Source: an uncultured Myxococcales bacterium (GTDB taxonomy: Bacteria; Myxococcota_A; UBA9042). From it: 64,000 nt of DNA. The stretch's first letter is position 1; each line of letters begins with the position of its first letter. The stretch lies in contig CAIXGW010000251.1 of assembly GCA_903919145.1 (NCBI GenBank), forward strand, positions 1-64,000, read 5' to 3'. Position numbers and translations under genes: made by a program. Positions 1-64,000 of this stretch are shown here, piece by piece. Under the pieces are notes generated by a model. It was not told the DNA's origin. It was given only the letters and a program-made list of their open reading frames with translations, and searched no databases.

Positions 1-292
1 GCTGTTGCTGCAGTCGGCGGCCAGGTCGCAGCCGCCGTTGTTGGTCAGGCACTCGTCCACGTCGCTGCAGGTCTTGCCGTCGCCGCTGTAACCAGGCTTA
101 CAGGAACAGCTAAAGCTGCCGGCGCTGTTGCTGCAGTCGGCGGCCAGGTCGCAGCCGCCGTTGTTGGTCAGGCACTCGTCCACGTCGCTGCAGGTCTTGC
201 CGTCGCCGCTGTAACCAGGCTTACAGGCACAGCTAAAGCTGCCGGCGCTGTTGCTGCAGTCGGCGGCCAGGTCGCAACCGGCGCTGCCGTCG
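1..292 (-). repeat. 123-bp tandem repeat encoding EGF-like modules
   Basis: The same sequence recurs at 1, 124 and 247, a period of 123 bp or 41 codons. The first two units differ at about one base, while the third diverges towards its far end. Each unit encodes one calcium-binding EGF-like domain. The array continues past the left edge, so its copy number is unknown. Near-identity suggests recent expansion or gene conversion. Confidence 0.85.
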
Positions 293-1551
293 GCGCATTC
301 ATCCACGTCGCTGCAGGTTTTGCCGTCGCCAACAAAGCCCGTTTTGCACGCGCAGCTGGGCAGCGCGCTGCCGTTGTTGCTGCACAAGCCATTGGCTGCG
401 CAGGGGTTGGCGGTGGCGCAGATGTCGACGTCGCCGATGCTGGCGGTAGCGCTGCTGGCCGTTGCCACCGCGGCACCGTCGCCGCTCTCTAGGCTGCAGT
501 GCAGCTGGTCGCCGGCCTTGATCAGCCCTCCGGCCGCGGTCTTGGCGGTCGCCACGTCCAACGTCGCCGAGGCCGCGTCGGGAAGGGCCACGCCATTGAG
601 AAACCATGTGAATTTGCTTATTAGTGCATCACCATCGGCATCGGTGGCGGCGGTGGCCAGGTCGCAGGTCACCACCGTGGTCAAGTAGACCGAGGTGGGC
701 GCCAGGGCCAATTCCGCGGCTTGGGGCGCGCTGTTGGCGATGATCACGCTGGCGGTACCGCTCTTGCCGGTCGCGTAGGGGTCTTTGGCAGTGGCGGTGG
801 CTGTCCACAGCTCGCCCTTTTTGGCAAGCCCTGCAGGCACTTCGGCGCTGGAGGCTGCCGGCGCGCCGTCGCGAGTCCACGCCCAGCTGTAGGTCAGCGC
901 AGAGGGTTTGCGGTCCGGATCGCTGGCATCCTGGCTCACGCTGGCCACCAGCTTGTCGGCTGTGGTCGGCTTGAGCGGCGCGATCACCACCACCGGCGCG
1001 CCAGGTGCCGTGTTCACCAGGCCCGTGACGCCGGCGCTGGCCTCGTTGTTGTTGTCGTCGGCCACCTTGGCCAACAGCGTCAGCGGACCGGCCGGCAGAT
1101 TCTTGGCCACGCAAGAGAACTTGCCGTCCGCGCCAGCCAGGCCTTTGCACACCTCGGTCGCGCCGTTGAACACGGCGACTTGCATCGAGTCGGGCTTGGT
1201 GACGTCATCGCCCACTTGGACCTGCACCCCCAAGGTGTCGCCGATGTTGATGACAAATTCCGGCTTGGGCTCGACAATTTGCAGCGTCGGCGGGATGTTG
1301 TCGATCGCCACCTCGGCGAGATCCGCCGTGACGTCGGGGGCGACGGTGTCCATGCCTCCGTCTGGCTGGCTGTCTCCCAAGCCGTCAAGGCCCGCAGAAT
1401 CGCCAAGGGGCGCGTCGCTGCTGGCGGTCTGGGCAGCGTCGTAGACGCTGTCGCCGCAGCTGCTTAGCGCGATCAGGGCGGCAAGGGCGGCGGCGGCCCC
1501 GCCAAAGGCGCGGCGCAGGCGGCGGTCAGTTGGGCGTTCAATCTTGATCAT
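1..1551 (-). CDS. Secreted lipoprotein with Ig-like and EGF-like repeats, 3' end outside window
   Basis: The frame is open from an ATG at 1549-1551 to the left edge, so 517 codons are visible and the C terminus is missing. An AGGA ribosome-binding site lies just upstream of the ATG. An arginine-rich n-region and a hydrophobic segment end in LSSC with Cys32, a good lipobox. An Asp/Ser/Gly-rich spacer of about 50 residues follows, then about 300 residues that look like two or three Ig- or cadherin-like beta domains. From about residue 374 there is an EGF-like module and then tandem calcium-binding EGF-like modules of 41 residues (DVDEC, GSFSC, GYSGDGKTC). It is probably a surface-exposed, calcium-stabilised adhesion or matrix protein; that function is inference from domain type. 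It is divergent from the lipoprotein gene at 1824. Confidence 0.8.
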   Translation of the reverse strand, partial: MIKIERPTDRRLRRAFGGAAAALAALIALSSCGDSVYDAAQTASSDAPLGDSAGLDGLGDSQPDGGMDTVAPDVTADLAEVAIDNIPPTLQIVEPKPEFVINIGDTLGVQVQVGDDVTKPDSMQVAVFNGATEVCKGLAGADGKFSCVAKNLPAGPLTLLAKVADDNNNEASAGVTGLVNTAPGAPVVVIAPLKPTTADKLVASVSQDASDPDRKPSALTYSWAWTRDGAPAASSAEVPAGLAKKGELWTATATAKDPYATGKSGTASVIIANSAPQAAELALAPTSVYLTTVVTCDLATAATDADGDALISKFTWFLNGVALPDAASATLDVATAKTAAGGLIKAGDQLHCSLESGDGAAVATASSATASIGDVDICATANPCAANGLCSNNGSALPSCACKTGFVGDGKTCSDVDECADGSAGCDLAADCSNSAGSFSCACKPGYSGDGKTCSDVDECLTNNGGCDLAADCSNSAGSFSCSCKPGYSGDGKTCSDVDECLTNNGGCDLAADCSNS

Positions 1552-1762
1552 GGTTCCTCGGAATGGGGTAGGCGACAGCGCTACAGCATAGCGATTCCAC
1601 CGCCGCGCTGCCACGCGTTCTATTGCCTGCGCTTCGCCGCCGCGCCGCCGCGCCCCGGTGCAGCCGGCCTCAGCCAGCCCGCCAGTGCGCCGGCCGCGGC
1701 GTGCTGCACCGGCCAAGCCCCCTGCAATTGCATCGGCTTCGTCACAGCTGCGCCACAGTCAC

Positions 1763-1791
1763 TTGACCTGCGCCGCCAAGGCGACTATGCC
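1763..1791 (+). promoter_or_regulatory. Candidate sigma70-type promoter for the lipoprotein at 1824
   Basis: TTGACC at 1763-1768 and TATGCC at 1786-1791 are separated by 17 bp. The -10 box lies about 32 bp upstream of the ATG at 1824, giving a short leader. This is motif matching only. Confidence 0.5.
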
Positions 1792-1823
1792 AATGGTGCG
1801 CCGCCGCGCCTGTGGAATTTGCT

Positions 1824-4800
1824 ATGCGCCCGTTGCCCCGCTCCTTTCCCCACCGCCTCGGCCTGCCTCTGCCCAGGCCGTCTTGGCCGCTGCTGATGGC
1901 GATTTGGCTGGTGGTGGGCTGCGCGGAGCCGGCCAGCTCTACCACCGCCCCTGCCGGGGACGCCGCAGCGGATTCAGTCTTCCGCCTCCAAGACCTGCCA
2001 AGTGACGGCGTGCCAGAGGATTCCGGCCAATTGGCGGACACCGCCGCGCCAGACGCGCCCCTTGGCGACGGCGCCGCCGGCGATAATTCTGGAGAGACAG
2101 CCCCTTTGGACGGTCAGGATGCAGCCGATAGCGCCAAAGATCAGGTGGCAGCCTGCCCCGCCGGACCGGGTTGCGCGTGCAGCGGCCCGCAGGACTGCGA
2201 CCTGCCGCTGTGCCTGGAGACTCCAGACGGCAAATTCTGCGCCAAGCCGTGCGTTTCCACCTGTTCAGAGGGTTTTACCTGCAGTCAGGTCGGCAGCGGC
2301 GGCGACCCCCTCAGCGTGTGCGTACCCAAGTACGGCTGGCGCTGCGACCCCTGCACCGCCTCTAGCCAATGCGCCGCCCCTGGCCACCCTGGCGCCCAGT
2401 GCGTCCGCTACGGCGACGCGGGCAGCTTCTGCGGCAACGCCTGCCAGGCCGATGGCGACTGTGGCAGCGGATTCATCTGCTCTACCGCCGAATTGGCCCA
2501 GGGAGGCACCGCCAAGCAGTGTGTGGCCAGCGGCAGCGGCGGCAAGCCCGGGGTTTGCCCGTGCTCGGTGCGGGCGGTGAGCCTGGGCCTCTCTACCTCC
2601 TGCGCCACGGACTATGGCAACAACGCTGTGTGCAAAGGCAATCGCAGCTGCAAGCAGGCCGGCAGCGCCGGAGCCAGCCCGTGCGACGCGCCGACGCCGG
2701 CCACGGAGACCTGCAACGGCGGCGACGACGACTGCGACGGCAAGACCGACGAAGCCACCTGCGACGACGCCAACCCTTGTACGACGGACAGTTGCGAGCC
2801 CAAGGGCGGCGGCTGCGCCCACAATTCCGCAGAGAGCCTGGTGTGCGACGACGGCAACCCCTGCACCGCCGGCGACGTGTGCAAGGCCAGCCAGTGTGCC
2901 GCCGGCCCCAACATCTGCGACTGCCAGACCACCGGCGACTGCGCCAAGCAAGACGACGCCAACCTGTGCAACGGCCAATTAATATGTGATACCAAGGCAT
3001 TTCCGCACAAGTGCAAGATCGAGCCCACCAGCGTGGTGGTGTGCGACGCGGCGGCCGACACCAGCTGCGCCAAAGCCTCTTGCGACCCCAAGACTGGCCA
3101 GTGCGCCGCCCTGCCCGTCGCCGACGGCAGCCTGTGCGAAGACGGCGGGCCGTGCACGGTGGCAGACGTCTGCAAGGCCGGCCAATGCACCGCGGGCACC
3201 GACATCTGCGCCTGCCAAAAGACCAGCGACTGCGCGAGCAAAGAGGACGGCAACCTGTGCAACGGCACGCTGTTTTGCGACGTGACCAGCCTGCCGTACA
3301 CCTGCAAAGTTGACCCCAAGACCGTGGTCAATTGCAGCCCCAGCGGCGACACCACCTGCGCCAAGAACAGCTGCAGTGCCAGCTCCGGCAAATGCGCGCT
3401 CGCGCCGGTGGCCGACGGCAGCCTGTGCGAAGACGGCGGGTCCTGCACCGTGGCAGACGTCTGCAAGGCCGGCCAGTGCACCGCGGGCACCGACATCTGC
3501 GGCTGCCAAAAAACCAGCGACTGCGCGAGCAAAGAAGACGGCGACCTGTGCAACGGCACGCTGTTTTGCGACGTAGCCAGCCTGCCCTACGCCTGCAAAG
3601 TCGACCCCAAGACCGTGGTGATTTGCAGCCCCAGCGGCGACAGCTCTTGCGCCAAAAACAGCTGTGACGCCAAGACCGGCAGCTGCGCGCCCAAGGCGAC
3701 CGCCGATGGCACGCCCTGTAGCGACGGCAACGCCTGCACCGGCAGTGACGCCTGCAAGACGGGCAGCTGTGCCGGGTCTGCGCTGAACTGCAACGACAAC
3801 AACCCTTGCACCTCTGACAGTTGCAGCACCACTACCGGCTGCGTCTACGCCGCCAACAGCGACCCGTGCGACGACGGCAACGCCTGCACCACCACCGATA
3901 CCTGCGTGGCCAAGCAGTGCAAGGCCGGACCGCCGCCCAGCTGCAGCGACTTCAAGAAAAACGGCGGCGAGACCGGCCTGGACTGTGGCGGTGCGGGCAG
4001 CTGCGGCGCGGCGGCCTGCGGCCCGTGCCCAGGCGGAGAGGGCTGCAAGAGCAACGCCGACTGCGCCAGCCTGCTGTGTTCGCTGGGGAATTGCACCATC
4101 GCGAGCTGCAACGACATGGTCAAAAACGGCGACGAAGAACAGATCGACTGCGGTGGCAGCTGCAGCATGTGCCCGACCCTGCTGATGCTGGCCGGAGGCA
4201 GCCCTACCGTAACTGGTCAGCTGGCCAAGGGCGGCACCTGGAAGACCGCGACCTTTGCGGTACCCACCGTGGACGACGTAGCCCTTGCCCCTGCGCTTTT
4301 CGCCAACAAGGCCCTGGGAGTGTTGCGCTTTACCCAGATCGGCGCCCTGAGCGACAAGGTCCTGCACACCCTGCAGTGGTCGAGCCAGGGCTGGCAAGCG
4401 CCGACGTCTCTTGGTGCGACCGTGACGGCCCGCTCAGGCCCGCGGGCGGTGCTGGTGGGCAATCAGGTGCTGGTGGCCTACCACGGCGAAGACTATGGCT
4501 TCTACACCGCGGGCTGGAATGGCTCGGCCTGGAGCGCGCCGGCGCTGATCGGCAGCCCCAAGAGCTATGGCCCCAGCGCGCCGGCTCTGGTCTCCCTGGG
4601 CGCCAGTGCCCTGTTGGCCTATGTGGATGGCGCCGCCGCCAACCAGATGGCTGGGCGGGTCTACAGCGGCTCGGTGTGGAGCGCCGCCGTCCACGGTGGC
4701 AGCTGGGCAGACTTCAACTTGGGCCCCGCGCTGGTGGCCACGGGCAATCCCGGCGAGGCAATGGTCGTCGCCGTCAAGCCGGGAGGCCAGATCGCCGCCC

Positions 4801-5162
4801 AGCTCTGGAGCGGCACCGCCTGGAAGACCCCGGCCGATGTGCCCGCGGCGTTCAGCAACCTGCGGGTGGCCCTGACCCGGGCCAATGGCAAGATTCACTT
4901 GGCGTTTCAAGGGCAGAACGGCAAGCTCTACTACGCAAGCTGGATCAGCGGCACCTGGTCCAGCCCAGCGGAAGTGGGCAGCCCGGCGGCGGTGACCAAG
5001 GCGACCCCGGCGCTGGCCAAAGGCCTGAACGGCGAGGTGGAGCTAGCGTGGGTCGACAACGCGGGCACGGTCTGGCACAGCAGCCGCCAGGGAACGGCGT
5101 GGAGTGCGCCAGTTCAGGTCGCCACCGGCGCCTTGACCGTCAGCTTGCTGCAGATTCCCTAA
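1824..5162 (+). CDS. Cysteine-rich lipoprotein with CTDC-like repeats and C-terminal beta-propeller-like domain
   Basis: This 1,112-residue secreted protein starts at the ATG at 1824 with GTGGA upstream; a GTG at 1812 is an in-frame alternative. The signal peptide ends VVGC (Cys33). An Asp/Ala-rich spacer of about 80 residues follows, then a long cysteine-rich region with CDDGNPCT-type units resembling the Dictyostelium CTDC repeat. It includes one CNGGDDDCDGKTDE motif of the type annotated as MopE-like metal binding, and three tandem 97-residue modules (2830-3702). The last 320 or so residues lack cysteines and contain repeated W-SAP-type blades resembling PLL/BNR-like beta-propellers that bind glycans in other proteins. 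A surface lectin or adhesin is plausible but not shown. It is monocistronic and convergent with the glycosyltransferase at 5300. Confidence 0.85.
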   Translation: MRPLPRSFPHRLGLPLPRPSWPLLMAIWLVVGCAEPASSTTAPAGDAAADSVFRLQDLPSDGVPEDSGQLADTAAPDAPLGDGAAGDNSGETAPLDGQDAADSAKDQVAACPAGPGCACSGPQDCDLPLCLETPDGKFCAKPCVSTCSEGFTCSQVGSGGDPLSVCVPKYGWRCDPCTASSQCAAPGHPGAQCVRYGDAGSFCGNACQADGDCGSGFICSTAELAQGGTAKQCVASGSGGKPGVCPCSVRAVSLGLSTSCATDYGNNAVCKGNRSCKQAGSAGASPCDAPTPATETCNGGDDDCDGKTDEATCDDANPCTTDSCEPKGGGCAHNSAESLVCDDGNPCTAGDVCKASQCAAGPNICDCQTTGDCAKQDDANLCNGQLICDTKAFPHKCKIEPTSVVVCDAAADTSCAKASCDPKTGQCAALPVADGSLCEDGGPCTVADVCKAGQCTAGTDICACQKTSDCASKEDGNLCNGTLFCDVTSLPYTCKVDPKTVVNCSPSGDTTCAKNSCSASSGKCALAPVADGSLCEDGGSCTVADVCKAGQCTAGTDICGCQKTSDCASKEDGDLCNGTLFCDVASLPYACKVDPKTVVICSPSGDSSCAKNSCDAKTGSCAPKATADGTPCSDGNACTGSDACKTGSCAGSALNCNDNNPCTSDSCSTTTGCVYAANSDPCDDGNACTTTDTCVAKQCKAGPPPSCSDFKKNGGETGLDCGGAGSCGAAACGPCPGGEGCKSNADCASLLCSLGNCTIASCNDMVKNGDEEQIDCGGSCSMCPTLLMLAGGSPTVTGQLAKGGTWKTATFAVPTVDDVALAPALFANKALGVLRFTQIGALSDKVLHTLQWSSQGWQAPTSLGATVTARSGPRAVLVGNQVLVAYHGEDYGFYTAGWNGSAWSAPALIGSPKSYGPSAPALVSLGASALLAYVDGAAANQMAGRVYSGSVWSAAVHGGSWADFNLGPALVATGNPGEAMVVAVKPGGQIAAQLWSGTAWKTPADVPAAFSNLRVALTRANGKIHLAFQGQNGKLYYASWISGTWSSPAEVGSPAAVTKATPALAKGLNGEVELAWVDNAGTVWHSSRQGTAWSAPVQVATGALTVSLLQIP
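2830..3702 (+). repeat. Three tandem 291-bp coding modules
   Basis: Matching positions at 3121, 3412 and 3703 give a period of 291 bp (97 codons), and a more diverged copy precedes 3121. The second and third units are nearly identical at DNA level. Each unit carries CEDGG or CDDGN, CNGTLFCD and TCAKNSC-type cysteine motifs. The array is inside the lipoprotein gene and keeps the frame. Confidence 0.75.
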
Positions 5163-5299
5163 TCCGAGGTCGGGGGATCGACACCACGGACACGCTAGGA
5201 CCCTCGCCTCGCTGGGCGGTTGGTCGAGCTCGGTGCTGTGGTCCCGGTGTGTCGCTCCACGTCCCTGGCGTGCGATCCCATTGCTGCAGCGCAATTCGG

Positions 5300-7615
5300 C
5301 TATTTCAGGTCGGGAGCGCCGGGCTGCGGCGGCTGGACCTTGGGCGCGGCGCGCTGATACACCGACAGCATCGGCACGCCGTCGATCGACGCCTGAAAGA
5401 CCGGCGCGCGGCTGCCGTACTCGCGCATGGCATCGACCTCAAAGTCGTCGTGGTCTTTCTGGTGGTGATAGAAGCCCATGGGCGTGCCCTCTGGCCCTGG
5501 GCTGTAGCGCAGGTCGCGGCGGAACCAGCCCTCTCTCTGATACATCAAGTAGGCCCACCACGCGCACTTGTGAAACCAGATGGCAGTGTTGGCGGGGGCG
5601 TGCTGGTTGACCCACTCCAGGCCCTCGCGGGTGGATCCGCCCCAAAACTGACGCTGCATGCCCACTTCGGCGGCGCCGACCACCCCGCCGACCAGCTCAT
5701 TGTAGTAGGCCGAGCCGTGCCGATAGGTGGCCGCGGTCGCCTGCGCCGCCGGGGCAATCAACAGCACCGCCAACACCCAGGCTCCCAGGCGCGCCAGCGG
5801 CCCCGGCTGAGGACGGCCAAGGATCGCATCCAGCTCTGAGGGCCCGGCTGCTGGCCCGAGCGCCAGGCGGCGCCACAGCGCTTGCACGCCGCGGGCGCCG
5901 ATCAGCAGCAAGAACGGAAACGCCGGCATCCAGTGCTTGGTCCCGCCAAAAATCGGCGTGCCGGGCATGGAGATGAGCGCCATTGGCCACAGCGCCGACA
6001 CCAGCATCAGCCGGTCCCAAGACCGCAGCTCAGCCGTGGTCCCGTCTTTGGCCGGCTGCTCGGCAAAAAGCCAGCTATCGCGCCGCTCTAGCGAGGTCAC
6101 TGGCAGGCGCAACCGCCGCCGCCGCAGCGGCCCGTAGACGGCCACCAGCCCTATGGCCACCGCCGCCAACAAAGTCAGCGGCCAGGTCAAGAGAGTCATC
6201 ACCCACGGAAACTCAGGCGGAAACGGCGGATTGGCCAGCACCTGGCCAAAGTAGACCTGCATGTAGTGGTCGTGGTGCAGGTGAAACTCGATCCAACGCA
6301 GCAGGTTGTCTAGCGTGTCGACCCACAGCAGCGGCCAGCCGGCCACCAGCAGCGCCGGGCCAAACGCCAGCATCGCCACAAAAACCCCTGGGACTGGCGG
6401 CAATTCCAAGCGCAGCCGCGGCGAGGCCACCGCCAGCAGCGCCAAGGCCACGCCGGCCACCGGGTGCAGCAGCGCGCCCAGGGCCAGGGAGGCGAGCGCC
6501 AGCAGCCCCAAAAGCACCACCTGGCGCTTGCCAAGGTCGATGTGCAGGGCGACCTTGCGCTCGGCCAGCGCGCTCCAGCCCCAGACCACCAGCAGCGGCA
6601 CCGGCAAGAACAGCGCATTGTGCTTGGCCAGCAGGGCCAAGCCCCAGACCACGGCGGCAATCCACACCCACGGCCGCGAGAACAGCGCGCGGTGCCAGGC
6701 CACGGCGGTCAGCATCAGCAGGGCGACAATGGTCGTGTCAAAAGTACACAAGTGGGCATGCCAGAACGGCTGCGGCAGCGCCAGGTAGCCCAGGGCCGCC
6801 AGCAGCGCAAAGGGCCGCTCTAGCCGCCCGTGGCCCATCGCCGTCAGCCGGCCGGCAAAGAACAGCCGGCCTGACAGGTAGATCAGCGCCACCAGCAGCC
6901 CGGCAAACACCGCCCCAGGAAAGCGCATCGCCGCAGACTCGCTGAGGATCTGCGCTCTTCTCTTCTCTGCCACCTCGCAGCCGGTGCGGCGCACGACCTT
7001 GCCATCGGCGTCGGGCCCAGCAGCCTGACAAACACTGCGCAGCTTCTTGAGGTCCACGGTGCCAGTCAGCCGGACCACCGCGCGCGACGGCAGCCGCTCT
7101 ACCACCTCGCCGACCGCCAGGTGGCGACCGCGCGGCGATGGATCCTCGCCCACCAGCTGCGGCTTGAGCAGCTCGACCGGTGCCCCAAGCTGATAGCCGT
7201 GCGCCGGCCCCAACCCGCCGATTTCCAGGTGCTTCAAGCCATCTTGTTCTGTGATGCCCTCTACTGGCCGCAGCTTGCGCCCCAGCAGCCGCCATGACCA
7301 GCCAAACAAGACCTTGTTGAGGGGGGGATGCTCTGCGTTGCCGCGCCAAGTATCGAGAATTCCCTGGCGGGTCAGGGCCTGGTGCCGGTCCTCTCCGCCC
7401 TTCTCGAGCTGGACAAACCAATCCTGGTAGCGCTCTGCGTACTCGAAGTAGAACGCCTCATCGCGCACAAACCCCATGTCATTGGTGGCCACCAGCAGCG
7501 CCACGCTGCCGATCCACAGGGCTAGCGCCACCAGCAAGTCGCCCAAGCGGCCGGGCGGCTGCTCAATCTCGCCGCGCACCGCGCCCGACACGTAGCCGGC
7601 GCGCTGCTGCACCAT
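5300..7615 (-). CDS. GT39-like polytopic membrane glycosyltransferase
   Basis: The predicted 771-residue integral membrane protein has about ten hydrophobic segments. The first extramembrane loop carries an acidic RDEAFY motif after TM1 and a later NAEHPPL motif, both typical of GT-C enzymes of the PMT/ArnT (GT39) type that use polyprenyl-phosphate sugars. The start at 7615 puts the ATG about 15 residues before TM1; the frame is open to 7747 but there is no better start, and no strong ribosome-binding site is seen. An extra hydrophilic stretch of about 120 residues lies between the first loop and TM2. It probably glycosylates lipids or proteins at the outer face of the inner membrane; donor and acceptor cannot be told from sequence. 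Confidence 0.75.
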   Translation of the reverse strand: MVQQRAGYVSGAVRGEIEQPPGRLGDLLVALALWIGSVALLVATNDMGFVRDEAFYFEYAERYQDWFVQLEKGGEDRHQALTRQGILDTWRGNAEHPPLNKVLFGWSWRLLGRKLRPVEGITEQDGLKHLEIGGLGPAHGYQLGAPVELLKPQLVGEDPSPRGRHLAVGEVVERLPSRAVVRLTGTVDLKKLRSVCQAAGPDADGKVVRRTGCEVAEKRRAQILSESAAMRFPGAVFAGLLVALIYLSGRLFFAGRLTAMGHGRLERPFALLAALGYLALPQPFWHAHLCTFDTTIVALLMLTAVAWHRALFSRPWVWIAAVVWGLALLAKHNALFLPVPLLVVWGWSALAERKVALHIDLGKRQVVLLGLLALASLALGALLHPVAGVALALLAVASPRLRLELPPVPGVFVAMLAFGPALLVAGWPLLWVDTLDNLLRWIEFHLHHDHYMQVYFGQVLANPPFPPEFPWVMTLLTWPLTLLAAVAIGLVAVYGPLRRRRLRLPVTSLERRDSWLFAEQPAKDGTTAELRSWDRLMLVSALWPMALISMPGTPIFGGTKHWMPAFPFLLLIGARGVQALWRRLALGPAAGPSELDAILGRPQPGPLARLGAWVLAVLLIAPAAQATAATYRHGSAYYNELVGGVVGAAEVGMQRQFWGGSTREGLEWVNQHAPANTAIWFHKCAWWAYLMYQREGWFRRDLRYSPGPEGTPMGFYHHQKDHDDFEVDAMREYGSRAPVFQASIDGVPMLSVYQRAAPKVQPPQPGAPDLK

Positions 7616-7913
7616 CGGAGCTTGAGGCTGGGCGGATTCGGCAGGCACGGCGGGCAGGTCCTTAAGGCAGGGCCACGGGAGGATCGCCGAGCGCGGCGGT
7701 GCGGTCAACTGGCGGGGCCCAGCAGCCTGTCGGAGAAACGCCAGCACCCACGGCCAACTTTACAAAACTATTGAATCGAGTGAGGCCTGCGACCGTGTCC
7801 TGGAGCGATCGTCCTGAGAGCGGCCAGACGGGCGCCCAAGAGAGGTTGGGGACCAAGCCAGCCAAGAGGATGCTGGCCACCAACACCTACCCCTCGGTGA
7901 TCACGGCGGCCCC
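7616..7913. other. Intergenic region without a gene
   Basis: This gap of about 300 bp separates the glycosyltransferase start from the end of the small lipoprotein, both on the minus strand. Short open frames here show no protein-like features. It is more AT-rich than its surroundings around 7755-7780 and contains one copy of a dispersed repeat at 7723-7777. Confidence 0.6.
7723..7777. repeat. Dispersed intergenic repeat, copy 1
   Basis: About 55 bp starting CAGCCTGTCGG align without gaps to 53882-53936, with 38 of 55 bases matching by eye. The longest shared blocks are TGTCGG, GAAACGCC and GGCCAACT, followed by ATTG near the end. Both copies lie between genes. No inverted partner arm was found at this copy. 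Confidence 0.5.
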
Positions 7914-8861
7914 TCAAGTCTCCACCACCACGGTGTGCAGCCCCACCAGCGCCCCACAAGCCGTGCGGCCCACCAACCACACATGGACCTGCGTCTTGCC
8001 AATGCGCAGCACCGTCCACTGCTGTGCCTGGTCCAACAGCGCGCCCTGAAGCATTTGCACATGGGTCAGGGGCATACCGCTGTTGGCCAAGCCTGTATAG
8101 AACTTCGCCGTCGTCCAAGAGGTATCCACAGCGGTCGCCGCCGGTTGCCCCAGCGCCTGCAACAGCTCGGGGGCCGTCACTTTGCCGGCGCCAGCGCCAC
8201 CGGGCAGGCTGAACAGGTCTACCGGCTGGTCCGACTCACTGGTGTAGAGCACGCCCTTGAGCTTGCCGCCGCTCTGCAGCGAGCCCACGGCCTTTTGCAG
8301 CTGGGCCAGCGCCTGGCTTGCCGCCACCGCGGGCGCCGCCGGACAGGCCGGAAGCTCGCAGATCCCCTTGATACAAGCAAGCTTGGCGTAGACCTGCTGG
8401 CCGGGCTTGCCGCCGTGGACCAGCAGGCGGTAGGTGCCCTGGCTTGAGGGCTGCAGCTGCAGCTGCGCTGCGCCCAGGCCGCTGGCCGTCTTGGCAGTGA
8501 TCCAGCGGGCGCCGCTTTGGCGCTGCAGCACCGCGTACAGGCTGACGTATTTGGCGTAGGTGCTGACGGCCACCGCAAACTGGCCGGTCGCGGCGACCTG
8601 GAACTGCCACTGCGCTGGCGCATTCGGCTTGAAGGTCTGGCCCGAAGTGGTGCCAAAGCTCAGCGGTGGGGCCTGTGGCGCGCTCAGGAACAGCTCGCCA
8701 TCGCCGTAGGGATCGACGGGTCCCTCGACCGGCTGGGGAGCGGGCGGATCGGGCTCTTGGGCCGCGCACCCGCCAAAGGCCAAGCTGGCGACAGCGAACA
8801 ACAGCAACAGCAGCGACTGGGCGCAGGTGCGCAAACTGGACAACACAGCGGCAACGGTCAT
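7914..8861 (-). CDS. Putative lipoprotein of unknown function
   Basis: The product is 315 residues. The ATG at 8861 is chosen over an upstream in-frame ATG because AAGGAG sits 8 bases before it. A leucine-rich signal segment ends in FGGC (Cys32), followed by a proline-rich spacer and then a beta-rich segment in which a GTYRLLVHGG stretch resembles pre-peptidase C-terminal or CARDB-like folds. A short CxxxxCELPAC cluster lies mid-protein and a mixed alpha/beta C-terminal half follows. No catalytic motif was recognised. It lies downstream of the E2 gene on the same strand but is separated by a strong hairpin, so it is probably a separate transcript. Confidence 0.65.
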   Translation of the reverse strand: MTVAAVLSSLRTCAQSLLLLLFAVASLAFGGCAAQEPDPPAPQPVEGPVDPYGDGELFLSAPQAPPLSFGTTSGQTFKPNAPAQWQFQVAATGQFAVAVSTYAKYVSLYAVLQRQSGARWITAKTASGLGAAQLQLQPSSQGTYRLLVHGGKPGQQVYAKLACIKGICELPACPAAPAVAASQALAQLQKAVGSLQSGGKLKGVLYTSESDQPVDLFSLPGGAGAGKVTAPELLQALGQPAATAVDTSWTTAKFYTGLANSGMPLTHVQMLQGALLDQAQQWTVLRIGKTQVHVWLVGRTACGALVGLHTVVVET

Positions 8862-8975
8862 GGCTCGACTCCTTGGCAACAGGTTGGTAGTCCGCATCAG
8901 GCGGACAACCAGACCTCTGCAAGCGCCGATCCAAGTTTTCAGGGTTCAAATTACGGGCTTTTCTTCTGCCCTTGG

Positions 8976-9022
8976 CGTCTCAGCACCGGTATCGTCAGAC
9001 CGCTGATACCGGCCGGGAGACG
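8976..9022 (-). terminator. Two-tier hairpin after the E2 gene
   Basis: An inner perfect stem CCGGTATC (8986-8993) pairs with GATACCGG (9005-9012), and an outer stem CGTCTC (8976-8981) pairs with GAGACG (9017-9022). It starts about 10 bases after the E2 stop codon. There is no clear U-run, so it may be an mRNA-stabilising or attenuating hairpin rather than a classical intrinsic terminator. Confidence 0.55.
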
Positions 9023-9032
9023 GGGCGCGCTC

Positions 9033-10325
9033 TCAGATCAGCTCGGCCAGCATCAGCGCTGGCTGTTCGATGTAGTCCTTGACCGCCTGCACAAAGGCGG
9101 CGCCAATGTGGCCATCGATGAGCCGGTGGTCAAAGGAGCACGACATGTACATGCGCTCGCGGATGACGATCTGGTCGTCGATGACTACCGGCCTCTTCTC
9201 TACTTTGTGCAGGCCAAGGATGGCCACTTCTGGGTAGTTGATGATGGGGGTGGCAAACATGCCGCCGATCTTGCCGAGCGAAGTGATGGTAAAGGTCGAC
9301 CCGCTCATGTCCTCGGCTGGCAGGGTGCCGGCTCGGGCGCCTTCGCCCAGGCGCTTGACCTCTGCAATCAGGTCGCGCATCGACAGGCGGTCGGCATCGC
9401 GCACCACCGGCACCATCAGGCCGGCCTCGGTCGCGGCGGCCACGCCGACGTGGTAGCGGCGCTTGACCACGATCTCGCCCGCCGCGTCATCGACTGAAGC
9501 GTTGAGGTAGGCGAACTCGGGCTTCTTGAGGGCCAGGGTCACCGCCTTGATGACAAACGGCAAGAAGGTGGCCTTGAGGCCGAATTTCTCAAGCGCCACG
9601 CGCAGCTCAGAGACGGCGGTAAAGTCGATCTCTTCCACGTAGGTGAAGTGCGCAGCGTGGTCCTTGGACTCGCGCATCTTGGCGTGGATGCGCTTGCGCA
9701 GGCCCTTGAGGCGGATCCGCTCTTCGTCTGGCCCTGCTGGGAGCGCCACAGCAGCGCGCACCGGCTTGGCAGCGGCGGCGGCTGCAGGCTTGGCCTGCGG
9801 AGCCGCGCCCTTGCCGGCAATCGCCGCGGCCCAACCCTGTACGTCGGCCTGGGTCACCCGGCCGCTGTCGCCCGTCCCCGGCACCTCAAACAGGTCAATG
9901 CCAAGCTCGCGCGCCAGCTTGCGCGTGGCCGGTGCAGCGCGGACCCGCTCATCTGGAGCCCGCTGGGCCGCAGCTGGAGCTGGGGCCGGAGCGGCGGCCG
10001 GAGGGGCTGCTGGCGCAGCGGCTGTCGCCGCTGGGCTCGCCACGGCTGCGGCGATCGGCGCGGGAGCTGCCACGGCAACCGCGCCCGCAGCCTCTTCAAT
10101 CGTCACGACCACGGCGCCCACCGGCACCATGTCGCCCTCGGCAAAGTGGCGGCGCGCGATGTGACCCGCTTTGGGCGAAGGGATGACGGCAGAGACCTTG
10201 TCGGTCAAAACCTCAAACAGCGGTGTGTCTTCAGCTACCTGCTGGCCATCTTGGACCAACCACTTGGTCAGCTCGCCTTCGACCACACCCTCGCCGATGT
10301 CCGGCAGCTTGAATGCAAACGCCAT
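9033..10325 (-). CDS. 2-oxoacid dehydrogenase E2 (dihydrolipoamide acyltransferase)
   Basis: The 430-residue protein has the full E2 order. An N-terminal lipoyl domain (about 1-78) has the lipoylated lysine at K43 in LTDKVSAV. An Ala/Pro-rich linker follows, then a peripheral subunit-binding domain (about 128-164) ending GDSGRVTQADV. The C-terminal catalytic domain has DHRLIDGH near residue 400, giving the active-site His and Asp. It transfers acyl groups to CoA in a pyruvate or branched-chain 2-oxoacid dehydrogenase complex. The single lipoyl domain and TDKV motif fit the branched-chain type slightly better, but the substrate is unresolved. It follows the E1-beta gene by 21 bp, so the two form an operon. 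Confidence 0.92.
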   Translation of the reverse strand: MAFAFKLPDIGEGVVEGELTKWLVQDGQQVAEDTPLFEVLTDKVSAVIPSPKAGHIARRHFAEGDMVPVGAVVVTIEEAAGAVAVAAPAPIAAAVASPAATAAAPAAPPAAAPAPAPAAAQRAPDERVRAAPATRKLARELGIDLFEVPGTGDSGRVTQADVQGWAAAIAGKGAAPQAKPAAAAAAKPVRAAVALPAGPDEERIRLKGLRKRIHAKMRESKDHAAHFTYVEEIDFTAVSELRVALEKFGLKATFLPFVIKAVTLALKKPEFAYLNASVDDAAGEIVVKRRYHVGVAAATEAGLMVPVVRDADRLSMRDLIAEVKRLGEGARAGTLPAEDMSGSTFTITSLGKIGGMFATPIINYPEVAILGLHKVEKRPVVIDDQIVIRERMYMSCSFDHRLIDGHIGAAFVQAVKDYIEQPALMLAELI

Positions 10326-10346
10326 AGTCCCCTCAATACGCTCAGT

Positions 10347-11366
10347 TTATCGGTAATTCGCAGTCGCACGCAGCGCGGCCAGCACCCGCTGCGGGTCGGG
10401 CAGGTAGGCGCTCTCTAGCGTGTACGGAAAGGGCGTGTCCCACCCCGTCACCCGCAGCACCGGCGCCTGCAGCGCATCAAAGCAGTGTTCCGTCACCAGC
10501 GCCACCAGTTCGGCGGCAAACCCGCACGTGCGCGGCGCTTCATTGGCCACGACCACCCGGCCGGTCCGCAGGCCGCTGTCGCGCAGCGCCTCCAGATCCA
10601 GGGGCACCAAGCTGCGCAGGTCGATGAGCTCGACGTCAATGCCCTCTGCCGCCGCCAATTCCGCAGCTTTGGCGCAGGTATGGACCATCGCGCCGTAGCT
10701 GATCAGGCTGACAGCTGTGCCCTGGCCCGTCAGCGGCCGCACCGTGTCGGCCTTGCCAAATTCAACGGTGTACCAGCCATCTGGCACCTCGCTTTTGGGG
10801 TGGGCCGTCCAGTTGGTGCCGTGGTCGGGGCCGCGGTAGACGCGCTTGGGCTCAAACACCATCACCGGGTCGTCGCTGGTCAGAGCGGAAAGCAACAAGC
10901 CCTTGGCGTCATAGGGATTGGAGGGAGCGACGACCACCAAACCGGCTTGGTGGCAAAAGATCGCCTCGGGCGACTGCGAGTGGTAGTGACCGCCGCGGAT
11001 GCCGCCGCCAAAAGGGGTGCGAATCACCATCGGCGCCGGGAACTCGCCGCCCGACCGGTAGCGAGCCTTGGCCAATTCATTGACGATTTGGTCATAGGCC
11101 GGGTAGATGAAGTCAGAGAACTGGATCTCTGCCACCGGTCGCAGCCCATACATGGCCATGCCAATGGCCGTGCCGATGATGCCCGACTCGGCCAGGGGGG
11201 TGTCGATGACCCGGTCGTCGCCAAATTCCTCTTGAAGACCCACCGTCGCCCGAAAGACCCCGCCGAATTTGCCGACATCCTCGCCCAGCAGCACCACGCT
11301 GGGATCGCGGCGCATCGCCACGGCCAGCGCGTCATTGACAGCTTGGATGATGTTCATGCGCGCCAT
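10347..11366 (-). CDS. 2-oxoacid dehydrogenase E1 component, beta subunit
   Basis: The 339-residue protein matches transketolase-like E1-beta: it begins MNIIQAVNDAL, has LLGEDVGKFGGVFR, DTPLAESGI, EIQFSDFIYPA and GGGIRGGHYHSQ, and ends with the C-terminal domain TGWDTPFPY. With E1-alpha it binds thiamine diphosphate and decarboxylates the 2-oxoacid. The ATG at 11366 has GAGGTG just upstream; another ATG three codons later is possible. Its partner E1-alpha is not next to it, since the gene upstream is an Omp85 protein. A weak promoter-like pair (TTGCGC, TACCGT, 15 bp apart) lies at 11432-11458. Confidence 0.92.
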   Translation of the reverse strand: MARMNIIQAVNDALAVAMRRDPSVVLLGEDVGKFGGVFRATVGLQEEFGDDRVIDTPLAESGIIGTAIGMAMYGLRPVAEIQFSDFIYPAYDQIVNELAKARYRSGGEFPAPMVIRTPFGGGIRGGHYHSQSPEAIFCHQAGLVVVAPSNPYDAKGLLLSALTSDDPVMVFEPKRVYRGPDHGTNWTAHPKSEVPDGWYTVEFGKADTVRPLTGQGTAVSLISYGAMVHTCAKAAELAAAEGIDVELIDLRSLVPLDLEALRDSGLRTGRVVVANEAPRTCGFAAELVALVTEHCFDALQAPVLRVTGWDTPFPYTLESAYLPDPQRVLAALRATANYR

Positions 11367-11517
11367 CTTCACCTCGGTCGGGTCCGCGATCGGCCGGTCT
11401 GCGCACCGACCCACGGCCTCGCGCGCGCGCCACGGTAGCACGGCCCGGGATTGCGCAAAAGCGCCCTGAGCCGCCCCGTCGGCTGCAGCGCCGCCGGCTT
11501 GCAGTCGGCAGCCCAGC

Positions 11518-14500
11518 TCAGAAAGCGTAGAGGACGCCCAGGTTCAGCTTGCCAAACTCGTCTTGGGCACACAGGTAGTTGCCGCTGACTTCGTCGAGCA
11601 CTACGTCGCGGCACTGCGAGCCGATGGCCAGGCCATAGTCCAAGCGCACCGGGATCTGCCCGGCGATCAGGTAGCGCAGGCCGGCTCCCACGCCGTGGCG
11701 GATGGCGTTGCGGTGCCACTCGCCCCAGCTCTCTGACAGGCCGCCCAAGTCCCAAAAGGCCGCGCCAAACACGCCAGCGGAGGCAAAGACGGGAAACCGC
11801 AGCTCGATCGAGCCGTTGGCCACCGCATTGCCGTCGGCCAGGGTGTAGTCGCCGGCGGCGTAGCTGCTGCCGCAGCGCTTGGCGCGACCGCTGGCATCTT
11901 TGACTTTGGTGCAACCGTCTTGATCGTATTGGCGTATGCCGCCATCGCTGTAGCCGCGCAGCAGGCCCTGGGGCAGCGAGCCTCCTAGCCGAAAGCGGGC
12001 GTCGGTGGGCAGGGCAGCCGCTGCGCTGTCCAGCGAGTAGCCGCCGCCGCCGTGCAGGGCCATGGCCAGGGTCAGCGCATCGCCAACGGGCACGTACCAG
12101 CGCGCCGTGGAGTCCCACTTGAACAGGTTGGCGCGGAAAGGCCGGACCTCCAAACTGTTGCCGCGGGCCAGCGGCGTCACCATCGCGTTGATGTAGGGCA
12201 GCTCAAACTTAAGAGAGAAGCCGCTGCGCGGGTTGATCGGCGAATCGGTGTTGTCATAGGCCAGCTGCGGGCCGACCGAGTACTGCCACTCAAAATCCTG
12301 TTCAAAGTCCTGGTCCCTCTCGCTGGCCAAGCGGGTGCGGATCTTGCCGCCGTTCAGGACCAGGCTGACTCCCAGCTTGCCAAAGCGCCGCGCCAGCGTC
12401 ACCGAGGTGCCAATGCGGTCGGCGTCGTAGCCGGCAATCGCGTAGTCGTGCTCCAAGTACGGCGCCACCACCCGCACCGCAGTGCTGGAGCCAAATAGGC
12501 GCGGATCCTCGTAGATGGCCTGCACCGCGGCGTAGCGCAGGGTGTCAGACCACCACGGCGGCTCTCGCGACCCGCGGTTGTACCAAGAGACGCACTCGTT
12601 GGCTTTGGCCGTGCTCAAGCACACCGGCGTCGGGCCATAGGGCACGCCGCTGTAGTCGGGAGGCAGGGTGGCACCCAGCTTGCTGGTCAAACGCAACAGC
12701 TTGCCGCTGCGCAAGAAGTTGCGGTTGACGTAGGATCCTTCGGCAGTGGCCAGCAAGTTGGGCAGGGTCAGGTTCTGGGCGCTGCCAAAACCCAGGCTCA
12801 TGCGGTCGGTGGCGGTGGTCCAGCGGTCGATGGCATCGCGGACGCTGCTGGCGGTGGTCACCTCAAAGGCGCTGCGCTGGGTGTTGATGGTCTGAAAGCC
12901 TACCGCCGTCTCCCAATAGCGGTTGCTACCTTCTACCAGGTGCAGCGCTGTGGCCATGCGCTCGCGCGGCGGCTTCTCCTTGTCGCCGATGTGCTGCAGG
13001 CTCACCTGGCTGAACAGCCCCAAGTTGCGCAGGCGCCGCTGGGCCTCGGCCTCTTCTGCCGCCGACCACGGCCGCCCCACGGCTGGCAGATCGCGCAGGA
13101 TCACGTCGCTGTCGGTGCCGAAGTTGCCAATCAGAAAAGACTCGCCAAAATGCACCCGCTCGCCCTCTTCAATAACCAGCTTGACCCGAACCGACCGCGC
13201 CAGCACCGATCGGGGTTCGCAGTCGCCCTCCTGCATGTCTGGCTGGCTGGCCGAGCAGGTAACGCGAAACTTCATCTTGAAGAAGCCGTTGTTGCGATAG
13301 CGCTGCTCCAACACCTTGACGGCCTGGGCCAGCAGCTCATAGCTGATAACTTCTTTGACCTTGATGGGCAGCAAGCCCACCAGCTCTGCCTGCGACACCT
13401 GCGCCGCGCCCTCGATGGACAGGCTTTCTAGCCGCGCCCGCTCGCCTTCGCGGTAGTCGATGTCGATGTAGATAAAGTTCTCTCCCGCTGGCCGGCGCAC
13501 CCGAAAGCCCTTGTCAGCATAGCGATAGACGAACTGCGCCTGCCCGCCGACCTCCTCGCGGATTCTGTGGTTGGTGGCGGTCGGCGTCACCCCTTCGGGC
13601 AGCACCGTGGCATAGCGAAACTGGTAGTAGCCCTGGCTGAGAAAGTGAGCGCGCAGGGCATCCAGATCGGCAAGTAACTGATCCACTTGAAGAAATCCGC
13701 CACTCCCAAAGAAGTCATAGGCCTTGCTGGAAATGACCGAGCGCAGCTCATCGTCTCCGATGCCCGCCCGGCGCGGATGGTCCAGGGCGTGAAAGAAGAT
13801 CCCGCGCACTTGGCTGATGTAGCCGGTGGTCACGTAGTAGGTCACCGCTGCCGACATCGCAGCGGAAATCTGCGGCGGCACTGGCCGGTAGTCCAGGCGC
13901 ACTTCGGCAAACAGGTGGCCGCGGTTCTCTAGCGCGCTTAGCAGGCCCAGGCGGCCGCGCTCGGCCTCTTCAAAGTCAAACAAGCCGCTGTCGGCAAAGG
14001 GCAACGCGTCGTACAGGGTGCTGTCATCGCTCAGCACATAGCCGCCCGATCCGCCGCCGCCGGAGTCGTCGCGCACCAGCACCCGCACCAGCGCACAGCG
14101 CCCGGCGCGCACGTCGATGCGCACGGTCTGCTCGGCCTCGTCGTGGACCACCTCAATGCGCGGCGTGCCGTAGCCCAGCCGGCGCAGGTAGGCGCGCACA
14201 CGGCCGCGCACGCGGTTGACCTCGCGCTGGCTGAACACTTCGAGCTTGCTGGCGTCCGCCGCCACCAGCACCGCGCGCTCGCCGACCCCCGGACACACCA
14301 GCCCATGGCGGCGCTCTTCGGCCGTTGGCGGCGCCTGCGCGGCGATGCTGACCTTGACCTGGGCCACGCGCTTGCGCTCGCCTTCTTCGATCTGCACCAC
14401 CAACCGCAATTCGCCGGTGGCGATGGGCTGGGTCGTCAGGTCGACCCGCGCGTCATCAAAGCCGTTTTTGCGGTAGAGGGCCTCAAACGCATCGCGCTGG

Positions 14501-15252
14501 GTCTGCAGCTTGGCCAAGCCCTCTTTGGCGTCCAGGTTGAGCACGTCGCCGGGCTGGATGACCAGCTTGGCCCGCAGCTCGTCTTGCAGGATCGCGCTAT
14601 TGCCGCGAAACACCACCGCCCGCACAAACTGATTGGCCACGACCACAAAACGCAGCCGCGCACGTCCACCGCCTTCAGAAACGCACAGCGGTGTGACCTG
14701 CTTGAAGTAGCCGACCTGACGCAACCGCTCTGTGGCCAAGCGGATTCTGCCCGGCGCCAGCTGCCAGCCCACCGCGATGTCGGTCAGGGTCAGCAGCCGC
14801 GCCTTGACCGCGGGGTCGGCGCAGGCGCTGCCCGGGCAGCCCTCCAGATCCAACGATCCGATGCGGCGGCGCAAGCACAGCGCCTCGGCCTTGAGCACCG
14901 CGGCATCTCCCAGCAGCTGCTGGGCTACCGCAACCGGGCTCTGGTCCGAGTCGGTGCCGCCAAACGGCAAGCCCACCGCGAGTCCGGCGCCCGCCTTGCC
15001 CTGGTCCGCCGTGGCCGGCGCCGGCAACGCCACGGGCTGGGCCTGGGCCGCTGCCGCCCACAGCCACGCCGCAGCCAGCCAAGCCACCGCAGCAACGCAG
15101 AGGCGCCCTGCTGCCCTGCCGCCCGCGCCGCACTGGCGGGCGGGGTGGATGAGGCTTGGCTGGCGGAAAAAGGCCCAGCCGTCTTGCCCAGTGCCGGCCA
15201 GCAAGCCCAAGGTCCACCGGCGATCGAAGCCGAGCTTGAGTCGCCTAGTCAT
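11518..15252 (-). CDS. TamA/BamA-like Omp85 outer-membrane protein with many POTRA domains
   Basis: The 1,244-residue product has a signal segment (hydrophobic stretch ending AAAAQAQP near residue 70) and about seven POTRA-like units by eye (residues about 100-800). A C-terminal D15/Omp85 beta-barrel follows, with the conserved LLRGY loop motif and a final strand ending in aromatic F. BamA has five POTRA domains and TamA three, so this is an enlarged form. The ATG at 15252 overlaps the TAG stop of the TamB gene, which implies translational coupling and supports a TamA role: insertion of beta-barrel proteins or lipid transfer between the membranes. The long n-region before the signal is odd, and a shorter start is possible. 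Confidence 0.85.
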   Translation of the reverse strand: MTRRLKLGFDRRWTLGLLAGTGQDGWAFFRQPSLIHPARQCGAGGRAAGRLCVAAVAWLAAAWLWAAAAQAQPVALPAPATADQGKAGAGLAVGLPFGGTDSDQSPVAVAQQLLGDAAVLKAEALCLRRRIGSLDLEGCPGSACADPAVKARLLTLTDIAVGWQLAPGRIRLATERLRQVGYFKQVTPLCVSEGGGRARLRFVVVANQFVRAVVFRGNSAILQDELRAKLVIQPGDVLNLDAKEGLAKLQTQRDAFEALYRKNGFDDARVDLTTQPIATGELRLVVQIEEGERKRVAQVKVSIAAQAPPTAEERRHGLVCPGVGERAVLVAADASKLEVFSQREVNRVRGRVRAYLRRLGYGTPRIEVVHDEAEQTVRIDVRAGRCALVRVLVRDDSGGGGSGGYVLSDDSTLYDALPFADSGLFDFEEAERGRLGLLSALENRGHLFAEVRLDYRPVPPQISAAMSAAVTYYVTTGYISQVRGIFFHALDHPRRAGIGDDELRSVISSKAYDFFGSGGFLQVDQLLADLDALRAHFLSQGYYQFRYATVLPEGVTPTATNHRIREEVGGQAQFVYRYADKGFRVRRPAGENFIYIDIDYREGERARLESLSIEGAAQVSQAELVGLLPIKVKEVISYELLAQAVKVLEQRYRNNGFFKMKFRVTCSASQPDMQEGDCEPRSVLARSVRVKLVIEEGERVHFGESFLIGNFGTDSDVILRDLPAVGRPWSAAEEAEAQRRLRNLGLFSQVSLQHIGDKEKPPRERMATALHLVEGSNRYWETAVGFQTINTQRSAFEVTTASSVRDAIDRWTTATDRMSLGFGSAQNLTLPNLLATAEGSYVNRNFLRSGKLLRLTSKLGATLPPDYSGVPYGPTPVCLSTAKANECVSWYNRGSREPPWWSDTLRYAAVQAIYEDPRLFGSSTAVRVVAPYLEHDYAIAGYDADRIGTSVTLARRFGKLGVSLVLNGGKIRTRLASERDQDFEQDFEWQYSVGPQLAYDNTDSPINPRSGFSLKFELPYINAMVTPLARGNSLEVRPFRANLFKWDSTARWYVPVGDALTLAMALHGGGGYSLDSAAAALPTDARFRLGGSLPQGLLRGYSDGGIRQYDQDGCTKVKDASGRAKRCGSSYAAGDYTLADGNAVANGSIELRFPVFASAGVFGAAFWDLGGLSESWGEWHRNAIRHGVGAGLRYLIAGQIPVRLDYGLAIGSQCRDVVLDEVSGNYLCAQDEFGKLNLGVLYAF

Positions 15253-18200
15253 CCAGCACGACTTTGTAGCGCAGCTTGGATTCGTAGGTGTCAATGGTGG
15301 TCTGGCTGTTGGTCGAAGTGTCCAGCGGCCGGGTGCGCCGCCACAGGCCATTCAAGCTCAGGCGGTCGGTGATGCGAAAAGAGAAATCGGCGTCGTAGCG
15401 GTTCTCTTTGCCCGTCTGCACCCGGGTGCCCATGCTGATGTTCTTGCCAAACTTCTTGACCACTTCAGCGTTAAAGCCCAGGTTCAGCGCGTCAAAGTCA
15501 AAGGTCAAGGTGTCTACCAGCCCCTGAAACACGGCCAGCACGGCGCGGTTGACGGTGTCGCCAATCAAGAAGTCGGTGGTCAAGCGCATGCCTGGGCCGC
15601 CTTCATCGTTGCAGCGGCGGCGGAAGGCCAGCAGGCACTGCACGTCGGCCTCGCTGTCTCCCTTGTTGGAGCTGAACTTGAGCGCCATGTCCTTCTCGCC
15701 CCAGTGCCCCTTGATCCCCACAAAAACCTGCACGATTTCTGTACTCTGGGTGCTATCCGACGTCAACTCAGAGCTGACGCTTAAAGTAGCGGTTGAGCTC
15801 GACCGCGAGCCGGCCTTGACTGGGATGTCGATGCGCGCCAAAGCGTCGATGAGCGGAGTGCTCGGGTCGCCCTCAAACTCCAAGACGCCGCGCTCGACGT
15901 CAAAGACCAGGTTGTTGTAGGGCATGGACACCTGGCTACCAGAACCCTCTACAACATTGATATTATTTCGCAATTCAAGAGACGTCAGCGTTCCACCCAC
16001 CTTGAGCGCGCCATCGGCCACCACGTCGCACTTGACGGCAGAGACGCGGCTGGTCACTTCAATGCCTTGCAGCAGCACGTCAAGGTCCAGCTGCACTTCG
16101 GCCAGCATCGGCATGGTTTCGGTCAGCGGCTTGGAGTAGCTCTCTACCTTGCGGTCGGTCACGTTGGCAATCACCTCGGTTGTGGCGTTGAAGGCCTTGG
16201 ACACGGTGCCATCGGTGATTTTGACCTTGCCGGCCAGGGTGATCGAGCGGTTCTCTGGGTCATCCATGTCCGTACCCACCAGCGTGACCTGCGGCGCGAC
16301 CGACAGCTGGTACTCCTTGGGCTTGGCCACCAGCAGCTCGCGGCCGTCGGCGCGCAGGTTCATCGACAGCAGCTTGTCTCCCAGCACCCGCACCGTGCCC
16401 GAAGTCGTCAGGTCGCCGTCCATCAGGTGCATGCTCAGGGGCTGATCAGCAGGAATCATCAGCGTCATCAAGCCTTTACTGCTGGTGGCGAGGTACAGCC
16501 TGGCTCCCTCGGCGATCGTCATCTCGCCAAGACCGCGCAGGACCATGCTGCTGGCGTGAGAGCGCAGCGCCCCCTGGATCCGCAGCGGGTCGCCGGGAAA
16601 ACCGCCTTCGATGCGCAGCCGCCCCGCCACCCCTTGCAGACACTGCGAGCGCTTGTCGGCAGTTACCACTGGGTCGGGCAAGATGTCCAGCTGGACGTCC
16701 ATGCTGGCCAGCGACGCGCCCAGCGGCCCCCAGCGCGGCACCGCCAGCGTGCCCGCAGCATAGGCCAGCAGGTGCATGGGCTTGTCTTCGCCCTGGGGCA
16801 GCAGCGCCCCACACAGCTCTAGCGGCGTGCCTTCCACCTCAAAGTAGGTGCTGCTCAGGTTGATCTCTTTGGCCGTCACCGTGCTCAGCATCACGCTGGT
16901 GTTGCGAATCGGCCGCACGCCGCTGCCCATGTCGACCCACAGTCCGCCCGACGGCACCGCCGACTCGACGCGCCAGTCCAGCGCTTTGCCAGCCATTTGC
17001 AGGATGGTGTTGGCCTCCCCCTCCAGCCGGATCTGCATACCGGGTAGCTTCTCCATTCCCAGCCGGCGGATCGGGTCGATGCTGCCCACCGTGGCCACCC
17101 GCACTTGGCCGCCGGACGGAGCCATGCCCTTGAAGTCGATCTGACTCCCCGGCATCAATTGGAAGTTGTTGAAGAACTCAGAGCTCGTCAGCAGCGCTGG
17201 CCCGTCGCGGGTCTTGGCGATGTGCAGCTTGGCGCTGCCAATGGGGATCTTGGCCCACGCCAGGTCCTGCATGGTCACGTCGGCCTGCATTTCTAGCCCT
17301 GCCGCATCGCCCTTGGCCTTGGCGACCAGCCCGACCTTGCCGCGCATTGGCAGGTCGCCCAGGCTGGGCAGGCTCTGCAATTGCAGCATGGGCAAGTCGA
17401 TTTCGCCCTCAAAACTGCCGTTGCCTAGGTGGTAGCGGCCGGCCAGCCGCAGGTCCTGGCTGCCATCCGCCGGGTCGCCGCGCCGCCGCAGCCGGCCATC
17501 TTGCAGGACCGCGCGCTGGCCGATGAGCTCGATGTGGCCCTGCAGCGAGTCCAACCTCTCGCCGGCCACGTCTAGCTGGCGCGCCGCCACCTGGCCCGAC
17601 AACTGCAGGGTTGTCTTTGCATTTTTCGCGTCCATGGCCACCCGACCACCGCGCAGCGAGGCCTGGCCCGCCACCCGCGGCAGGGCCGTCAGCTTGAGGG
17701 CCGCCTGCGCCTTGGCCAGGTCGATGGCCGGCATGTCAAAATTCTTGAGCAACAGCGGCTGTTTGGCGCGCAGCACCGTCCAGTCGCCGCCAAACAGCGC
17801 CATGGTAAAGTCGCCGCGCGCTTCGCCAAAGTCGGTGCTGACCCGCAGCCCCCCCAGCCCAAGCACGCCGCTTTGCAAAGACATCTTGGCGCTGGCCCGC
17901 CGCACCTTGAGCCACGGCGTCACCAGCTCTGCCACGGTCAGCGCCGCCTGCGCATCCCACGCCAGCATCTTGCCGCGCAGCTGGCCCGCCTCAAGCCGCA
18001 GCGAGCCCTGATAGCCCGGCAGCCCCAGCGGCTCCAGCCAGGCCTGCATCCGCGGCATCCACAGCGACAGCGCCAGCGCCGTGGCGGGCCCGGTAAGGTC
18101 CAGCGCGCCGTCGGCCTGCAGATCAAGCAGCAGCTCACCGCCGCCCTGCGCGTCTTTGGCCCGCAGCCGGCTGCGATCCAGGGTGACCATCAGCGTTTGC

Positions 18201-19795
18201 TGGCCCTTGGCGTCGGGCCCCATCGCCAGCCTCATGCCACCGCGCCACTCGACCCGCGGCAGCGGCTGCTGGATGAAGTCCAAAAAGGTGTCGCGGTCCA
18301 GGCTCAGGTCAGCGTCCAGGGCCACGTCCATGTCCAGCGGCCTACCGGTCGGCAGGTGGATGCGCACCGCCGTGCCCAGCCGCCCCTTGAGCCACCCCGC
18401 AGCCAGCGCCGGCGTCAGGCCAACAAGGCCCACCGAGCGGGCCATCAACGGCAGGTCGCCGCGCATGCCGTCGACAAAAAACTCACCGCGCACTTGATGT
18501 TCTGGGCGATCCAGCGCCATCTTGTACTCAATGCGCGGGCTGGTCAGCCAGCCACCATAGGCGTGCAGCTGGAGGTCCGTGCTGATCACCCGCATCGCCG
18601 CATCGCCGCGCGAGCCCGTTTCGACTTCGACCTTGCCGCGCAGCGCTTCGGTCTGAAAACCCGAGATCAGACCGCTGGCCGCCACGTCGCCCTGAGCCCA
18701 AAAGCCGTCGAGCAGGTCAAAGCGGAACTGCCCAACCACTGCCGCGCGGGCATCAAACAGATCCCCCAGCAGGTCGCGCAAGAAGGGCGACTTGCTTGAG
18801 GTCGCCAGCGCAAACTGGTCGGCGTGGATCCGGATGTCGCTGGCCATCTCGACGTCGATGCGGGCGCGGCTGATGACGGCATCCGGCTCGGCCAGTGGCT
18901 TGCGCCAATCCACCGGCGGCATCTGCACGCTGAGGCCATCTACCAACACCCGCTGCAAATCGCCTTCTACGCTGTCTAGTTGCAGCGATCCGGCCGGGAT
19001 CGGCGGCAGCAACCTCATGGCGTCCAGGGTCACCGCGACATGGCCTGCCACCGCCCGCTGCAAAGAGTACTGCACCTGCGGCGGCCTGCCGACCGGCACT
19101 TCGATCTGCGCGCCATTGCTGTCAAAATCAAGGGCGTGGCTGTCGATCTGCATCGCCGGCAGGTCCATGCGAAAGGCGGCGTCGCGCACCTTGGCCGCCC
19201 CCAGCCGCAGCCACACCGGCATGGGCTTGGCCGCGGGATCGGGCGGCTGGTCGAAGTCGACAAAGGCCGTGACCAGCCGCAGCCGCCCCTTGGCGTCGTT
19301 GTCCAAGACCACCAGCGGCGACTGCAGATCCAGCCGCGGCAGGCTCAGCCGCAGGGCCCCGGCGCGCAAGCCATCGACCAGCCGCGACGGCGCCAGCTCG
19401 ACCACCAGCAGCCGGGCCGACAGCACCACTTCGCCAAGCGGCTCGCGCACCTCTAGCTGATCCGCCACCAGCCGGACCCGCAGCTCGCCCTGCTCGACCA
19501 CCGGGCCGACCCGCAGGCTGCGCATCCGCAATTCGCCAGGCAGCACCTGACTGGCCACCTCGGAGCCGATGCGCGCCGCTGATGGGGAGTTGACCGCTAG
19601 GTACACCACGGTCGCCAGCCACACCAAGCCCACAATGCCCTGGATAGTCGCCAGATAGACGCTGCGCCCCAGCGACGCCAGCAGACGCGCCGCGCGCCGG
19701 CCCCAGCTGGGCTTGGGCGGCAGACCGGCATCGGGCTGGGTGGCAGGGGCGGCCAAAATCACTCCGCGGTGGCGTTGCAAGAGCAGAACGCACAA
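15245..19795 (-). CDS. TamB-like AsmA-family protein (DUF490)
   Basis: The product is about 1,516 residues, with one hydrophobic anchor near residues 48-68 followed by a very long periplasmic region of repeated short beta strands. The C-terminal TamB domain carries LDVLLQGIEVTSRV, GTLTSLEL and a final hydrophobic DVERGVLEFEG segment. TamB-type proteins form a lipid-conducting groove spanning the periplasm and work with TamA, whose gene overlaps the 3' end here. The start is uncertain: 19795 is a TTG, and another TTG at 19756 has GGAG a few bases upstream; no ATG precedes the anchor. Confidence 0.85.
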   Translation of the reverse strand: MCVLLLQRHRGVILAAPATQPDAGLPPKPSWGRRAARLLASLGRSVYLATIQGIVGLVWLATVVYLAVNSPSAARIGSEVASQVLPGELRMRSLRVGPVVEQGELRVRLVADQLEVREPLGEVVLSARLLVVELAPSRLVDGLRAGALRLSLPRLDLQSPLVVLDNDAKGRLRLVTAFVDFDQPPDPAAKPMPVWLRLGAAKVRDAAFRMDLPAMQIDSHALDFDSNGAQIEVPVGRPPQVQYSLQRAVAGHVAVTLDAMRLLPPIPAGSLQLDSVEGDLQRVLVDGLSVQMPPVDWRKPLAEPDAVISRARIDVEMASDIRIHADQFALATSSKSPFLRDLLGDLFDARAAVVGQFRFDLLDGFWAQGDVAASGLISGFQTEALRGKVEVETGSRGDAAMRVISTDLQLHAYGGWLTSPRIEYKMALDRPEHQVRGEFFVDGMRGDLPLMARSVGLVGLTPALAAGWLKGRLGTAVRIHLPTGRPLDMDVALDADLSLDRDTFLDFIQQPLPRVEWRGGMRLAMGPDAKGQQTLMVTLDRSRLRAKDAQGGGELLLDLQADGALDLTGPATALALSLWMPRMQAWLEPLGLPGYQGSLRLEAGQLRGKMLAWDAQAALTVAELVTPWLKVRRASAKMSLQSGVLGLGGLRVSTDFGEARGDFTMALFGGDWTVLRAKQPLLLKNFDMPAIDLAKAQAALKLTALPRVAGQASLRGGRVAMDAKNAKTTLQLSGQVAARQLDVAGERLDSLQGHIELIGQRAVLQDGRLRRRGDPADGSQDLRLAGRYHLGNGSFEGEIDLPMLQLQSLPSLGDLPMRGKVGLVAKAKGDAAGLEMQADVTMQDLAWAKIPIGSAKLHIAKTRDGPALLTSSEFFNNFQLMPGSQIDFKGMAPSGGQVRVATVGSIDPIRRLGMEKLPGMQIRLEGEANTILQMAGKALDWRVESAVPSGGLWVDMGSGVRPIRNTSVMLSTVTAKEINLSSTYFEVEGTPLELCGALLPQGEDKPMHLLAYAAGTLAVPRWGPLGASLASMDVQLDILPDPVVTADKRSQCLQGVAGRLRIEGGFPGDPLRIQGALRSHASSMVLRGLGEMTIAEGARLYLATSSKGLMTLMIPADQPLSMHLMDGDLTTSGTVRVLGDKLLSMNLRADGRELLVAKPKEYQLSVAPQVTLVGTDMDDPENRSITLAGKVKITDGTVSKAFNATTEVIANVTDRKVESYSKPLTETMPMLAEVQLDLDVLLQGIEVTSRVSAVKCDVVADGALKVGGTLTSLELRNNINVVEGSGSQVSMPYNNLVFDVERGVLEFEGDPSTPLIDALARIDIPVKAGSRSSSTATLSVSSELTSDSTQSTEIVQVFVGIKGHWGEKDMALKFSSNKGDSEADVQCLLAFRRRCNDEGGPGMRLTTDFLIGDTVNRAVLAVFQGLVDTLTFDFDALNLGFNAEVVKKFGKNISMGTRVQTGKENRYDADFSFRITDRLSLNGLWRRTRPLDTSTNSQTTIDTYESKLRYKVVLDD

Positions 19796-19902
19796 CCCGC
19801 CGAGTTTAGTCTAAGGATGGATCCGCTACCAACTTTCCGCCCTCAGCGGGCCCGGCGCCAGCGCCAATGGCTGTTGGGCCTGGCGCAGCGCGACGGGCCG
19901 GC

Positions 19903-21849
19903 TCAGAAGCCAAAGACGCCGTCCATGCAAAGCTGGATCGGAAAGCCGCCCAAGCTGCATGCCAAGCACACGGATTTGCAGGGGATAGTGCAGGTGACCT
20001 TGCCGGGAATCGCGTCTTTGGTCACGGTGCATTTGCCGCCGGAGTTGCAGGTGCCGGGCAGGTCCATCTCATCGCCGCACAGGCCCGGGTCGTAGGCGTA
20101 GGTGCAGGGCACGCTGGGCTTGGAGTAGCAGGCGCCGCCAGAGCACACGCCCACCGGGCACGCCGCTGAGGAAGCCGGGCACGGCAAGCCATTGCCGCCT
20201 TCTACGCTGTGCACGCAGCCGGTGCCGGGAACGCAAGAGTCCTTGGTGCACGGCGCGCCGTCGTTGCACTGGTTGACCAGGCCGGGCTTGCAGGTGCCGT
20301 TGAGGCAGTTGTCATTCTGGGTGCAGATGTTGCCGTCATCGCAGGGGATGCTGCTGGCCGGGTTGTGCTTGCAGATACCGCCGACGCAGACGTCGGTTGT
20401 GCAGGGCTTGCCGTCGTCGGTGCAGGTCTGGCCGTCGGTCAGCGGGTGCTCGCACTTGCCGGCGGTGCAGATGTCCGCAGTGCAGGGCTTGCCGTCTTCG
20501 GCGCACTTGGTGCCGTCGCTGGCCTGGGGGTGGCTGCACTTGCCGTTCTGGCACAGGTCTTGGGTGCACTGGATGCCGTCGTCGGGGCAGATGCCCTCGC
20601 TGGCGGGTGCGTGCTTGCAGCCGTCAATCGGGTTGCAGGAGTCGCTGGTGCACGGGTCCTTGTCATTGCAGTCCAGCTCGCTGCCGCCCATGCACTTGCC
20701 CGACACGCACTTGTCTACCTGGGTGCACAAGGAGCCGTCGTCGCAGACCAAGCCGCCCAGCTGGATGTGCTTGCAGGAGCCATCGGTGTTGCAGCTGTCT
20801 TTGGTGCACGGGTCGCCGTCTTCGCACAGGCCTTCGTCGGTGTCGCCGTTGCAGTTGTCGTCCACGCCGTTGCAGGCTTCGGGCGCGGGTTTCTTGCCGT
20901 CGCAAACCGCTTGGCCGTCTACGCATTCTTTGATCTGGCCCTTGCAGGTGCCAAACTCATTCTTGAGGTCGCAGGTGGCGCCGGCCTGAAAGTCGTCGGT
21001 CTTGCCGTTGCAGTCGTCGTCCAGGCCGTTGCACTCCTCGGGCTTGGCCACGGTGGCGTTGCAGGCCGTCAGACCGTCGGCCGTGCACTGGCGAAAGCCC
21101 TTGCAGGTGCCGTAGATGTTCTTGTTGGTGCAGCTGGTCTTTAGCCCCAACAGCTTGGCGTTGGAGCTGCACTCGCACAGCCCGTCGCGCCGGCACTGGT
21201 AGGTGTTCAGGCCGGTGTCTTTGTCGATGTTGGGCTCGCAGGTAAAGCCGTCTGGGCAGTCGGGCTTGATCTCGCTGCACGCCGCGCCGCAAAAGCTGCC
21301 AGAGTTGCCGCCAGTGCCGTACTGCAGACATACGTTGCCGGCCTTGCCATCGCTGTTGCAGCCCAGGTTGTCATCGCAGGGATCGCACAGGAATTTGAAC
21401 TTGGGGGCGCAGTAGTAGCCCTTGTCTGAGGTGCCGGGGATGACTTCTTCGACGCACTGATAGCCGGTGGGGCAGGTGCCGCAGAACTTGGTGCACATCT
21501 TGCCGGTGGTGGTCAGCGGGCTTTCGATGCACAAGCCGGTGTTGCACTCTTCGGCTTCTGTACACGGCCAGCCGAATTCGCCTTGCACCGGGCCAGTGTC
21601 TTTGGGGGGCAGCTCCAAAGTCAGGGTATCGCTGCCAAACAGACCGCCGCTGTCTTCCAGGGCGGCGCTGTCGCCAAAGCCGCCGCTGCCATCGGCGTTG
21701 ACCATGGTGCCGTCCACGGTGTTTTCGCTGCAGCCGCTGGCCAGAGCGGCGATCAGCCAACAGCCGACCAACCACAGGCGCGCGCCGCCGCTACCGACCC
21801 AGAAGCCGGCCGTTGGGCTCACTGGGGTCGCTGGTCTGGTTGGCCGCAT
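19903..21849 (-). CDS. Cysteine-rich lipoprotein with CTDC-like and MopE-like motifs
   Basis: The 648-residue product starts at an ATG with GGAGG five bases upstream. The signal peptide ends ASGC (Cys40); an earlier LVGC at Cys30 is a less likely site. An Asp/Gly-rich spacer is followed by a cysteine-rich body. Two motifs, CNGLDDDCNGKTDD and CNGVDDNCNGDTDE, match the MopE-like metal-binding signature, and many CDDGxxCT-type units follow. The N-terminal cysteine block (FGWPCTEAEECNTGLC and following) has the same layout as that of the lipoprotein at 1824, so the two are paralogues, but this one lacks the propeller domain. It is presumably a disulfide-rich surface protein. Confidence 0.82.
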   Translation of the reverse strand: MRPTRPATPVSPTAGFWVGSGGARLWLVGCWLIAALASGCSENTVDGTMVNADGSGGFGDSAALEDSGGLFGSDTLTLELPPKDTGPVQGEFGWPCTEAEECNTGLCIESPLTTTGKMCTKFCGTCPTGYQCVEEVIPGTSDKGYYCAPKFKFLCDPCDDNLGCNSDGKAGNVCLQYGTGGNSGSFCGAACSEIKPDCPDGFTCEPNIDKDTGLNTYQCRRDGLCECSSNAKLLGLKTSCTNKNIYGTCKGFRQCTADGLTACNATVAKPEECNGLDDDCNGKTDDFQAGATCDLKNEFGTCKGQIKECVDGQAVCDGKKPAPEACNGVDDNCNGDTDEGLCEDGDPCTKDSCNTDGSCKHIQLGGLVCDDGSLCTQVDKCVSGKCMGGSELDCNDKDPCTSDSCNPIDGCKHAPASEGICPDDGIQCTQDLCQNGKCSHPQASDGTKCAEDGKPCTADICTAGKCEHPLTDGQTCTDDGKPCTTDVCVGGICKHNPASSIPCDDGNICTQNDNCLNGTCKPGLVNQCNDGAPCTKDSCVPGTGCVHSVEGGNGLPCPASSAACPVGVCSGGACYSKPSVPCTYAYDPGLCGDEMDLPGTCNSGGKCTVTKDAIPGKVTCTIPCKSVCLACSLGGFPIQLCMDGVFGF

Positions 21850-22054
21850 GACACCTCCGAACGGTTCGCAGCCCGCGGCGGGGCGCCGGCGGTTCTGCCA
21901 CTGAACTTTACAGGATACGGGCCGCCGCGCCCAGCGGCAACCACCGCCGGTCCAAAGGGGTGCGGCCAGACCCCAAAAGAGTCGCGCCTTGGCAAACTCG
22001 CCGCGCGGTGGTAGACGCCCAGGCTGCCCGCCAACGGCCGCTGCCAAGGAACCC

Positions 22055-22822
22055 ATGCACCGCCTGATCACGATTGCCATCAGCCACTACTGCGAAAAAG
22101 TGCGCTGGGCCCTGGAGTTGGCTGGCGAGCCCTACCAAGAGAGCGCCCACCTGCCGCTGCTGCACTGGGGCTATAGCCTGACCGCCGGCGCTGGGCGCAC
22201 GGTGCCAGCCCTGGTGACCAAGGAAGGCGAAGTCCTGGGCGATTCGACCGACATCCTGCTGTGGCTCGACCGCCGCCACCCCCAGCTGGGGCTGTATGGC
22301 AGCGACGACGCCCAGCGCCAGGAGATCGCGGCGCTAGAAGACCTGCTGGATGAGAAGCTGGGACCGGCCACCCGGCGCTGGGGCTACTTCCACCTGCTGC
22401 CAGACAAGGCCCTGACCCTGCGCTATGCCAGCCAAGGGGTGCCGCCGACAGAACTGCTGATCATGAAGGCAAGTTTTCCGCTGGCGCGGCGGCTGCTGCG
22501 CCGCGGCCTGGGCATTGACGCCGCTGGGACCGAGCGATCGGTGGTGCGGATGCGCGAAATTCTGGCCCTGCTCAGCGAAAAACTCAGCGATGGCCGGTTG
22601 TTCTTGGCGGGCAACCAGCTGACGACGGCTGACCTGACCTTTGCTGCACTGGCCAGCCCGCTGCTGCAGCCGCCTGAGCACCCCCTGCCGTTTCCGCCGT
22701 TGGACCAGCTGCCAGGGGCCATGCGCGCCGAGGTGGAAGCGGCGCGGGCGACCCTGGCCGGGCAGCATGGGCTCAAGCTCTACCGCGAGCATCGCCGCAA
22801 GGCGCCGGCTCAGCCGAGCTAG
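22055..22822 (+). CDS. Glutathione S-transferase-like protein
   Basis: This 255-residue protein starts MHRLITIAISHYCEKVRW; the HYCEKVR segment at the beginning of a thioredoxin-fold domain is characteristic of GST-N domains. VPALV gives the cis-proline glutathione-binding element and DSTDIL gives the following Ser/Thr position. A helical C-terminal domain with LTTADLTFAALASPLL completes the fold. The ATG at 22055 has AAGGAA directly upstream. It likely binds glutathione or a related thiol; the substrate is unknown. It is divergent from the cysteine-rich lipoprotein gene and convergent with the glycosyltransferase, whose stop is 10 bp away. Confidence 0.8.
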   Translation: MHRLITIAISHYCEKVRWALELAGEPYQESAHLPLLHWGYSLTAGAGRTVPALVTKEGEVLGDSTDILLWLDRRHPQLGLYGSDDAQRQEIAALEDLLDEKLGPATRRWGYFHLLPDKALTLRYASQGVPPTELLIMKASFPLARRLLRRGLGIDAAGTERSVVRMREILALLSEKLSDGRLFLAGNQLTTADLTFAALASPLLQPPEHPLPFPPLDQLPGAMRAEVEAARATLAGQHGLKLYREHRRKAPAQPS

Positions 22823-22831
22823 AAGCGCCGA

Positions 22832-23944
22832 TCACCCCGGCAGCAGCAGCCACAAGTACTGATCTGTGCAGACGGACTCTGAGAAATCCTGAGCCCGCTG
22901 CCGCAACAACTCCGCATCAATGGGCCTGTCCAGCGCCTGGACCAGCGCCCCTGCCAGCGCCGGTGCATTGCGGGTGGGCACCAGCGGCCCCAGCCGCCCC
23001 TCCTGCAGGATCTCGCGCGGCCCAAAGCGGCAGTCGGTGGCCACCACCTGGGTGCCACAAGCCAAAGCCTCGATCAGCACCGTCGGCAGGGCTTCATACT
23101 CAGAAGAGAGCGCAAACACCGCGGCATGGCGCAGCGCCGCCGCCGAATTCTCTGTCCATCCAGGCAGCTGCACGCAATCCTGCAGCCCCAACGTCGCCAC
23201 CTGAGCCTGCAGGTCGCCGCGCAGCTCGCCTTCGCCATAGATCAGCAGCCGCGCCGGCCGCTGGCGCGCCAGCAACGCAAAGGCCTGGATTAGCGTGGCG
23301 AAATCCTTTGCCGCACACAGGCGGCCCATGCCGACCACCACCGGCGGCTGGCCCGGCTGCAGCCACGGATGATCGGGCTTCTCCTCAGCTTTTTGCAGCA
23401 GCTCCGCCGTCACGACCGGATTGTAGATGACCTGAACCTTGGTGCGCAGCCACGGAAACAGCAGGCGCAGCTCGTCAGCCAGCCCGGTCGACACCGCCAC
23501 CACCGCATCGGTCAGCCACAGCTGACTGCGCAGAGCAATCGGCAACCACCTGTCGTGCAACGGGACTTTGGCCGCCGCCCTCATCACCGTGGCGTTGTGC
23601 AGCACCGCCACCACCCGCGTATCGACCCTGGCCAGCCGCCGCGCCACCGCCGCCACCACCGCGGCGCTGTCCATCACCGCCAGAAGCGCTGCCGGACGAT
23701 GTTCTTTGAGGTAGGCCGCCAAAGGCCGCGCCGCCAGCAGCGTGCGCTTGGCGGGAAGCTCGATGATGCGCACCTGCGGTGGAATTCTAGCGAGGTGGGG
23801 GCCTTCTGCACGGATCAGCAGCAGGTCGACCTGGATGCCGCGCTGGACCAAGGCGTTGATCAGGTTGGCAGTGACCCGCTCCGCCCCACCACCGTTGAGG
23901 TTGGGAATCAGCACCGCGATGCGCTGGGATGGAAGGTGGGTCAA
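22832..23944 (-). CDS. GT4-family glycosyltransferase
   Basis: The product is about 370 residues with the GT-B fold of family GT4. The N-terminal domain starts IAVLIPNLNGGGAERV, a typical glycine-rich acceptor or donor loop. The linker VIYNPV and GMGRLCAAKDF lead into the nucleotide-sugar domain, with ALSSEYEALPTVLIEALACG as the E-x7-E donor-binding motif. It probably transfers a sugar in polysaccharide or glycolipid assembly at the cytoplasmic face. The start is not certain: a TTG at 23944 has GGAG five bases upstream and puts the conserved strand at residue 8, while an in-frame GTG at 24007 would add 21 low-quality residues. Confidence 0.85.
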   Translation of the reverse strand: MTHLPSQRIAVLIPNLNGGGAERVTANLINALVQRGIQVDLLLIRAEGPHLARIPPQVRIIELPAKRTLLAARPLAAYLKEHRPAALLAVMDSAAVVAAVARRLARVDTRVVAVLHNATVMRAAAKVPLHDRWLPIALRSQLWLTDAVVAVSTGLADELRLLFPWLRTKVQVIYNPVVTAELLQKAEEKPDHPWLQPGQPPVVVGMGRLCAAKDFATLIQAFALLARQRPARLLIYGEGELRGDLQAQVATLGLQDCVQLPGWTENSAAALRHAAVFALSSEYEALPTVLIEALACGTQVVATDCRFGPREILQEGRLGPLVPTRNAPALAGALVQALDRPIDAELLRQRAQDFSESVCTDQYLWLLLPG

Positions 23945-24157
23945 GGCGGCTCCGTGGCGACGGCGCGGCTGGCCCAAAGCAGCTGGCCCGCGCCCCACCG
24001 TACCCACTGGGGGCCCGGGCCGTCAAGGTCATCCCGGCGGAGCGTGCTGCCACAATTTCCGCAATTCCTAAATGTCGGCAAGGACATGACCCAAGGGGAG
24101 GCAGAGCCGGTGGGGGCAGTGTCTGATGGAGGCCAGCATCGTTTTTCCGCCGGGCTC

Positions 24158-24166
24158 TGCTATGCT
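24158..24166 (+). promoter_or_regulatory. Candidate extended -10 element
   Basis: TG-C-TATGCT at 24158-24166 fits an extended -10 box, about 25 bp upstream of the acylase start codon. No convincing -35 hexamer is present. Confidence 0.35.
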
Positions 24167-24190
24167 GCGGGCCACCAACGGGAGGAACGG

Positions 24191-26857
24191 ATGACGGATC
24201 GCACACAAGTCAGGCAGAAAGCGACAGCGTGGACCCTGGCACTGGGTCTAGCTGCGCTGGTCGGTACAGCGGCGTGTTCTGAGGAAGAGGCAGCAAAGCC
24301 GGATACCTCAAATACAGACGTCCATTCAGACGCCATGGCCGACACGACCGCCGACGTTGCCGCCGACGCCACCGCAACCGCCGATGTCGCCAGCGCAGAC
24401 GTGGCGGACGCTCAAGCGGTCGACACCTACAGTTGGGCCCCCAAGAAATACAAGGCCTCGATCCGCTGGACCAGCTACGGCATCCCGCACATCCAAGGCG
24501 CCACCTTGGGCGACGCCGCCTTTGGCCAGGGCTACGCGTTTGCCAAGGAAAATCTCTGTACGCTGGCCGACCAGATCGTCAAAGTGCGCTCGCAGCGCAG
24601 CAAGTACTTTGGCCCCGGCGCGGCCGACATCCACGTCGAGAGCGACTTTGGCTACCACGCTCTGCGGGTGATGCACTACGCCCACACGGCCTGGCAGTCG
24701 GGCAAAATGAGCCCAGAAAGCAAGGAAGCTCTTGAGGGTTACGCCGCCGGCTTCAACCACCGGATGCAAGAAGCTGGGCCCAGCGGCTGGCCCACCGCGT
24801 GCAAGAACGCCAAGTGGGTGACCCCGGTGCAGCCCGTTGAGCTGCTGGCCTATTACCACGACTTGGCGCTGCTGGCCTCTGGACGCAACCTCAAGAAGTA
24901 CCTGGCCTTCACTGCGGTGCCAGAGAAGACTACGGGTGCCGTAGCGCCGCTGCTGCTGCCCAAGGGCATGGAAGCGCCGCAGAGTTTTGAGCAGTGGTGC
25001 GACACGGACGCACGCTTGGCCGAAGCCACCAGCGAGTTCAAGGAGATGCGCGAACACACCCTTGGCAGCAATGGCTGGGGCGTGGGCGCAGAGAAGAGCG
25101 AGAGCGGCCAGGGCCTGGTGGTCGGCAACCCGCACTTTCCGTGGTTTGGCGAATTGCGCTTGTGGGAGTCGCACTTGACCGTGCCCGGTGTGCTGGACGT
25201 GCAGGGCGCCACCCTGTCGGGCGTGCCGCTGGTGCTGATTGGCCACAACCAGCACCTGGCGTTTACGGCTACGGTTTCCGCCTCGACCAAGTTCACGGTC
25301 TACAAGATGGCGCTGGACCCCGCCGACCCCACGGCTTATGTGATCGATGGCAAGTCGCAGAAGATGACTTCGCACCAGGCATCGGTGGAGATCCTGCAGC
25401 CCGACGGCAAGATCAAGAGCGAAACCCGCACCTTCTGGCGCACCCACTTCGGTCCCATCGCGGTCATCGGAGGAATCGCCGAGTGGACGCCAGAGACCGC
25501 CTGGGCCCTGCGCGACGCCAATGAAGCGCACAGCACCATTCTTGAGCATTTCATGCGCGTCAACATGGCCAAGTCGGTGGCAGAGCTGCAAAAAGTCTGC
25601 GAGACGACCCAAGGCAACCCCTGGACCAACACCATGGCCGCTGACGACACCGGCGGCGCCTTCTACAGCGAGTCGCACAGCACGCCCAATCTGTCTGCCA
25701 AGACCATTGCGGAGTGGAAAGCCGGGGTCGACGGCGGCAACGCCATCACCAAGCTAGCCTGGGACAATGGCATGATCCTGCTCGACGGCGCTAAGGGCTA
25801 CAACCAGTGGCAAGAGGAGCCAGGATCGCGCGCGCCAGGCCTCGTGCCGTTTGCCAAGACACCGCACCAGATCCGCCAGGACTACGTGCTCAACGCCAAT
25901 GACTCGCACTGGCTGAGCAACGCCAGCGCACCTTTGGAGGGCTACCCCTTCCCGTACGGCCCGGAAAAGACGCTACGCTCGCACCGCACCCGCCTGAACC
26001 TGAGGATGATGACCGAGGCCGGCGGCGCGTCGGGCAGCGATGGCAAGTTCAGCGCCGAGGAGCTGCGAACCATGGTTCACAACGGCCGCGTCAACTCGGC
26101 GGAGACCTATCGCGCAGACCTGGTCGCGCGCTGCAAGCCCGGCACGGTGGTGCAGGCCGCCATCGACGGCGAAGCGTTGGCCGCTGTGGACTTGTCAGAG
26201 GCCTGCTCCGTCCTCGCTGCTTGGGACGGCACCTACTTGCCGACCAGCAAGGGCGCCGTGCTGTGGCGCGAATTCTGGGCTGCGCCAGACGGTCCCAGCC
26301 CATTTAGCTACAAGCCCTTTGACGTGAAAGACCCGCTCAACACTCCGAGTGGGTTCAAACTTGCACCGGCTACTGGCGATGACCCCTACCTGCAGGTGCT
26401 GGCGCGCGGCGTGCTGGCGCTCAAGAAGGGCAGCCGATCGCTGGATGCCACCATCGGCGAGCTGCAGTACTCCATGAAGGGCGACCTGCGCATCAGCATC
26501 CCAGGCGCCACCCACAGCGAAGGCGCGTTCCAGGTCATCGCTGGCAGCCTGAGCAACAATGACACGCTGTTGCCCAAGATGCCCTTCCCTGCCTACGTGA
26601 CCAAGAAGGCCTCGCCGCTGACCAAGGAAGGCTATCCGGTAGGCTACGGCAGCTCCTTTGTGATGGTGGTCGAGCTTGGCAAGACCGGCCCCAAGGGCCA
26701 GGCGATCATCACCTACAGCCAGTCGCCCGATCCGCAGTCGCCGAACTTTGCCGATCAGACCCAGCTGTTCAGCCAGCGCAAGTTCCGACCGATGCTGTGG
26801 ACCGACGCCGAGATCGCCGCCGACCCGGCCTACAAGGTTCAGGACGTCGCCAACTGA
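24191..26857 (+). CDS. Penicillin acylase-family (Ntn-hydrolase) lipoprotein
   Basis: The 888-residue protein has the alpha-linker-beta precursor layout of the S45 penicillin acylase family. GGAGG precedes the ATG at 24191. The signal ends TAAC (Cys29), followed by about 50 residues rich in Asp, Ala and Thr. The alpha region has GIPHIQG and a GQGYAFAKENL helix. The autocatalytic Ser nucleophile is S293 in LGSNGWGVG, followed by VVGNPHFPW and GHNQHLAFTAT. Members cleave amide bonds of penicillins, cephalosporins or N-acyl-homoserine lactones after self-processing. Most are soluble in the periplasm, so a lipid-anchored form is notable. The substrate cannot be predicted from sequence. Confidence 0.88.
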   Translation: MTDRTQVRQKATAWTLALGLAALVGTAACSEEEAAKPDTSNTDVHSDAMADTTADVAADATATADVASADVADAQAVDTYSWAPKKYKASIRWTSYGIPHIQGATLGDAAFGQGYAFAKENLCTLADQIVKVRSQRSKYFGPGAADIHVESDFGYHALRVMHYAHTAWQSGKMSPESKEALEGYAAGFNHRMQEAGPSGWPTACKNAKWVTPVQPVELLAYYHDLALLASGRNLKKYLAFTAVPEKTTGAVAPLLLPKGMEAPQSFEQWCDTDARLAEATSEFKEMREHTLGSNGWGVGAEKSESGQGLVVGNPHFPWFGELRLWESHLTVPGVLDVQGATLSGVPLVLIGHNQHLAFTATVSASTKFTVYKMALDPADPTAYVIDGKSQKMTSHQASVEILQPDGKIKSETRTFWRTHFGPIAVIGGIAEWTPETAWALRDANEAHSTILEHFMRVNMAKSVAELQKVCETTQGNPWTNTMAADDTGGAFYSESHSTPNLSAKTIAEWKAGVDGGNAITKLAWDNGMILLDGAKGYNQWQEEPGSRAPGLVPFAKTPHQIRQDYVLNANDSHWLSNASAPLEGYPFPYGPEKTLRSHRTRLNLRMMTEAGGASGSDGKFSAEELRTMVHNGRVNSAETYRADLVARCKPGTVVQAAIDGEALAAVDLSEACSVLAAWDGTYLPTSKGAVLWREFWAAPDGPSPFSYKPFDVKDPLNTPSGFKLAPATGDDPYLQVLARGVLALKKGSRSLDATIGELQYSMKGDLRISIPGATHSEGAFQVIAGSLSNNDTLLPKMPFPAYVTKKASPLTKEGYPVGYGSSFVMVVELGKTGPKGQAIITYSQSPDPQSPNFADQTQLFSQRKFRPMLWTDAEIAADPAYKVQDVAN

Positions 26858-26916
26858 GATCTGGCCGGTGACCTGGGGCCTGGCCGGTGGCGCAGGGCTG
26901 TGTGGGCGGCGCAGGC

Positions 26917-27711
26917 TCAGTCATCCAGCCCGTCAGCAAAAACCCTAACAACCAAGCTCAGCTGATTGATCTGGTCGGCAACCTGCTGCATCGCCGCGGC
27001 ACTGGCCGGCCGCAGCCCCTGTTCTATCGGCGGACGGGCCAGGGTGTACAGATCGACGCGCTGCGGCCTCATCTGCTGCAGCAGCTTCAAGTAGGCGGCG
27101 ATCTCCTCTGGCAGAGTGTTGTCCACACTGCCCTGTACCAGCATGGTCTGGGCAATGGCGTTGCGAAGTTTTGCCGCCCACATAGGCACTTGTGCAACAT
27201 CCAGCGCCTGCCAGGGCATGTTGAGCCGCTGGTACAGCGCCTGGCTACCGGCGTCTAGCTTGACCGCAACTTCATCCAGCTGGCCGCAAGCCTTGAGGAT
27301 CTCTGGCCGCCCCAGCTCGGTGCCGCTGGTCAACAGCACAATGGGCGTTTGCGGGGCCAGCTGAGCCCGCAGCTGCAAAAGCACCTCCACCGCCTGGGGA
27401 AACTCGGGATGCAGCGTCGCCTCGCCGTTGCCAGACAGCACCCACGCCGCGATCGGCAGCGGCGCCGTGCGCACCGCGTGGGTGACTTCCAACTGCAAGC
27501 GCTGCAGGTCGGCAAACTCCACGTGGCGGTTGGGACCGCGCTCTGGGCCGATCTGGCAGTAGGTGCAGCGCAGCGGGCAGCGTTTCTCCCCCTGCGGAGA
27601 CAGGTTGATCCCCAGGGTCACCCCATAGCGCCGTGACGGCACCGGGCCATAGACCGTGTGCGGGGCAAGCTCACTGTGCAGTTGCGGATCCATCGCCAAA
27701 ACGCTCGCCAT
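26917..27711 (-). CDS. Radical SAM protein, COG0731-like
   Basis: The 264-residue protein carries CPLRCTYC (C45, C49, C52), the CxxxCxxC cluster motif of radical SAM enzymes, preceded by VYGPVPSRRYGVTLGIN, which marks the COG0731 group of Fe-S oxidoreductases. SGNGEATLHPEFP fits the GGE-like SAM-binding strand and LLTSGTEL follows. The start at 27711 has GGAGG five bases upstream; a second ATG at 27693 is possible. COG0731 includes wyosine-type tRNA enzymes, but bacterial members like this are uncharacterised. It is convergent with the acylase gene 60 bp away and divergent from the FAD oxidoreductase. Confidence 0.82.
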   Translation of the reverse strand: MASVLAMDPQLHSELAPHTVYGPVPSRRYGVTLGINLSPQGEKRCPLRCTYCQIGPERGPNRHVEFADLQRLQLEVTHAVRTAPLPIAAWVLSGNGEATLHPEFPQAVEVLLQLRAQLAPQTPIVLLTSGTELGRPEILKACGQLDEVAVKLDAGSQALYQRLNMPWQALDVAQVPMWAAKLRNAIAQTMLVQGSVDNTLPEEIAAYLKLLQQMRPQRVDLYTLARPPIEQGLRPASAAAMQQVADQINQLSLVVRVFADGLDD

Positions 27712-27846
27712 CGGGGCCTCCGCTGCCCACGGTAGCCGACGGCGGCGATCTTGACCACCCACCCCGCCTACCCGCGGCTGCGGCCGGGCTTTTCGCCAGG
27801 GCGCCGGCGTGCGACGATGCCCGCCTATCCCAGCCAGCGGAGCCCC

Positions 27847-29502
27847 ATGCACAGCCCGATTGAACACACCGCCCGGCGAGTGCGCAATCCCCTGCCAGAA
27901 CAAGTAGATGTCGCGGTGGTCGGCTGTGGCCTTGGCGGTCTGCAGGCAGCGGCGCTGCTGGCCCGCGCCGGCCAGAAGGTCGCCTGCTTTGACTCGCACT
28001 ACGTGGCCGGTGGATGCGCCACCATGTTTGAGCGCGGCCGCGCCGACCAGCGCTTCCGCTTTGACGTCGGGTTGCACTACATCGGCGACTGCCACCCGGG
28101 TGGCGGCATCCCCAAGCTGCTGGGCAACGCCGGCATCGCCGACATTGAGTACGCCCCTATGGATCCAGATGGTTTTGACACCCTGGTTTTTCCGGGGCTG
28201 CGCTTTGCCGTGCCGGCCGGCCTGCAGCGCTACCGCGACCGGCTGGTAGAGGTGTTTCCGGCCGAAACGCGCGGCATTGACCGCTACATCCGCTTCTTGA
28301 GCGAGGTCGAGCAGGCCATCCAAAAGCTCGACGGCCCCGGCAAGAAGGTCGGCTTTGGCGCAGCGCTGCACGTGCTGCTCCACGGCCGGCTGCTGGCCCG
28401 CTATCAGCACGCCACGGTGCAAAGGGTGCTGGACGACTGCACCCGCGACCGGCGCCTGCAGGCAGTTCTGCTTGGAGAGTCAGGCGATTACGCGGTCGCT
28501 CCGTCTCGCGCATCGGCGCTGCTGCATGCCGGGCTGATGCTGCACTACCTGCGCGGCGCCTGGTATCCGGTCGGTGGCGGCCAGGTTCCGGCAGACAGGC
28601 TGGCCGATCAAATCGAAGCCCACGGCGGCACCATCCACCTGCGCGCTGGCATCGAGCGGATTGTGGTGGAAAACGGCCGGGCCGCCGGGGTAGTGGTAGA
28701 GGCCGACGGCAAGCGCCCCGCCCATACCGTCCGCGCCAACGTGGTCCTCTCCAACGCCGACATCAAGAAGACTTTTTTGGAGTTGGTGGGCCCAGAGCAC
28801 CTGCCCAGCGCCATGGTGACCCGCGCCCAAGAGTGGCAGATGGGTGGGGCGCTGTGGATGACCTATCTGGGCATCCAGGGCTCCTTGGAAAGCGGCGGCG
28901 ATCGTTCGACCAACTACTGGCAATTTGATAGTTTTGACATGGAGGCGTTCTACCGCGCCGCCAACTCCCCGCAAGCGACGCGCGACTATCGCCCGGGCGG
29001 CGCCTACATCACCAGCGCATCTGCCAAAGATCCAGGGACTTTGGGCCACGCCCCCGCCGGCCACAGCGCCGTAGAGGTCATGGCCCTGGTGCCGTCAGCC
29101 CTGGGCAGCTGGGGCATCACCGCCCAGGAGCTGCACAGCGGCCAGTACCGCAAGAACCCCGCCTATATCCAGCGCAAGCTCGAGCTGGAAGAAGACATGA
29201 TCGCCAGGCTGGAAGCGCTGTTTCCGGGGGTGCGCCAGCGCATTGTCCTGCGCGAGTCCGCGACCCCGGTCACCCACAGCCGCTACACCCGCGCCAGCGA
29301 CGGCACCGGCTACGGCCTGGCCGCCACCCCCGCGCAATTCCAGCGCGGCCGCCCAGGCTACCGCGGCCCTCTGCCCGGCCTGTACCTGGCTGGCGGCTCG
29401 ACCCGCTCTGGTCACGGCGTGTTTGGCGCGCTCACCTCGGGGCAGCGCTCGGCAGAGCGCATCGCCGCCGACCTGGGCCTGCGCCTCGCTCCAGGGGCCT
29501 AG
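27847..29502 (+). CDS. CrtI/retinol-saturase-like FAD-dependent oxidoreductase
   Basis: The 551-residue protein starts near an N-terminal Rossmann dinucleotide motif, VVGCGLGGLQAAALLARAG (residues about 25-43), followed by GGCATMFERG and FDVGLHYIGD, which are typical of phytoene desaturase and all-trans-retinol saturase relatives. The C-terminal FAD motif is GLYLAGGSTRSGHGV. GGAG precedes the ATG at 27847. The family desaturates, saturates or isomerises polyenes and related hydrophobic substrates. There is no carotenoid gene cluster around it, so the substrate is unknown. Confidence 0.82.
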   Translation: MHSPIEHTARRVRNPLPEQVDVAVVGCGLGGLQAAALLARAGQKVACFDSHYVAGGCATMFERGRADQRFRFDVGLHYIGDCHPGGGIPKLLGNAGIADIEYAPMDPDGFDTLVFPGLRFAVPAGLQRYRDRLVEVFPAETRGIDRYIRFLSEVEQAIQKLDGPGKKVGFGAALHVLLHGRLLARYQHATVQRVLDDCTRDRRLQAVLLGESGDYAVAPSRASALLHAGLMLHYLRGAWYPVGGGQVPADRLADQIEAHGGTIHLRAGIERIVVENGRAAGVVVEADGKRPAHTVRANVVLSNADIKKTFLELVGPEHLPSAMVTRAQEWQMGGALWMTYLGIQGSLESGGDRSTNYWQFDSFDMEAFYRAANSPQATRDYRPGGAYITSASAKDPGTLGHAPAGHSAVEVMALVPSALGSWGITAQELHSGQYRKNPAYIQRKLELEEDMIARLEALFPGVRQRIVLRESATPVTHSRYTRASDGTGYGLAATPAQFQRGRPGYRGPLPGLYLAGGSTRSGHGVFGALTSGQRSAERIAADLGLRLAPGA

Positions 29503-29563
29503 CTCCACACAAAACTGCCAATTCTTCATGAAGATAACAAAGCCCTGGGCAATGTCAGAGAGA

Positions 29564-29640
29564 CACGGCTGGGTCTTTGGCAGGGCTGGGTTTGGGGCAG
29601 GGCTGGGTCTGTGGCAGGGCTGGGTCTGCGGCAGGGCTCA
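29564..29640. repeat. 17-bp tandem repeat in a convergent intergenic gap
   Basis: Four 17-bp units starting at 29564, 29581, 29598 and 29615, each a variant of CAGGGCTGGGTCTNNGG, are followed by a truncated fifth. They fill most of the space between the oxidoreductase stop and the RNase stop at 29644. No function is evident. Confidence 0.85.
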
Positions 29641-29643
29641 GGG

Positions 29644-31191
29644 CTAGCCGCCAGCCAGGACCCGCACATCGCCAGAGAGCCGCGGCGTCTCCAGGATTTC
29701 CAGCTTGACGCTGTACTCCTTCTCTAGCGCCGCCAGCGGCTCGGCCAGCTGGTCCTTGAGGATGGCGGCAACCCGCGGCGGCGCCTGGATCTTGAGCACC
29801 GGCGAGTGCACGCCGGTGGCGCGCAGCGCGGCGCGGACCCGCCCCAGAGTCTCTAGCGCCAGGTCCGCCGCGGCGCGGACGTGGCCGCGGGCATGGCAGG
29901 CGGGGCACGGCTCGGTCAACCGCTCGTAGATGCTCTCTCTGGTGCGCTTGCGGGTCAGCTGCACGGTGCCAAATTCGCTGACGCGGCCGAGCCGAATCCG
30001 CGCCCGGTCGCGGGCCAGAGCTTCGCCAAAGCCTTGCTCCAGGGCTCGGCGGTCTTCGCTGCGCTTGAGATCGACAAAGTCGACCACCACCAGGCCACCG
30101 ATGTTGCGCAGCCGAAGCTCGCGGGCAATCGCTGACGCCGCCTCAAGATTCAGCGCCAGCATCGCCGCATCCAGCGACCCCGCCCCCAGCTGCTTGCCCG
30201 AGTTGACGTCGATGACCGTCATCGCCTCGGTGCGCTCGATCACCAGCTCGCCACCAGAGGGCAGCGACACCCGCGGCTCGGTGGCTTGCTTGACCCAGCG
30301 ATCCAAGCCAAAAAACGGGAACATCGGCGTGACCGAGGTGTGCAGCCTGACCTCGGGCTGGCTCTCTGGGTGAAACCTCCGCACAAAAGTCTGCACGCGG
30401 TCCTGATCCGCCGGGTCGTCAATCCACACGGTCTTGGTGGCGGGCCCCACCATGTCTCGCAGCACCCTCAGCGTCAGATCCAGGTCGTCAAAGATGAAAG
30501 AGGGCCCAGAGGCCGCCTCATAGCGGGTTTGGATGTCGGCCCACTGGCGCGCCAGAAAGCTAACATCGTCGGCCACTTCCTGCTCAGTGGCCCCCTCTCC
30601 GACGGTGCGCACGATCGCGCCGCTGCCGGCAGGCAGGTGCTTTTTGACAATGGCCTCCAGCCGCGCCCGCTCCGCCGGATCGTCGATCATTTTGGAGACA
30701 CCGACGTGCGGATCGCGGGCCAGGAACACGGCATTGCGGCCTGGCAGCGAGATAAACGTGGTGACCCGCGGGCCCTTCTTGCCCACCGGCTCGCGCACTA
30801 CCTGCACCATCAGATGCTGGCCAGCCCTGAGCAATTCCTCGATCGGCTGGGCGGACTTGCGGGCGCGGTTGCCGTCATCGTCCGCTTCACCGTCGGCCAC
30901 GCCGGCCGGCGTCCACACGTCGCTGGCGTGCAGCAGCGCGGCTCGCGACAGGCCGATCTCGACAAAGGCCGCGTCCATGCTGGGAATGATCCGTTGAACC
31001 TTGCCGCGGTAGATGTTGCCAGACAGGCCGCGGCCGGTCGTGCGCTCGACCTGCAGCTCCACTACGGCATCGCCCTGCTGCAGGGCCACCCGCGTTTCTT
31101 CAGGAGAAGACTGGATATACAGCGTCTCTACCTCGGCGCGCTTGCGCGGGGCGGCTGCGGGCTCTTGGCTGGCTTCTGCTACCTCTGACAT
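29644..31191 (-). CDS. Ribonuclease G/E family endoribonuclease
   Basis: The 515-residue protein matches the RNase G/E catalytic core. An S1-like N-terminal RNA-binding domain has GNIYRGKVQRIIPSMDAAFV, a 5' sensor/RNase H-like region follows, and the DNase I-like subdomain has the Mg-binding aspartates in TVIDVNSG and VVDFVDL. The Zn-link motif is CPACHARGHV. The length fits RNase G, without the long RNase E scaffold tail. It cleaves single-stranded AU-rich RNA in mRNA decay and rRNA maturation. GGAGGA lies just before the ATG at 31191. A TGCTATGGT element at 31255-31263 could be its -10 box. It is often named rng or cafA; the split between RNase E and G is not resolved here. Confidence 0.9.
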   Translation of the reverse strand: MSEVAEASQEPAAAPRKRAEVETLYIQSSPEETRVALQQGDAVVELQVERTTGRGLSGNIYRGKVQRIIPSMDAAFVEIGLSRAALLHASDVWTPAGVADGEADDDGNRARKSAQPIEELLRAGQHLMVQVVREPVGKKGPRVTTFISLPGRNAVFLARDPHVGVSKMIDDPAERARLEAIVKKHLPAGSGAIVRTVGEGATEQEVADDVSFLARQWADIQTRYEAASGPSFIFDDLDLTLRVLRDMVGPATKTVWIDDPADQDRVQTFVRRFHPESQPEVRLHTSVTPMFPFFGLDRWVKQATEPRVSLPSGGELVIERTEAMTVIDVNSGKQLGAGSLDAAMLALNLEAASAIARELRLRNIGGLVVVDFVDLKRSEDRRALEQGFGEALARDRARIRLGRVSEFGTVQLTRKRTRESIYERLTEPCPACHARGHVRAAADLALETLGRVRAALRATGVHSPVLKIQAPPRVAAILKDQLAEPLAALEKEYSVKLEILETPRLSGDVRVLAGG

Positions 31192-31309
31192 CCGTCCTCC
31201 GCCCAGCGCGACCGCCCCTGCAGGGCAAGGTGCAGCGGCACGCCGCGAGAGCGCACCATAGCACGGATGCGCCGATGGCGCGTGGTCTGGAGCTGTGGTC
31301 AGACCCGCC

Positions 31310-31352
31310 AAAAAGACCGCCGCCCCGCAAGGCGAACCCTGCGAGGCGGCGG
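31310..31352 (-). terminator. Rho-independent terminator after the lipoprotein gene
   Basis: A 13-bp stem with one mismatch (arms 31317-31329 and 31340-31352) encloses a 10-base loop. Read on the minus strand it is followed by TCTTTTT. It lies about 65 bases past the stop of the cysteine-rich lipoprotein at 31418 and upstream of the RNase start, so it separates the two transcripts. Confidence 0.8.
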
Positions 31353-31417
31353 TTGGGCTTGTAAATGCCCGCGTTCTGGCGGCCGAACTCCGCGAGGAGC
31401 TCGGTCAGCTCAGAGGC

Positions 31418-33970
31418 TTACTTGCAGATCGGCGTGCACACCTTGTTGCCGGTGGCCTTGCCGTACAGATCCTTGGAGTCCTCGCACTTGCCGCCGCCAT
31501 CGGTCTTGGCGCAGTCGGCGTCGGTGGAGCAGGCCGGAGCGCAGCTGCCGTTCTTGGCCTTGGAATCGCTCCAGGTGCACTTGTAGTTGCCCGAGCACTG
31601 GAAGTCATAGGCGCACGGGATGCAGGACTTCTTCTTGAGGCACATCGGCGCAAAGCCGGCCATCGCCTCATCTTTGCGGGCGACCACCTGGTGCTTGGTG
31701 TCGCAGAACATGCTGTCGTTGCTGCCGCAGGCGGCGTCACTCTTGCACAGCTGCGAGCAGTAGCCCTTGCCGGTGGTCGAGTCGGGCATGCACATGCCGC
31801 TGGCGCACTCTTCCGGGTCGGTGTCGCCGGGGTTGGGGTTGCAGGACTCGCCGACCTTCTTGGAAGGAGCGGTGGTCGCCTGGCCCTTGACGTCGATGCA
31901 GCGGAACTCGACCTTGGCCGGCTTGTCAGCGCCGGTGGCGATGGCAAACGGCGCGCAGGACTCGGTGGCCGAGGCGCACTTGAAGTCGCTGCTGCAGTCG
32001 GCGAGCGAAGACACCGAGTTGACCAGCAGGCACAGCGGCACGTAGACGTTGTCTAGCGGGTCGGGGGTCGCGTTGTTGCCGTACAGCAAAGAGCGGCAGA
32101 TGGTCTTGTACTTCTGACCCTGGGCAATCTCGACGGCCACTTCGCTGGGGCAGTCGCTCTTGGCGCCGCAGGTGTCCGCGCACCAGCCGGGGGTGGCCTT
32201 GCCGTCCTGGGTGCCGGTGCCCAGGCAGAAGCCAGACAGGCAGGTCTTGGCAACGGCGGAGCCACAGGCGGCGCCCATGCCGGCCTGCTTGTCCGAAGGC
32301 TCAATGCACTGGCCCTGCAGGGTGTACTTGCCAGTCATGGTGGTGGGGTTGGGCAGCTCCACTTCCAGCACGCGGCAGTAGGTCGCCTTGCCGGTGGTGC
32401 ACTGGGGCGAGCCGGCGCAGTTGCCAGCGGCACCGGGCATCGGCGAGCAAACCTTCAGGGCGCTGAACACGTCGTCGATGTCGTCCTGCGGATCGGAGGT
32501 GTCGAGCGGAATCTCGACCACGCCGCACTTCATGCCGGCGGCGCAGTTCTTGTCGTCCAGGCAGTGGTTGCCGCAAACGCCGTTCATGCACCAGTACTTG
32601 TTCTCGCACATCGGCACGGTGGTGTCGGCGTCATTGGGGAACTCGTCGCAGGCTTCGCCCTTCTTGGAGGTGCCAGGGGCCTTCTTGACGCAGGACGACT
32701 CGTTCCAGCCCGGCATCTTGATCTTGGTCGGGTCGGTCGGATCCGGGTCGCCGTCCTGGCTCTTGACGCCGTTGTAGCCGCTCAAGCAGTAGTAGGTCGG
32801 ATCCTTGCAGTCCTCGTCGAGGTAGCACGGCTTGGGCAGGCACACGTTGACGGCCGGGTTGTCGGCGCCAAAGAACTTCTGGTCCTTCTTGCAGTAGAAC
32901 GCCGAGCAGTCGGTGTCGCTGGCGCAGGCGGTGCCGTTGTTGCTGCACTTGCCGGCCTGGCAGGCGCCGGGGGCGGTGTTGCAGTCGCTGTCAGCCTTGC
33001 AGAAGTCGACGCAGCCTACGCCCAAGCACAGGTTGTTCTTGCAGGTCGACAGCGGGCCGCCGGCGATGTTGTCATTGCAGTACGCGCCGACCGTCTGGCC
33101 AGCCTTGCCGTCCGCCTCTTTGTACGGAGGCATGCAGGTCAGGGCGTACACGCCGCGGATGTACTTGTAACCACAGACTTCGCCGCCCTTGCAGTCGGCG
33201 TTGGCCTTGCACGGGGCAAAGGTGGTGCCGGGGGTGCAGCGGTAGACCTGCTGGGCCGAAGCGGCGCTCAGCAGCTGTACGCACTTGAACTGGTTGCCGG
33301 CGGGGCCGTCCATAAAGCCTTCGCACTCCGAAGCGGCTTCCGGGTCCTCAATGCCGTCGCCGCCGCTCTGAGAGGCGCCGGTGGCGTTGTTCTTGCTGTC
33401 GGCGGCGATGTTGCACTGCTTGGTGCACACGCCGAGCCAGCACATGCTGGAGTCGCACTGGTCATCCAGGCACTGCAGGTAGGCATTGACGGTGGCCTGG
33501 GGAGCGTTGTTGGGCGGCTCGATGCAGTCTTTGTTGGGACCGCAGGCTTCGCCCAGCTTCTTCTTGGCGGGGCCAACGACCTTGGCGATGCACTTGTTCT
33601 TGGTGGCGCCGGTCTTGGTGTCGCAGATCTTGTCGGTCGGGCAGCCGCCGCAGGACTGCGGGCAGCCGGCGACAAAGCCGCACTCTGCGCCCTTGTCTTT
33701 GCAGCACTGGTTGGTGCCGCCGGTGTCGACGGTGCCGGCGTCGGTGCCAACGGCCGCGTCGGTGCCGGCAAAGCTATCGCCGGCAGTGGTATCGGCCTTG
33801 GTGTCGCCAACGCCTGTGCTATCGCCGCTACCGGTGGTGTCGGCGGGGGCGGCCGTGGAGCCGCTGGTGCCGCTGGTGCCACACGCCGACAGGACGAGCA
33901 AGCTGAGGGTCGCCAGTGCGGTACACAGCCGCGCTGTTCCGGATCGAACTGTAGCGAATCGCAAATTCAT
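31418..33970 (-). CDS. Large cysteine-rich lipoprotein
   Basis: The product is 850 residues. The signal peptide ends LSAC (Cys30), followed by about 60 residues made almost only of Gly, Thr, Ala, Ser and Asp. The rest has scores of cysteines in irregular spacing (CCKDKGAEC, CPQSCGGC, CxADSDC, CSTDADC units). These resemble the Cys-rich modules of other deltaproteobacterial surface proteins but are not the CTDC type seen at 1824 and 46259. No catalytic motif or C-terminal domain is recognisable; it ends CTPICK. The ATG at 33970 has GGAG nine bases upstream. A well-matched promoter lies at 34101-34129 and an intrinsic terminator at 31310-31352, so it is monocistronic. Confidence 0.85.
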   Translation of the reverse strand: MNLRFATVRSGTARLCTALATLSLLVLSACGTSGTSGSTAAPADTTGSGDSTGVGDTKADTTAGDSFAGTDAAVGTDAGTVDTGGTNQCCKDKGAECGFVAGCPQSCGGCPTDKICDTKTGATKNKCIAKVVGPAKKKLGEACGPNKDCIEPPNNAPQATVNAYLQCLDDQCDSSMCWLGVCTKQCNIAADSKNNATGASQSGGDGIEDPEAASECEGFMDGPAGNQFKCVQLLSAASAQQVYRCTPGTTFAPCKANADCKGGEVCGYKYIRGVYALTCMPPYKEADGKAGQTVGAYCNDNIAGGPLSTCKNNLCLGVGCVDFCKADSDCNTAPGACQAGKCSNNGTACASDTDCSAFYCKKDQKFFGADNPAVNVCLPKPCYLDEDCKDPTYYCLSGYNGVKSQDGDPDPTDPTKIKMPGWNESSCVKKAPGTSKKGEACDEFPNDADTTVPMCENKYWCMNGVCGNHCLDDKNCAAGMKCGVVEIPLDTSDPQDDIDDVFSALKVCSPMPGAAGNCAGSPQCTTGKATYCRVLEVELPNPTTMTGKYTLQGQCIEPSDKQAGMGAACGSAVAKTCLSGFCLGTGTQDGKATPGWCADTCGAKSDCPSEVAVEIAQGQKYKTICRSLLYGNNATPDPLDNVYVPLCLLVNSVSSLADCSSDFKCASATESCAPFAIATGADKPAKVEFRCIDVKGQATTAPSKKVGESCNPNPGDTDPEECASGMCMPDSTTGKGYCSQLCKSDAACGSNDSMFCDTKHQVVARKDEAMAGFAPMCLKKKSCIPCAYDFQCSGNYKCTWSDSKAKNGSCAPACSTDADCAKTDGGGKCEDSKDLYGKATGNKVCTPICK

Positions 33971-34100
33971 GGGCAGGGACTCCGACGGCAAGGCTTTGGC
34001 GGAACTCGGACACCATCTTGGTTGCCGAATGCGAACCGCTCGACTCCTTTCGACCCCAGCGCCTGCATCAAAGCCAGAGCACAAGGCCAAAAGCTAAAAA

Positions 34101-34129
34101 AGTGTAGAGCAGAGCCGCACCGCCGTCAA
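34101..34129 (-). promoter_or_regulatory. Strong sigma70-type promoter for the 850-residue lipoprotein
   Basis: On the minus strand TTGACG (34124-34129) and TACACT (34101-34106) are separated by exactly 17 bp. An A/T-rich stretch (34088-34101) follows the -10 box, unusual in this GC-rich DNA. The predicted leader is about 125 nt. Confidence 0.6.
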
Positions 34130-34237
34130 GCCAGACCGACAGTGCGTGCGCGGGCATGGACCGCATCGACCGCAGAGCGTCGTGGCCCAGCCATTGAGTC
34201 GCTTGGCGCCACGGCTCTGCGAAGGGGCGGCGCCCCG

Positions 34238-34630
34238 CTACTTCTTGAACAGGGCCTCCAGCTTGGCACGGCTCGCGGCTTCGGCGTCCTGCGAGCTGGT
34301 GGCGCCGGGCACGTCCCAGGTCGGCTTTTTGGGGCCAGCGCCAAACAGCGCTTCTAGCTTGCTCTTGGCGGAGTTGGCCTCGGCGCTGGCGTCTTCGCCA
34401 ACGACGCGGAACTGAAAGAAGCCGCAGAAATTGCCGTCTTCGCGGTCGCGGATGAACTCGGCTTTGACTTCGGTGCACTGGTTGTGAACAGAAGGATTCC
34501 AGAACCGGCAGTTGCGACACGAGTGCAGGTTGGCCCCGCAGTTGGGGCAGGTGTCGCGGCGGCCGATCTTGACTTCAAAGACCAGGTCTTCTAGGCACTT
34601 GTAGCATTGGTGGCGCAGTTCTTGGGCCAT
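34238..34630 (-). CDS. Small multi-cysteine zinc-ribbon protein
   Basis: The 130-residue cytoplasmic protein has CYKC near the N terminus, then CPNC, CRNC and two further single cysteines within the first 70 residues. This pattern could hold two zinc ions in a rubredoxin-like or zinc-ribbon fold. The C-terminal 50 residues are charged and contain the same KLEALF motif twice, once ending FGAGPKKP and once at the extreme C terminus, like a repeated docking helix. No homologue with known function is recognised. It sits between the MYXO-CTERM gene and the lipoprotein, 65 bp downstream of the former, on the same strand. Confidence 0.75.
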   Translation of the reverse strand: MAQELRHQCYKCLEDLVFEVKIGRRDTCPNCGANLHSCRNCRFWNPSVHNQCTEVKAEFIRDREDGNFCGFFQFRVVGEDASAEANSAKSKLEALFGAGPKKPTWDVPGATSSQDAEAASRAKLEALFKK

Positions 34631-34695
34631 GGCGTTCCTGCGGGCGGTGGTGGGGTCAAAGAGAAGGGAGGCTCACCAGCCGGCGCGGACGGAAT

Positions 34696-37600
34696 CTACG
34701 CTACGCGCCGCCGCCGCTGCAACAGCACCGCCGCCAACAGGGCCAGCAGCGCCAGGGTGGCCGAGCTGCGTCCGCTGGGGCTGGCCGTGCAGCCGTCGTC
34801 TTCCTTGGCCGGGGCAGCCGTCGCCGGCTTGGAGGTGTCGGCAGCGCTGGTGGCATCCGCAGCCGCAGTGTCGGCGCTGGCCGTGTCGGCGGTGTCGGCG
34901 GTGGGGCCGGCATCGGGGGCAGCGGCCTCCTTGGCGTAAGGGTTGATCGGATTGTGGTAATTGCTGGTGTTGTGCAGGTCGTGGCCGTGCTGCGGCCACT
35001 CGGCCAAGCTGCCCTTCTTCTTGCCCTGGGTCTTCCAGGCAAACAGCCAGCCATCGCGGGTGCCGGCGGCTACGTCCCAGTTGCCGTCGCCGTCCATGTC
35101 GCCCAAGGCCGGCGAAGACAAGATCCAGCCCATGGTCATCTTGGGAAAGCCCTTGGGGCTCTGGCCCTGGTAGTTCCAGGCGTGCAGCAAGTAACCCGCT
35201 GAGCTGGCAATCACTTCTGGCTTGTTGTCGGCGTTGATGTCCACGATCGCCGGGTTGGCAAAGAACTGCCAGTCGTCAATGACGCGCGGCCAGCCCTCCA
35301 GAGCTTTGCCGGTCTGGCTGTCCCACGCCGAGACGTGGTGGTCAAAGTTGGCGCGCTTGCCGCCTGAGGCAAAGGTCATGGCGATGTTGAAACCTGCGCC
35401 AGACTTGACGAAGTCGATGCCGCCGGTCGGATCGATGCGGCCAAGCGAGCCCGAGGCAATCAGCAGGTAAGACGGCGAGTCCTTGGAGTCGCTCTTGGCG
35501 CCAAAGTTGATGTTGTCAAAGCTGCTCTTGCACTTGCCAGCGGCCTTGCCCGGGCAGTAGACCTTGCCCTGCCAGTTAAAGAAGGTGCCTGTTGAGCCAA
35601 TGGTGTCAAAGTTGACTTCCAGCTTGCCGTCGTAGTCCAGGTCGGCCATCGCCGGGTTGCCGGGCACGCCGGATCCGACGACTGGCAGCACGTAAGCCAA
35701 GATTCCGTAAGTGGCCACTGGGAAGCCAGCGTGGAAGGGGCCGCCAGCGTGCTTGCTGCCGTCGCCGTGCAGGATGTAGCCGCGGCCTTCGTTCTTGGCC
35801 TTTTCGCCGCCCAGGACTTCGTTGGTGCCCACGGCGATGTCGAGCAAGCCGTCGCCGTTGACGTCGCCCACGGACGCGGTGGTCATGATGCGATCGCCCA
35901 TCTTGCCAGCGACTTCGGGGTCGCCAACGATGACCGGCCAGCCGGGCTGCGGGGTGCCGTCATGACGCCAGATGTAGACCTGCTGGTCCATGGCCGGGGC
36001 GATGATCTCGAGCTTGCCGTCCTTGTCCAGGTCGGCCAGGGTGGCTGCCGAAAAAATGCCGTCGTCCCACAGGTGGTCCGGATCGGTCTTGATCCCGCGC
36101 TCGCGATCGACCTCGACCGGGAAGCCCTTGACTGGCTTGCCGTCGTGGTGAAAGGCGAGGACGTGACCGTCGTAGGTGGTGACCACGATCTCGACCTTGC
36201 CGTCGCCATCCAGATCGCCGATCGCCGGGGTCGAGATCGAGAACTCCATGTACTCTGGCTTGAAGGTCAAGTTCTTGGCGATGCAGCCGGTCTTGTCGGT
36301 CCGGTAGGCACAGGCCTTGCTGACATCGCCCGGGCCGGGCTTGAACTCTTTGCGAACCGGCATCTTGACAGGCCAGCCGCTGGCTTCTTTGCCCTCCGCG
36401 GTGTAGGCGTGAAAGTAGCCGTCGCTGGTGTTCTGCAGCAGCTCGTCCTTGCCGTCGCCGTCCAGGTCAAACATCTTGGCCGACGACTCAATGCTGGTGA
36501 CCGTCTCGATCGGGAAGCCCGGCAGCAGGTCCGGCTCCTTGTACAGGCCAAACGCCTTGCGGAACTCGTTCTTGACGGTCGTGCCCGCGGCGGTCTTGGC
36601 TTCTACGCGCAGCCGCACGGTGAAGGTGTACTGATCGTGGTCGACCAGCGGGGCGGCGTAGTCGACGGACTTGGCGGTCTCTGCTGCGTCCCACTCGTAG
36701 ATGTCGCCCTGGATGCCCGGCGTGGTGCCCTCTTTGAGGGTGGTCCAGCCGCTCTTGGGATCGACCCCCTTGGCCAGCTCAAGCACGTACTTGTACTCGC
36801 TGTAGCGGGCCGGCAGACCGTCTTGGCGCTTGCCGATGTGCCCCTGGATCTTGACCTTGGGCGTGCGCGTCACCTCGATCGGCGCGTACCAGCGCGGCTG
36901 AGCAATGTCGACTTCCGGAGGAATCTCTTTGTTATCAATCAGGTCAATCGACTTGCGCACGTTGTTGCGGCCATAGCCAAAGTGGTGATCCCAGCCCGGG
37001 CCGGACGGAAACTTGGTGGTGTCGGTCGCGGACTCCGGCACGTCGACGTCATCGACCGAGCCGATCAGGATGCCGCGCACCTCTTCGGCAGAAAGCGGCG
37101 GATTCAGACCCACTTTCTTGGCCATGGAGTAGATCATGCCCACGTGGCCAGAGGTGACGCCGGTGGCCTCCGAAGAGCAGCCGGTGCCGGGCGAGCTAAG
37201 CAGCAGGTTGGCGCCCCAGTTGGTGCAGTTGTTGAAGTTCAGAAACGTTGTTGAATTCTTGGCGCTTGGGCCGTCGAACACGATGGCGTGGACGTACAGC
37301 GTGTGGTTGGTGCTACCGGGCATGTTGTGGTGAAAGCTGAGCTCATCGGCGGCCGAGGCGACGACCGCCACGTTGTTGGCGTAGGCGTAGTCCAAGGCGT
37401 GCTCGGCGTAGGTGCCGCGGTTGAGCGAGCCAATGGCCTCTTGAACGATGCTGGCCCCCGAGTCGACGGCGAAAATTACGCCGCCCGCCCAGTCGTTGGC
37501 ATCGGCCACAAACGAGTCGCCGACGCGGATGTTCAAGATCGTGCACTCGGGGCAGATGCCCAGGCCACCGCGGCCGTTGTTGCCTTCCGCGCCGGAATCG

Positions 37601-38370
37601 CTGGCTTCGCCGGTGCCGTGGCCGTAGCGGGTGTCGTCGTAGGGATTGTTGTCATTGCGAAAGAAGTCCCAGCCGCTGATGTCGTCGGTGTAGCCGTTGC
37701 CGTCGCCGTCCTTGCCGTCGCTGAACAATTGGATCAGGTCGCCCGGGTCGAGCAGGCCGTTGGCGTTGGCGTCTTTGACCGCCGGGTCGCAAGGCGTCTT
37801 GGGCACCGCAGTGCCGTCTTCCTTGGCATAGTCGAGCATGTTGAAGATGCCGTTGCCGTCGGCGTCCCAGGGATCGCTGGCTTTGAAGTTGGGTCCACGG
37901 CACGCAGCAGCGGGCTCAGGCAGCTCTTTGCGGTTCAAGAAGTGCTTGTTGACCAGGTCGTCGGCATCCCACTTGATGCCAGAGTCAAGGACCGCAATCA
38001 CCACGCTGCGATCGCCCGTGGTCTTCTGCCACCCGCGGTCGGCGTGCATGCCAGCGCCGATCTGCTTTTCGATCTTGCGAAAGCCGGGAAACTGGTCCCA
38101 CTCGCCAGAGCCGGGCTTGCCATCGGGGATGAAGGACCACTGGTTCCAGTCGCCGCCGGTAATCCAGGTCTTGCCCTTGTCGTCGACAGAGCCTTGAGCA
38201 AACCCGCCGTCATTGGGCCAGTTTTCTTTTTGCGACATGTCGGAGTCGAGCGGAGGCGGCCAAACCGCTTGGGCAGCCATCGGCGCCGCCACGGTGATCG
38301 AGGTCAGTGCTGCCGCCAACCAAGTGGAAGGGCGGGAGAGCAGGGGACGCGAGCGACGCGGCAAGGCCAT
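34696..38370 (-). CDS. Subtilase-like S8 protein with FG-GAP/VCBS repeats and MYXO-CTERM anchor
   Basis: The 1,224-residue protein begins with a signal peptide. The S8-like domain (about 115-450) keeps the Asp (D129 in AVLDSGI) and His (H251 in YGHGTG). Between them are EF-hand/dockerin-like loops (DADGNGIFNMLD, DGDGNGYTDD). The usual GTSMAxP serine motif is replaced by CSSEATG (S400 aligns with the nucleophile) and the oxyanion Asn in AAGN by Asp in AADE (D342). Residues about 640-1130 hold FG-GAP/VCBS-like repeats (DLDGDGK, DVNGDGLLDI, DMDGDGNWDV), suggesting a seven-bladed propeller. The C terminus has an Asp/Ala/Thr-rich spacer, then DDGC, a hydrophobic helix and RRRR: a MYXO-CTERM signal. 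GAGGA precedes the ATG. Confidence 0.88.
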   Translation of the reverse strand: MALPRRSRPLLSRPSTWLAAALTSITVAAPMAAQAVWPPPLDSDMSQKENWPNDGGFAQGSVDDKGKTWITGGDWNQWSFIPDGKPGSGEWDQFPGFRKIEKQIGAGMHADRGWQKTTGDRSVVIAVLDSGIKWDADDLVNKHFLNRKELPEPAAACRGPNFKASDPWDADGNGIFNMLDYAKEDGTAVPKTPCDPAVKDANANGLLDPGDLIQLFSDGKDGDGNGYTDDISGWDFFRNDNNPYDDTRYGHGTGEASDSGAEGNNGRGGLGICPECTILNIRVGDSFVADANDWAGGVIFAVDSGASIVQEAIGSLNRGTYAEHALDYAYANNVAVVASAADELSFHHNMPGSTNHTLYVHAIVFDGPSAKNSTTFLNFNNCTNWGANLLLSSPGTGCSSEATGVTSGHVGMIYSMAKKVGLNPPLSAEEVRGILIGSVDDVDVPESATDTTKFPSGPGWDHHFGYGRNNVRKSIDLIDNKEIPPEVDIAQPRWYAPIEVTRTPKVKIQGHIGKRQDGLPARYSEYKYVLELAKGVDPKSGWTTLKEGTTPGIQGDIYEWDAAETAKSVDYAAPLVDHDQYTFTVRLRVEAKTAAGTTVKNEFRKAFGLYKEPDLLPGFPIETVTSIESSAKMFDLDGDGKDELLQNTSDGYFHAYTAEGKEASGWPVKMPVRKEFKPGPGDVSKACAYRTDKTGCIAKNLTFKPEYMEFSISTPAIGDLDGDGKVEIVVTTYDGHVLAFHHDGKPVKGFPVEVDRERGIKTDPDHLWDDGIFSAATLADLDKDGKLEIIAPAMDQQVYIWRHDGTPQPGWPVIVGDPEVAGKMGDRIMTTASVGDVNGDGLLDIAVGTNEVLGGEKAKNEGRGYILHGDGSKHAGGPFHAGFPVATYGILAYVLPVVGSGVPGNPAMADLDYDGKLEVNFDTIGSTGTFFNWQGKVYCPGKAAGKCKSSFDNINFGAKSDSKDSPSYLLIASGSLGRIDPTGGIDFVKSGAGFNIAMTFASGGKRANFDHHVSAWDSQTGKALEGWPRVIDDWQFFANPAIVDINADNKPEVIASSAGYLLHAWNYQGQSPKGFPKMTMGWILSSPALGDMDGDGNWDVAAGTRDGWLFAWKTQGKKKGSLAEWPQHGHDLHNTSNYHNPINPYAKEAAAPDAGPTADTADTASADTAAADATSAADTSKPATAAPAKEDDGCTASPSGRSSATLALLALLAAVLLQRRRRVA

Positions 38371-38382
38371 GGGATCCTCAAA

Positions 38383-38396
38383 GCGGCTCGAGCCGC
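38383..38396. promoter_or_regulatory. 14-bp perfect palindrome before the MYXO-CTERM gene
   Basis: GCGGCTCGAGCCGC is a perfect palindrome ending 12 bases before the start codon at 38370 and adjoining the GAGGA ribosome-binding site. It could be an operator or a hairpin that affects translation. No second copy was seen elsewhere in the window. Confidence 0.4.
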
Positions 38397-38552
38397 GGGC
38401 GATCGGGGGCAGAGGCTAGGGCGGATGGTGGGCCGCTTCTAGGTCTGCCTGGGGTGGTAGCGCAGCGTGCCCGCGGACGGGCCATCTGGTCTGACGCTGC
38501 GCAAGCTACACAACCTGCGCGACGCTGAAAAGCGATAATCGCCAACCCAGCC

Positions 38553-40430
38553 TTAGCCGTTGCGCTTGGTGGACGGCGGCCGGAGCACTGGTGCTCGCAA
38601 ACCCGTGGGAGCTCTGCCAGTTGGCGGGGGCGGGATGAAGGGACCCTGAGGTGGTGGACTGTGGGACGGTGGACCGTGGGGCGGCGGACCGTGGGGCGGC
38701 GGATTGTGAGACGGCGGACTGTGGGGCGGCGGTGCATCAGCCTGGCGAGGGTCGACGAAGGCTGGGCCATCGGGCAAGGTGGGATCGGTGCGCTCGACCT
38801 CCAGGACGCGCCTCGGCAGAGTCGCCCCATCCAAGTCGCCGGAAGACTGCCAGCGCACCACACCAGGGTGCAGGGTGGCTTTTTCGGGGCGAACACCCTC
38901 GACTGCAGCCACCTCGGCCCGCGGGACCTCGTACACCGTCAGGGCGTGCTCTTTGCCCTTGACGTGCACCGGCGGCAGCAGGCGGGCCGGCACCGAGCGC
39001 TGGGTCCCGTCATAGCAGCCCTGGGTAATGATGATCTCGACCCCAAACTCCTTGGTCAAGTCTTGAACACGGCTGGCGATATTGACCGTGTCGCCAATGA
39101 CCGTGTACTCCATCTTGCGGTCCGAGCCGATGTTGCCGGCAATCACCATGCCCGAGTGAATGCCAATGCCGATGCGGATGTGCACCCCGCCCTTTCTGGC
39201 CTGGTCTTCGTTGAAGCGATCGAGCTCCTGCAGCATGCGCTGGGCCGCCCGCACTGCCCGCAAGGGGTCATCGGGTCGCGATAGCGGCGCACCAAAGATC
39301 GCCATCACCGCGTCGCCAATGAACTTATCGACAATGCCTCCCTCGTCAAACACGATCTCGACCATGCGCTGGAGGTAGTCGTTGAGAAACGCCACCACTT
39401 CTTCGGGCTGCATGCGCTCAGACGTGCTGGTGAAGCCGCGAATGTCAGAAAACAGGACCGTGGCGTAGACCTTGGCCGACAGCCGCCCGCCATCCTGCAG
39501 CTGCAGGGCCCGCTGGACTACGTCTTTGGGCACATACTTCTGAAAGATCTGGCGGACGTGCCTCTCTGACTCGCGCGAGGCGTTCATGGCGTCGTACAGG
39601 CGCGCATTCTCAATGGCGATCGCCGCCTGGTCGGCAAAGGCCTGCAGCAGGTTGAGCGATTCCTGGCTGAATTCCTGTTCTGAGACCGAGCTATCGACGT
39701 AGATGCAGCCCACCACGTCGTCCTTGACCCGCAGTGGCGCGCACATCAAGGAGCGGATATCCAGACCGGCGATGGTCTGCGACATGGAGGCCAGATCGCT
39801 TTGGGCGTCGATGGTCAGCACCGGCTCGCCCGAGCTCTCCACCGATGCAATGACGCTGCGCGACACCTGTTTTTCGGGGCGCTCAATAGCGTGCCAGTCG
39901 CGGCTGCGCGCCACCTTGAATTCCTGGCCTGGCGAGGTGAACAGGATCAGAAAGCCGCGCTCGGCGTTGGTCAGGCCAATGCCTTTTTCTACCACCAATT
40001 CGAGCAGTTGGTGGGTGTCGAGCACGCCAGAAACGGCTTTGCTGATGTCGAGCAGTGACTTGAAGTTGCGCAGTCGCCGCGACATCTCCGCTGCGTCAGC
40101 ACTGCCGGTGCCCGACTGCGGCACCGCGGCCCGCAGCTCTTCTGGACCGAGCAGGAACGTCAGGACAGACAGCCCAAGCTGCACTTGATCGCCGTGCTGC
40201 AGGCGATGCTCGCTGACGGCCAAGTTGTTGCAGTAGGTGCCGTTGAAAGAGCCCAGGTCTTTAAGAACCCACTGGGCGCCCACCCTGCGCACTTCGCAGT
40301 GGCGCCGCGACAGACTGGGGTCGTCAAGGTGAACGTCGGTCTCGCGCGACCGCCCAATGACCAGCGGCCGCCCCGGGTCCAGATCGACGGTGCGAATGTC
40401 GCCTTCGGTGTTGATGTGGAACGTAGCCAC
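38553..40430 (-). CDS. FHA-GAF-class III adenylate/guanylate cyclase
   Basis: The 625-residue signalling protein has an FHA domain (about 22-95; IGRSRETDVHLDDPSLSRRH, SFNGTY), a GAF domain (about 135-275) and a short coiled linker. The class III cyclase domain (about 318-510) has metal-binding aspartates D329 in FSDIRGF and D373 in IGDAVMA, substrate-type lysine K369 in DKFIGD, and GDTVNIASRV. All catalytic residues appear present. The tail is rich in Pro and His (repeated PPPHG-type pentapeptides). FHA binds phosphothreonine, so a Ser/Thr kinase may control it. The start is a GTG at 40430 with GAGG 11 bases upstream; no ATG gives the full FHA domain. The product is soluble. Confidence 0.9.
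   Translation of the reverse strand: MATFHINTEGDIRTVDLDPGRPLVIGRSRETDVHLDDPSLSRRHCEVRRVGAQWVLKDLGSFNGTYCNNLAVSEHRLQHGDQVQLGLSVLTFLLGPEELRAAVPQSGTGSADAAEMSRRLRNFKSLLDISKAVSGVLDTHQLLELVVEKGIGLTNAERGFLILFTSPGQEFKVARSRDWHAIERPEKQVSRSVIASVESSGEPVLTIDAQSDLASMSQTIAGLDIRSLMCAPLRVKDDVVGCIYVDSSVSEQEFSQESLNLLQAFADQAAIAIENARLYDAMNASRESERHVRQIFQKYVPKDVVQRALQLQDGGRLSAKVYATVLFSDIRGFTSTSERMQPEEVVAFLNDYLQRMVEIVFDEGGIVDKFIGDAVMAIFGAPLSRPDDPLRAVRAAQRMLQELDRFNEDQARKGGVHIRIGIGIHSGMVIAGNIGSDRKMEYTVIGDTVNIASRVQDLTKEFGVEIIITQGCYDGTQRSVPARLLPPVHVKGKEHALTVYEVPRAEVAAVEGVRPEKATLHPGVVRWQSSGDLDGATLPRRVLEVERTDPTLPDGPAFVDPRQADAPPPHSPPSHNPPPHGPPPHGPPSHSPPPQGPFIPPPPTGRAPTGLRAPVLRPPSTKRNG
38653..38727 (-). repeat. 15-bp tandem repeat encoding a Pro/His-rich tail
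   Basis: Five consecutive 15-bp units start at 38653, 38668, 38683, 38698 and 38713. On the minus strand they encode pentapeptides of the form P-P-(P/S)-H-(S/G/N) near the C terminus of the cyclase. Confidence 0.85.
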
Positions 40431-40703
40431 AGTGGCAGCGCCTCAACTTGGGTTGGCCGCAAGGTGTACCCGAATCCGGCGTGCGGGGCAACCTCTTGGG
40501 AAATCTCCGCGTCTCAGCAGACTTCAAACTCCGGGAGGTGGTCAGAGCCTGTCTGGCACCGCCACACTCCCTGGCGATCCCAGCACGCCAGGGTCGCACG
40601 GCTAGCCCTGCAGACGGCGCCACCGCTTCGGCGCTGGCGGCAACCCAGCAGACGGCAGCCAGTTTGGCAAGAGCAGGGTTCTTGAGCGGGGCTCAAGCCA
40701 GCG

Positions 40704-41231
40704 TCAGCCAGCAGCGGGGTCCTTGGGCGGAGCCTTGCGCACGCCGCGCTGGTAGTACAGCAACGCCTGGCCGCTAAGCACCGTGTACACCGTCCCGCGC
40801 GGACTGCGCAGGGCCAGCGGCTTGCCCGGCTCTACCTGGATCAGGGTGCCGTGCAGGACGGTCTGCTCTTTGTTCTTGAGCAGGATCTGATCGTAGGCGT
40901 CCAGGCCGCGCGGCTCGGCGCCGGCCTGCCACTCGATCTTGGTGACCTCTGGCGTTTGCACAAAGCGCAGCTCGCCAAAGCGGTGCAGGATGTAGCCGTC
41001 CTGGTTCTTGGCGACCACGTCGGCGATCAGCACTTTGCCGTCGGTAAAGACGATCTTGTCGCCCTTTTCTGGGCAGGTGGGGCAGACCGACGGCATCGGG
41101 GTAAAGGGCCGAAAAGCGCTCAAGCCCAGCCAGGCGGCCGCCAGGGCAACCAAGAGCAGAGCCTTCCTCGGCAGACGAAGGCGGAAATGCTTGGACTGAC
41201 CGCGGAGGTCAAAGCAGGCCAGTGCACCCAT
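40704..41231 (-). CDS. Hypothetical membrane-anchored protein
   Basis: The 175-residue product has a basic N terminus, one hydrophobic helix (about residues 23-40) and a periplasmic domain. That domain starts with a CPTCPEKGD motif and has alternating beta strands (IVFTDGKVLIADVV, GYILHRFGELRFV, TVLHGTLIQVEPG), which suggest two SH3- or DUF-like beta barrels. AAGGGG lies eight bases before the ATG at 41231. No family was recognised. It is divergent from the BolA gene; the next gene downstream on its strand is the cyclase, starting at 40430. Confidence 0.6.
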   Translation of the reverse strand: MGALACFDLRGQSKHFRLRLPRKALLLVALAAAWLGLSAFRPFTPMPSVCPTCPEKGDKIVFTDGKVLIADVVAKNQDGYILHRFGELRFVQTPEVTKIEWQAGAEPRGLDAYDQILLKNKEQTVLHGTLIQVEPGKPLALRSPRGTVYTVLSGQALLYYQRGVRKAPPKDPAAG

Positions 41232-41376
41232 AACAACACCCCTTGGCGCAGCGGACGCCGCGGTCCAATCCTAGCACTCTGCCGCCGGTCTGCAACCTCG
41301 CTGCGGCGATCGCCCGGCGCCAGCGGCTCGGTTCCGGCAATACCTGTGGCGCAGCAGGGCATTTGGGCCCACCCCC

Positions 41377-41404
41377 TTGCGCCGCAGGCAAGGGGCCCTA
41401 TGCT
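41377..41404 (+). promoter_or_regulatory. Candidate promoter for the BolA gene
   Basis: TTGCGC at 41377-41382 and TATGCT at 41399-41404 are separated by 16 bp, with the -10 box about 40 bp before the BolA start codon. It also falls inside the divergent region with the gene at 40704. Confidence 0.4.
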
Positions 41405-41444
41405 TGCCGGGCTGAGGCGGGCTCCAACCGCCCCAAGGACAGAG

Positions 41445-41672
41445 ATGGGCGCGTGGATTCAGGCAACCTTGCAGGCCGCTTTTGACGGTGCGGAAATCAC
41501 CGTGACCGACACCACCGGTGGCGGCGACCATTTTGAGGTGGCCATTGCCGCCAAGCAGTTTGCCGGCAAGACGCCGCTGCAGCAGCACCGGATGGTGTAC
41601 GCGGCACTGGGCGAACAGGTCGGCTATGAGATTCACGCCCTGGCGCTCAAGACCCGCGTCCTGCAGGCCTGA
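41445..41672 (+). CDS. BolA/IbaG-family protein
   Basis: The 75-residue protein fits the small BolA family: it begins with a helix, then DHFEVAIAAKQFAGKTPLQQHRMVYAALGE, in which the conserved His of QHRMVY is the expected Fe-S cluster ligand. AAGGA precedes the ATG at 41445; the frame is open far upstream but only this start gives a BolA-sized protein. BolA proteins form [2Fe-2S]-bridged heterodimers with CGFS glutaredoxins, and such a gene is the next one downstream (153 bp). Role: Fe-S trafficking or redox-linked regulation. Confidence 0.88.
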   Translation: MGAWIQATLQAAFDGAEITVTDTTGGGDHFEVAIAAKQFAGKTPLQQHRMVYAALGEQVGYEIHALALKTRVLQA

Positions 41673-41825
41673 TCTGGCCGCGGGCACGCCACCGTCGCTG
41701 CGCCGCCGGGCCGGACAAGCGGGGCTGGGGCAGCCGGACCGAAAAGCACTCTTTGCACGCACCTTATTCTAGCGCACCGACCAATTTGCGCACCAACCAG
41801 CGCTGACCAGCGCCAAGAGGAACCC

Positions 41826-42158
41826 ATGGCCGAACGCGACGTTCAGAAAGAGATCAAGGAACTCGTCACCAGCAAGCCGGTAGTGCTTTTTCTCAAAGGC
41901 ACGCCGAGCATGCCGATGTGCGGCTTCTCTGCCCGCACCGTTGAAGCCCTCAAGCGCTGCGAAGTGCCGTTTACGGCGATCAACGTGCTGGCCGACCCAG
42001 ACATCCGCGAAGGCGTCAAAGAATTTGGCCAGTGGCCGACCATTCCGCAGCTGTATGTCGGCGGCGAGCTGCTAGGCGGCTGTGACATCACCATCGAGAT
42101 GTATGAGAATGGCGAACTGCAGCCCTTGCTCCAGGCCGCGGTGGCCAAACAGGCCTAG
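41826..42158 (+). CDS. grxD: Monothiol CGFS glutaredoxin (Grx4/GrxD type)
   Basis: The 110-residue protein has the active site CGFS in PMCGFSARTVEALK, the cis-proline TIPQLYVGGE and the glutathione-binding GGCDIT segment, all typical of monothiol glutaredoxins that carry a glutathione-ligated [2Fe-2S] cluster. AGAGGAA lies directly before the ATG. It follows a BolA-family gene, its usual protein partner, so both probably work in Fe-S cluster delivery. Confidence 0.95.
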   Translation: MAERDVQKEIKELVTSKPVVLFLKGTPSMPMCGFSARTVEALKRCEVPFTAINVLADPDIREGVKEFGQWPTIPQLYVGGELLGGCDITIEMYENGELQPLLQAAVAKQA

Positions 42159-42224
42159 GGTTGCAGACATGGCCCAGCCCCGACTGTCAGTCGCGGCGGG
42201 CCCCACGCTGCGAGTACTGCCGGC

Positions 42225-42851
42225 ATGATCGACCCCTACTTCAGCCTGCCCCGCACCACCCGCCCCTCGGAATGGTTTGAAAAAATCCTGCCGTCCTTGG
42301 CCTTGCGCCTGCCGGTCGACGCCCAAACGCCGTGGGCCGCGGTCCACGTGCTGGGCGCCGGCGGCGGAACGTGGGCGGTGCGCGTCACCGCCGGGCAGCT
42401 GCAGGTCCAGCGCGGGCTGCCGGCCGAAGTGCTGAGCCAATGGTCGATGACGTCTGGCCATTTTCGCGAGGCTCTGGCCGGCGCGTTGCGCGATCGCACG
42501 GCCGGGGTGCTGACCAAGCTGGGCCTGCCACTGGCCTTGCCCGACTTGAGCCGCGCCCCTCTCAACCAGCTGGGCTGGCAAGCCCTGGCGACGGTACAGG
42601 GCTCGCTGGCGTTTCAGCTGGCCGACCGCAAAGTCGCTGACAGCTATCGCTATGTGCTGACCCTGGGCAGCGGTCAAGCCGCCTTTGACAAGGCCGACGC
42701 CCAGATCGACGTCGATCTGGACGATCTGGCGGCCCTGGCGGCCGCCCGCACCCCGCCCTTGCGCCTGCTGGCCAGCGGCAAGCTGCGGGTCCAGGGCAAC
42801 AGCGAATTGCCGATGCGGGCTCTGACGGCCCTGCTGGGCGGCCAGCGCTAA
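42225..42851 (+). CDS. SCP2-like lipid-binding protein
   Basis: The 208-residue protein has two stretches resembling the SCP2 sterol-carrier fold. GTWAVRVTAGQLQVQRG is followed by a helix region, and near the C terminus DVDLDDLAALAAARTPPLRLLASGKLRVQGN matches the typical SCP2 end (a helix followed by a GKLxVxG strand and a hydrophobic final helix). The family binds lipids or acyl-CoAs. It is 66 bp downstream of the glutaredoxin and could be cotranscribed. The assignment is from pattern, not from a conserved catalytic residue. Confidence 0.6.
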   Translation: MIDPYFSLPRTTRPSEWFEKILPSLALRLPVDAQTPWAAVHVLGAGGGTWAVRVTAGQLQVQRGLPAEVLSQWSMTSGHFREALAGALRDRTAGVLTKLGLPLALPDLSRAPLNQLGWQALATVQGSLAFQLADRKVADSYRYVLTLGSGQAAFDKADAQIDVDLDDLAALAAARTPPLRLLASGKLRVQGNSELPMRALTALLGGQR

Positions 42852-42865
42852 GCCGCCTCCTTGCG

Positions 42866-42894
42866 TTGACTCGCCAGCGCCGCGTGCTTACTTA
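42866..42894 (+). promoter_or_regulatory. Candidate sigma70-type promoter for the DUF6178-like gene
   Basis: TTGACT at 42866-42871 and TACTTA at 42889-42894 are 17 bp apart, with the -10 box about 63 bp before the ATG at 42958. It lies in the gap after the SCP2-like gene, suggesting a new transcript. Confidence 0.5.
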
Positions 42895-42957
42895 TTGGGC
42901 TGCGCGGGCGCTTCGGGACACAAGCCGCAGCGTTTTGCGCCAACGCAAGAGGCCGAC

Positions 42958-44859
42958 ATGACGCATTGGCAATGGGACGATCGCGAAGAAGATCAAGAAG
43001 ACCTTGGCCCTGGCAAGGACCAGGGTCTTGGCGAAAGCGGCGAGCGCGAGTACCTGGCCCATGCCGGTGCCAGCTGGGATCCCTACGAAGACGAGCCGCA
43101 GGCGCGCCGCGAAGCGCTGCGACCGCTGCTGGGCCAAGACGGCGGCACGCTGATGCACGCGCCCGCCGCGCTGATGAATGGCTCGGGCGACGAGAAGCTG
43201 GAATTCCTGCTGTCTCTGCCCGAGCCAGAGAAGCTGATCCAAGCCCTGTCTGCCGAAGAATACGTGTTCTTGGTCAAGGACATTGGGTTGGGCGACTGCG
43301 GCCCGCTGCTTTCGATGGCTTCGCCGCGCCAGCTGCAGGCGTGCATCGACATGGACTGCTGGCAGGGCGATGAGGTCGATGCCGACACGTTTTTTCAGTG
43401 GTTTGAGGCGGCGCGCGAAGCTGGCGACGGCACCGACGAGCGCCTGGTGGCATCGCAGGAAGACGGCTTGCTGTGCCAGATCTTGCTCAAGAAGCTGAAG
43501 GCGATTCCGGCCCACCCCGAAGTCGATCAAGAACTACCCGATGACATGGACATCTTTGAGTCTCCCGATGGTTCAGCGCGGTTGATCGGCGAGGTCGACG
43601 ACGATGGCGCCGCCGTGGCCAAGCAAGTGCTGGAGACGCTGTTTCGCATCGACATGCTGAGAGCCCGCGCCATCCTCAAGGGCATGTACTGGGAAGTACA
43701 GGCTCAATTGACCGACGACCTGGTGCGATCGCGCACCGCCCGCCTAGAGGACGCCGGCTTCGCCCCCAAGGAAGAGGCCCAAAAGCTCTACATCTACCGC
43801 GATCCCCATGCCTACGCCACCGAGCTGCGCAAGACCTGGCGCAAAGTCGGTGACCACCAACCTGACCAGCTGCGCAGCTACCTGCCCGAAGAAATTCCTG
43901 ATTTTCAAGCCGATCCAGACGAGACCCCGCTGCTGGGCTTGGCACTGCCCAGCGACGGTCTGCAGGGCAACTTTCTGGGCCGGGTGATGGGTGCCCTGGA
44001 ACCCCAAGTAGCCGAGCGCCTGCAAGTCGGCCTGGTGCGCCTGGCCAACCGCGTCCAAGCGGCGCGCGCGGCTTCGCTGGCGATGACGGCCGAGCTGCCG
44101 CAGTGGGGACGCCACGCCCTGCAGACGGCGGCCATGGGCCTGGAACACCTCAGCGAGGGCGATGTGCCCTACGCGGCACTGCTGGTCCGGGTTGAGGGGC
44201 CTACCGACCTGTTCACCGCTGGCCACAGCTTGGTGGTGATCGAGCACCACCGCGCACGGCGGCTGCGCACGGCGCTGGGCGGCCCGGCGGCCATCGATCT
44301 GCTGGAGCCGGCAGACGCGGCGCTGGTGCGGGCCCTGCTGCAGCCGCTGCCGGGGGTGCCAAGCGCCACTGCGCTAGACGGCACCATGCCCGGAGACACC
44401 CGCCCCGTGCACAGCCTGGCCGAACTCAACGCCGTCCGCTTGCGCCTGCGCGCCCTAGAGAGCTCGGCGGCGCTCATCGCCCGGCTGGCCGGCGGCTCCA
44501 TGGCGGACGCATTGGCCCTGATCAAGCCGGGCCGGGCGGCGCGGCTATCGACCCTGCTCAACACCGCGGTGGCTTGGCATGTCCTGCAAGGGCAGGCTGA
44601 GCTGCGGTCGCTGGACACCGTGGCCCTGCGCACTTTCCTCAGCGCAGCGCTGGAGCACGGCAAGGTCCGCCCCGAGCTGCGCCACGCCCTGCTCAGCGGC
44701 CTGCTGACGCGGGTCGATCGCAGCGACGAAGAAGTCGATGCGCTGGCTGGCATGGTCAACCAGTCGCTGGACCGCCTGGCCGAAGAGCTGGGTGGCCTGT
44801 CTGCCATGGGCCTTCTGGACCCGCGCTACGTCGGCGACGCGCTGCTGGTGGAGTTGTGA
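42958..44859 (+). CDS. DUF6178-like protein
   Basis: The 633-residue soluble protein is largely helical and acidic, with no catalytic motif. The N-terminal part (GDEKLEFLLSLPEPEKLIQALSAEEYVFLVKDIGLGD) followed by LLSMASPRQLQACIDMDCWQGDEVD matches what I recall of the DUF6178 family of deltaproteobacteria, which has no known function. AGAGG precedes the ATG at 42958; an in-frame earlier start at 42895 lacks a site. It overlaps the next gene by 4 bp (GTGA), so the two products are probably made together. Confidence 0.7.
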   Translation: MTHWQWDDREEDQEDLGPGKDQGLGESGEREYLAHAGASWDPYEDEPQARREALRPLLGQDGGTLMHAPAALMNGSGDEKLEFLLSLPEPEKLIQALSAEEYVFLVKDIGLGDCGPLLSMASPRQLQACIDMDCWQGDEVDADTFFQWFEAAREAGDGTDERLVASQEDGLLCQILLKKLKAIPAHPEVDQELPDDMDIFESPDGSARLIGEVDDDGAAVAKQVLETLFRIDMLRARAILKGMYWEVQAQLTDDLVRSRTARLEDAGFAPKEEAQKLYIYRDPHAYATELRKTWRKVGDHQPDQLRSYLPEEIPDFQADPDETPLLGLALPSDGLQGNFLGRVMGALEPQVAERLQVGLVRLANRVQAARAASLAMTAELPQWGRHALQTAAMGLEHLSEGDVPYAALLVRVEGPTDLFTAGHSLVVIEHHRARRLRTALGGPAAIDLLEPADAALVRALLQPLPGVPSATALDGTMPGDTRPVHSLAELNAVRLRLRALESSAALIARLAGGSMADALALIKPGRAARLSTLLNTAVAWHVLQGQAELRSLDTVALRTFLSAALEHGKVRPELRHALLSGLLTRVDRSDEEVDALAGMVNQSLDRLAEELGGLSAMGLLDPRYVGDALLVEL

Positions 44860-45830
44860 GCCTGACGCCTGGCCAATTGCAGCAGTGGTTTGCCGCTGGG
44901 CCGGTGTTGCTGCTGTGCGACGGCGACCATCCCGGCCACCGCGGGCTGCCGGCGCGCGCCAGCGGCAAGGTGGTCGTCGTCCAGCTGGCCGGCCAGGCCG
45001 ATCTGGATCAGCTGCTGCTGACCAGCCCGTGGCTAAGCGTCCCCTACGGCACCGACCACGGCGACTTTGAGGCGACCTTGGATCGCGAAGGCGTTTTTGG
45101 CTTGGCGGGCCGCCAGGGCGACAGCACCCAGGTCGTGCTGCGCCAAGCACCGCCCGCCTTGCTGGGCGCCTCGCCGCCCATGGCCCTTCAGCAAATCCTG
45201 GCGGCGATCGGCTTGACCGCCGCGGGCGTCGGCGAGGCGGCGCCGACCCAACCGGCGCCCGACCTGCTGCTGCTGGCGCCGCCGCAGCTGATGACGCCGC
45301 GCCAGGCTGTGCTGTGGGCGATGCGCCACGGCCTGGGCCTGGTGCTGGTCGATGGCCTGGCGCCGGCGGTGCTGGTGCCGGGCGGGCTGCAGACCCAGCC
45401 GGTGGTGGCCGTGCCGGTAAGGATGCCCTGGGTGATCAGCGAGTTGGAGCTAGACGACGAAGGCCTCAGTGCTACCCTTCCCGATGGCCATGGCCAACAA
45501 GGCGAGCTGCGGGCGCCGTGGACGGCAGTCATCAGCGTCAATTCGCTGGGCGGGGCGGTGCACGGCAGCTGGAACTGGCCAGACCACCCGTCGCCGGGCC
45601 TGCGCCACGTGATGGCCGTTCAGGCGCAGTGGTCAGGCGAACCGGCGGCCGCCCCGGCGGATCCCGCGGCCGCGCAGGCCTGGCATGCCAGCCAGCCGCC
45701 GGCAGAGACCGGGCCAGAGCGCCACGGCGAGTGGGTGCTGCAGTTTGACCAGCCCATTGGCCCCGCCCAGCCGTGGGGCGTGCCGATGCTGCACGTCGAG
45801 TACCGCCTGGCCCGCCATCCGCTGAACTGA
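44856..45830 (+). CDS. Hypothetical protein, possible SspB-like C-terminal domain
   Basis: The 324-residue product starts at a GTG that overlaps the previous stop codon. The N-terminal half contains alternating hydrophobic strands and helices (VLLLCDGDHPGH, KVVVVQLAG) without a known motif. Around residues 190-235 a GLSATLPDG strand followed by LRAPWTAVISVNS resembles the core of SspB-type ClpXP adaptors (substrate-binding barrel followed by a PW-A-V strand). This likeness is weak. It has no signal peptide, so both genes of the pair would be cytoplasmic. Confidence 0.6.
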   Translation: MSLTPGQLQQWFAAGPVLLLCDGDHPGHRGLPARASGKVVVVQLAGQADLDQLLLTSPWLSVPYGTDHGDFEATLDREGVFGLAGRQGDSTQVVLRQAPPALLGASPPMALQQILAAIGLTAAGVGEAAPTQPAPDLLLLAPPQLMTPRQAVLWAMRHGLGLVLVDGLAPAVLVPGGLQTQPVVAVPVRMPWVISELELDDEGLSATLPDGHGQQGELRAPWTAVISVNSLGGAVHGSWNWPDHPSPGLRHVMAVQAQWSGEPAAAPADPAAAQAWHASQPPAETGPERHGEWVLQFDQPIGPAQPWGVPMLHVEYRLARHPLN

Positions 45831-46012
45831 GGCGCCCCCGCTGCAAAAATTCGCCTCAGGCCGGCCTGGCTGTGGGCCGCAGAGAGGCCGGGCCCCGAAA
45901 GCCGCCGCCCACCTGAGCCGAGACTGGACCGGCGATTCGGCCCCACAGCCGTGCGCTTGCGACACCGTTGCCCGCAGAGAACCGCCCGCGGTGTTGTTGG
46001 GCCGGTTGTAAC

Positions 46013-46042
46013 TTGCGAGAGCGCGCTTGGGTCTGTTATTGT
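46013..46042 (+). promoter_or_regulatory. Candidate promoter for the giant lipoprotein gene
   Basis: TTGCGA at 46013-46018 and TATTGT at 46037-46042 are 18 bp apart. The leader would be about 210 nt and would contain the 22-bp direct repeats. Confidence 0.35.
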
Positions 46043-46171
46043 CGAGGATGGTCTCGCCCAGTTCGGGTTTATTCCCGGCGGCGGCAAGAGTCACAGGCAT
46101 CACACCGGCCTCCCCCAAGTCCGGTCCGCTTGTTCTCAGGGTCCATTGGCTGTGCAGGGCTGGCGATCCGG

Positions 46172-46215
46172 CTTTGCGACTCAGGTCAGCGGGTTTTGCG
46201 GCTCAGGAGAGCGGG
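46172..46215. repeat. Two adjacent 22-bp direct repeats
   Basis: Units at 46172-46193 and 46194-46215 match at 18 of 22 positions, sharing TTTGCG, CTCAGG and AGCGGG. They lie immediately head to tail, ending 43 bases before the start codon of the giant gene. They may be binding sites for a regulator or a local duplication. Confidence 0.75.
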
Positions 46216-46258
46216 CTAAGCAGTTCTGATCATCCGGCTATGTAGTGGAGGTTCGTCG

Positions 46259-49200
46259 ATGCGCTCTAGCAATCCCAGCCGCGTGCTCGGAAATTGGTCC
46301 TGGCTTGCTGCCTGTTTGACGCTGCTGCTCGGTTTGTCGGCTGCGGGCTGCACCGAAGAACCCGCCAAGCCCGGCACCACGACGACAGGAGACGTGGAAG
46401 AATCCGAAGACGGCGACGCGATCGGCCCCGGCAGCGATGCCAGCGCCGACGGCAGCGACAGCGGTACCGCCAGCGACGCCGACGCCCAGATCGGCTGCCA
46501 AACCGACGACCAATGCAAAGAATTTCCGGTCAGCGCCACCAAGTGCCAGAAGGCGGTCTGCAACAAGACCACTGGCAAGTGCCAAGCCGGTCTGGCCGAT
46601 GACGGCGCCAGCTGCGACGACGGCAAAGAATGTACCACTGGCGACAAGTGCGACAAGAGCGGCACCTGCGAGGGCCAGACCGCCTGCGTAGCGCTGCTGG
46701 ACGGCACCAGTGTGGTCAATCCGTGCAAGGTTGGCAGCTGCGGCGACGCCGGCAAGTGCGAGTACGTCAACAAGACCGGCGTGGCCTGTGACGACAACAA
46801 CCCCTGCACTTCTGGCGAAGTCTGCGTGGCCGGCGGCAAGTGCGGCACTGGCCAGCCCAAGGTGTGCAAAGACGACGGCAACAGCTGCACCGTAGAGACC
46901 TGCGACGCCAAGACCGGCGAGTGCAGCTCCAACCTGCAGGCCGATGGCACCGCTTGCGATCCCAAGAACCTGTGCGTGGGCGAAGCCACCTGCACCAAGG
47001 GCGAGTGCAAGGGCACCGCGGTGACGTGCAAGCTCTCTAACAACCCCTGCGCGCTGGCGTATTGCGACCCCCTCAAGGGCTGCGCAGAGAAGCCGATCGC
47101 CGACGGTCAGGCCTGCAACGACGGCGACTCCTGCTACGAGGGCGAGAAGTGCGTCGCCGGCAAGTGCGCCGGTGCCCTGGTCAAGGACATCGACGACGGC
47201 AACCCCTGCACCAAAGACGATTTTGACGGCAAGGCCGCGACCTGCAAGGTGGACCACACGGCGCTTAGCGGCAACGAGTCCTGCGACGACGGCCAAGCCT
47301 GCACCAAGTCGGACAGCTGCAAGGGGGGTACCTGCAAAGGCCTGGATCTGGTGTGCAATGACGGCAACGCCTGCACCCAAGATCAGTGCGACCCCACCAA
47401 GTGCGACGCCAACAAGGTCGGCTGCGGCCAGTGCACGGCGATCGCCCTCAAAGACGGCCAGGCCTGCGAAGACGGCAACAAGTGCACCGGCAAGGACGCT
47501 TGCAAGTCCGGAAAATGCGAAGGCATCGATCTGCTGACCACCGGCGGCTGCGACGACAAGAACGTCTGCACCAACGACCTGTGCCAGCCCGGCAGCGGCT
47601 GCTACAGCGCTCCGGTGGCCGCGGGCACCAACTGCAACGACGGCGACAGCTGCACCGAAGTCGACAAGTGCGCTGGGTCGACCTGCAAGGGCACGCCGCG
47701 CGACTGCAAGGACAGCGACCCGTGCACCAACGACATCTGCGACGCCAAGGCCGTTGACTACCAAAAAGCCTGCACTCACCAAGGCTTTGAAGGGCCCTGC
47801 GACGACGGCAGCAAGTGCACCTCTGGCGACCTGTGCCAGGGCGGCGTCTGCGCCGGCGCCGAGGTCAAGTGCGACGACAAGAACCCCTGCACCATCGATG
47901 TTTGCGACACGATCAAGGGCTGCACCTATAAGCTGGCTCCCGGCGGCGTGACCAAGTGCGACGACGGGCTGAGCTGCACGACCAACGACTACTGCGACGC
48001 CGGCAAGTGCGTGGCCGAAAAAGACCTGTGCGAAGCCTGCAGCGCCGACAGCTTTTGCGTGCAGAAGTATGGCGTGGGAGACAAGTGCACCGGTCTGATG
48101 AAGTGCGTAGAAGCAGCCGGCAAGGGCAAGGTCTGCTCGATCGACGCCAAGACCGTGGTCACTTGCGACGCCAACAATGACACGCCGTGCAGCCTGAACA
48201 CCTGCGACCCCAACTCGGGCGCCTGCAAGCCGCAGCTCAAGGTCGAAGGCCTGTCTTGCACCTCGACCGACAAGTGCATCACCGACGCCACCTGCAGCAA
48301 GGAAGGCAACTGCCTGGGCGCCAGCCTGGATTGCGACGACAAGAACAGCTGCACCACCGACAGCTGCGATCCCAAGCTGGGCTGCCTGTTCAAGCCCAAG
48401 ACCGACGGCGACAAGTGCGACGACGGCACCATCTGCACCCCGACCGAGGGCGACAAGTGCGACAAAGGCCAGTGCGTCAACCCGGTCAACACCTGCGTGT
48501 GCGCCAGCGACGCCGACTGCGGCAAGTTTGAAGCCCAGGACGGCAACCTGTGCAATGAGAAGTACAAGTGCACCGCCGACAGCAAGGGCAAGTTCTGCAA
48601 GCCGGTGGTCGGCACCGAGACCGTGTGCGACAGCTCCAAGGACACGCCGTGCGTGGTCAGCACCTGTCAAAAAGACAGTGGCCAGTGCAAAGCCATCTCC
48701 AAGGCCGACAACGCCACCTGCAACGACGACAACATGTGCACGCTGGGCGAGCTGTGCACCGCAGGCCTGTGCAAGTCCAGCAAGTTGCTGGTCTGCGACG
48801 ACGGCAACGCCTGCACCGACGACATCTGCGACCCGAGCTCGGGCTGCTTGAGCGGCCCCAAGCCCGGCGCCGGCAAGTGCGACGACGGCGACAAGTGCAC
48901 CTCTACCGACGTGTGCAAGAATGGCAAGTGCCTGGGCATCAAGGTGATCTGCGACGACGGCAACGACTGCACCCTGGATCTGTGCTCCAAGAAAGACGGC
49001 TGCAGCAACCAGCTGGACAATACCCTGCCCTGCACCGACGGCGACCCGTGCTCGATCAACGACGCCTGCGTAGACGGCACCTGCAAGGCCACGCCGCTGA
49101 CCTGCGACGACAAGAACCCGTGCACGGTCGACGCCTGCGACGGGCTGGGCGGCTGCAAGAACATCGTGGTCGACGGCAAGGACTGCGACGACGGCGACCC

Positions 49201-52200
49201 GTGCACCGTCAGCGACGTGTGCAAAGTGGCCAAGTGCTCTGGCGTGGTCAAGACCTGCGACGACGGCAATGCCTGCACCGAAGACGCGTGCAAAGAAGGC
49301 ACCTGCGCCTACCTGGCCGGCGTGGGCAAGCAGTGCGATGACGGCAACGCCTGCACCTCCGGCGACAAGTGCGACAAGAGCGGCGCCTGCACCGGCGTGG
49401 ACACCCCCTGCAGCGACACCAACGCCTGCATCCAGTTTCCCAACGGCTGCCTGCCGGCCAAGGGCTGCATACCGGTGACCAGCGATGGCATCACCTGCGA
49501 CGACGGCGACGCCTGTACCTGGAAAACCACCTGCAAGGGCGGCGCGTGCAGCGGCGCGACCATCGAATGCAACGACAGCAATGTCTGCACCAACGACGCC
49601 TGCGACAAGGCAAAAGGTTGTCAGATCACCCAGAACACCTGCGACGACAAGAACCCTTGCACCACCGACACCTGTGACAAGGTCAAGGGCTGTCTACACG
49701 CCGCCGTCGATGGCGCCCTGTGCGAGGACGGCGACGCCTGCACCGAGAAGACCCAGTGCAACGCCGGCAAGTGCGTGGGCACCGCGGTCAAGTGCGACGA
49801 CAAGAACGGCTGCACCATCGACTCTTGTGCCGAGGCCACCGGCTGCGTGTTCCTGCCCGGCGTCAACACCCAGGTCACCTGCGACGACGGCGACCTGTGC
49901 ACCACCGACGCCTGCAAGGAAGGCACCTGTGTAGGCACCAAGAAGGTCTGCGACGACGGCAATCCCTGCACCATTGACGAGTGCAACACCCTCAAGGGCT
50001 GCGTCATCACCGACGCCAAGGAAGGCACCACCTGCGACGACGGCGACGACTGCACGGGCTCGACCCAGTGCCAGTCGGGCCAGTGCTCGGGCGGCAAGCT
50101 GACCTGCCCGACCTGCGCAGAAGACAAGGACTGCGTCATCTATGACAACAACGACAAGTGCGACGGCGCCTATACCTGCAAACCCAACGCCAATGGCCTC
50201 AAGCAGTGCTACTTGAACCCCGACCCGGTGGTGTGCGACTCCACGGGCGACTCGCCGTGCAAGAAGAACAAGTGCCAGCCGGCGACCGGCCAGTGCGTCA
50301 TGCAAGAGGCTATCAACGGCACCAAGTGCGAAGACGGCATGGGCTGCACCAGCGGCGACCTGTGCATGAACGGCGCCTGCAAGAGCGGCGCACCCGCCGA
50401 CTGCTCGGCCGCGGCCAATGCCTGCAACACGGCCGCCTGCAAGGAAACCGGCAAGCCGGGCGAGTTTGCCTGCGTTGCCTTGCCCAAGGATGGCTCGCCG
50501 TCCTGCGATTCTGACAACAACGGTTGTACCGCCAACGACTTCTGTGCAGCCGGCAAGTGCGTTGCTGGCCTGCCCGTCGACTGCACTGGCATTGCCGGCG
50601 AGTGCGAGATCGGCTCGTGCAAGTCCACGGGCGCGTCTTCGTTCCAGTGCATCACCGCCCCCTCCAAAGACGGCGACCCCTGCAAAGACGGCCAGCTGTG
50701 CACCGATGGCGACTTCTGCAAGACCGGCAAGTGCCAGGCCGGCACCCAGCCCCACGACTGCAGCGCCCTGACCTCTACTTGCGCCACCGGCACCTGCGAC
50801 AAGACGGGCAACGGCGGCCTTGGCGCCTGCATTCCCAAGCCGCAAAATGAGGGCAAGGTCTGCGATGCCGACGGCAATGGCTGCACTACCAATGACATCT
50901 GCTCTGCCGGTGCCTGCGTCCAGGGAGCACCGCCCGACTGCCAGGGAGAGACTTCTACCTGCGCCACCGGAGCGTGCCAGTCGACCAGCGCCGCCACCTA
51001 CAAGTGCGTGGGCGTGCCCAAGAAGAACGGCTTGCAGTGCGAAGCTGACAGCGACGGCTGCACCATCAACGACTCTTGCCAGGCCGGCAAGTGCACGGCA
51101 GGCGCTGCGCCCGATTGCTCCAGCAAGAACAGCGTCGACGGCTGCCAGGTCGGCAAGTGCAAGTCGACGGGCACTTCCTCCTACTTCTGCGACATCGGCT
51201 ACGCCAAGTCGGGTCAGACCTGCGACAGCGACAAGAACGGCTGCACCCAAAACGACACCTGCAACGGCCTGGGCGCCTGCATCTCTGGCGCGCCGGTGGA
51301 TTGCTTTGGCGTTACAACGGGCTGTGCCCAAGGCACCTGCAAGAGCACAGGCGGCAACACCTACAGCTGCGAAGGTACTCCGAAGAACGACGGCTCGCCC
51401 TGCGACGCCGACCAGAGCGGCTGCACCAAGGATGACAAGTGCGCCGCGGGCAAGTGCGTGGCCGGCGCCAAGGTCGACTGCACGAACCCCAAGGCACCGC
51501 CGACCGCCTGCCTTGCGGCGACCTGCCTCTCAAGCGGCTCGACGACCTACCAGTGCGACAACGCTCCGCTCAAGGATGGCACGGGCTGCAACGCCGACGA
51601 CAACGGCTGCACCGTCAGCGACAGCTGCCAGCTGGGCTTCTGCGCAGCCGGCGACATGCAGACCTGCGCTCAGCTTGCCGGATCATGTGCCGACGGCGCC
51701 TGCAAGTCGACCGCGAGCAATAGCTACAAGTGCGACCTGGTGCCCAAGGAGTCGTACCCGACGCTGAACCCGCCCGTGGCCTGCACGCCGACCGACGCGC
51801 CAACCAAGTGCGCGACCGGCTACAAGTGCCAGGAAACCGACACCAAGCAGAACCTTGGACGCTGCGAGTCGACCAAGCAGGTCGGCTGCAACGACGGCGA
51901 GAAGTGCACCGAAGCCGACGTCTGCGCGGGCGGCAAGTGCACCGGTGGCACCACCAAGGACTGCAACGACTTTGACTCCTGCACCCTGGACTCCTGCCTG
52001 GCCGGCAAGTGCGCCAACACGGCCGTCCAAGGTTGCGCGACTTGCATCAACGAGGCCTTTGAGGACCTGCCGGTCGAGTGGACCGACACGACCAACAGCG
52101 CCGCCTATGTGAAGTGGACCCTGTCCAAGACGCATCCCTACCTGGGCGTGCAGCACATGCGGGTCAAGTGGCAGGGCCCGAGCAAAGAGCCAGACGCTGG

Positions 52201-53572
52201 ACCGGCTGAGGCGACCCTGATGCACCGCCGCCTGTTCTTGCAGGATGGCGTCCCGGCGACCCTGCAATTCTATGTGTCGGCGGAGTTCGGCTCAGACTCG
52301 TGCGGCTCGGACGACCTGCAGGTGCGCATCAACAATGTCAAGGTCTGGGAGTTGTGCGACAAGGTTCAGCAGGCAGACTACCTGCCCAACAGCACCTACC
52401 GCCGGGTCGAGATCAACCTACAGAAGTATGTGGGGGCACCTGCAGACTTGGAGATCGTTGCGATTGCCGACCAGAGTGACACAGGGAAGGGCTTGATTGA
52501 CCTCGACAACATCCGCTTGACCGGCGCCTGCGGTCCGGCGTGCCTGGGCGCAGCCTTTGAGCCGGCCAATTTGATCGAAGGCGATGTATTGGTCGACAAG
52601 GTGGCCGAGCAGGTGCCCCAGCCGTGGACCATCAGTTCGACCAACGCCGGCTTTACCACCTGGCTGGCGGCGGCAGGCACGGGCCACAGCGGCGTGGGCT
52701 ATCTGGAGGCCAAGTACGTGGGCAAGCCCAGCACCAACAAGGCGGAAACGGCCAAGCTGGTCATCTCCAAGATCCAGGTGACCACGGGAGACAAGCTGTG
52801 GCTGTCGCTGCGCGCACCCGACGTAGGCGATGCAGGCTGCGGAGCGGACGATTTCGTCATCAATGTGGCCGGCAAAGAGGCGTACCGCCGCTGCAATGCT
52901 CTGGCCAACTGGCAGACGATCTCTGTGGATCTGCCGGCAGGACAGACCGTGGACGTAGAGCTGCTGGCAATCTCTGGCAACGCCACCGCCACCAAGGGCA
53001 CCTGGCAGGTCGACGACATCGTGGTGTCGGGCAAGTGCATGTACGGCTGCCTCTACACCGGCTTTGACGTCGGCAACCTGAGCAGCCAGTGGAGCACGGT
53101 CGCCCCCGAGCCGCAGCTGTGGCCGGCTTGGAAGATCACAACCGATCTGTTCAAGTCGCCCAACGCGTCGCTGCTGACCCAGTACGCCGCTCCTGCCTCG
53201 CCCAAGGCCAATGCGGCGAACCTGGCGGTCACCAAGTTCAGGGTCAAGATGCCGGTCCTGGGCGGTGTGTTCAGCTACTGGGCCAACGTGTACACGGCCA
53301 AGCCCGGTGCCTGCCCCGAAGAGTCCTTTGCCGGAATGTTTGCCACCACCCAGGCCCTGCCGGCCTCTTACGATCCGCTGGCAGACAATTCCAGCTGGTC
53401 CTTCCATATCTTCCGCCACTGCGCCAATACTTCCGGCTGGGAAAAATTCCTCAGCGAATCGCCCAGCCAGCTTAGCGGTCGCAACATTGGCCTGGCCATC
53501 ATGGCCGCGCGCCGCAAAGACAGCCCGGCCTTGAAGGTCTACGTCGACGAAGTCCTGCTGATGTGCCGCTGA
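46259..53572 (+). CDS. Giant cysteine-rich lipoprotein with three repeat zones
   Basis: The 2,437-residue secreted protein starts at an ATG with GGAGG seven bases upstream. The signal ends AAGC (Cys31), then an Asp/Ser/Gly/Thr-rich spacer runs to about residue 78. Zone 1 (about 78-1370) is made of short units of the form CDDGNxCTxDxCDxxxGC, matching the Dictyostelium CTDC repeat (Pfam PF00526 as I recall it), interspersed with longer DC-NLCNG-VCD modules. Zone 2 (about 1380-1840) has longer repeats of about 60 residues with CDADxxGCTxND and GxCKSTG motifs. Zone 3 has three modules of about 169 residues (from about 1927, 2095 and 2264), each starting C-x3-FE/FD and resembling jelly-roll carbohydrate-binding or MAM-like folds. 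It is probably a long disulfide-stiffened stalk carrying terminal binding domains on the cell surface. Confidence 0.88.
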   Translation: MRSSNPSRVLGNWSWLAACLTLLLGLSAAGCTEEPAKPGTTTTGDVEESEDGDAIGPGSDASADGSDSGTASDADAQIGCQTDDQCKEFPVSATKCQKAVCNKTTGKCQAGLADDGASCDDGKECTTGDKCDKSGTCEGQTACVALLDGTSVVNPCKVGSCGDAGKCEYVNKTGVACDDNNPCTSGEVCVAGGKCGTGQPKVCKDDGNSCTVETCDAKTGECSSNLQADGTACDPKNLCVGEATCTKGECKGTAVTCKLSNNPCALAYCDPLKGCAEKPIADGQACNDGDSCYEGEKCVAGKCAGALVKDIDDGNPCTKDDFDGKAATCKVDHTALSGNESCDDGQACTKSDSCKGGTCKGLDLVCNDGNACTQDQCDPTKCDANKVGCGQCTAIALKDGQACEDGNKCTGKDACKSGKCEGIDLLTTGGCDDKNVCTNDLCQPGSGCYSAPVAAGTNCNDGDSCTEVDKCAGSTCKGTPRDCKDSDPCTNDICDAKAVDYQKACTHQGFEGPCDDGSKCTSGDLCQGGVCAGAEVKCDDKNPCTIDVCDTIKGCTYKLAPGGVTKCDDGLSCTTNDYCDAGKCVAEKDLCEACSADSFCVQKYGVGDKCTGLMKCVEAAGKGKVCSIDAKTVVTCDANNDTPCSLNTCDPNSGACKPQLKVEGLSCTSTDKCITDATCSKEGNCLGASLDCDDKNSCTTDSCDPKLGCLFKPKTDGDKCDDGTICTPTEGDKCDKGQCVNPVNTCVCASDADCGKFEAQDGNLCNEKYKCTADSKGKFCKPVVGTETVCDSSKDTPCVVSTCQKDSGQCKAISKADNATCNDDNMCTLGELCTAGLCKSSKLLVCDDGNACTDDICDPSSGCLSGPKPGAGKCDDGDKCTSTDVCKNGKCLGIKVICDDGNDCTLDLCSKKDGCSNQLDNTLPCTDGDPCSINDACVDGTCKATPLTCDDKNPCTVDACDGLGGCKNIVVDGKDCDDGDPCTVSDVCKVAKCSGVVKTCDDGNACTEDACKEGTCAYLAGVGKQCDDGNACTSGDKCDKSGACTGVDTPCSDTNACIQFPNGCLPAKGCIPVTSDGITCDDGDACTWKTTCKGGACSGATIECNDSNVCTNDACDKAKGCQITQNTCDDKNPCTTDTCDKVKGCLHAAVDGALCEDGDACTEKTQCNAGKCVGTAVKCDDKNGCTIDSCAEATGCVFLPGVNTQVTCDDGDLCTTDACKEGTCVGTKKVCDDGNPCTIDECNTLKGCVITDAKEGTTCDDGDDCTGSTQCQSGQCSGGKLTCPTCAEDKDCVIYDNNDKCDGAYTCKPNANGLKQCYLNPDPVVCDSTGDSPCKKNKCQPATGQCVMQEAINGTKCEDGMGCTSGDLCMNGACKSGAPADCSAAANACNTAACKETGKPGEFACVALPKDGSPSCDSDNNGCTANDFCAAGKCVAGLPVDCTGIAGECEIGSCKSTGASSFQCITAPSKDGDPCKDGQLCTDGDFCKTGKCQAGTQPHDCSALTSTCATGTCDKTGNGGLGACIPKPQNEGKVCDADGNGCTTNDICSAGACVQGAPPDCQGETSTCATGACQSTSAATYKCVGVPKKNGLQCEADSDGCTINDSCQAGKCTAGAAPDCSSKNSVDGCQVGKCKSTGTSSYFCDIGYAKSGQTCDSDKNGCTQNDTCNGLGACISGAPVDCFGVTTGCAQGTCKSTGGNTYSCEGTPKNDGSPCDADQSGCTKDDKCAAGKCVAGAKVDCTNPKAPPTACLAATCLSSGSTTYQCDNAPLKDGTGCNADDNGCTVSDSCQLGFCAAGDMQTCAQLAGSCADGACKSTASNSYKCDLVPKESYPTLNPPVACTPTDAPTKCATGYKCQETDTKQNLGRCESTKQVGCNDGEKCTEADVCAGGKCTGGTTKDCNDFDSCTLDSCLAGKCANTAVQGCATCINEAFEDLPVEWTDTTNSAAYVKWTLSKTHPYLGVQHMRVKWQGPSKEPDAGPAEATLMHRRLFLQDGVPATLQFYVSAEFGSDSCGSDDLQVRINNVKVWELCDKVQQADYLPNSTYRRVEINLQKYVGAPADLEIVAIADQSDTGKGLIDLDNIRLTGACGPACLGAAFEPANLIEGDVLVDKVAEQVPQPWTISSTNAGFTTWLAAAGTGHSGVGYLEAKYVGKPSTNKAETAKLVISKIQVTTGDKLWLSLRAPDVGDAGCGADDFVINVAGKEAYRRCNALANWQTISVDLPAGQTVDVELLAISGNATATKGTWQVDDIVVSGKCMYGCLYTGFDVGNLSSQWSTVAPEPQLWPAWKITTDLFKSPNASLLTQYAAPASPKANAANLAVTKFRVKMPVLGGVFSYWANVYTAKPGACPEESFAGMFATTQALPASYDPLADNSSWSFHIFRHCANTSGWEKFLSESPSQLSGRNIGLAIMAARRKDSPALKVYVDEVLLMCR

Positions 53573-53958
53573 TCGGCCGCAAGCTTGGACCCTGGGGCGA
53601 GATCGCAGTGGCCCTTGGCTAGAGCAGAGTCAAAAATACTGGCGTTCTGGAGCAGGGGCAGGCGGGCACATCGCCGCTTGCCTCTGTCTGCCCGTTGCGA
53701 CCGGGCTTGGCCCTGCAACAATTCGCTCGCCCGCGGGGGCCATGGAGCGGCGAAGACCCGGTCGGGTGAGGGTCGATCAGCGCCCAATCGGCCCGCGACC
53801 GCTGGCAGCACAGCGTTTCAGCCACGCCGCAGCCGACGCGCGCCCAGACCTGGAACAAATAGTCGATGGACTGGCGCCTGGGAGTGTGTCGGCGAAACGC
53901 CGCAGTCCATGGCCAACTGTATAGGAATATTGGATTTACCGGGAAGACCGACAGGCTC
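53573..53958. other. Intergenic region between convergent genes
   Basis: The 386-bp gap has no convincing gene; short frames of 60 to 142 residues in both directions lack protein-like features or ribosome-binding sites. It contains a GGGCAG and CTGCCC inverted pair near 53653-53696 that could act as a transcription stop, and a copy of the dispersed repeat at its right end. Confidence 0.6.
53882..53958. repeat. Dispersed intergenic repeat, copy 2, with inverted ends
   Basis: GAGTGTGTCGG at 53882-53892 and the reverse complement of GAGCCTGTCGG at 53948-53958 form imperfect inverted ends (9 of 11) around a 77-bp unit. Its left 55 bases align with 7723-7777. The right end abuts the stop codon of the gene at 53959. 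It could be a miniature inverted-repeat element or a terminator-like element. Confidence 0.5.
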
Positions 53959-54825
53959 TTAGCGGTCGCCCAAGTCAAGAGAGGAGGAGCGGGCGAGCTG
54001 CGAGAGCACGGCGCAGGCCTCGATGCGGCGCAGACCGCTGTGGGCAATCGCGTCGTCCAGGGTGCGGGTGCCGTCTAGGTAGGGCAGCAGCAGCGCGACC
54101 TTGTCTAGACGGAAATAGCCCGGCGGCATGGCAGTTTCGCCCTCCCGCAGCCGGCCAAGGCGGCTCCAGGGGCCGAGCACGGTCTCATAGTACTCTACAA
54201 GCCGTTGCTCATTGTGTACCAAGAAGGCATCGATCTGCGGCGAGATCGGCGCCACGGCCAGCAACCGCTCTAAAGAGATCAGCGCGCCTTCGCGGTCGCC
54301 GATCTCAAACAAAGCACCAATGTCTTCATAGAGGATCTGCCCCACGTAGGACGGCATGATCGACTGCTTGTGGCGAATCTTGCGCTTGATCTCGGGACCC
54401 GACAGCACAATGGTGTCTGCCGAAGAAAACTGCACTGGGGCCACAGCCGCCGGGGTGGCAGACAGGACCTGGGCCTCAACCTCGGCGTTCTCTGCGTCGC
54501 TGACCTCTTCGGGTGTCAGCTCGATCGCTTCGGCGATGTCTCCGGGCAGCTCGTCGCTCATCGACTCGATGGCGGCAGCGGGCATCTCTTCGGTGCGGGC
54601 GTGGCGGGGGACCTCTCGGCTGGCTGTCGGATTGGCCAGCCACGAGCTCAACTGGTCCAAAGCGGCCAGGACTCCCAGCGCGCGATCATCCAGCGGCAGG
54701 CCCAGGACGGCCTGATGGCGGGCGACGGCCCACTCGGCGCTGTCGGCCGCGGCCAGGGGATCGTGGGGCACGTCCGGCTCTATGGCAAAAGACGTCGTGT
54801 AGGATGTGGCGGAGGAGTAAGTCAT
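53959..54825 (-). CDS. Hypothetical protein with a C-terminal helical module
   Basis: The 288-residue soluble protein has a low-complexity Ala/Glu/Pro-rich N-terminal half. Conserved-looking segments follow: IRHKQSIMPSYVGQILYEDIGALFEIGDREGALISLERLL, and a C-terminal FRLDKVALLLPYLDGTRTLDDAIAHSGL segment that looks like a winged-helix or DUF4388-type module found in deltaproteobacterial regulators. The ATG at 54825 follows a GGGAA sequence. No catalytic residue was recognised. It is convergent with the giant lipoprotein gene. A regulatory or scaffolding role is only a guess. Confidence 0.6.
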   Translation of the reverse strand: MTYSSATSYTTSFAIEPDVPHDPLAAADSAEWAVARHQAVLGLPLDDRALGVLAALDQLSSWLANPTASREVPRHARTEEMPAAAIESMSDELPGDIAEAIELTPEEVSDAENAEVEAQVLSATPAAVAPVQFSSADTIVLSGPEIKRKIRHKQSIMPSYVGQILYEDIGALFEIGDREGALISLERLLAVAPISPQIDAFLVHNEQRLVEYYETVLGPWSRLGRLREGETAMPPGYFRLDKVALLLPYLDGTRTLDDAIAHSGLRRIEACAVLSQLARSSSLDLGDR

Positions 54826-55223
54826 TGCTGTTCCCGACTCGTTCCGTTCATCTGCGCCGCCGTGAAGAGGCGCCGCGGTGGGTTGCGCCGGACTGCTGGA
54901 TTTCGCTACCTGTGCAGGCGCGAGAGACCAAGCGGCACGGCCGCGGCTGGACCGACTGCGGCCAACCGAGGCATCATACGCCAGCACCTGTGGTTTGCCA
55001 AACCTCTGTGCAGAGGGCGGGCGCGGTTGCAGGTGAATGGCCCTGGTTGTGGGCCTGCCCTAGAGGGGTTCCGCGCCCCTGGTCGGTGGCCCACGGGCGA
55101 TGACTCGCCGCAGGTGGGCCAGCCATGGGTCCGGGCCTCTGGGGTCCGTGCTAGAGCAGCAAGCCAAGCCGCTGCGGCGGAGCAGAGCCCCCACCGGGAC
55201 TCTTGGCTGGCAGGGAGCGACAC
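54826..55223. other. Divergent intergenic region
   Basis: The 398-bp gap lies between the hypothetical gene (minus) and the pseudouridine synthase gene (plus). No gene is supported; in-frame upstream extensions of both neighbours lack ribosome-binding sites. Its main visible feature is the long inverted repeat at 55087-55121. Confidence 0.6.
55087..55121. other. Strong inverted repeat upstream of the pseudouridine synthase gene
   Basis: TGGCCCAC (55087-55094) pairs perfectly with GTGGGCCA (55114-55121), and inside it GGCGA (55096-55100) pairs with TCGCC (55105-55109) around a TGAC loop. It ends about 100 bp before the start at 55224. It could be an operator or a leader hairpin. Confidence 0.5.
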
Positions 55224-56225
55224 GTGAGCAACGGCAGCGACAAAACCAGCGGCAGTGCGCCGGGCAGCGACAGGACCTTGGAGATCGCGATCGCCGCGGT
55301 CACCCGGCTGGATGTGGTCGTGGCCACCCACGCGGGGCGCAGCCGCGGCCAGGCCCAGGCGGCGATCGCCGACGGCGCAGTCTACGTCGATGGCAAGCGG
55401 ATGCTGGTGCCAGGGGCGATGGTGCAGCCCGGTCAGGTCGTGCGGGTCGAGCCGCCAGCGCCAGCCGAGCGCCGCCAGATCGGCGGGGGCGGCCTGGAGG
55501 TCATCTACCGCGACGCGCGGATCCTGGTGGTGGCCAAGCCGGCCGGGCTGCCCACCCAGCCGCCGCCGCGCGGTGGCGACGCGTTGAGCCTGCGCGTCAA
55601 GAAATTGCTGGGCCCTGGTGCCTACTTGGGCGAGGTTCACCGCCTGGACCGCGACGCATCGGGCCTGGTTGTCTATGGCCTGGACCGCGACGCGGCGGCC
55701 GATCTGGCCCGGCAATTCCGCGACCACCAGGCCGGGCGCCGCTACCTGGCGCTGGTGCGCACCGTCAGCGGCGTAGCGGCGCAGCGCATCGACGAGCCGC
55801 TGACCGAAGTCGGGCCTGGGCGCATGACCACTTCGGCCACTGGGGCGCCGGCTTGCAGCGAAGTCACGCCGCTGGCCGTGGACCTGGAGCGCCAACAAGC
55901 CCTGCTAGAAGTGGTCCTGCGCACCGGCCGCAGCCACCAGATCCGCGTGCACCTGGCGTGGGCGATCGGCCCCATCGTCGGCGATGGCCAGTACGGCGAC
56001 CCCGATGGGCCCTGTCCCCACGGCAGCACCACCCGGAGAATCGCCCTACACGGAGCGTGGTTGGGGCTGTACCACCCCGAAACGGGCAAGCGAATCAGCT
56101 GGGTCTGCCCGCCGCCCTTGGACTTCTGGCCTGATGGGGTGCCCTGGCCCGCAGCCGCAGCGTGGCTTGACAGCGCCCCGACCGGTCCGCAGCGCCGGCC
56201 CGCGGAGCTGCAGCCCGCGACCTAA
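55224..56225 (+). CDS. RluA-family pseudouridine synthase
   Basis: The 333-residue protein has an N-terminal S4-like RNA-binding domain (RLDVVVATHAGRSRGQAQAAI) and the RluA catalytic core, with the active-site Asp in HRLDRDASGLVVYG. RTGRSHQIRVHLA and GDGQYGD follow, both conserved in RluA/RluD enzymes. It isomerises uridines in rRNA or tRNA; the site is not predictable. A GTG at 55224 is chosen because GGGAG lies six bases upstream; the frame opens at 55203. It is 39 bp upstream of the mutase gene on the same strand, so it may be the first gene of that operon. Confidence 0.9.
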   Translation: MSNGSDKTSGSAPGSDRTLEIAIAAVTRLDVVVATHAGRSRGQAQAAIADGAVYVDGKRMLVPGAMVQPGQVVRVEPPAPAERRQIGGGGLEVIYRDARILVVAKPAGLPTQPPPRGGDALSLRVKKLLGPGAYLGEVHRLDRDASGLVVYGLDRDAAADLARQFRDHQAGRRYLALVRTVSGVAAQRIDEPLTEVGPGRMTTSATGAPACSEVTPLAVDLERQQALLEVVLRTGRSHQIRVHLAWAIGPIVGDGQYGDPDGPCPHGSTTRRIALHGAWLGLYHPETGKRISWVCPPPLDFWPDGVPWPAAAAWLDSAPTGPQRRPAELQPAT

Positions 56226-56264
56226 GCCGCAGCCTGCCACCTCGCTTGTAGATTGGAGATCGCC

Positions 56265-57965
56265 ATGACCGCCCCCTCCTCCCTGCCCGATGCCGCCGAC
56301 AACGCCGGACCGCTGACCCTTGCCCACCGCGGCTGGGCGCAGAAGCTGCTCAGCGGTGCCAAGAAGAAAGGCTTGCGCCAAGCAAAGTTCCTGCGCTCCA
56401 CCGGGGCCGAAGTCGCCGACCTCTACCTGCCCGCCGATGGCTCGGGAGATGAGCACTACCTGCAGGCCCTGGGCTTTCCCGGCCAGTACCCCTACACCCG
56501 CGGCGTTCAGGCAACGATGTACCGCGGGCGCTTTTGGACGATGAGGCAGTACGCCGGCTTTGGCACCGCCACCGAGTCCAACCAGCGCTACCGCTACCTG
56601 CTGCAGCGCGGCCAGACGGGCTTGAGCGTGGCCTTCGACTTGCCAACCCAGATGGGCTACGACCCCGATGACGGCATGGCGCAAGGCGAAGTGGGCAAGG
56701 TCGGAGTGTCGATTGCCTCGGTAGAGGACATGCACCTGCTCCTGCAGGACCTGCCTCTGGACCAGGTCAGCGTCTCGATGACCATCAATGCCACGGCGAC
56801 CACGCTGCTGGCGTTCTTGGTGGTGGTGGCCGAAGAGCGCGGCATCGATCCCAGGCTGCTGACCGGCACCGTCCAAAACGATATCCTAAAAGAATACATG
56901 GCGAGAGGCACTTACATCTACCCGCCGCGGCCTTCGATGCGCCTGATCACCGACCTGTTCAGCTGGTGTGCGGCGCAGGTGCCCAAGTGGAACACCATCA
57001 GCATTTCCGGCTACCACGTCCGCGAAGCTGGCTGCGACGCCGCCCAAGAGATCGCCTTCACCCTGGGCGATGGCATTGCCTATGTGCAAGCCGCGGTGGC
57101 GGCGGGCCAGGATGTGGACGACTTTGCCGGACGCTTGGCCTTTTTCTTCAACGGTCACAACAATTTCTTGGAGGAAATTGCTAAGTTCCGCGCGGCACGG
57201 CGCCTGTGGGCCACCATCATGCGCGAGCGTTTTGGTGCCCAAAAGGAAGAGAGCTGCAAGCTGCGGTTCCACACCCAGACCGCCGGATCGATGCTCACTG
57301 CCCAGCAGCCGGACAACAACATCGTGCGGGTCACGCTGCAGGCGCTGGCGGCGGTGTTGGGCGGCACCCAGTCGCTGCACACCAACTCGCGAGACGAAGC
57401 GCTGGGGCTGCCGACCGAAGCGGCGGCGCAGATCGCTTTGAGGACCCAGCAGATCATTGCCTACGAGTCGGGGGTGGCCGATGCCGTCGATCCGCTGGCC
57501 GGGTCTTACCTGATAGAGCAGTGGACCGATGACCTGCAGCGCGAAGCTCAGCGCTACCTTGACCGCATCGACGACATGGGCGGGATGGTCGCAGCCATCG
57601 AAAAAGGCTATCCGCAGCGGGCGATCCAAGACAGCGCCTACCGCTGGCAGCAGGCCATCGAGCGCGCCGAGCAGGTCATCGTCGGCGTCAACCAGTTCAA
57701 GCAGGACAATGAGCCGCCGACCCCGGCTCTGACCCTGGACCCGCGGGTAGAGCCCGACCAGGTGGCACGGGTGCAGGCGCTGCGCGCTGGGCGCGACTCG
57801 GCCAGGTGGGCCGCGGCGATGGAAGCATTGAAGGCCGCCGCCGCCGGCACCGACAACTTGCTGCCAGCGGTCGTCCAGGCAGCCCGGGCGAGGGCGACGA
57901 CAGGCGAGATCAGCCACGCGCTCCGCCAGGTGTTTGGCGTGCATCAAGAAGTCCTGGTAGTGTAA
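56265..57965 (+). CDS. Methylmalonyl-CoA mutase large (catalytic) subunit
   Basis: The 566-residue protein is the TIM-barrel part of an acyl-CoA mutase. [77 protein letters not shown] and [15 protein letters not shown] are all family hallmarks. The cobalamin-binding domain (with DxHxxG) is absent, so it must pair with a separate small subunit not found in this window. It interconverts methylmalonyl-CoA and succinyl-CoA or a related pair such as isobutyryl-CoA; the motif WTMRQYAGF favours methylmalonyl-CoA. GGAG precedes the ATG. The kinase fusion begins 4 bases after its stop. Confidence 0.9.
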
Positions 57966-57969
57966 TTAG

Positions 57970-60720
57970 ATGCTTGAACCGCTGATCTACCGCTGGGATC
58001 TGCACACGCGCGCCGACCTGGATGAGACCTGGCAGCTGCTCTCTGATACCGACCGCTTCAACCAGGTCGCCGGTTTTGACCTGCACTTTGAGCTTGAAGC
58101 GCGCCAAGGGGATCGCGCCGAGCGGCTGGGCACCATGCAGCACCTGGGCCTGGAAGTGCGCTGGCGCGAGCTGCCCGTGCTCTTTGCAGCGCCGCACCAC
58201 TTCGCCATCGAAAGAATCTACACCGCTGGGCCGCTGAGCCGGGCAGTGCACCGCATGGAATTGCAGGAAGACCCCAGCGGCGGCACCCGGGTGCGCGCTG
58301 AGGCGGAGTTCTGGCCGCGCAGCCGCTGGGTGCGACCGGTGCTGCAGGCCGACCTGGCGCTGACCTTTCGCGGCAAGTTTGGCAACGGCCTGCATCAGAT
58401 GCTGGCGACGCTGGATGCCCAGCCGGGTACCCTGGCGGCAGAGGCGCCACAGCGCAAGGCTCCGCCCCTGAGCGCCGCCGCGGCCGAGCTGCTGAGCACC
58501 GGGCTGGCCCAAGTGCAGTCGGAGGCGCTGCGGCTCAAGCTCGACCACTGGCTGCGCACGGCGCCGCTGGCCGATCAGGCACGCATTCAGCCGCTGCGCC
58601 TGGCCAAGCGCTGGCAGCTGCCCGACCAGCAGGTGACGGTTGCGCTTTTGCAGGCGACGCGCGCTGGACTGCTGCAGATGCAGTGGGAATTGCTGTGCCC
58701 CTCTTGTCGGCTGCCCGGCGCGGCTTCTGCACAGCTGCAGCTCGACCGCAGCCAAGCCCACTGCCCAGCCTGCGATGTGCGCTATGACGCCTCTCTGGCC
58801 GACTCGGTAGAGCTGACCTGGAAGCCAGTGACGGCGCTGCGGGCTCAGGTAGGGCAGATCGCCTGCCTGTCGAGCCCGGCGCGGATGCCGCACATCGCCG
58901 CGCAGATGGTGCTGCAGCCTGGCGAAGAATTCGCTTGGAAATTACAGCTCCTACCCGGCACCTACCACCTTCGCGGCTGGCCACAGCTCGACCGGGTAGC
59001 GCTGACGGTGCGCGCCGACGCGCCGGCCCGAGCGCTGACGGTGCTTGTGGGGCCGCTAGCGCTCGATCCCCCGGCGCTGCGCAGCCGCTCTGGGCGGTTG
59101 GTCTTGAACCTGCGCTCCAAGATGGCCGAGCCAGTGACGCTGGTCGTGGAGAGGGCCTGGGTCGATCCCCTGGCGCTGACGGCCGGCAAGGCCCTGGAAT
59201 GGCCCGAGGTGGCGCCCTGGCTGCCGGCCGACGCGCTGCAGCCCGGGGTTGCGGTCGAGGCCTTTGCCGGGCCGCTGCTGGCCGTGCAGGTGCGCCGCGG
59301 TGGTGAAGCAGGCGAACGGGCGGTACAGGCTTGGCTAGAGACCGCTGGAGTGCGGGCCCTGCAGGTGACCTCTGGCTGGGTGCTGGCGACCCTGCCGGGG
59401 CTGGACCAGCTGGTCTCAGCCGTGCAGCCGCTGCAGGGGGCCCCGTGGCTGACCTGCGCAGTTGGCTGGGGCAGCGTGCTGGAGCTGGCGACGGCCCAGG
59501 TGCGCATGGCCTCTGGGGCGCGCCTGCAGGACCTGGTGGCACTGTGCCAACAAGGCGAGCCTGGGCAGGTGCTGCTACAACCAGAGGCCGTGGCCAAGCT
59601 TTCTGCTGGGGACGGCCTAGAACTGCTGGACCAGGATGGCCAATGGTCTTGGCCGGCGCCGCTGACTCGCCGGACGCCGCCGCTGCCCATGCCCATGCCC
59701 ATGCGCAACCCGCTGCCAGCGGCCTTGGGCGATCTGATCGACGAGCAGTTCCGCCTGGGGCCGGTGCTTGGCCAGGGCGGCTTTGGCGTAGTGCATGCAG
59801 CCCACGACCTGCGGACTGGCCGCGCCGTGGTGGTCAAGCTGCTGCGGGCCGAGGTGGCCGAAGATCCCATCCAAGTTCAGCGGTTCTTTGACGAAGGGCG
59901 GATGACGGCGCGCCTGGACAGCCCCTACGTAGTGCGGGTGCTGGAGTGGGGCCTGTCGGCCGAAGGCCGGCTGTTTTTGGTCATGGAGAGGCTGCAGGGC
60001 AGAGAGCTGGCCGAAATGATCAACGATCTTGGGTCGCTGGACCCGCTGCGGGCCATCCGCTTTACCTGGCAGGCCCTACAGGGGCTGGGGCAGGCTCACC
60101 AGCTCGGCCTCATCCATCGCGATGTCAAACCTTCCAATCTGTTTGTGATCGGCGAGGACACGCCCGACGAACGCGTCAAAGTCATCGATTTTGGTATTGC
60201 CCTGGATCTCACCGGGCGGGTGCGACCGCTGGAGCGCGCCGGCAGCATCATCGGCACCCCTACCTACATGGCGCCTGAGCAGCTGCTGGGCGAAGCGCTG
60301 GATGGCCGCAGCGACCTGTATTCGCTGGCGCTGGTGCTCTACGAAGCACTTGCCGGCACGCCGCCGTTTGTCGGGCCGACAGCCCTGGCGCTGGCGATGG
60401 CCCGCCTGCAGCAGCCCGCGCAACCGCTGGAGCAGGCCGTGTGCCAGCCGCTGCCGCAGGGCCTGTCGGCCCTGGTCGATCAAGCTCTGGCCGCCAGCCC
60501 CCAGGATCGACCGGCAAGCGCGCAGGCCATGGCCAAGGCGCTGGAGGAGATCCGCGACCACCAGGGCAGCGTCTGCGATTGGCAGGCCTGCTGGCAGGCG
60601 CACCGCCAGCCAAGCAAGCACGCTGAGCCGCAGTCGACGCGGACATCCACCGACACCCAGGCCGAGCTGACGACCCTGCCCTTGGGAGTCCGTCCGCCGC
60701 CTGCCCAGAGGGAACCGTGA
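57970..60720 (+). CDS. SRPBCC-DUF5939-degenerate cyclase-Ser/Thr kinase fusion
   Basis: The 916-residue protein starts with an SRPBCC-like domain (about 1-150). Residues about 165-400 match DUF5939 as I recall it: RWQLPDQQVTVALLQATRAG, LLCPSCR, AHCPACDVRYDA, ELTWKP, and PGEEFAW-LPGTYHLRGW. A region (about 425-565) then aligns with a class III nucleotide cyclase but lacks both metal aspartates (LLAVQV for FTDLVG, TSGWVLATL for IGDAVMAVF). After a PMPMPM linker a full kinase domain follows (about 590-880), with GQGGFGVVH, K623, HRDVKPSN, DFG at 740-742 and APE. There is no transmembrane segment. It lies 4 bp after the mutase gene and overlaps the next by 4 bp. Confidence 0.85.
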   Translation: MLEPLIYRWDLHTRADLDETWQLLSDTDRFNQVAGFDLHFELEARQGDRAERLGTMQHLGLEVRWRELPVLFAAPHHFAIERIYTAGPLSRAVHRMELQEDPSGGTRVRAEAEFWPRSRWVRPVLQADLALTFRGKFGNGLHQMLATLDAQPGTLAAEAPQRKAPPLSAAAAELLSTGLAQVQSEALRLKLDHWLRTAPLADQARIQPLRLAKRWQLPDQQVTVALLQATRAGLLQMQWELLCPSCRLPGAASAQLQLDRSQAHCPACDVRYDASLADSVELTWKPVTALRAQVGQIACLSSPARMPHIAAQMVLQPGEEFAWKLQLLPGTYHLRGWPQLDRVALTVRADAPARALTVLVGPLALDPPALRSRSGRLVLNLRSKMAEPVTLVVERAWVDPLALTAGKALEWPEVAPWLPADALQPGVAVEAFAGPLLAVQVRRGGEAGERAVQAWLETAGVRALQVTSGWVLATLPGLDQLVSAVQPLQGAPWLTCAVGWGSVLELATAQVRMASGARLQDLVALCQQGEPGQVLLQPEAVAKLSAGDGLELLDQDGQWSWPAPLTRRTPPLPMPMPMRNPLPAALGDLIDEQFRLGPVLGQGGFGVVHAAHDLRTGRAVVVKLLRAEVAEDPIQVQRFFDEGRMTARLDSPYVVRVLEWGLSAEGRLFLVMERLQGRELAEMINDLGSLDPLRAIRFTWQALQGLGQAHQLGLIHRDVKPSNLFVIGEDTPDERVKVIDFGIALDLTGRVRPLERAGSIIGTPTYMAPEQLLGEALDGRSDLYSLALVLYEALAGTPPFVGPTALALAMARLQQPAQPLEQAVCQPLPQGLSALVDQALAASPQDRPASAQAMAKALEEIRDHQGSVCDWQACWQAHRQPSKHAEPQSTRTSTDTQAELTTLPLGVRPPPAQREP

Positions 60721-62426
60721 TCGCTGGCAAGGGTTGGCATGGGGGGGCCTGGCTAGGCCTTACCCTGCTGGCCGGCTGGCCCTTGCTGATGCACGGCTAT
60801 CCGATGGGTCACGACTGGATCTACGAGCTGGCCCGCGCCGCCGAATTCGGCCACGCCATCGACGCCGGCCAGTGGCCGCCGCTGTGGGCCGGCAACACCA
60901 ACGGCGGCTACGGCGCGCCGACTTTCCTTTACTACGCCCCGCTGTACTCGGCGCTGGCGGCGCTGCTGGGCAAAGGGCTGGGCGGTGTCGTCGCGGGCGC
61001 GACGGCGGCGTTGCTGGTGTGCATGGCGGTGGCCGCAGCGACCATGGCGGCCGCCGTGCGAGCCGCGGTCGGAGAAGCCAGTACAGCGGCCCGGGCAGCG
61101 CCTTGGCTGGCGGCCGCACTGTACGTGCTGCACCCCTACCTGTTGGGTGACGCGCTGATCCGCAATTCCTCAGCGGAATTTGCCGCGCTGGCGGTGGCCC
61201 CCCTGGCCCTGCATGGCGCAGTGGCGTTGGTCCAGCGGTCCCGGCACGGAGCCCTTATCCTGGCAGCCGGACTGGCGGCGGTCATCCTGGCCCACAACCT
61301 GACCGCGCTGGCTGTGGCAGCCCTGGCGCTGTTGCTAGCGCTTGCCGGCCTGGGGGGTCCGGCCAACCCGCGGCGCGGCCTGGGTCTGGCGGCGCTGGCG
61401 GGCGGCTCAACCCTGGGCCTGGCGCTGGCGGCGTGGTTTTGGGTGCCGGCGCTGGCCTACAAGCCGCTGCTGGCGATCGACCGGTTGCGCAGCGATAAGC
61501 TAGATTTTCACAACAACTTCATATCACTAGACAGGATGCTGTGGGGCGATGAGTTCTTTGCCATTGGTTGGCTGACGCCGTTGCTGGCGGCACCGATGGC
61601 CCTGGTGGCGTGGAGGGCTGCCCCTGGAGGCCAGCGGCGGCTGCTGGCGACGCTGCTGGTGGCGGCGGCGGGGTGCCTGTGGCTGACGCAGTCCGCCAGC
61701 ACCGTGGCCTGGGAAAACCTTCCATTGCTTGAGCTTTTTCAATTTCCCTGGCGCTTTGTTGGCCCGCTGGCGCTGGTGATGGCGATGGCGGCGGGCGTGG
61801 CGCTGACCTTGTGGGGCGAGCAGCGACCGGCGCGGCAGGTCCGCTGGGCCGCGGTGATCGTGCTGGCTCTGGCCGTTGGCGCGGCCGTGCGGCCGTGGGT
61901 CCAAAGCGCCCCACTGCCGGCGGGGGCCAGCGCCCGCCTTGACCGGTACCTGACGCCGGAATTCCTGCGAACCGGCGAGATCTCTGTAGAGTTTCGAAAT
62001 GAATACGTAGTGCTGGGCGCAGATCCCCAGGCGTGGCGGCGCGACCGCCCCTTGCCGCAGCAAGACCCAGTGCTGCGGGCCTCGGCGCCGGTGCAGGTCC
62101 TAAAAAGGCTGGGCGGCGGCGCCGATACCGCGGTGGCGCTGCAGGTCGACCGCCCAGCTCAGGTGGATCTGGCCCGCTATGCCTTTGAAGGCTGGCAGCT
62201 GACGCTGGACGGCCAGCCCCTGACTTGGCGGCCGTCGGCCAGCGGAGCGCTGCAGGTCCAGCTGCCCGCCGGTCGCCAATTGCTGCAGCTGGTCTATCGC
62301 GCCCCGCCCCTGCGGCTGGCCATGGTCGCCCTAAGTGCCCTGGCCCTGGCCGGCTGGCTGCTGCTGTGGCTGCTGCAGCGCCGCCGCGGTGGCGGACCGG
62401 CTGCCAGCAGCGCCGCGGACAGCTAA
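60717..62426 (+). CDS. PTPS-related polytopic membrane protein
   Basis: The 569-residue protein has about ten transmembrane helices and the N-terminal loop signature of the PTPS-related (PF10131) family: GHDWIYELARAAEFGHAIDAGQWPP, then NGGYGAPTFLYYAPLYSALAALL. These resemble GT-C glycosyltransferase-like membrane proteins. A beta-rich periplasmic domain near the C terminus (ARYAFEGWQLTLDG) is followed by a last helix and a basic end. It begins at a GTG overlapping the kinase stop, so it is translationally coupled. It probably glycosylates envelope lipids or proteins, but no activity is established for the family. Confidence 0.75.
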   Translation: MIAGKGWHGGAWLGLTLLAGWPLLMHGYPMGHDWIYELARAAEFGHAIDAGQWPPLWAGNTNGGYGAPTFLYYAPLYSALAALLGKGLGGVVAGATAALLVCMAVAAATMAAAVRAAVGEASTAARAAPWLAAALYVLHPYLLGDALIRNSSAEFAALAVAPLALHGAVALVQRSRHGALILAAGLAAVILAHNLTALAVAALALLLALAGLGGPANPRRGLGLAALAGGSTLGLALAAWFWVPALAYKPLLAIDRLRSDKLDFHNNFISLDRMLWGDEFFAIGWLTPLLAAPMALVAWRAAPGGQRRLLATLLVAAAGCLWLTQSASTVAWENLPLLELFQFPWRFVGPLALVMAMAAGVALTLWGEQRPARQVRWAAVIVLALAVGAAVRPWVQSAPLPAGASARLDRYLTPEFLRTGEISVEFRNEYVVLGADPQAWRRDRPLPQQDPVLRASAPVQVLKRLGGGADTAVALQVDRPAQVDLARYAFEGWQLTLDGQPLTWRPSASGALQVQLPAGRQLLQLVYRAPPLRLAMVALSALALAGWLLLWLLQRRRGGGPAASSAADS

Positions 62427-62494
62427 GCCCCAGCACCGCCCATTCGATCCGGGCTGCCCCCGCTTGCTGCTGCCAAGCCCTGGACCCCCTGGAT

Positions 62495-62511
62495 CCGGGG
62501 ATCAGCCCCGG
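62495..62511. terminator. Hairpin between convergent genes
   Basis: CCGGGG (62495-62500) and CCCCGG (62506-62511) pair perfectly around a 5-base loop. The loop overlaps the stop codon of the HD gene, and the hairpin lies about 70 bp past the membrane-protein stop. No U-run is present, so terminator function is uncertain. Confidence 0.35.
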
Positions 62512-63110
62512 TCAGCAGAGACGTCGACAGGGTAGCTGCGCGCCAGTTGGCCTAGCAGGTCGCACAGCAGCGCATACAGAAAGGCATCCTCTGCCACGAT
62601 GGGCAGCAAATAGCGGGGTGTTTCGCGTAGGTACTTGTGGGCTAGGCGCGGGCGCGGCCAGCGCAGGCAGGAGCGCAAGTTGTCAACACGGTCAGCCGCC
62701 TTGACCTGGCGCACCGCCATGGGCGCCTGGGCCAGCACAGCCCAGTACTGCTCCTGGGTCTTGACGGCCAGCGGGTCGGCCTTGAGTTGCTTGGACAGAG
62801 CCCGGCAGGCAGCCGACACATCGGCGCCAAATTGAGCAGTTACATCGCCATGATGGATATCGCAGTCTTCAAGCACGTCGTGCAGCAGCGCGGTGGCCAG
62901 CAGCCACGGCTCTTTGACGGCGGGGTCGGGGTGCTCTAGCTCCAGCACCGCCCGCACCGCCCGCGGATGGACGATGTAGGGCACTTCGGGAGCCGTATCG
63001 TCGCCGGTGTTGCGCTGCTGGCCGCGGTGGGCCAGCTCAGCATAGGCATCGACGGCGCTGAGGTCGATGATCAAGGAACTGCCGTGGGGCCCTTTGGCTT
63101 GGCTTGTCAC
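62502..63110 (-). CDS. Small HD-domain (p)ppGpp hydrolase-like protein
   Basis: The 202-residue protein has the SpoT/MESH1 hydrolase signatures: AHRGQQR, VPYIVHPRAVRAVL, ATALLHDVLEDCD (HDxxED) and VKAADRVDNL. It has no synthetase, TGS or ACT domain, so it is a stand-alone alarmone hydrolase of the small class. It likely hydrolyses (p)ppGpp to GDP or GTP and pyrophosphate with Mn2+. The start is a GTG at 63110 with AGGAGG five bases before it, and its first codon overlaps the M16 peptidase stop (GTGA), so the two are translationally coupled. Confidence 0.85.
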   Translation of the reverse strand: MTSQAKGPHGSSLIIDLSAVDAYAELAHRGQQRNTGDDTAPEVPYIVHPRAVRAVLELEHPDPAVKEPWLLATALLHDVLEDCDIHHGDVTAQFGADVSAACRALSKQLKADPLAVKTQEQYWAVLAQAPMAVRQVKAADRVDNLRSCLRWPRPRLAHKYLRETPRYLLPIVAEDAFLYALLCDLLGQLARSYPVDVSADRG

Positions 63111-64000
63111 GGGGCCTCCTGCGCGTCCTCGGCAGCGCCTTGGTCATCGGGCACCGCAGCGCCTTCTTCAGGCTCCGCTTCGTGACCTTCCTCGCCATGC
63201 TCTGGGCGCGGCTCTGCGGGAACGGCGCGCCCCCCACCCAGCAGGCCGGTGCCAGTGGTCGCCTCGGGAAGGTCAGCTGGGCCAATGCGCTCTACCAGAT
63301 AGCCGCTCTCGCCGCTCGCCAGCTTCTCTGCCAGGGCCCGCCCTGAGCCGACCACGACCGCCACCAGCTGCTGAGGCCGCAGCTGCTCTTTGAGCGCCCG
63401 CTGGAGCGCCTTGGCATCGACCGCCTCTACCCGCTGGGCAAAGTGGTCGATGTCGCTCTGCGGCAGGCCGAGCTCTGCGGCCCGCATCCGCTGCGCCAGC
63501 TCTCCGACTGCCGTCTCCATGGCCAGCGCATGGGCTCCTTTGAGCCAGTCTTTGGCGTGGCGCAGCTCGGCCGGGGTGACGCCGTGGCGCTGCAACTCTT
63601 CGACAATGCGCAGCGCCAGCTCCAGGGCGGCCGGCGTGTCGCGGTTGGCCGAGGCAAAACCCAGCGCCCACGTCGATGCCCCGGCAGCGCCAGACAGCGC
63701 TGACCACGTCTGATAGGCCCAGCCGCGCAGCTCGCGGATCTCGCGGGTCAGCCGCGACGTAAAGGTGCCGCCGAGCACCGCGTTGCCCAGCAGCATTGCC
63801 ATGAAGTCCCTGTGCTTGGCCGGCGCGGCGGTCATCGCCAGCACCACCTGGGCCTGGGTGCGGCGCGGCTTGTCGATGAGCAGCAGGCGCCGGCCAGGGC
63901 TGACGGGCCGAATGACTTTGATCGCCGCCGCGGCACCCGCTGGTACGCCGCTCAGCGCCGCCAATACCAGCTTTTGGGCGCGATCGCCGCGCAGATCGCC
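63107..64000 (-). CDS. M16-family metallopeptidase, 5' part outside window
   Basis: The frame is open to the right edge, so the N-terminal part, which would contain any HxxEH zinc motif, is not visible. What remains (about 297 codons) matches an M16 C-terminal domain: GTFTSRLTREIRELRGWAYQTWSAL is the conserved strand-helix, followed by the arginine/tyrosine substrate-contact region. The last 45 residues are very rich in Glu, Pro and Ala. This half could belong to an active protease or to an inactive M16 partner subunit. It is the first gene of a pair with the small alarmone hydrolase. Confidence 0.8.
   Translation of the reverse strand, partial: GDLRGDRAQKLVLAALSGVPAGAAAAIKVIRPVSPGRRLLLIDKPRRTQAQVVLAMTAAPAKHRDFMAMLLGNAVLGGTFTSRLTREIRELRGWAYQTWSALSGAAGASTWALGFASANRDTPAALELALRIVEELQRHGVTPAELRHAKDWLKGAHALAMETAVGELAQRMRAAELGLPQSDIDHFAQRVEAVDAKALQRALKEQLRPQQLVAVVVGSGRALAEKLASGESGYLVERIGPADLPEATTGTGLLGGGRAVPAEPRPEHGEEGHEAEPEEGAAVPDDQGAAEDAQEAP

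Follow-up and report, generated by a model that had tools for sequence, protein, structure and literature searches.

Within the window, by which we mean the whole 64,000-nucleotide stretch of DNA that was analysed, positions 57970-60717 of the + strand form one open reading frame of 916 amino acids, whose ATG (at 57970) lies 4 nt past the stop codon that ends a methylmalonyl-CoA mutase gene. From the N- to the C-terminus, the encoded protein is composed of an SRPBCC domain, a DUF5939 region, a degenerate class III cyclase domain, a linker and a PknB-like Ser/Thr kinase domain (Table 1). A sequence-only reading had proposed this order of SRPBCC, DUF5939, cyclase-like region and kinase, and the profile searches bear it out: Pfam PF19363 and PF00069 matched the window protein, PF10604 was found in its relatives. 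PF00211 was found in none of them. An assembly or frame artefact of one MAG was ruled out, as full-length orthologues (36-52% identity) are present in many assemblies.

Table 1. Position of the gene upstream and of the segments of the 916-residue protein in the window
Feature	Residues	Position	Strand	Evidence
Methylmalonyl-CoA mutase large-subunit gene, directly upstream		56253-57965	+	PF01642, E 7.7e-224
SRPBCC (START-like, Polyketide_cyc2) domain; putative ligand-binding input	1-150	57970-58419	+	PF10604 in relatives; AlphaFold2 secondary structure
DUF5939, N-terminal part; helical segment and Cys motif	168-290	58471-58839	+	PF19363; Cys conservation
DUF5939 region, beta-rich second half	300-400	58867-59169	+	AlphaFold2 strands 309-395; conserved in orthologues
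Degenerate class III cyclase domain	421-546	59230-59607	+	hhalign; AlphaFold2; Foldseek against PDB; residue table
Pro-rich, variable, disordered linker	547-590	59608-59739	+	Lowest identity of all segments; pLDDT < 50 at 548-569
PknB-like Ser/Thr kinase domain	597-855	59758-60534	+	PF00069; PDB fold match; invariant catalytic residues
Thr/Ser-rich disordered C-terminal tail	883-916	60616-60717	+	pLDDT < 50

The SRPBCC domain, which AlphaFold2 predicts to end in a long C-terminal helix (122-150), matches PF10604 in 13 of the 19 family members (best E 1.7e-10), the window protein alone falling below the threshold. DUF5939 is recognized at residues 177-285 (E 9.5e-14; 51.6 bits for a gathering cut-off of 22.5), the match covering only positions 9-118 of the 281 of the PF19363 profile. 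It contains a CPxC...HCxxC motif (C243, C246, C265 and C268) that is invariant in the 19 members and looks, by its sequence, like a zinc ribbon. This four-Cys motif (58696-58773, + strand) is common to the cyclase and the kinase forms of the family.

The kinase domain (PF00069 at 597-855, E 3.4e-43, 148.4 bits) had been credited with a complete set of catalytic motifs, and indeed 16 full-length orthologues show no variation at the Gly-rich loop positions, Lys623, Glu642, Asp718, Asn723, Asp740 and Glu770. As this set includes the Lys, the Glu, the catalytic Asp, the Asn and the Asp of DFG, the kinase is predicted to be active. Its closest solved structures are PknB and PknA of M. tuberculosis, PknB being the best with 37% identity. 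The kinase domain is thus similar to that of PknB-type kinases, but the window protein has no PASTA repeats and carries soluble inputs instead; it scores 253 bits with the PknB_PASTA_kin model, under the cut-off of 450. The TOMM kinase/cyclase fusions (TIGR03903) likewise combine a kinase and a cyclase in one chain, but membership of that family was rejected, only the kinase part (616-862) being matched, with 151.8 bits compared with an equivalog cut-off of 705.75.

The sequence-only reading suspected a cyclase at about residues 425-565, and this was substantiated by structure prediction. The AlphaFold2 model of residues 398-578 has a mean pLDDT of 85 (94-98 in the core) and a predicted order of beta-alpha-beta-beta-alpha-beta-beta-alpha, which in the model corresponds to the order of class III cyclases, the alpha1-alpha2 stretch being shortened. 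Among the PDB matches listed by Foldseek for this model, all are class III cyclases, including Rv1900c (1ybu; TM 0.57 by query, rmsd 2.8 A). Comparison by hhalign of the 19 homologous regions with true DUF5939 cyclases gave an E-value of 9.1e-6 across some 100 columns, the secondary structure elements being in agreement; in a rerun with controls, the true profile scored 31.8, as against at most 17.2 for 200 column shuffles and 8.7 for the reversed profile. Another fold was ruled out by the structure search and this shuffle-controlled profile comparison. In a profile search of PDB sequences, Rv1900c also ranked first, with a non-significant E-value (0.13), and PF00211 was absent from the matches of all 19 family members up to an E-value of 1.

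The residue register of the active site was taken from the alignment to the FTDLxGS, VKTxGD and VNxAAR motifs. As the hhalign alignment begins after the first metal-binding Asp (D1), the position of D1 was placed with the help of strand beta1 and of the RGG that is still present. As claimed beforehand, both metal-binding aspartates are missing, D1 corresponding to V441 (59290-59292) and D2 to G469 (59374-59376); the base-reading Lys is replaced by Q465, and the transition-state Asn and Arg by Q520 and A524. In the 19-member clade, D1 is occupied by V, I, L or P throughout; at D2, an Asp remains in two distant members alone, L108 and L109, seemingly less eroded forms. The domain has the class III fold and lacks the metal Asp pair, the Lys/Asn/Arg residues and a Pfam match, confirming, as far as sequence can tell, a class III domain that would be catalytically dead. 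We consider it rather likely that the sensor now acts through phosphorylation instead of cAMP, the cyclase fold being retained for coupling or dimerisation.

It had also been suggested that the dead cyclase is a nucleotide sensor; sensing ATP, cAMP or another nucleotide, it would gate the kinase. The class III fold is retained, an RGG motif stands where the phosphate-contacting DLxGS loop would be (G444 is conserved in 17 of the 19 clade members), and in a second group of the family, in which the kinase is N-terminal, most members still have the Lys and the DYFG Asp. In the clade of the window protein, however, the Lys, the Asn, the Arg and D1 are all replaced, as is D2 except in two members, and the idea finds no support there, since all known nucleotide contacts are gone. 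Nucleotide sensing would thus be more plausible for the N-terminal-kinase group than for the window's clade, and we regard it as an improbable explanation of the present protein.

The same reading described the cyclase as apparently decayed, which is misleading for the domain itself. In complete orthologues, the pseudo-cyclase has about 0.8-1% gaps and a mean pairwise identity of 38%, as has the SRPBCC domain, compared with 24% for the linker. Its pooled pN/pS, uncorrected for saturation, is 0.43, which lies above the values of the kinase (0.32) and of SRPBCC and DUF5939 (0.36-0.38) and below that of the linker (0.53). The domain is therefore maintained, under purifying selection. It might nevertheless be a relic or a passive spacer tolerated after the output switch: its pN/pS is the highest of the folded domains, yet below that of the linker, and none of the former active-site residues is conserved. 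The near absence of gaps, the confidently predicted core and the presence of the domain in every complete C-terminal-kinase member of the family argue against this, making it a rather unlikely explanation compared with a retained coupling or dimerisation element.

About 20 orthologues in Myxococcota have the same layout, with a dead cyclase in all. They occur in 15 of the 22 genomes of the window's taxonomic family (36-52% identity for complete cases) and, outside it, in further families of the same phylum (L067, L075, L076, L077 and L234). The named records are mostly uncultured Myxococcales or Deltaproteobacteria MAGs, several being from lakes or groundwater according to isolate names. One C-terminal-kinase orthologue (L264:2387-5092, + strand, G082:C414) has a frame split near the border between DUF5939 and the pseudo-cyclase, apparently due to a frameshift or an assembly error. 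Long N-terminal extensions of L067 and L069 were discarded by inspection as high-GC open frames without coding character.

The mutase and putative sensor-kinase genes are probably co-transcribed, and the pair is kept in four genomes of the genus; in another genus (g6), an acyl-CoA dehydrogenase gene lies near the orthologue. No operon partner conserved beyond the genus and no conserved cyclase gene were found among the neighbours of the orthologues. The window also encodes an intact class III cyclase domain (38937-39464, - strand; VLFSDIRGFTS, metal Asp present) in a 629-aa frame some 19 kb away from the sensor-kinase gene, and a 2437-aa Cys-rich protein made of CDDGNxCT-type repeats (46259-53572, + strand). 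Such nearby Cys-rich repeat genes were dropped as candidate partners because the DNA pattern of the motif, with 202 matches genome-wide, is too abundant. The genome of the window has one DUF5939 protein and 19 PF00211 matches, and cAMP signalling is therefore probably present independently. This abundance of cyclases, together with the fact that class III cyclases act as dimers, leaves room for a pseudo-cyclase that heterodimerises with an active class III cyclase and, by allosteric regulation, links the kinase and cAMP pathways. In mammalian C1/C2 and sGC alpha/beta, partner subunits complete an active site, but the pseudo-cyclase could not do so, because the metal half and the Lys/Asn/Arg half are both lost; with no conserved cyclase neighbour either, we find such a heterodimer unlikely, and retain the switch of output to the fused kinase as the preferred reading.

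The input module is found with an active cyclase elsewhere. SRPBCC-DUF5939-class III adenylate cyclases (PF10604, PF19363 and PF00211), which occur in Mycobacterium, Myxococcota, Alphaproteobacteria, Chloroflexota, Verrucomicrobiota and others, share with the window protein the same order of inputs and a homologous third domain; they have an intact D/K/D/D/N/R(K) set and no kinase, whereas the window protein has lost the set and gained a kinase. We compared kinase fusion and cyclase state in 208 non-identical DUF5939 proteins from Myxococcota genomes and the 80 best public relatives, taking D, D, N and R or K as the full cyclase set. Without a kinase, 139 of the 151 assessable proteins have the full set; with a fused kinase (C-terminal, n = 20; N-terminal, n = 26, two of which could not be assessed), 0 of 44 do. 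The N-terminal-kinase protein L219 keeps both Asp but has lost the Lys, the Asn and the Arg. Fisher's test gives p = 5e-33 for the association of kinase and dead cyclase, the proteins being non-independent. On the tree, there are three to four supported independent contrasts, of which the informative ones all go in the expected direction and none is opposed, too few to reach significance. The pattern is thus strong, but is statistically unproven after correction for descent, because few independent events underlie the counts.

Dead cyclases also exist without a fused kinase: L069, L111, L112 and L114 inside the window's clade, and L247, L270 and L272 in a separate small clade. At the level of sequence, a kinase therefore implies a dead cyclase and the reverse does not hold. 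The first four are SRPBCC-DUF5939-pseudo-cyclase proteins of about 595 aa (L069 within a longer open frame), and no kinase gene was found near them. They weigh against a coupling role, since without a kinase the domain must still serve some use or, at the least, persist. L247 (741-3893, - strand, G352:C48) is a degenerate stand-alone SRPBCC-DUF5939-cyclase gene; a separate Ser/Thr kinase gene, whose product has a hydrophobic C-terminal segment, lies directly downstream of it on the same strand. This neighbour backs a partnership with a kinase only anecdotally; for its relatives L270 and L272, kinase genes are found only several kb away. In another protein (L073:55-2769, - strand, G263:C376), SRPBCC-DUF5939 carries, as its fusion partner in place of the cyclase, a pyridine nucleotide-disulphide oxidoreductase (PF07992, E 2.6e-45), apparently another output swap of the same input module.

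The N-terminal-kinase group, found in Myxococcota and Planctomycetota (e.g. L121, L116 and L137), resembles the window protein in combining a Ser/Thr kinase, SRPBCC-DUF5939 and a degenerate cyclase in one chain, with no full cyclase set in any assessable member; it differs in that the kinase is at the opposite end and of another lineage, and that erosion of the cyclase is less advanced. One fully supported clade unites the C-terminal-kinase proteins with the kinase-less pseudo-cyclases. N-terminal-kinase proteins are scattered over at least two or three positions in the tree, a single clade of them being rejected (AU p 0.0004, simple model, 46 rows). The tree of kinase domains also has two lineages, the C-terminal ones lying beside stand-alone kinases of the same family with moderate support. 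Such joining of kinases from two lineages at opposite ends, each time with a dead cyclase, favours an output switch. In an alternative history, a kinase was joined early, and once, to the N-terminus of a protein with an active cyclase, after which each line lost one of the two outputs; either history leaves one output per protein. A general rule of one output for SRPBCC-DUF5939 receptors, whereby joining a kinase at either end, more than once, led to inactivation of the cyclase and retention of its fold as the module passing the ligand signal to the kinase, is a tentative proposal.

For the window protein, we propose the following scheme. It would be a soluble one-component sensor kinase, in which the SRPBCC pocket and DUF5939 sense a signal. 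SRPBCC is a fold for lipid or hydrophobic ligands, and this fold and the acyl-CoA-metabolism neighbours, both weak indications, hint at a hydrophobic or acyl-type metabolite. In relatives, the input module would govern the C-terminal class III cyclase; in the window's lineage, catalysis would have been lost and the fold kept, the signal passing to the PknB-type kinase added at the C-terminus. We infer that control runs from the input to the kinase. PknB-type kinases are generally activated through dimer-driven trans-autophosphorylation, and the retained cyclase fold most probably acts as a mechanical coupling and/or homodimerisation element setting this reaction; dimerisation of the pseudo-cyclase is suggested by the habit of the class III family and by PknB-type activation. 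Redirection from cAMP synthesis to phosphorylation, as put forward from the sequence, is well supported by the active paralogues in the same family and genomes (G012, G013, G015 and G018 encode both a window-type protein and an active-cyclase DUF5939 paralogue) and by the lack of a full set in all assessable kinase fusions.

The architecture had been considered unfamiliar. Among 5.39 million open papers, none mentioning DUF5939 or a pseudocyclase was found; the protein is not a one-off, given its orthologues. The parts are known, and their combination and the recurrent loss of the cyclase appear undescribed. To our knowledge, catalytically dead bacterial cyclases are little described as signalling modules, while pseudokinases are much studied. 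The family is a natural experiment in which one input module is wired to cAMP or to phosphorylation, sometimes both in one genome, and in which the kinase forms would retain the former output domain as a working component. With it, one can test how receptors of bacteria exchange one output for another, and why attaching a second enzyme goes with the death of the first. If kinase fusion does lead to cyclase inactivation with retention of the fold, these proteins would represent a recurrent class of bacterial pseudo-cyclase-coupled sensor kinases.
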